A stretch of 14,740 nucleotides of DNA from DATDCY01 sp031406795 [NCBI: Candidatus Rokuibacteriota bacterium] (GTDB taxonomy: Bacteria; JAUVQV01): NCBI GenBank assembly GCA_031406795.1, contig JANOHV010000042.1, forward strand, positions 1-14,740, given 5' to 3'. Position 1 is the stretch's first letter. Each line of letters opens with the position of its first letter. The position numbers were made by a program, and so were the translations under genes. The notes beneath the pieces are model-generated. The model worked only from the letters and a program-made list of their open reading frames with translations, had not been told where the DNA came from and searched no databases. Positions 1 through 14,740 of the stretch are shown here, one piece after another.

Positions 1-462
1 CTGGCCGCCGGGGAGCGCGTCTTCGTCAATCTGCTGCAGAGCTGGGGCACGGTGGTCGAGCCGGTCGAAGGGCAGGGGACTGCGACGGTGCTGGTCGGCG
101 AAAAGCGCTTCACGGTCCCGCTGAAGGACCTTGCGCATCGCGCGGAGGCCCCGGGCGGCGGGGTCGTCAAGCGCGCTGCGAAAAGGGGACGCTACAGCTA
201 CGCGGTCCCGGAGATCGCGACGACGACCCTCGACCTGCGCGGGCAGCGGGCCGAGGCGGCGCTCGCCGAGCTCGAGCGCTTCCTCGATGCCGCGGTGCTC
301 AATGGCATCGCGCGGGTTTCGATCCTGCACGGGAAGGGGACGGGACGACTGGCGGAGGCGGTCCAAAGGGTCCTGGGCGAGGATCGCCGGGTAAGCGCCT
401 TCGCCTTCGCGCCGCTCGAGCAGGGCGGCGCCGGTATCACCGAGGTGACGCTCTCAACGTGA
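1..462 (+). CDS. mutS2: Endonuclease MutS2, C-terminal part (KOW-like plus Smr domain), 5'-truncated by window edge
   Basis: The frame is open from base 1, so the first 153 residues visible here are the tail of a longer protein. The first part is a small beta-rich region reading like the KOW-like segment of MutS2 (G-E-R-V-F-V ... G-T-V-V-E-P). The last ~80 residues form an Smr domain with its two hallmark motifs: DLRG after the linker, and HGKGTG in the middle. MutS2 proteins are ATPases acting on branched DNA or on collided ribosomes, and the Smr domain is the nuclease or RNA-binding part. The MutS ATPase core lies upstream of the window. The stop TGA (460-462) is immediately followed by an inverted-repeat remnant and then by the convergent tag gene, so that remnant may serve as a shared terminator. 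A stand-alone Smr protein is less likely because the frame continues upstream with MutS2-like sequence. Confidence 0.88.
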   Translation: MAAGERVFVNLLQSWGTVVEPVEGQGTATVLVGEKRFTVPLKDLAHRAEAPGGGVVKRAAKRGRYSYAVPEIATTTLDLRGQRAEAALAELERFLDAAVLNGIARVSILHGKGTGRLAEAVQRVLGEDRRVSAFAFAPLEQGGAGITEVTLST

Positions 463-463
463 C

Positions 464-520
464 GGCCGCTGAAAAGGGCCCGTCACCCTCTTGTTCAGTC
501 TCTCCGCGACCGTAACGGCT
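464..520. repeat. Remnant of the dispersed inverted-repeat family (ends retained, core deleted)
   Basis: The 18 bases GGCCGCTGAAAAGGGCCC at 464-481 are identical to 8179-8196, the left end of the large copy downstream. The 20 bases at 500-519 match 8297-8316, the right flank of that copy, with two differences. Between them only a short stretch containing CCCTCTTGTTCAG remains. It pairs imperfectly with CTGAAAAGGG and gives a hairpin between the convergent mutS2 and tag stops. It reads as an internally deleted copy and may work as a bidirectional terminator. Confidence 0.7.
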
Positions 521-545
521 GTGAAAAAGCACCGGCCAGCCGGGC

Positions 546-1163
546 TCAGTTCCCGATCCGCCACGCGCGGCCGAGCTTCGCGATCGCGGCGTGCCGGTAG
601 CAGTCCGTGGTGTGGTCGTTGACCATGCCGACGGCCTGCATGAACGCGTAGCAGACCGTGGGCCCGACGAAGCCGAACCCGAGACCGCGCAGGGCCTTGC
701 TCATCGCGTCTGATTCGGCGGTGCGCGCGGGAATTTCGGGAAGCGAGCCCCAGCGGTTCTGTCGCGGTCTGCCGCCGACGAAACTCCACAGAAACAGGGC
801 AAGGCCGCCGTGAGTCTCGCGCAGGGAGAGAACGCCTGCCGCGTTGCGCACCGCCGCCGCGACTTTCAGCCGATTGCGCACGATCCCGGGATCGGCGAGC
901 AGTCGCTCGACACGCCGCGTGTCGTAGCGCGCGACCTTCTCGGGGTCGAAGCCGTCGAACGCCCGGCGGTAGCCCTCGCGCTTGCGCAGGATGGTCAGCC
1001 AGCTCAGGCCGGCCTGGGCACCTTCGAGTACGAGCATTTCGAAGAGCTCTCGCTCGTCGGAGACGGGAACTCCCCACTGCTCGTCGTGATAGCTGCGGTA
1101 GAGCGGGTCGTCGCCGCACCAGGAGCAGCGGGTCTTGCCGTCGGTCACGAGCGGGTCCGCCAT
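546..1163 (-). CDS. tag: DNA-3-methyladenine glycosylase I
   Basis: This 205-residue protein matches Tag (about 190 residues in E. coli), which excises 3-methyladenine from alkylated DNA in base excision repair. The structural Zn ligands are visible: C13 and H26 in the N-terminal RCSWCG...YHDEQWG stretch, with the same 13-residue spacing as C4/H17 of E. coli Tag, and the C-terminal NDHTTDC His and Cys, four residues apart as in E. coli H175/C179. E47 in the LVLEGAQAGLSW helix corresponds to the base-recognition Glu38. The start ATG (1161-1163) is four bases downstream of the stop of the preceding FAD oxidoreductase, so it is probably translated from the same message as the last gene of a three-gene operon. 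The C-terminus is slightly short but complete. Confidence 0.95.
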   Translation of the reverse strand: MADPLVTDGKTRCSWCGDDPLYRSYHDEQWGVPVSDERELFEMLVLEGAQAGLSWLTILRKREGYRRAFDGFDPEKVARYDTRRVERLLADPGIVRNRLKVAAAVRNAAGVLSLRETHGGLALFLWSFVGGRPRQNRWGSLPEIPARTAESDAMSKALRGLGFGFVGPTVCYAFMQAVGMVNDHTTDCYRHAAIAKLGRAWRIGN

Positions 1164-1167
1164 GAGA

Positions 1168-2532
1168 TCACAACCCTTTCAGGATTCCCTCCGCCACGAG
1201 AGTGCCGTTGAGCGCCGCGCCGACGATGCCGCGCGACTTGCCGACGCCGTCGCCGGCCACGTAGAGCCCCGGCACGGTGGTCTGGAGGTTGCCGTCGGTC
1301 TCGTACTTGGTGTCGTAGAACTTGATTTCAGGCACATAGATCGTCGTCGAGGGGTGCGCCACCCCGGGGATGACGCGCGCGAGCAGCAGGATGCTCTCGC
1401 GCAGGTTGTCGACGATCCGCCCCGGGTAGGCGAAGGAGATATCTCCCGGCGTCACGCCCGGTCCGGGCGCCAGGGTCGGCTCCATGGCGTCGTAGCCGAG
1501 ATCACGATTGAAGAACGTTTCGCGTTTGGAGCGACGACCGCCCACCAGGTCACCCCAGCGCTGGACGACGAGACTGCTGCCGCCGCCCCAGAAGTTGGCG
1601 TACTCCATCACCCGGCGCCCCATCTCGGCGGTGTCCTGGAGCGGTTCGGTCATCGAGACGGTGTTGAGGATGGCGAAGTTGGTGTTCGCGGTCTTGCGGC
1701 TCCTGAGGGCATCGCCGTTTACCAGCCGCGAGCCGTTGCGCCCCTCGATGCGCACGCGCCCCCCGGGGTTGGTGCAGAAGGTGCGGGTGCGGTCCCCGTG
1801 GCTCGGGGTGATGAAGAGGAATTTCGGGTCATAGAGCACCTGGGTGATCTCCGCGAAGACCGGCGCCGCGACTTCGACGCGGCAGCCGATGTCGATGGCG
1901 CCCCAGCGCGGTGTGACGCCCAGGCCGCGGGCGGTCTCGCGGAACCATGAGGCGCCCCAGCGCCCGGGCGCGGCCACGACCGTGCGCGCGAGCAGTTCGC
2001 CTCCCGAGGTGCGCACGACGAAGAAACCGTCGTCGCCGCGCGTCAGGCCTTCGACGCGCGTGCTCAGACGGAACACCGCGCCGGCGGCGCGGATTGAGCC
2101 GGTGATCCGGTCAACGACGAGATGGGCGAGGTCAGTCCCCATGTGTCGCTGCAGCGCCGGGACCAGGGTGATGTCCCACGCTCCCTGGCCCGTGCGGCTC
2201 CGGACCCAGGAGACCCGGTCGAGCCAGCCGCGGATGCCCGCCTCATCGGTGCCGTAGAGGGTTTCGTCGGCGCCGTGGCGCAAGAAAGTCTCGTCGACGG
2301 CGCCGATGCGGCGCTGGGCCTCCGCCTCGGTCAGCCCAAGTTCGGCCAGATCCAGGCCGATGTGCAGCGAGAGGTTGAGCTTGCCGTCGGTCAGGGCGCC
2401 GGCTCCGCCGCTGCGCTGCTTCTCGTCGATGACGAGGACCGAACACCGTCCGGCCAGACCCTGCGCCGCGAAGAGGCCCGCGGGGCCGGCCCCGATCACC
2501 ACGACGTCCCAATGCTCTCGGGGAACACTCAC
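1168..2532 (-). CDS. FAD-dependent oxidoreductase (COG2509-like, uncharacterised substrate)
   Basis: A 454-residue flavoprotein. The N-terminal Rossmann motif GAGPAG (residues 14-19), after the beta strand WDVVVIG, binds the ADP part of FAD. The C-terminal GLYVAGDGVGKSRGIVGAA segment is the second FAD motif that contacts the ribityl phosphate. Between them lies a GGAGALTDGKLNLS stretch and a long substrate domain typical of the COG2509 group of uncharacterised FAD-dependent dehydrogenases, related to the BaiN/geranylgeranyl-reductase type fold. Translation probably starts at GTG 2530-2532, which overlaps the TGA of the upstream thioesterase as GTGA, a sign of translational coupling. The natural substrate cannot be read from the sequence. 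No CxxC redox pair or membrane helix was seen, so a soluble enzyme is expected. Confidence 0.85.
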   Translation of the reverse strand: MSVPREHWDVVVIGAGPAGLFAAQGLAGRCSVLVIDEKQRSGGAGALTDGKLNLSLHIGLDLAELGLTEAEAQRRIGAVDETFLRHGADETLYGTDEAGIRGWLDRVSWVRSRTGQGAWDITLVPALQRHMGTDLAHLVVDRITGSIRAAGAVFRLSTRVEGLTRGDDGFFVVRTSGGELLARTVVAAPGRWGASWFRETARGLGVTPRWGAIDIGCRVEVAAPVFAEITQVLYDPKFLFITPSHGDRTRTFCTNPGGRVRIEGRNGSRLVNGDALRSRKTANTNFAILNTVSMTEPLQDTAEMGRRVMEYANFWGGGSSLVVQRWGDLVGGRRSKRETFFNRDLGYDAMEPTLAPGPGVTPGDISFAYPGRIVDNLRESILLLARVIPGVAHPSTTIYVPEIKFYDTKYETDGNLQTTVPGLYVAGDGVGKSRGIVGAALNGTLVAEGILKGL

Positions 2533-2996
2533 GGCAGCGGGTGCCCGAGCCGCCGGGCGTCCTCCCGCCAGCGCTCTTCCATCAGGGCCTGCTTGTCGGG
2601 CGTGACGGGGAAGAACTTCCCCTCGGCCTTCGCGAGGATTCTCCCGTCCTCGCCCTGCACCTCACCCCGACAGACGAGATAGCGGCGCTTGTCCTCCGCG
2701 ATTTCGCCGCGCCCGAGGATCACGTCTCCCGGAACCGCCGGGGCGAGAAAGCGCACGTTCATTTCGCCGGTAACGTAAAAGCGTCCGGTGGTCTCAATGG
2801 CGGCCCAGGCCATGACCTCGTCGAGAATGGTGCAGAGGATGCCGCCGTGCGCCGCACCGGGGAAGCCCTGAGCGTGCTCGGGGATGCGAAAGCGGGTCTC
2901 GACCCGGCCGTCGACAAAGTACAAGTCGAGTTGCAGCCCGCGCGGGTTGGCCTTGCCGCAGGCCATGCAGCCGGGGTAGCCGATGATTTTCTTCAT
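2529..2996 (-). CDS. PaaI/hotdog-fold acyl-CoA thioesterase family protein
   Basis: A 155-residue single hotdog domain. The N-terminus carries C10-x-x-C13 followed by ANPRGLQL, the usual start of the YbgC/PaaI-like group with C-x-x-C-G-x-x-N-P-x-G-L. The central helix motif HGGILCTILDEVMAWAA (from H50, with acidic D59) holds the residues that position the thioester. Members hydrolyse acyl-CoA thioesters; chain length and partner cannot be told from here. It is the first gene of the minus-strand operon with the FAD oxidoreductase and tag, overlapping the next gene by four bases. The pairing of a thioesterase and a flavoprotein hints at modification or clearance of an acyl or isoprenoid compound, but that is only inference. 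No convincing Shine-Dalgarno sequence precedes ATG 2994-2996. Confidence 0.88.
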   Translation of the reverse strand: MKKIIGYPGCMACGKANPRGLQLDLYFVDGRVETRFRIPEHAQGFPGAAHGGILCTILDEVMAWAAIETTGRFYVTGEMNVRFLAPAVPGDVILGRGEIAEDKRRYLVCRGEVQGEDGRILAKAEGKFFPVTPDKQALMEERWREDARRLGHPLP

Positions 2997-3051
2997 GATG
3001 GGCGAGCATAACGCGGCGCCGTCCGGACCGCAAATCGGCTGCGGCCGCTCC

Positions 3052-3080
3052 TTGCGTTCCGCGTGTCGGATGGAGACAAT
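3052..3080 (+). promoter_or_regulatory. Candidate sigma70-type promoter for the pfp gene
   Basis: TTGCGT (3052-3057) and GACAAT (3075-3080) are separated by 17 bases, the optimal spacing. The matches to consensus are modest (TTG of the -35 and A..AAT of the -10). The pair lies about 50 bases upstream of the chosen ATG, inside the divergent gap between the thioesterase and phosphofructokinase genes. Confidence 0.35.
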
Positions 3081-3126
3081 GACAGAAAAAGCGGCACAGG
3101 ACTCTCATCAGCGCGGAGGTGTCACC

Positions 3127-4347
3127 ATGGCAGCGAAACGTCAAGTCAGGAAGGTCGGCATGCTCTTCTCCGGCGGCCCCGCCCCGGCGGCCAACGCGGT
3201 GATCTCGGCGGCGGCACTGGCCTTTATCGATGCGGGAGCCGAGGTGGTCGGCTTCATCGAAGGCTACTCCAACCTCGAGAACTACGATCCGGCGCGACCG
3301 CTGCTCGAGGGCAAGCACTACCTGCGGCTCACCCGGGACGCGGTCACCGGCATCCGCAACGAGGGTGCGATCATCCTGAAGACGGCGCGCGCGAACCCCG
3401 GCAAGGCCGTCAAGACGCTGGCCGACCTGGCCGACCCGGTGAAGAACGGCAAACTCGTCGCGGCGCACCGGGCGCTCTCCGACCTGGGGTGCGACGCGCT
3501 GATCTCCATCGGCGGCGACGACACGCTCAAGACCGCCAACTTCATGTACCTGCTCCCGCGGCACGTCGCGGGCCTGAAGGAGATCGCCGTCGTTCACCTG
3601 CCCAAGACGATCGACAACGACTACTTCGGCATCGACTGGACGTTCGGCTACATCTCGGCCGCCAACTTCGCCGCACAGGAGGTGCGCAACATCCGCGCGG
3701 ACTCGCGTTCGATGGGCACCTGGTGGGTCCTCGAGATCATGGGACGCAAGGCCGGCTGGCTGACCTACGCGGCGGGGATCGGCGGCGAGGCCTGCCGGAT
3801 GCTGAGCGTCGAGGATTTCCCGCAGCTCTTCGATCCGGCGAAGGAAGCCGAGGGGATCGTCAACCTGATCCTCGAGCGCGCCGACGACGGGAGAAAACAC
3901 GGTGTGATCTGCATCGCCGAGGGGCTGGCCGACCACCTGCCCGAGGCGCTGCGTCCGAAAGAGCTGGATGAGCACGGCAATCCGGTGCTCGCCGAGGTCG
4001 AGATCGGGCGGCTTTTCTCGGCGCAGATCGAGAAGGCCTACCTCGCCCGCACGGGGAAGAAACTCAAGGTGCGCTCCAAGCAGATCGGCTACGAGACCCG
4101 CTGCGTGCAGCCGGTGGTGTTCGACGTGCTGCTCGGCAGCCAGTTGGGCGTCGGGGCGTATCGGGCGATGGTCGAGGAGGGTCTCTCGGGCGTGATGGTG
4201 AGCGTCCAGGGGCAGCTCGCGCTGGTTTACCGGCCGTTCGCGACACTCGTCGACGAGACGACCATGAAGACGAAGGTCCGCTTCATCGAGCCGGGGAGCG
4301 ATTTCCACAAGCTCGGGCGCGCACTCGAATATCGGCCGGTGAAATAG
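3127..4347 (+). CDS. pfp: 6-phosphofructokinase, pyrophosphate-dependent type
   Basis: A 406-residue PfkA-superfamily enzyme interconverting fructose 6-phosphate and fructose 1,6-bisphosphate in glycolysis. I chose ATG 3127 because GGAGG lies seven bases upstream; the frame stays open further upstream, but that part does not resemble the family. The N-terminal GGPAPAANAVIS loop is the phosphate-binding start. Two positions decide the phosphoryl donor. The motif GGDD (129-132) has Asp where ATP enzymes have Gly, and PKTIDND (159-165) has Lys where E. coli PfkA has Gly (PGTIDND). Both are the known signature of pyrophosphate-dependent enzymes. The catalytic Asp lies in TIDND, and EIMGRKAGW (from 203) gives the sugar-binding MGR. 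A PPi enzyme works reversibly and saves ATP, which fits an energy-limited anaerobe. It is followed 35 bases later by the SDR gene, likely co-transcribed. Confidence 0.93.
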   Translation: MAAKRQVRKVGMLFSGGPAPAANAVISAAALAFIDAGAEVVGFIEGYSNLENYDPARPLLEGKHYLRLTRDAVTGIRNEGAIILKTARANPGKAVKTLADLADPVKNGKLVAAHRALSDLGCDALISIGGDDTLKTANFMYLLPRHVAGLKEIAVVHLPKTIDNDYFGIDWTFGYISAANFAAQEVRNIRADSRSMGTWWVLEIMGRKAGWLTYAAGIGGEACRMLSVEDFPQLFDPAKEAEGIVNLILERADDGRKHGVICIAEGLADHLPEALRPKELDEHGNPVLAEVEIGRLFSAQIEKAYLARTGKKLKVRSKQIGYETRCVQPVVFDVLLGSQLGVGAYRAMVEEGLSGVMVSVQGQLALVYRPFATLVDETTMKTKVRFIEPGSDFHKLGRALEYRPVK

Positions 4348-4382
4348 GGGCAAGCGGACACAATTCCGACAGGGGGTCGATC

Positions 4383-5147
4383 ATGTGCAATCAGCTGCAG
4401 CTGCTCAAGGACAAGGTCGCCATCGTCACCGGCTCGAGCCGGGGGATCGGTGCCGAGACGGCAAAGCTCCTCGCCGCGCACGGGGCCAAAGTCGCCGTGA
4501 ACTTCAACGCCAGCCGCGAGCGAGCCGAGCAGGTGCTGGCCGAGATCCGGATGAAGGACGGCGAGGGGATCGTCGTGCAGGCGGACGTCACCGTGCGCGA
4601 GCAGGTCGACGCGCTGGCGCGCGAGGTGCAGGAGAAGCTCGGGCCGGTGGACATCCTGGTGAACAACGCGGCGATCTCGTTCCCGGTGGTGCCCTTCGCC
4701 GAGTACCGCTGGGAGGACTTCGAGCGCAAGCTCGTGCAGGAGATGGCGGCCTGCTTCCACCCCTGCCAGGCGGTGATCCCCGGGATGGTGCGGCGCGGGC
4801 GCGGGAGCATCGTGAACATCTCCAGCGGCCTCTCGCGCACCCCCGGGGTCGGCTACTCCTCGCACTCCGCGGCCAAGTCCGCGCTGGACGCGCTCTCGAA
4901 AAGCCTGGCGATGGAACTGGGCCCCGCCGGGATCCGCGTGAACGTCGTGGCGCCCGGGCTCACCGAGACGGACGCGACGGCCTTCATTCCGCCGCAGGTG
5001 CGCGAGATGATCGCCGGCCACACGCCGCTGCGGCGCATCGGGCGCCCCGAGGACGTGGCCGGCGCGGTGCTCTTCTGCTGCGTCGACTGGTCGGGCTTCA
5101 TGTCGGGCGCCTACCTGCCGGTCTCCGGCGGCGCTCACATGCCCTGA
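4383..5147 (+). CDS. SDR-family oxidoreductase, FabG-like, with altered catalytic residues
   Basis: A 254-residue classical short-chain dehydrogenase/reductase. The TGSSRGIG nucleotide-binding loop (16-23) and the NNAA motif (94-97) are intact, as is the C-terminal SGFMSGAYLPVSGG. In E. coli FabG the tetrad is N110, S138, Y151, K155. With the same spacing this protein has E120, S148, H161 and K165, so the catalytic Tyr is His (codon CAC) and the Asn is Glu. A Tyr is present three residues earlier (Y158) but out of register. The protein may be a reductase with unusual chemistry, a non-catalytic binding protein, or a member of a divergent SDR subgroup like the 2,4-dienoyl-CoA reductases, which also lack the canonical Tyr. 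AGGGGG lies seven bases before the ATG. It probably forms an operon with the upstream phosphofructokinase gene. The substrate is unknown; fabG should not be assumed. Confidence 0.9.
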   Translation: MCNQLQLLKDKVAIVTGSSRGIGAETAKLLAAHGAKVAVNFNASRERAEQVLAEIRMKDGEGIVVQADVTVREQVDALAREVQEKLGPVDILVNNAAISFPVVPFAEYRWEDFERKLVQEMAACFHPCQAVIPGMVRRGRGSIVNISSGLSRTPGVGYSSHSAAKSALDALSKSLAMELGPAGIRVNVVAPGLTETDATAFIPPQVREMIAGHTPLRRIGRPEDVAGAVLFCCVDWSGFMSGAYLPVSGGAHMP

Positions 5148-5153
5148 CGCACC

Positions 5154-5260
5154 CGCTAAGGCCCCACCTGCGGCGTCACGCTTCGCCACTGCGTCGCTGC
5201 GGCGTACTGCTCGTACGCCTCGCTCCTCGGGCTCGCGTTCCTTGCATCTGGGACCTTATC
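5154..5260. repeat. Dispersed inverted-repeat element, copy 1
   Basis: The ends pair as TAAGGCCCC (5157-5165) with GGGACCTTA (5250-5258), 8 of 9 positions. Inside is a perfect hairpin, GGCGTAC (5201-5207), loop TGCTC, GTACGCC (5213-5219). Bases 5192-5221 are identical to 5619-5648 in copy 2. The element starts seven bases after the SDR stop codon, so it may act as the 3' end hairpin of that transcript. No open frame in it looks real. Confidence 0.85.
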
Positions 5261-5307
5261 GGGCGCGTCAGCGTCGATAGTGCGGGAAGAAAACCCAGAG
5301 GAGAGGG

Positions 5308-5438
5308 ATGATGGCGAAGCTATACGATGTCGAGATCGAGATCGTCGAGCAGAAGGGGCGCTGCCCGAACGGGCACCAGGCCTCTGCATGGGGGCCTTCG
5401 CCGTCTACCGGGTGCGAAGGGTCGAGCGGGCTGTCTGA
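5308..5438 (+). pseudogene. Broken TIGR04076-type small protein gene
   Basis: A good ribosome site (GGAGAGGG) precedes ATG ATG at 5308-5313. The frame begins MAKLYDVEIEIVEQKGRCPNGH, the recognisable N-terminus of TIGR04076 family proteins (usually somewhat under 100 residues, with the start VEI.V.E.KG.CP.GHKVGD). Directly after GH the family-like sequence stops. In another frame, from 5382, LCMGAFAVYRV appears, resembling the later GLCLGAFA segment of the family, and it stops at TGA 5436-5438. The roughly 20 residues normally between these blocks are missing. This is best explained by an internal deletion that also shifted the frame. The original frame would run on to 5514 as an unrelated 68-residue product. 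The function of the intact family is unknown to me. Confidence 0.65.
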
Positions 5439-5460
5439 ACCGAGGTGCGGCCGTGTCAAA

Positions 5461-5476
5461 CGTGACGAGAGTCACA
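5461..5476. promoter_or_regulatory. CRP/FNR-family-like palindrome
   Basis: CGTGA, six bases, then TCACA fits the TGTGA-N6-TCACA operator pattern of CRP-family regulators with one mismatch. The same bases also form a GTGAC-gaga-GTCAC hairpin. No clear promoter or intact gene lies next to it, so it may be a leftover of the broken upstream gene's region or a chance palindrome. Confidence 0.3.
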
Positions 5477-5533
5477 GCAGGTGCCGGTCAGGGATTGTAG
5501 GTTGTTTCCAGTAAGAGCGAGCCCTCCTCCTGG

Positions 5534-5572
5534 CCGCCCCGCGGGTCCTGCCGACCCCGGGGCGGTTTTTTT
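5534..5572 (+). terminator. Strong Rho-independent terminator
   Basis: CCGCCCCG (5534-5541) pairs with CGGGGCGG (5558-5565), extended inward by GGGT/ACCC after a one-base bulge, and is followed directly by seven T. This is a textbook plus-strand terminator. It would end transcription through the broken TIGR04076 gene and insulate the rhomboid operon downstream. Confidence 0.88.
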
Positions 5573-5698
5573 GCAGTCCGCTGAAACAGGCCCATCTGCG
5601 GCGTTCCGCTTCGCCCTTCGTCGCTGCGGCGTACTGCTCGTACGCCTCACTCCTCAGGGCTCGCGCGCCTTGCATCCGGGCCTGTTTGAGCAGCCTGC
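5573..5698. repeat. Dispersed inverted-repeat element, copy 2 (most complete)
   Basis: The termini 5573-5593 and 5678-5698 are 21-base inverted repeats agreeing at 18 positions, with the perfect segment AAACAGGCCC/GGGCCTGTTT. The internal hairpin GGCGTAC-TGCTC-GTACGCC is at 5628-5646. The element begins immediately after the T run of the terminator. There is no coding capacity. It sits between that terminator and the rhomboid gene. Confidence 0.88.
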
Positions 5699-5741
5699 GC
5701 AGTAGCACAAGGGAACAATTATCGGTGTTACGATAGAGCAT

Positions 5742-6557
5742 ATGAGATACGGCTCCCCTTCGTACGCCGGCGCGGGCTTCGGCTTCGGGCGGCCCTGGAC
5801 TCCGGCGGTCCGGGCGTTGATCCTCGCCTGCGGCGGAATGTACCTCGCGCAACTGCTGCTGGGGCGGTCGTTCCCGATCGTCGAACTGTTCGCCCTCGAC
5901 ACGGCTCGCCCGCTCGAGCTCTGGCGCTGGGTGAGCTACGCGTTCCTCCATGGCGGTGCCTTGCACCTGATCTTCAACGCGCTGGCGATCTGGATGTTCG
6001 GATCCGAGATCGAGGAGCGTTTCGGGACGCGGCGGTTCGTCGCCCTCTGCGCGGTGACCGGCGTCGGCGCCGCGATCAGCGTCATCCTGGTCGATCTGCT
6101 GCGCGGGCGCGAAAGCCTCGTTCTCGGGGCATCGGGGATCGTCTTCGGGTTGCTGATGGCCTACGGGATCCTCTTTGCGGAACGCGTGATCACGCTGCTG
6201 GTTTTCTTCGTTCTGCCCGTGAGCATGAAGGCGAAGCACTTCGTCCTCGCCTTCGGCGCGATCGAACTTCTCTTCGGCATGGCCGGCGGGGATCGGGTCG
6301 CGCACTTCGCGCACCTCGGCGGGATGCTCTTCGGGTGGTTGATGCTCCGGGCCCCCGCCGGCTTGTCGCCTCGCGGCGGCGGCGGGCCGGGGTTGCTCGC
6401 CGTCTGGCGCGCTCGCCTCGACAACCTCAATCGGGCGCGCGACGACCGGCGCATGGACGCGTTGCTGCAGAAGGTGAACGATCGCGGGATCGGTTCGCTC
6501 ACCGAGGGAGAGAAGCAGTTCCTGCACCGGATGAGCCGGAGGAAGCGGTGGAACTGA
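5742..6557 (+). CDS. Rhomboid-family intramembrane serine protease with C-terminal DUF6576-like tail
   Basis: A 271-residue membrane protein with about six hydrophobic helices between residues 23 and 205. The serine-histidine dyad is clear: S131 in LGASGIVFG (GxSG) and H191 in HFAHLGG. The conserved HGGALHLIFN stretch gives H70, H75 and N79, which shape the oxyanion hole. Rhomboids cleave transmembrane helices within the lipid bilayer of the inner membrane. The tail after ~225 ends in MDALLQKVNDRGIGSLTEGE, the short cytosolic segment (DUF6576-like) common on bacterial rhomboids. No good Shine-Dalgarno sequence is seen before ATG 5742. The stop overlaps the next gene, a redox lipoprotein, by ten bases, suggesting coupled expression. 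The substrate is unknown; a role in maturation or quality control of the envelope proteins in the same operon is only a guess. Confidence 0.92.
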   Translation: MRYGSPSYAGAGFGFGRPWTPAVRALILACGGMYLAQLLLGRSFPIVELFALDTARPLELWRWVSYAFLHGGALHLIFNALAIWMFGSEIEERFGTRRFVALCAVTGVGAAISVILVDLLRGRESLVLGASGIVFGLLMAYGILFAERVITLLVFFVLPVSMKAKHFVLAFGAIELLFGMAGGDRVAHFAHLGGMLFGWLMLRAPAGLSPRGGGGPGLLAVWRARLDNLNRARDDRRMDALLQKVNDRGIGSLTEGEKQFLHRMSRRKRWN

Positions 6558-7705
6558 GCGCCCGCGGCCGCGCGGTGCGCTCGCGCTGCCTGCTGCTTCT
6601 GGTTCTTGCGCAGGCGCTGGCGGCCTGCGGGAAACAGCCGGAATCGTCGCCGCCGCAGTCCGCACCGCCCGGGACGATCCGCGAGCTGACCGATGGCGCC
6701 AGCGTCACGACCGACGTCAACGCCCGCGCGCCCGCCTTCGCCCGGACCGACTTCGAAGGCGCGCTGGTACGCACTCAGGACGCCATCGGGTCCAAGGTCC
6801 TGCTGCTGGACTTCTGGTCGGTCTTCTGCCAGTCCTGCCTGCAGGAGATGCCCTTTCTTCAGGAACTGCACCGGCGCCACGCCGCCGAGGGTCTGCAGAT
6901 CGTCGGGGTGAACACCGACTTCTTTCCGAAGGAGCGCATCGTCAAATTCATGGAGAAGACGGGCCTGGCCCTGCCGTACCCGCTGATCCATGACCGCGAC
7001 CAGAGCCTGAGCAAACTCTTCTCGGTCGAGGCGCTCCCGGTGCTCGTGCTCATCGACTCGTCGGGCTGGATCCGCATGGTGCACCTGGGCTACAAGCCCG
7101 GCGACGAGCGCGAGATCGAGCGGCGCGTCAGCAAGGCCTGCGGCCGCATCAAGGAGACCGTCGTCACCCTGCAGCCGGTCGGCGGCACGACGGCTTTTTC
7201 GCCGCCGGAGAAGGGGCGGGCGCCGGCGGCGGCGGGGACGATGGTCGATGGGTTTGTTGCGCTCGACGGCGAGGGGCGCGAAGCGCCGTTTGCCGGTTGG
7301 CGCGCCGGCTCGCCGGTCGTGGTCTTCTTCTGGTCGCTGTTCTGCCAGCCTTGCCGGGAAGAATTCGGCCGGCTGGAGAATCTCGCGGCGCACCCGCCGG
7401 TGCCGGGGCTCAAAGTGCTCGCGGTGAATGTCGATTCGCCGAAGCTGCGGCCGCAGGCGGCGCGCTTTCTCTCGGCTCGGGGCGACAGCATCACCGGGGT
7501 TTTCGACCGCGAACAGGGGGGCGGCCGCTACGAGATCGCGGGGCTCTTCGGGGTGAGTTCGACCCCGAGCACGTTCCTTGTCGGGGCGGACGGCACGGTG
7601 CGCGCAGCCTGGTCGGGGGAGGTCGACGAGGCGACGCTCGCCGCGGGCATCCGGGCGAACCTGGCGCCCGGCGGCGGCGGCGGAAGCACGGGGGCGAGGC
7701 GATGA
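6548..7705 (+). CDS. Predicted lipoprotein with two tandem thioredoxin-like (TlpA/ResA) domains
   Basis: With the GTG start at 6548, preceded by GGAGGA at 6538-6543, the protein is 385 residues. A short basic and hydrophobic leader ends in the lipobox LAAC (lipidated Cys27), so it is probably anchored on the periplasmic face. GTG 6575 is an alternative start that keeps the lipobox. Domain 1 (about 55-200) has CQSC at 94-97 and cis-Pro164; domain 2 (about 230-372) has CQPC at 266-269 and cis-Pro340. Both read FWS-x-FCQ-x-C, the TlpA/ResA style of thiol-disulfide reductase. Two redox-active modules in one chain suggest internal electron transfer or duplicate reduction of partner disulfides, perhaps cytochrome maturation. 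Its stop overlaps the following DUF3179 gene as ATGA. No membrane electron donor (CcdA/DsbD) is in the window. Confidence 0.9.
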   Translation: MELSARGRAVRSRCLLLLVLAQALAACGKQPESSPPQSAPPGTIRELTDGASVTTDVNARAPAFARTDFEGALVRTQDAIGSKVLLLDFWSVFCQSCLQEMPFLQELHRRHAAEGLQIVGVNTDFFPKERIVKFMEKTGLALPYPLIHDRDQSLSKLFSVEALPVLVLIDSSGWIRMVHLGYKPGDEREIERRVSKACGRIKETVVTLQPVGGTTAFSPPEKGRAPAAAGTMVDGFVALDGEGREAPFAGWRAGSPVVVFFWSLFCQPCREEFGRLENLAAHPPVPGLKVLAVNVDSPKLRPQAARFLSARGDSITGVFDREQGGGRYEIAGLFGVSSTPSTFLVGADGTVRAAWSGEVDEATLAAGIRANLAPGGGGGSTGARR

Positions 7706-8187
7706 ACCGGGCGGTCCTTGGCACGCTTGCCGGACTCCTTGCGCTGTTGGCGCTTCCTGCAAGTCAAGTCATGGGGCAGGCTGCCGCTCCCGCTGACCCC
7801 GTCGCTCCGGCCGCCGGGGATGCCGTGGTCGGGCTCTCCGTCCGGGGCGCCAACCGCGCCTATCCGACGGCGCTTTTTACCGCACGGCGGGTGGTGAACG
7901 ACGTGGTCGGCGACCTGGAGGTGGCGGTCTTCCACGACCCGGAGCGCGGTTTGAGCGCGGCCTGGTTTCGCCTGGTGCGCGGCGAGCCGATCGAATTCTC
8001 CGGCTCGGCCGCCGGCACCGTGGGGGATGACCTGACAACCATCACGCGCTGGGACCTGGCGACCGGCGTGGCCGTGGGGGGGAACCTGCAAGGGCAGCGG
8101 CTGATCCCGCTGGCCGTCTCGACGACGACGTGGGCCAGCTGGGCCGCAACCCACCCGAACGCCCAACTCTTCCGCGAAGGCCGCTGA
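7702..8187 (+). CDS. Exported DUF3179-like protein
   Basis: A 161-residue protein with a signal peptide (MNRAVLGTLAGLLALLALP..., cleavage expected near residue 25). The mature part follows the DUF3179 pattern: GANRAYPTALFTARRVVNDVVG (49-70), then GSAAGTV, TRWDLATGVAVGGNLQGQRL (115-134) and TTTWASWAATHPNAQLF near the end. In many family members the VVND-G segment is followed by a strand with CPLCGTA; here the corresponding stretch EVAVFHDPERG has no Cys at all. The family's function is not known to me. It is coupled to the tandem-thioredoxin lipoprotein by an ATGA overlap, so both likely act together in the envelope. The final codons GGC CGC TGA are the first bases of a dispersed repeat element, so the natural C-terminus may have been altered. 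Confidence 0.8.
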   Translation: MNRAVLGTLAGLLALLALPASQVMGQAAAPADPVAPAAGDAVVGLSVRGANRAYPTALFTARRVVNDVVGDLEVAVFHDPERGLSAAWFRLVRGEPIEFSGSAAGTVGDDLTTITRWDLATGVAVGGNLQGQRLIPLAVSTTTWASWAATHPNAQLFREGR

Positions 8188-8297
8188 AAAGGGCCCACCT
8201 GCGGCGTTGGACTCCTCCCGGCTCACTGCGGCGGGCACCAGCCCGCCTCATTCGCCAGATCGGGGTCCACCTTGCATCTGAACCCTTTTGAGCAGCC
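8179..8297. repeat. Dispersed inverted-repeat element, copy 3
   Basis: The left end GGCCGCTGAAAAGGGCCC (8179-8196) overlaps the stop codon of the DUF3179 gene. CTGAAAAGGG (8184-8193) pairs with CCCTTTTGAG (8283-8292) at 9 of 10 positions. The inner hairpin is GGCGGGC (8230-8236), loop ACCA, GCCCGCC (8241-8247). It replaces the GGCGTAC/GTACGCC stem of copies 1 and 2 while keeping full pairing. CCTGCGGCG near the left end and CCTTGCATC near the right end are shared with the other copies. Confidence 0.85.
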
Positions 8298-8483
8298 TCT
8301 CCGTCACCGTAACGGCGGAGGGGTGGCGCGGAGGGGAGGTCTCCAGCGGCGGAACGAAGTGAGTGCCCGCTCGGGGGGCATAAACACGATGGAGGTCCGC
8401 AGCGTCCACCCCAGCGGCGGGGTGGCAGGCAGGACCCCGCAGCCAGCACGGGAATGAAGGCTTCTCCGAGGAGCGGCCCCGCG
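8298..8483. other. Gene-free, highly structured interval
   Basis: No reading frame here looks like a protein. CCACCCC (8406-8412) can pair perfectly with GGGGTGG at 8320-8326, closing a large stem extended by CGCGGA/TCCGC, or with GGGGTGG at 8419-8425 across a six-base loop. The two pairings exclude each other. AGCGG...CCGCT (8345-8371) forms a further inner stem. It could be a small RNA, the 3' part of the minus-strand gene's transcript, or part of a larger repeat; the segment at 8297-8316 recurs at 500-519. Confidence 0.5.
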
Positions 8484-8750
8484 TCACCGGGAGCCGGACG
8501 AGTGCTCCTCCTTGACCTTGCGGAAGAGCTGGTCGAACTCCCCCTGCCGATTCTTCTCGCGCTCCCGTCCGTGCTCGACGACCGCTTCGCGCCGGGCCTT
8601 TTCCTGTTCGAGTTCTCGCAGCCGCTCGCCGAGGAAGTCCGCGCCCGGTTTGCCTTTGACCTCCTCACGGTGCCGCAGCACGGTCCCGGTGGCGGCGTCG
8701 ATCTCCATGGCCTCGCTGCACTTCGGGCACTTCACGCTGATCACGGCCAT
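8484..8750 (-). CDS. Small conserved-looking protein with N-terminal CPKC and charged helical tail
   Basis: An 88-residue protein starting at ATG 8748-8750 with an excellent ribosome site (AGGAGG five bases upstream on the minus strand). Residues C8-P-K-C11 look like half of a zinc ribbon; no second Cys pair follows, so metal binding would need a dimer or a partner. From about residue 35 the chain is rich in Glu, Arg and Lys (ERLRELEQEKARREAVVEHG...) and should be a long amphipathic helix or coiled coil. I recognise it only as a hypothetical protein of the kind seen in Geobacter-like genomes, with no known function. It is divergent from rubrerythrin across a 168-base gap. Confidence 0.75.
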   Translation of the reverse strand: MAVISVKCPKCSEAMEIDAATGTVLRHREEVKGKPGADFLGERLRELEQEKARREAVVEHGREREKNRQGEFDQLFRKVKEEHSSGSR

Positions 8751-8794
8751 TGCGCCTCCTGTTCAGCCGCCGCCCCGCGCGGCAGCTGACATCC

Positions 8795-8800
8795 ATCATA
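8795..8800 (-). promoter_or_regulatory. Candidate -10 element for the small CPKC protein gene
   Basis: Read on the minus strand the bases are TATGAT, five of six matching TATAAT, about 44 bases upstream of the start codon. No good -35 box lies 16-18 bases further upstream, so the call is weak. Confidence 0.3.
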
Positions 8801-8918
8801 GCGCCGCATGGGCGAAGAGGCCAGACGGCTTGCAAAACGCGGCGGAAGGCGAGATAGTCAGAAGCAGAACGAGCACGCACCGGGAGTTCGCGGCAATCAT
8901 GAGCAACAGGAGGCGACC

Positions 8919-9491
8919 ATGACGTTGAAAGGATCGAAGACCGAAAGGAACATCCTCACCGCTTTTGCCGGCGAGTCCCAGGCGCGCAATCGCTACACCT
9001 ACTTCGCGTCCCAGGCGAAGAAGGAGGGCTTCATGCAGATCCAGGCGATCTTCGAGGAGACCGCGAATCAGGAGAAGGAGCACGCCAAGCGGCTCTTCAA
9101 GTTGCTTCAGGGCGGGATGGTGACGGTTCAGGCCGAATTCCCCGCGGGGGTGATCGGCACCACCTCGCAAAATCTGGCCGAGGCCGCCGCCGGCGAGCAT
9201 TACGAGTGGAGCGAGATGTACCCCGGCTTCGCGAAGATCGCCCGCGAGGAGGGTTTCAAGGAAATCGCGCAGATCTTCGAGTCGATCGCGATCGCCGAGA
9301 AGCAGCACGAGAAGCGCTACCTCGGCTTCAAGGCCAACGTCGACGGCAAGAAGGTCTTCAAGCGGGACAAGCCCCTGAAGTGGGTCTGCCGCAACTGCGG
9401 CTACCTCCACGATGGCCCCGAAGCCCCCGACCAGTGCCCGGCCTGCGCGCACCCGCGGGAATACTACGAAGCCCTCTGCGAAAACTGGTAG
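8919..9491 (+). CDS. rbr: Rubrerythrin
   Basis: A 190-residue protein of the classical size (D. vulgaris rubrerythrin has 191). ATG 8919 is chosen because AGGAGG ends five bases before it and the family N-terminus begins there; the frame stays open further upstream without similarity. The four-helix diiron domain shows E19, E52, H55, E93, E96, E127 and H130 at the expected ligand places. The C-terminal rubredoxin-like domain has C157, C160, C173 and C176 in [20 protein letters not shown]. Rubrerythrin reduces hydrogen peroxide in the cytoplasm of anaerobes using electrons from rubredoxin or similar donors. Only six bases separate it from the ferredoxin oxidoreductase alpha gene, so the genes are almost certainly co-transcribed, and a stand-alone rubredoxin follows the operon. 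Confidence 0.97.
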
Positions 9492-9497
9492 GACCCC

Positions 9498-11201
9498 ATG
9501 CGCGATTCGCGGCAGATTCTGATCGGCGGGGAGGCCGGGCAGGGGCTCGTGACGGTGGGCCAGCTGCTCTCCAAGTGCCTGGTGCGCGCCGGCTGGCGGA
9601 TCGTCGTCACGCAGGGGTACCAGTCGCGGGTGCGCGGTGGGCACAACTCGTGGGCGATCCGCTTCGGCTCGGGCGAGATCGCCGCCCCCGTCGAGCCGGT
9701 CGATCTGCTCGTCGCGCTCGATCAGGAGTCCGTCGAGCGCCACCGGGGCGAGCTGGCCCCGGGCGCGCTGCTGATCGCCGACGAGTCGCTCGACCCGCTC
9801 GGATTACCCGGACTGCGGGTCCCCTTTGCGAAACTCGCCTCCGCGAAGCATGCGAATGTCGCGGCGCTGGGGGTCGCCGGCACGCTGCTCGGCCTCGCCG
9901 AGGAGCTGCTGGCCGGCGCGGTCGAGGAACTCTTCGGCAAGAAGGGGACCGACACTACCGCAGAGAACCGCCGCGCGCTCGCCGAGGCGTATCGCTGGAC
10001 CCTGTCGACGAACACGTCGTTTCAGCTGCCCGGGCAGCCGCTGGCGGCCGCCCCCCGCATCATGGTCAATGGCAACGAGTCGCTCGCGCTCGGCGCGCTC
10101 TCGGGCGGCCTGCGCTTTCTGTCGTTCTACCCGATGACTCCCTCGACTTCGATCGCATTGACGGTGATCGAACATGCCACGGCGATGGGTGTTGTCACCG
10201 AACAGGCCGAGGATGAAATCGCCGTGGTGAACATGGCGATCGGCGCCTCGTTTGCCGGAGCGCCGGCCATGGTCGTGACCTCGGGGGGCGGTTTTGCGCT
10301 GATGGCCGAGGGGCTGAGCCTGGCGGCAATGACCGAGACGCCACTGGTGGTCGTGCTTGGCCAGCGCCCCGGCCCGGCTACCGGCCTGCCGACGCGCACC
10401 GGGCAGGAGGACCTGGAATTCGCTCTGCACGCGGGTCATGGTGAGTTCGCCCGTGCCCTGCTGGCCCCGGGAAGCCCTGAGGACTGCTTCGCGATCGCGC
10501 GCAAGGCCTTCTTCCTGGCCGAGCTCTTTCAGGGGCCGGTGCTGGTTCTGACCGACCAGTTCCTCGCCGATTCCTATCGCGCCGTCGAACCCTTCGAAGT
10601 GCGCGAGTTGCCGGCGGTGCGCGCAGGCTTTGCCGGAGAGGTCACCGTGCCCTACCGTCGCTACGCCGCTGCGGAGGACGGGGTCTCGCCGCGGCTGCTG
10701 CCCGGGCAGACCCGGCACCTCGTGATTGCCGACAGCGATGAGCACACCGAGGACGGGCATCTGACGGAAGACCTCGAGGTTCGCAACCGGATGGTCGCCA
10801 AGCGCCTCGCCAAGCTCGAGGGATTGCGCTGGGAGGTCATTCAGCCGCGGCTCGACGGGCCCGCCGGCGCCGAACTGCTGCTGGTCTGCTGGGGCTCGAG
10901 CGGCGCCGCGGTTGCCGAGGCGGCGGCTGAGCTTCGCGAGCGGGGGACGACGGCGGCTGCGCTGCACTTCACCCAGGTCTGGCCGCTCGACCCGGGGCAG
11001 TTTCTCGGCGCGTTGCGGGCGGCGAAGCGCGTTGTCTTCGTCGAAGGCAATGCCACCGGGCAGTTCGAGCGCCTGATCCGGCGAGAAACCGGCTTCGAGG
11101 CGGGCGGTAACGTGCGCCGTTTCGACGGCCTGCCGATCACGCCGGGGTACATCCTGCGCGCGCTTGCCGCAGCCGGCATCACGCAAGGAGTGAGCCGATG
11201 A
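9498..11201 (+). CDS. korA: 2-oxoacid:ferredoxin oxidoreductase, fused gamma-alpha subunit
   Basis: A 567-residue protein. Residues 1-180 form the gamma-type domain, with GGEAGQGLVTVGQLL (10-24) and YQSRVRGGHN (41-50). From 187 the alpha domain begins with GNESLALGALSGGLRFLSFYPMTPSTSI, then EQAEDEIAVVNMAIGASFAG (235-254) and RPGPATGLPTRTGQEDL (290-306), which contact thiamine diphosphate and substrate. The C-terminal GNATGQFERLIRRETG is the closing signature. With the beta subunit it would oxidise a 2-oxoacid plus CoA to acyl-CoA and CO2 while reducing ferredoxin, or run in the carboxylating direction. 2-Oxoglutarate is the commonest substrate for this architecture, but pyruvate or branched-chain acids cannot be excluded. 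The gene ends in an ATGA overlap with korB and begins six bases after rubrerythrin. No separate ferredoxin-like delta subunit is present. Confidence 0.92.
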   Translation: MRDSRQILIGGEAGQGLVTVGQLLSKCLVRAGWRIVVTQGYQSRVRGGHNSWAIRFGSGEIAAPVEPVDLLVALDQESVERHRGELAPGALLIADESLDPLGLPGLRVPFAKLASAKHANVAALGVAGTLLGLAEELLAGAVEELFGKKGTDTTAENRRALAEAYRWTLSTNTSFQLPGQPLAAAPRIMVNGNESLALGALSGGLRFLSFYPMTPSTSIALTVIEHATAMGVVTEQAEDEIAVVNMAIGASFAGAPAMVVTSGGGFALMAEGLSLAAMTETPLVVVLGQRPGPATGLPTRTGQEDLEFALHAGHGEFARALLAPGSPEDCFAIARKAFFLAELFQGPVLVLTDQFLADSYRAVEPFEVRELPAVRAGFAGEVTVPYRRYAAAEDGVSPRLLPGQTRHLVIADSDEHTEDGHLTEDLEVRNRMVAKRLAKLEGLRWEVIQPRLDGPAGAELLLVCWGSSGAAVAEAAAELRERGTTAAALHFTQVWPLDPGQFLGALRAAKRVVFVEGNATGQFERLIRRETGFEAGGNVRRFDGLPITPGYILRALAAAGITQGVSR

Positions 11202-12049
11202 CGACGGTCGCCGATTACGGCACGTACGAAACCGCCTGGTGCCCGGGGTGCGGCAATCACGCCATCCTCGGCGCGATGAAAGAGGCGCTCGCCTCGAGCG
11301 GGCTTGCGCCGCACCAGGTTCTTTTCATCTCGGGGATCGGTCAGGCCGCGAAGGCCCCGCACTACCTGAACGCCAATCTCTTCAACGGGCTTCACGGCCG
11401 CGCGCTCCCCGCGGCCACGGGAGCGAAACTCGCGAACCCGGCGCTCAAGGTGATCGTCGAGAGCGGCGACGGCTGCACCTACGGCGAGGGGGGGAATCAT
11501 TTTCTCGCGGCGGTGCGGCGCAACATCGGCTTGACGGTCATCGTTCACGACAACCAGGTCTACGGCCTCACGAAGGGCCAGGCCAGTCCGACTTCGGACG
11601 AGGGCTTCGTCACCAAGGCGCAGCCCGAGGGGGTGCACGCCGAGCCCTTCAATCCGGTCGAGACGGCGGTGGCGCTCAAGGCGAATTTCGTGGCGCGCGG
11701 CTTCTCGGGAATGCCGGAGCACCTCACGGGGCTGATCCGGCAGGCGCTCGCCGCGCCCGGCTTCGCTCTGATCGACGTGCTCCAGCCCTGCGTCTCGTTC
11801 AACAAGGTCAACACGTTCGCCTGGTACCGCCAGCGGGTGCGCGAGCTGCCCGCCGGTCATGACCCGACCGACTGGGCGGGGGCTCTGGCCGTGGCGGTCC
11901 GCTGGGGCGAAGAAATCCCCATCGGCGTGATCTATCGCGGCAGCCGCCCGGCGTTCGAGGAGCGGGTGCCGGCGCTCGCCGCGGGGCCGCTGATCGGCCG
12001 CGAAGTCGACCGGGAGCGTCTCGCGGCAATCGTCGATCACCTGAAGTAG
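11198..12049 (+). CDS. korB: 2-oxoacid:ferredoxin oxidoreductase, beta (TPP-binding) subunit
   Basis: A 283-residue partner of the upstream alpha subunit, overlapping it by ATGA. The N-terminal WCPGCGNH gives C15 and C18 of the [4Fe-4S] cluster, and C198 in VLQPCVSFNK is the distal ligand. The thiamine diphosphate-magnesium motif is GDGCTYGEGGNH (91-101) followed by NQVYGLTKGQASPTS. Two departures are visible. Where many family members have GIGCS, this chain reads GIGQAAK (Q49), and the following HYLNAN also lacks Cys, so one cluster ligand is missing. The usual GDGD is GDGC. Some related clades may naturally have GIGQAAK, with the ligand elsewhere. The enzyme acts in the cytoplasm in anaerobic carbon metabolism; substrate specificity is not decided by sequence reading alone. 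Confidence 0.92.
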   Translation: MTTVADYGTYETAWCPGCGNHAILGAMKEALASSGLAPHQVLFISGIGQAAKAPHYLNANLFNGLHGRALPAATGAKLANPALKVIVESGDGCTYGEGGNHFLAAVRRNIGLTVIVHDNQVYGLTKGQASPTSDEGFVTKAQPEGVHAEPFNPVETAVALKANFVARGFSGMPEHLTGLIRQALAAPGFALIDVLQPCVSFNKVNTFAWYRQRVRELPAGHDPTDWAGALAVAVRWGEEIPIGVIYRGSRPAFEERVPALAAGPLIGREVDRERLAAIVDHLK

Positions 12050-12083
12050 CAGGTTCATCTCGATCTTTTTGCGCAGCCTGCTA
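12047..12083. repeat. Remnant inverted repeat at the end of korB, possible terminator
   Basis: TAGCAGG (12047-12053, including the korB stop) pairs perfectly with CCTGCTA (12077-12083). CTTTTTGCGCAGCCTGC near the right end resembles the right terminus of copy 2 (CTGTTTGAGCAGCCTGC), so this looks like a core-deleted member of the same family. It could attenuate transcription between korB and rubredoxin. Confidence 0.5.
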
Positions 12084-12087
12084 GAAT
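12079..12087 (+). promoter_or_regulatory. Candidate extended -10 promoter for rubredoxin
   Basis: TGCTAGAAT fits the extended -10 pattern TGnTATAAT with one mismatch. It lies 84 bases upstream of the rubredoxin start, inside the right arm of the repeat remnant. No clear -35 box is visible. An imperfect hairpin (12106-12135, TTGA/TCAA and TCGA/TCGA arms) follows in the leader. Confidence 0.4.
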
Positions 12088-12170
12088 TAGCGCCGGCCGG
12101 GATGTTTGAATCGAAAGGTCCCGGGCCTCGATCAAAGTAAAAATATCCACGAACCAGGGAGGAAGAACGA

Positions 12171-12329
12171 ATGAAGTACAAGTGCAATGTCTGCGGCTAT
12201 GTGTACGATCCGGACCAGGGTGACGCGATGAGTGGCGTGCCGGCCAAGACCCCGTTCGAGAATCTCCCCGCGGATTGGGTCTGCCCGGTCTGCGGCGCCG
12301 GCAAGGACGAGTTCTCGCCCACCCGCTAG
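12171..12329 (+). CDS. Rubredoxin
   Basis: A 52-residue protein starting [18 protein letters not shown] and ending [16 protein letters not shown]. The four iron ligands are C5, C8, C38 and C41, in the CxxCG...CPxCG pattern, and the length is exactly that of classical rubredoxins. GGGAGGA lies seven to eight bases before the ATG. Rubredoxin carries single electrons in the cytoplasm of anaerobes, for instance to rubrerythrin, superoxide reductase or oxygen reductases. Its place 121 bases after a rubrerythrin-KorAB operon makes it the obvious electron donor for that rubrerythrin. It converges on the nrpR gene with only 13 bases between the two stop codons. Confidence 0.97.
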
Positions 12330-12342
12330 TCCCCGGCGGCAC

Positions 12343-13350
12343 CTATAAGAGGGCGGCGCGCTCCGCCATCTGTTCGTACGGGATGAGTCTGCGGTAATCG
12401 ACGAGCCCGGCGAGCGCCCCGGTCTGGCGCACGCGCATTCCCGTCTCCTCCAGGATCGCCACCGGGTTCAGGCCGCCCATCACGACGACGCCGAGGCGCC
12501 CTTCGCTGACCGGGATATCGAACAGCGGCCGGCCGGGCCAGCCGACATCGATCACGACGCCGAGCCCCGCCTCCTCCATGCTGCGCGCGAGGCCAAGTAC
12601 GCGCTCGCGGCTGTTGCCCGGCACCTCGCGGAAGCTTGCGCCGACCAGGCCGTTGCCGGTTTCGACGGCGCCCTTGTAGTCGGTCATGCCGCTTCTGATG
12701 AAGACCTCGAGCGGGTCGAGCGTCGTGCCTTCGTAGTGGATCAGCTCGACGAAACGCGTCGGCTTGAGCGCACGCAGTTCGAGCAGGCCGCCGAAGCGCG
12801 ACGAGACCGGGATGCCGTGGCGCAGCAGGACACCGTTGAAGGTGATGGAGCAGACCGTGCCGACGCCGACCTTCCCGTCGGGGACCCCGACATCGCCGAC
12901 GCGCTCCCCCGGTCCGAACAGAGCCGCGAGCCGGCCGACGCCGAGCCGTGCGGCGAAGACCCTCGCCATCTTCGGGATCGCCTCGGGGAGCTGATCTCGC
13001 TCGAGGAGGCTGACGTTGACGACGACGGTACCTTCGCGCCGGCCGAGGTCGAAGTCCATGTTGTACGTCAGCTGGTCGATCTTCGCGGCGAGGTAGCCAA
13101 CTTTCTCGAAGGCGCGCGCGTTCGAGAGCTCACGCGCGCCCGTTTCGGTGATGCGCCGCCCCTGCTTACCGAGGTTCTCGGTCAGCCCGCTGGCGTCGAG
13201 CGCCTGCAGATGAAAGCGCACGGTTCGCTCGCTCAGGTCGTGGCCGGCGGCGAGAAGCCGCGTGGCAAGTTCCTGGCTGCCGTGAGGGCGACGGTCTTCA
13301 TGAAGAATCTTCAGGATCGCCAGACGTTTCTTTTCGACCTTGTCGCTCAT
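12343..13350 (-). CDS. nrpR: NrpR-family (DUF128) transcriptional regulator
   Basis: A 335-residue protein. Residues 1-75 form a winged helix (KKRLAILKILHEDRRPHGSQELATRLL, then LSERTVRFHLQALDASGLTENLGKQGRRITETG). The rest is a single DUF128/NrpR effector domain, including GTVVVNVSLLERD, GVGTVCSITFNGVLLRHGIPVSSRFGGLLEL and FDIPVSEGRLGVVVMGGLNPVAILEE. In methanogens NrpR represses nitrogen-assimilation genes and is released by 2-oxoglutarate. The single-domain form here is like bacterial members, whose targets are less well known. It is divergent from a glutamate synthase-like gene, which supports a nitrogen role. A 14-bp palindrome lies 47-60 bases upstream of its start, suggesting autoregulation. 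TAGAAT (13360-13365, read on minus) is a possible -10, which would leave a nearly leaderless transcript; no strong ribosome site is visible. Confidence 0.9.
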   Translation of the reverse strand: MSDKVEKKRLAILKILHEDRRPHGSQELATRLLAAGHDLSERTVRFHLQALDASGLTENLGKQGRRITETGARELSNARAFEKVGYLAAKIDQLTYNMDFDLGRREGTVVVNVSLLERDQLPEAIPKMARVFAARLGVGRLAALFGPGERVGDVGVPDGKVGVGTVCSITFNGVLLRHGIPVSSRFGGLLELRALKPTRFVELIHYEGTTLDPLEVFIRSGMTDYKGAVETGNGLVGASFREVPGNSRERVLGLARSMEEAGLGVVIDVGWPGRPLFDIPVSEGRLGVVVMGGLNPVAILEETGMRVRQTGALAGLVDYRRLIPYEQMAERAALL

Positions 13351-13396
13351 CTCTCGGCGATTCTATCAGAAAGATGCCGTCTGCAAGAGGGCGTTG

Positions 13397-13410
13397 CGGC
13401 AATTTTGCCG
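13397..13410. promoter_or_regulatory. Palindrome upstream of nrpR, candidate operator
   Basis: CGGCAATTTTGCCG is a perfect 14-base palindrome with the pattern GGCA-N4-TGCC, the same pattern as the two sites at 13744-13781. It lies 47 bases upstream of the nrpR start, close to its candidate promoter. Confidence 0.5.
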
Positions 13411-13590
13411 ATGGCCCTGCCAGGAAACAGCTGGCGGAAACTGCTTGGCCACGCGCAAGCACCAGCTTCTACCGCGTTCGATCACCCCGTGTCAAACCGG
13501 AATTCGGTGGTTTCCCGGCAAACGCCGGCCGGGGAGTCAGTCGTCAATGAGCCGGGGAAGTAATCCTTCAGTGAAGCGCGGAAACTCTTT
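13411..13590. other. Non-coding stretch of the nrpR/glutamate synthase control region
   Basis: I see no gene here. It contains small palindromes: GCCAG...CTGGC (13419-13435), ACCGGAATTCGGT nested in AAACC...GGTTT, and CCGGC-AAAC-GCCGG (13515-13528). None matches a motif I can name. Confidence 0.5.
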
Positions 13591-13671
13591 CCGTTCGTGG
13601 TGAGCTTGTCGAACCATGAACGGAAATCTTCCCTATCCACAAGCGCCCTTCGACAGGCTCAGGGCGAACGG
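13591..13671. repeat. REP-like inverted repeat pair
   Basis: The left unit (13591-13623) reads CCGTTCG, TGGTGAGCTTGTCGAACCA, then TGAACGG. The right unit (13646-13671) is its inverted relative; its reverse complement reads CCGTTCG then CCCTGAGCCTGTCGAAGGG. Each unit has a short variable stem (TGG/CCA or CCC/GGG) around a shared TGAGCyTGTCGAA loop. I recall very similar sequences scattered through many proteobacterial genomes. Confidence 0.75.
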
Positions 13672-13698
13672 TACCAATTTTGCTAACCCTCAGTGAAT

Positions 13699-13714
13699 GA
13701 TTCCACGGGGAATC
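13699..13714. promoter_or_regulatory. Perfect inverted repeat GATTCC-N4-GGAATC
   Basis: A 6-bp perfect inverted repeat with a 4-base centre, about 30 bases upstream of the paired GGCA/TGCC sites. It has TTCC/GGAA half-sites; methanogen NrpR operators use GGAA-N6-TTCC, the opposite half-site order, so the likeness may be accidental. Confidence 0.3.
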
Positions 13715-13743
13715 GGAAGCGCCACCGGTGCTCGTGGCCATTG

Positions 13744-13781
13744 TTGGCAAAACTGCCAACAGCACTTGGCAGTTTTGCCGC
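13744..13781. promoter_or_regulatory. Paired palindromic operators upstream of the glutamate synthase-like gene
   Basis: Site 1 is TTGGCA-AAAC-TGCCAA (13744-13759, perfect). Site 2 is TTGGCA-GTTT-TGCCGC (13766-13781). The centres are 22 bases apart, about two helical turns. Site 2 is nearly the reverse complement of site 1, so 13746-13759 and 13766-13779 also form a perfect 14-bp inverted repeat around a 6-base loop. The divergent nrpR gene makes NrpR the obvious candidate binder. Confidence 0.6.
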
Positions 13782-13800
13782 AACGGCAAGGAGAGCGAGT

Positions 13801-13823
13801 GCAAATACGCGGCAAATATGCGG
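13801..13823 (+). repeat. 11-bp direct repeat just upstream of the -35 box
   Basis: GCAAATACGCG and GCAAATATGCG follow each other with an 11-base period and one difference, then a weaker third unit GAATATTCTGT. One unit per helical turn just upstream of a promoter is typical of activator or phased-binding sites, although two units are few. Confidence 0.45.
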
Positions 13824-13832
13824 AATATTCTG

Positions 13833-13860
13833 TTGACGACGGGGCCTCTAGTTGCATAAA
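13833..13860 (+). promoter_or_regulatory. Candidate sigma70 promoter of the glutamate synthase-like gene
   Basis: TTGACG (13833-13838, five of six matching consensus) and CATAAA (13855-13860, four of six) are 16 bases apart. Transcription would start near 13867, giving a leader of roughly 130 bases. The AT-rich surroundings stand out from the GC-rich window. Confidence 0.55.
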
Positions 13861-13861
13861 G

Positions 13862-13877
13862 TGGCAACCTATTGCCA
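13862..13877. promoter_or_regulatory. Palindrome over the predicted transcription start, candidate repressor operator
   Basis: TGGCAA-CCTA-TTGCCA is a perfect 6-bp inverted repeat directly after the candidate -10 box and covering the expected start point. It shares the GGCA/TGCC core with the upstream sites, but with six rather than four bases between the cores. A repressor bound here would block initiation. Confidence 0.55.
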
Positions 13878-13999
13878 GTTGTGCCGCGCTCGAAGGTTGG
13901 TCGGTGGCTGCAGCCGGGACGCATGAGCGGCTTTGGTCTTCCGTCCGCCCCTTCCGGCAAGCGGCTACCGCGTCACCATCAACCGAGGAGGAGAGGCGA

Positions 14000-14740
14000 A
14001 TGAACCTGAGACAGCCGAACGCCAGCACTGCCACCGACACGTTCAACCGCTCGCGCAATGTGGTCCCGATGTCCGGGATCTGCGTCGAGTGCCTCGACGG
14101 CTGCAAGGGCGGCTGCGAGATGTGGCTCGCGTCGTTCCGCGGCCGCGAGGTGATCTACCCCGGGCCGTTCGGGTCGATCACGGCCGGCGCGGACAAGAAC
14201 TACCCGCTCGATTACTCGCACTTGAACATCCAGGGCTACGCCTGTGGCGCGAAGGGCTTGCCCAAGGGCGTGAAGCCCGGCCCCGACACCGCGACCTTCC
14301 CGTCGGTGAACACCGAGACCGAGTACGGCTGGACGAAGAAGGTGAAGATGAAGGTGCCGATTTTCACCGGCGCGCTCGGCTCCACCGAAATCGCGCGCAA
14401 GAACTGGGAGCACTTCGCGATCGGCACGGCGATCTCGGGGATCACGCTGGTCTGCGGCGAGAACGTTTGCGGCATCGACCCGCAGCTGGTGCTGGACGCC
14501 AACGGCAAGGTCAAGAGCTCGCCGGAGATGGACCGCCGGATCGAGACCTATCGGCGCTACCACGAGGGATTCGGCGAGATCCTGGTGCAGATGAACGTGG
14601 AGGACACGCGCTTCGGCGTGGCCGAGTACGTGCTGAACAAGCACGGGCTGGACACGATCGAGCTCAAGTGGGGGCAGGGCGCCAAGTGCATCGGCGGCGA
14701 GATCCGCGTCGGCGATCTGGCGCGCGCGCAGGAATTGAAG
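14000..14740 (+). CDS. FMN-binding glutamate synthase-family protein, N-terminal 247 residues (3'-truncated by window edge)
   Basis: The frame opens at ATG 14000 after a purine-rich ribosome site (GGAGGAGAGG) and runs open to the last base. After a ~25-residue leader comes C28-x2-C31-x3-C35-x3-C39 (CVECLDGCKGGC), probably a metal or iron-sulfur site. Then come YPGPFGSITAGADKNYPLDYSHLNI and the start of the FMN barrel: VPIFTGALGSTEIARKNWEHFAIG, GITLVCGENVCGIDP, and the segment with ELKWGQGAKCIGG, which matches the glutamate synthase FMN/iron-sulfur domain. It lacks the glutaminase domain of full GltB at this end, so it belongs to the short archaeal-type group whose members are annotated as glutamate synthase-related. 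It would use 2-oxoglutarate as acceptor if it is a true synthase. The divergent NrpR gene and the operator array point to nitrogen control. Confidence 0.88.
   Translation, partial: MNLRQPNASTATDTFNRSRNVVPMSGICVECLDGCKGGCEMWLASFRGREVIYPGPFGSITAGADKNYPLDYSHLNIQGYACGAKGLPKGVKPGPDTATFPSVNTETEYGWTKKVKMKVPIFTGALGSTEIARKNWEHFAIGTAISGITLVCGENVCGIDPQLVLDANGKVKSSPEMDRRIETYRRYHEGFGEILVQMNVEDTRFGVAEYVLNKHGLDTIELKWGQGAKCIGGEIRVGDLARAQELK

Follow-up and report, generated by a model that had tools for sequence, protein, structure and literature searches.

The repeats in the window (the whole stretch of 14,740 nucleotides that was analysed) are, to judge from comparison with their relatives, very probably decayed MITEs (miniature inverted-repeat transposons), which are short, non-autonomous and, here, built around a conserved folded core. 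They belong to a very large family, with dozens of copies in many Desulfobacterota and Geobacter-type bacteria. Two covariance models were used to follow it: R1, trained partly on the window copies, and R2, built from 27 sequences, none of them from the window, which is nevertheless not fully independent of the window because its members were collected with R1. The features in the window are as follows.

468..520 (approximate), minus strand: probable remnant, arms without a core, from repeat D13 and the sequence; R1 gives no match
5139..5269, minus strand: copy 1 (R1 91.1 bits, hold-out R2 84.9 bits), its arms reaching 5144-5271
5201..5219, strand not specified: apical hairpin of copy 1, GGCGTAC-tgctc-GTACGCC (stems 5201-5207/5213-5219), from the sequence
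5567..5697, minus strand: copy 2, the best preserved (R1 133.5 bits, hold-out R2 132.4 bits; DNA fold z -5.74)
5628..5646, strand not specified: apical hairpin of copy 2, GGCGTAC-tgctc-GTACGCC (stems 5628-5634/5640-5646), from the sequence
8170..8299, minus strand: copy 3 (R1 98.9 bits, hold-out R2 85.6 bits)
8230..8248, strand not specified: apical hairpin of copy 3, GGCGGGC-accag-GCCCGCC (stems 8230-8236/8242-8248), from the sequence, with two compensated pairs (59/70 and 60/69 of alignment A2)

R2 recovers all three copies, and reading the sequence confirms the coordinates of the three copies first noticed in the sequence-only reading, with outer arms and inner hairpins that pair as claimed there. 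The outer arm of copy 1 had been described in its short form, TAAGG (5157-5161) with CCTTA (5254-5258), which overlooked the full arm, CTGACGCACCCGCTAAGG at 5144-5161 and CCTTATCGGGCGCGTCAG at 5254-5271, complementary at 16 of 18 positions. The corresponding arms read AAACAGGCCC (5584-5593) and GGGCCTGTTT (5678-5687) in copy 2, and AAAAGGG (8187-8193) and CCCTTTT (8283-8289) in copy 3. The probable remnant has arms gctgaaaagggccc and ccctcttgttcag; it consists of gctgaaaagggcccgtcaccctcttgttcag and a flank, CTCTCCGNNACCGTAACGGC, that is common to copy 3 (repeat D13, 83% over 35 nt). Two open reading frames end in these arms: the TGA stop of an SDR-like frame (4383-5147) is supplied by the arm of copy 1, and that of the frame upstream of copy 3, ending at 8187, by the arm GCTGAAAAGGG. 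We read the element on the minus strand because that strand folds better than the plus strand, with z scores for copies 1 to 3 of -3.65, -5.74 and -4.01 as against -2.21, -3.57 and -2.61; the minus-strand energies were matched by none of 200 shuffles, the plus-strand energies by 6, 0 and 3. On the plus strand R1 matches copies 2 and 3 weakly as well (28.1 and 22.5 bits), as expected since the copies are near-palindromic. By eye, neither target-site duplications nor clear terminal repeats are readable in the window's own copies, which are therefore assigned to the MITE family by homology of the core only. No transposase was recognised, by reading, among the open reading frames listed for the window, in agreement with the earlier statement that none is nearby.

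The family extends far beyond these three copies. The window-trained model detected it in 29 of 50 named genomes. In a sample of one phylum it was present in 118 of 297 genomes, and in the order to which the Geobacteraceae belong in 35 of 58, the latter bearing out the earlier likening to repeats of Geobacter-like genomes; none of 14 Zixibacteriota genomes carried it. Exact element patterns gave 0 and 0 matches in viral contigs, and a BLAST search of plasmids and phages with a class i unit gave none, while the terminal-repeat pattern was found at five loci in IMG/VR viral contigs, three of them with the core and one flanked by AATCAT/AGTCAT. Of 60 copies, 58 lie outside any open reading frame of at least 100 aa.

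The evidence for transposition comes from relatives of the window copies, in which the palindrome sits inside a unit of 150-156 bp that is bounded by terminal inverted repeats and flanked by target-site duplications. Both ends could be located in 66 of the 76 relative copies given, and 64 of these 66 units are 150-156 bp long. In the class i sample (50 loci given, both ends found in 43), the 6-bp flanks are identical at 31 of 43 loci and agree at five or more of six positions at 35 (81%), whereas flanks compared between copies agree at a mean of 3.08 of six positions and reach five or more in 9.5%. Genome G002 yielded four usable loci of five (two exact, three at five or more of six; none between copies), and genome G003 nine of eleven (three exact, five at five or more of six; 1.4% between copies). 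Class ii units have IS5-like ends and 4-bp YTAR duplications, and all ten loci were usable, six being exact over 4 bp; these duplications are weak evidence, because the target motif alone brings 50% of between-copy pairs to three or more of four. Terminal-repeat counts in two genomes were 91+93 and 124+133, with none for the reversed control. Of the earlier suggestion of a mobile element with foldback ends, REP- or MITE-like, it is thus the MITE form that stands.

A partner for class i can be traced in part. Following repeated sequence at contig ends in genome G025 leads to a multicopy element, cut by contig ends, that terminates in GACTTTTTACGAGTCCATCA, complementary at 20 of 20 positions to the unit's left end, and that continues from there into the end of a protein (P0001). 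An open reading frame in genome G089 shares 51% identity with P0001 over 55 aa; its element has 23-bp perfect terminal repeats, flanks AACCTT/AAGCTT and a gene in two pieces; this frame matches DDE_Tnp_1_6 (1.4e-16) and IS1182 (5.8e-41; 140.9 bits against a cut-off of 270). It is on account of this relative and the shared ends that P0001 is taken for the end of a transposase, and the ends of the class i unit thus appear to be shared with an insertion sequence related to IS1182 in the same genome. P0001 itself gave no match to transposase families, one weak unrelated match each in Pfam and NCBIfam, one weak irrelevant match among plasmids and none among viral contigs. As a 56-residue query, which reaches near relatives only, it was found in one of eight genomes of the order and, across the phylum, in 3 of 395, whereas the MITE is present in many more; either other transposases must serve elsewhere, or movement is long past. 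For class ii, an IS5-like transposase in genome G034 (262.8 bits, cut-off 140) is adjoined by a 15-base end, CAGGCTGCTGAAAAA, preceded by TTAG, with one end seen. None of the elements read in these three genomes has a complete transposase with matching ends on both sides. As candidate class i partners, PF01609 genes were also considered and rejected, 0 of 22 loci in eight genomes having class i ends on both sides.

We envisage the following arrangement. The intact unit, as seen in relatives, runs from the 5' end through a left terminal repeat A, a short spacer, an inner arm B and the core to the right terminal repeat at the 3' end, the core comprising a middle helix and the apical hairpin GGCGTAC...GTACGCC, and a 6-bp (class i) or 4-bp YTAR (class ii) duplication flanks the whole. 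Cutting at these ends and pasting would be the work of a DDE transposase related to IS1182 or IS5 and acting in trans. Because B pairs with the right terminal repeat, the entire unit, whether single-stranded DNA or RNA, can fold into a single long, imperfect hairpin. Two forces may maintain this fold, namely occasional rewriting of one arm from the other, as multi-base changes suggest, and selection on the shape of the core, which might help mobility or render insertions harmless to neighbouring transcripts.

The compensated pairing first seen in the window is real far beyond the three copies: 36 of 42 pairs change on both sides and 93% of cells are paired. Matched changes could also arise without selection if template switching during replication rewrites arm from arm, so that any palindrome looks covarying. 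Indeed, of the 60 copies, 20 have two or more changes in an outer arm, and five of these (L161, L201, L204, L209 and L215) read as one arm rewritten at several bases to match the other; rewriting may thus explain part of the outer-arm signal. Such a process should also erase mismatches. Seven G-A positions nevertheless persist in 77-98% of 88-90 sequences, although the pairs next to them change identity, and the inner helices are changed on both sides at 5/5, 1/1 and 8/10 pairs. The mismatches are not immune, since the seven positions are paired in 1-15% of sequences and in G003 Watson-Crick pairs have taken the place of one tandem G-A. A proposed core helix, GGCG/CGCC (columns 33-36 with 170-173 of alignment A3), shows no compensated pair and is paired in 78.9% of cells. 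We regard template switching as an unlikely explanation of the whole pattern. The earlier claim that matched changes mark selection on structure was too strong for the outer arms, where covariation is partly explained by arm copying and by ends tracking their transposases, and where terminal repeats have to match each other in any case. The claim holds better for the inner core, where a specific fold is probably selected, given that most inner helices covary while the seven G-A mismatches are mostly kept. More generally, covariation in foldback elements can reflect arm-to-arm copying as well as selection.

Strong covariation, mostly kept non-canonical G-A pairs and a stronger fold on one strand would suit a cis-acting structured RNA (a riboswitch, attenuator or processed small RNA) that is transcribed with its neighbours and whose fold is selected as RNA. 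There is a precedent for this reading in Aklujkar et al. 2009 (PMC2700814), where a Figure S1 legend terms 24 copies in Geobacter metallireducens predicted short RNA elements, in one genome and with relatives in three others. Like the present family these are intergenic and multicopy, and their central palindrome, GRCGTAGCGCTGCTACGCC, when reverse-complemented gives the apical hairpin GGCGTAGCAGCGCTACGCC of copies L343, L357 and L358; the window copies differ in having GGCGTAC/GGCGGGC stems instead of the GRCGTAGCGCTGCTACGCC of some Geobacter-order copies. The GRCGTAGCGCTGCTACGCC/GGCGTAGCAGCGCTACGCC pattern occurs in 31 of the order's 58 genomes (none for the reversed control) and, among the matches listed, at ten places inside model matches; many listed pattern places are not among the model matches listed, so that the two families are linked through the central motif. 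The passages of that paper available to us describe RNA and give neither terminal repeats nor target duplications. The earlier remark that no function is described still holds, although the Geobacter branch had thus been described in 2009; in the mainly open literature covered, nothing beyond that paper resembled the present family, a search of PMC2267715 finds no mention of the hosts, and element sequences used as literature queries returned primer-like noise only. Against an RNA, the elements lie in both orientations to the upstream gene, 29 versus 28 (n = 57), and likewise 11 versus 7 among the 18 strict copies that overlap no called open reading frame (12 further copies overlapped one, often short). 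Target sites are duplicated and insertion-sequence ends are present; at the gathering threshold no Rfam covariance model matches the window, and three weak matches (E up to 1, 19 sources) lie outside the element. A structured RNA as the primary identity is accordingly improbable in our view.

It is still harder to maintain that the elements are bidirectional transcription terminators kept at gene ends, with a stem bearing A5 and T5 at its foot. The outer arm does read AAAAAGNCC...GGNCTTTTT in many copies, and 21 gene 3' ends fall inside elements at the loci examined, but an insertion landing at the end of a gene would likewise be expected to place stops within the element. Few copies lie between convergent genes (4 of 57, versus 40 tandem and 13 divergent), the window copies have no five-T run in the arm, and a simple scan finds no terminator-like site within them, only one at 5545-5565 just before copy 2. 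REP/RAYT systems, for their part, consist of a palindrome with a GTAG or CGTC tag and a RAYT gene flanked by REPs. That such palindromes were spread by an IS200/IS605-like (Y1) transposase working on single-stranded DNA is largely refuted, despite high-copy foldback sequence and Y1_Tnp genes in seven of eight genomes searched, because no copy lies at any of the 20 Y1_Tnp loci searched, out of 40 places listed, and no RAYT or Y1 link emerges, Y1 genes occur where the strict pattern gives no copy and are absent from G002 with its at least 43 copies (five by the strict pattern), the unit is of about 150 bp as against 20-40 bp for REPs (as given in PMC3733652), and both the 6-bp duplications and the ends, which match DDE insertion sequences, point to a DDE enzyme.

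Returning to the MITE with a folded core, we can speculate further that the core is an independent, selected fold module, made of tandem G-A motifs and the apical hairpin, which has been passed between mobile units served by two or more families of transposase and in doing so has spread through a large share of the Desulfobacterota and of the relatives of Geobacter; we offer this as a possibility, short of a favoured conclusion. If so, the fold and not the ends alone would be needed for success, either because a host factor recognises it, as single-stranded DNA or as RNA, or because it silences the harm of insertion, and the element would be a structural parasite of transposases, not a mere deletion derivative.

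The definition of a MITE usually rests on its ends, and its interior is poorly conserved. In the present family distant hosts share the interior, with its covarying helices and G-A mismatches that are mostly retained, whereas the ends and the target duplications vary. Scattered annotations as 'short RNA' or 'repeat' would become one mobile family with a testable partner enzyme, and the family offers hundreds of natural sequences for asking why a transposon keeps a fold. Insertion sequences of the IS1182 and IS5 families have terminal repeats in common with the class i and class ii units; unlike the units, they encode a transposase and show by eye no folded core in the stretches read. ERIC and Correia (NEMIS) elements are long MITE-like foldback units; they lie between genes, may become part of transcripts and have a TA target duplication. 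Compared by general description only, they resemble the present units in being foldback and intergenic, but have other hosts and TA in place of a 6-bp or YTAR duplication. Geobacter uraniireducens has the Chunjie MITE (Chen et al. 2008, recounted in section 6 of the review PMC10969869). Likewise by description only, it is similar to the present family in that it, too, is a Geobacter MITE of high copy number that has both terminal and direct repeats, and it is longer, at 178-235 bp against about 150 bp for the present unit.

Direct reading of the window sequence confirmed three copies of a folded repeat with pairing arms, as the sequence-only reading had described them; in copy 1 the pairing is real but the arm had been drawn too short, 16 of 18 positions being complementary in a longer arm.

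5139-5269, minus strand: copy 1 of the folded repeat
5567-5697, minus strand: copy 2
8170-8299, minus strand: copy 3
~468-520: remnant, arms without the core (repeat comparison and sequence reading)

The repeats are real, and at the level of kind they are explained as a family of short non-autonomous transposons (MITEs) with an unusually conserved folded core. The window copies would belong to this family by homology of the core, on which their membership rests, their own ends and duplications not being readable there. With the minus strand of the window taken as the element strand, single-strand folds of all three beat 200 of 200 dinucleotide shuffles (z of -3.65, -5.74 and -4.01 for copies 1, 2 and 3). 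For two of the copies, the reading frame upstream terminates at a TGA that belongs to an arm (ORF ends at 5147 and 8187), and no Rfam family matched the element in the window or in the relatives' sources searched. Between copy 3 and a small minus-strand ORF (8484-8750) lies a GC-rich stretch (8317-8480) with no evident gene and no Rfam match. A distinct repeat, the inverted pair TTCGTGGTGAGCTTGTCGAACCATGAACGG / TTCGACAGGCTCAGGGCGAACGG, occupies 13587-13671, and its motif GAGCTTGTCGAACCA recurs in the flank of one relative's copy (L200 in G019). Palindromes TTGGCAAAACTGCCAA and TTGGCAGTTTTGCC (13738-13780), upstream of an ORF running off the window, may serve as operator of a regulator-like ORF that is encoded divergently (12343-13350) and is possibly NrpR-like.

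Because the best identity to the ferredoxin-oxidoreductase-like protein of the window was 63% among the 80 loci kept, the work was done through distant relatives. Eight genomes were scanned with a strict pattern of the core: four had 7, 5, 11 and 7 copies and four had none, and the reversed control gave 0 in every genome. A covariance model, R1, was built with its alignment A2 from 24 copies, the three window copies included. It matched in 29 of 50 named genomes (from 50 of the 80 loci), with at least 64 copies in the highest, such counts being lower bounds with 68 candidates scored per genome. With 11 candidates scored in each genome, matches also appeared in 118 of 297 from a single phylum. 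The order containing a Geobacteraceae bacterium gave matches in 35 of 58 genomes, and Zixibacteriota in 0 of 14. A hold-out model of 27 sequences excluding the window copies, whose members were gathered with R1, recovered all three (132.4 bits for copy 2, 85.6 for copy 3 and 84.9 for copy 1).

Comparison of 60 copies and their flanks, drawn from five genomes, places the palindrome within a larger unit. On the element strand a second similar arm, A, lies upstream; A and the right arm form the extremities of the unit, and the pairing partner of the right arm is an inner arm, B. Arm A is absent from some copies (e.g., L161 and L163). The flanks repeat outside the unit ends, and in class i these are 6-bp duplications such as ATATTT, AAATGT, AATTAG, AAACTT and AGTCTT. 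Both ends were found in 43 of 50 class i loci and missed in 7; the 6-bp flanks were identical in 31 of the 43 and agreed at five or more positions in 35, against a mean of 3.08 of 6 between copies, where such agreement occurs in 9.5%. Exact duplications numbered three among nine usable loci of 11 in G003, and two among four of five in G002. Class ii, in G034, was exact over 4 bp in 6 of 10, and its YTAR-like target alone gives agreement of at least 3 of 4 in half of between-copy pairs. Other units in the same genomes have identical ends around inserts or different interiors. At L225 and L262 class i ends are common to units with other interiors, and several MITE types therefore use one set of ends. 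At eight loci in G029 (L221-L224, L226-L229) the core units are lengthened or composite; some contain insertions, and several closely resemble one another. In the same genome, the direct repeat flanking L193 is about 14 bases long (AAGGACGTATATGA) rather than six.

In A2, 91.1% of cells are paired (shuffles 80.6%), and both partners vary in 24 of the 42 pairs (shuffles 12.8). A3, of 93 rows from 90 sources (88 distinct, two rows being antisense matches of the same places), leans towards the R1 structure to which it was fitted, and its shuffles ignore kinship; it gives 93.1% versus 76.6%, both-side changes at 36 of 42 pairs versus 22.9, and 521 such cells versus 120.8. Pairing falls to 35-42% when the partner is slid by 1-3 columns. 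The proposed GGCG/CGCC helix has 0 compensated pairs and 78.9% of cells paired in A3. Seven G-A mismatch positions are kept in 78, 77, 82, 88, 94, 89 and 98% of 88-90 sequences, the antisense rows dropped, and are paired instead in 1-15%; eight tabulated neighbouring pairs are 92-99% paired with changing letters. The second tandem G-A is Watson-Crick in G003.

The matched changes had been read as the mark of selection on structure or of a mobility mechanism that needs foldback ends. The covariation mixes three causes: terminal-repeat constraint, apparent arm-to-arm copying and, probably, a selected fold. Terminal repeats have to match both each other and the transposase. Twenty of the 60 copies carry two or more arm changes, and five of these (L161, L201, L204, L209, L215) read as if one outer arm had been copied from the other, altered at several bases to match; most of the rest show one-arm changes without a match, or shifts in the ungapped comparison. 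We think that a specific fold of the core is under selection, because covarying inner helices and persisting mismatches are poorly accounted for by terminal-repeat matching or arm copying.

A directional RNA switch or dedicated terminator is a less favoured reading of such a fold. By mechanically called ORFs, 58 of 60 copies are not contained in an ORF of at least 100 aa; orientation to the upstream gene is 29 to 28, and neighbouring genes are tandem in 40, divergent in 13, convergent in 4 and undetermined in 1, and these orientation and neighbour counts speak against it. The core is also present in three of five IMG/VR loci (L286, L287, L288, on contigs filed as viral), one with near-matching flanks AATCAT/AGTCAT. 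The RAYT/Y1 mechanism suggested earlier finds no support, the Y1 transposases showing no link to the element in the 20 loci searched.

For the MITE family, the transposase would instead be supplied in trans. The terminal repeat occurs 184 times in G025 and 257 in G029 (reversed control 0). Fifteen longer G025 matches (98-100% identity) end in the MITE's 20 terminal bases and read into a protein end, P0001; 13 are no more than 61 bases from a contig end, the others being on C84 and C65. Ten contigs (C19, C22, C39, C56, C91, C45, C51, C64, C72, C78) begin or finish inside identical copies of this partner element, and such elements are therefore easily missed in binned genomes. The P0001 fragment itself matched no transposase family in protein-family searches, and shares 51% identity with a G089 ORF; the element around that ORF has perfect terminal repeats of 23 bp, with AACCTT/AAGCTT as flanks. 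The gene of this element, which is in two pieces that were searched separately, resembles IS1182 (NF033551, 5.8e-41, below cut-off; DDE_Tnp_1_6, 1.4e-16). For class ii, the end CAGGCTGCTGAAAAA, preceded by TTAG, adjoins a G034 transposase with an IS5 match above cut-off (262.8 bits), one end being seen.

The literature searched, with most subscription papers outside its coverage, gave no description of the element as a MITE, of the unit's spread or of its covariation. Of 58 genomes from the Geobacteraceae-containing order, 31 contain the motif GRCGTAGCGCTGCTACGCC, in as many as 98 places (none for the reversed control); at least ten of its places fall inside R1 matches among those listed, and many listed places are not among the listed matches. 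The genome with 98 exact copies, the most in the sample (G472, of the order of G006), has an R1 count of 11 among 58 scored candidates. This motif is the centre of 24 intergenic 'predicted short RNA elements' included in the 2009 Geobacter metallireducens genome paper (PMC2700814), which we regard as a prior record of the Geobacter branch; among MITEs, Chunjie is treated in section 6 of a review (PMC10969869).
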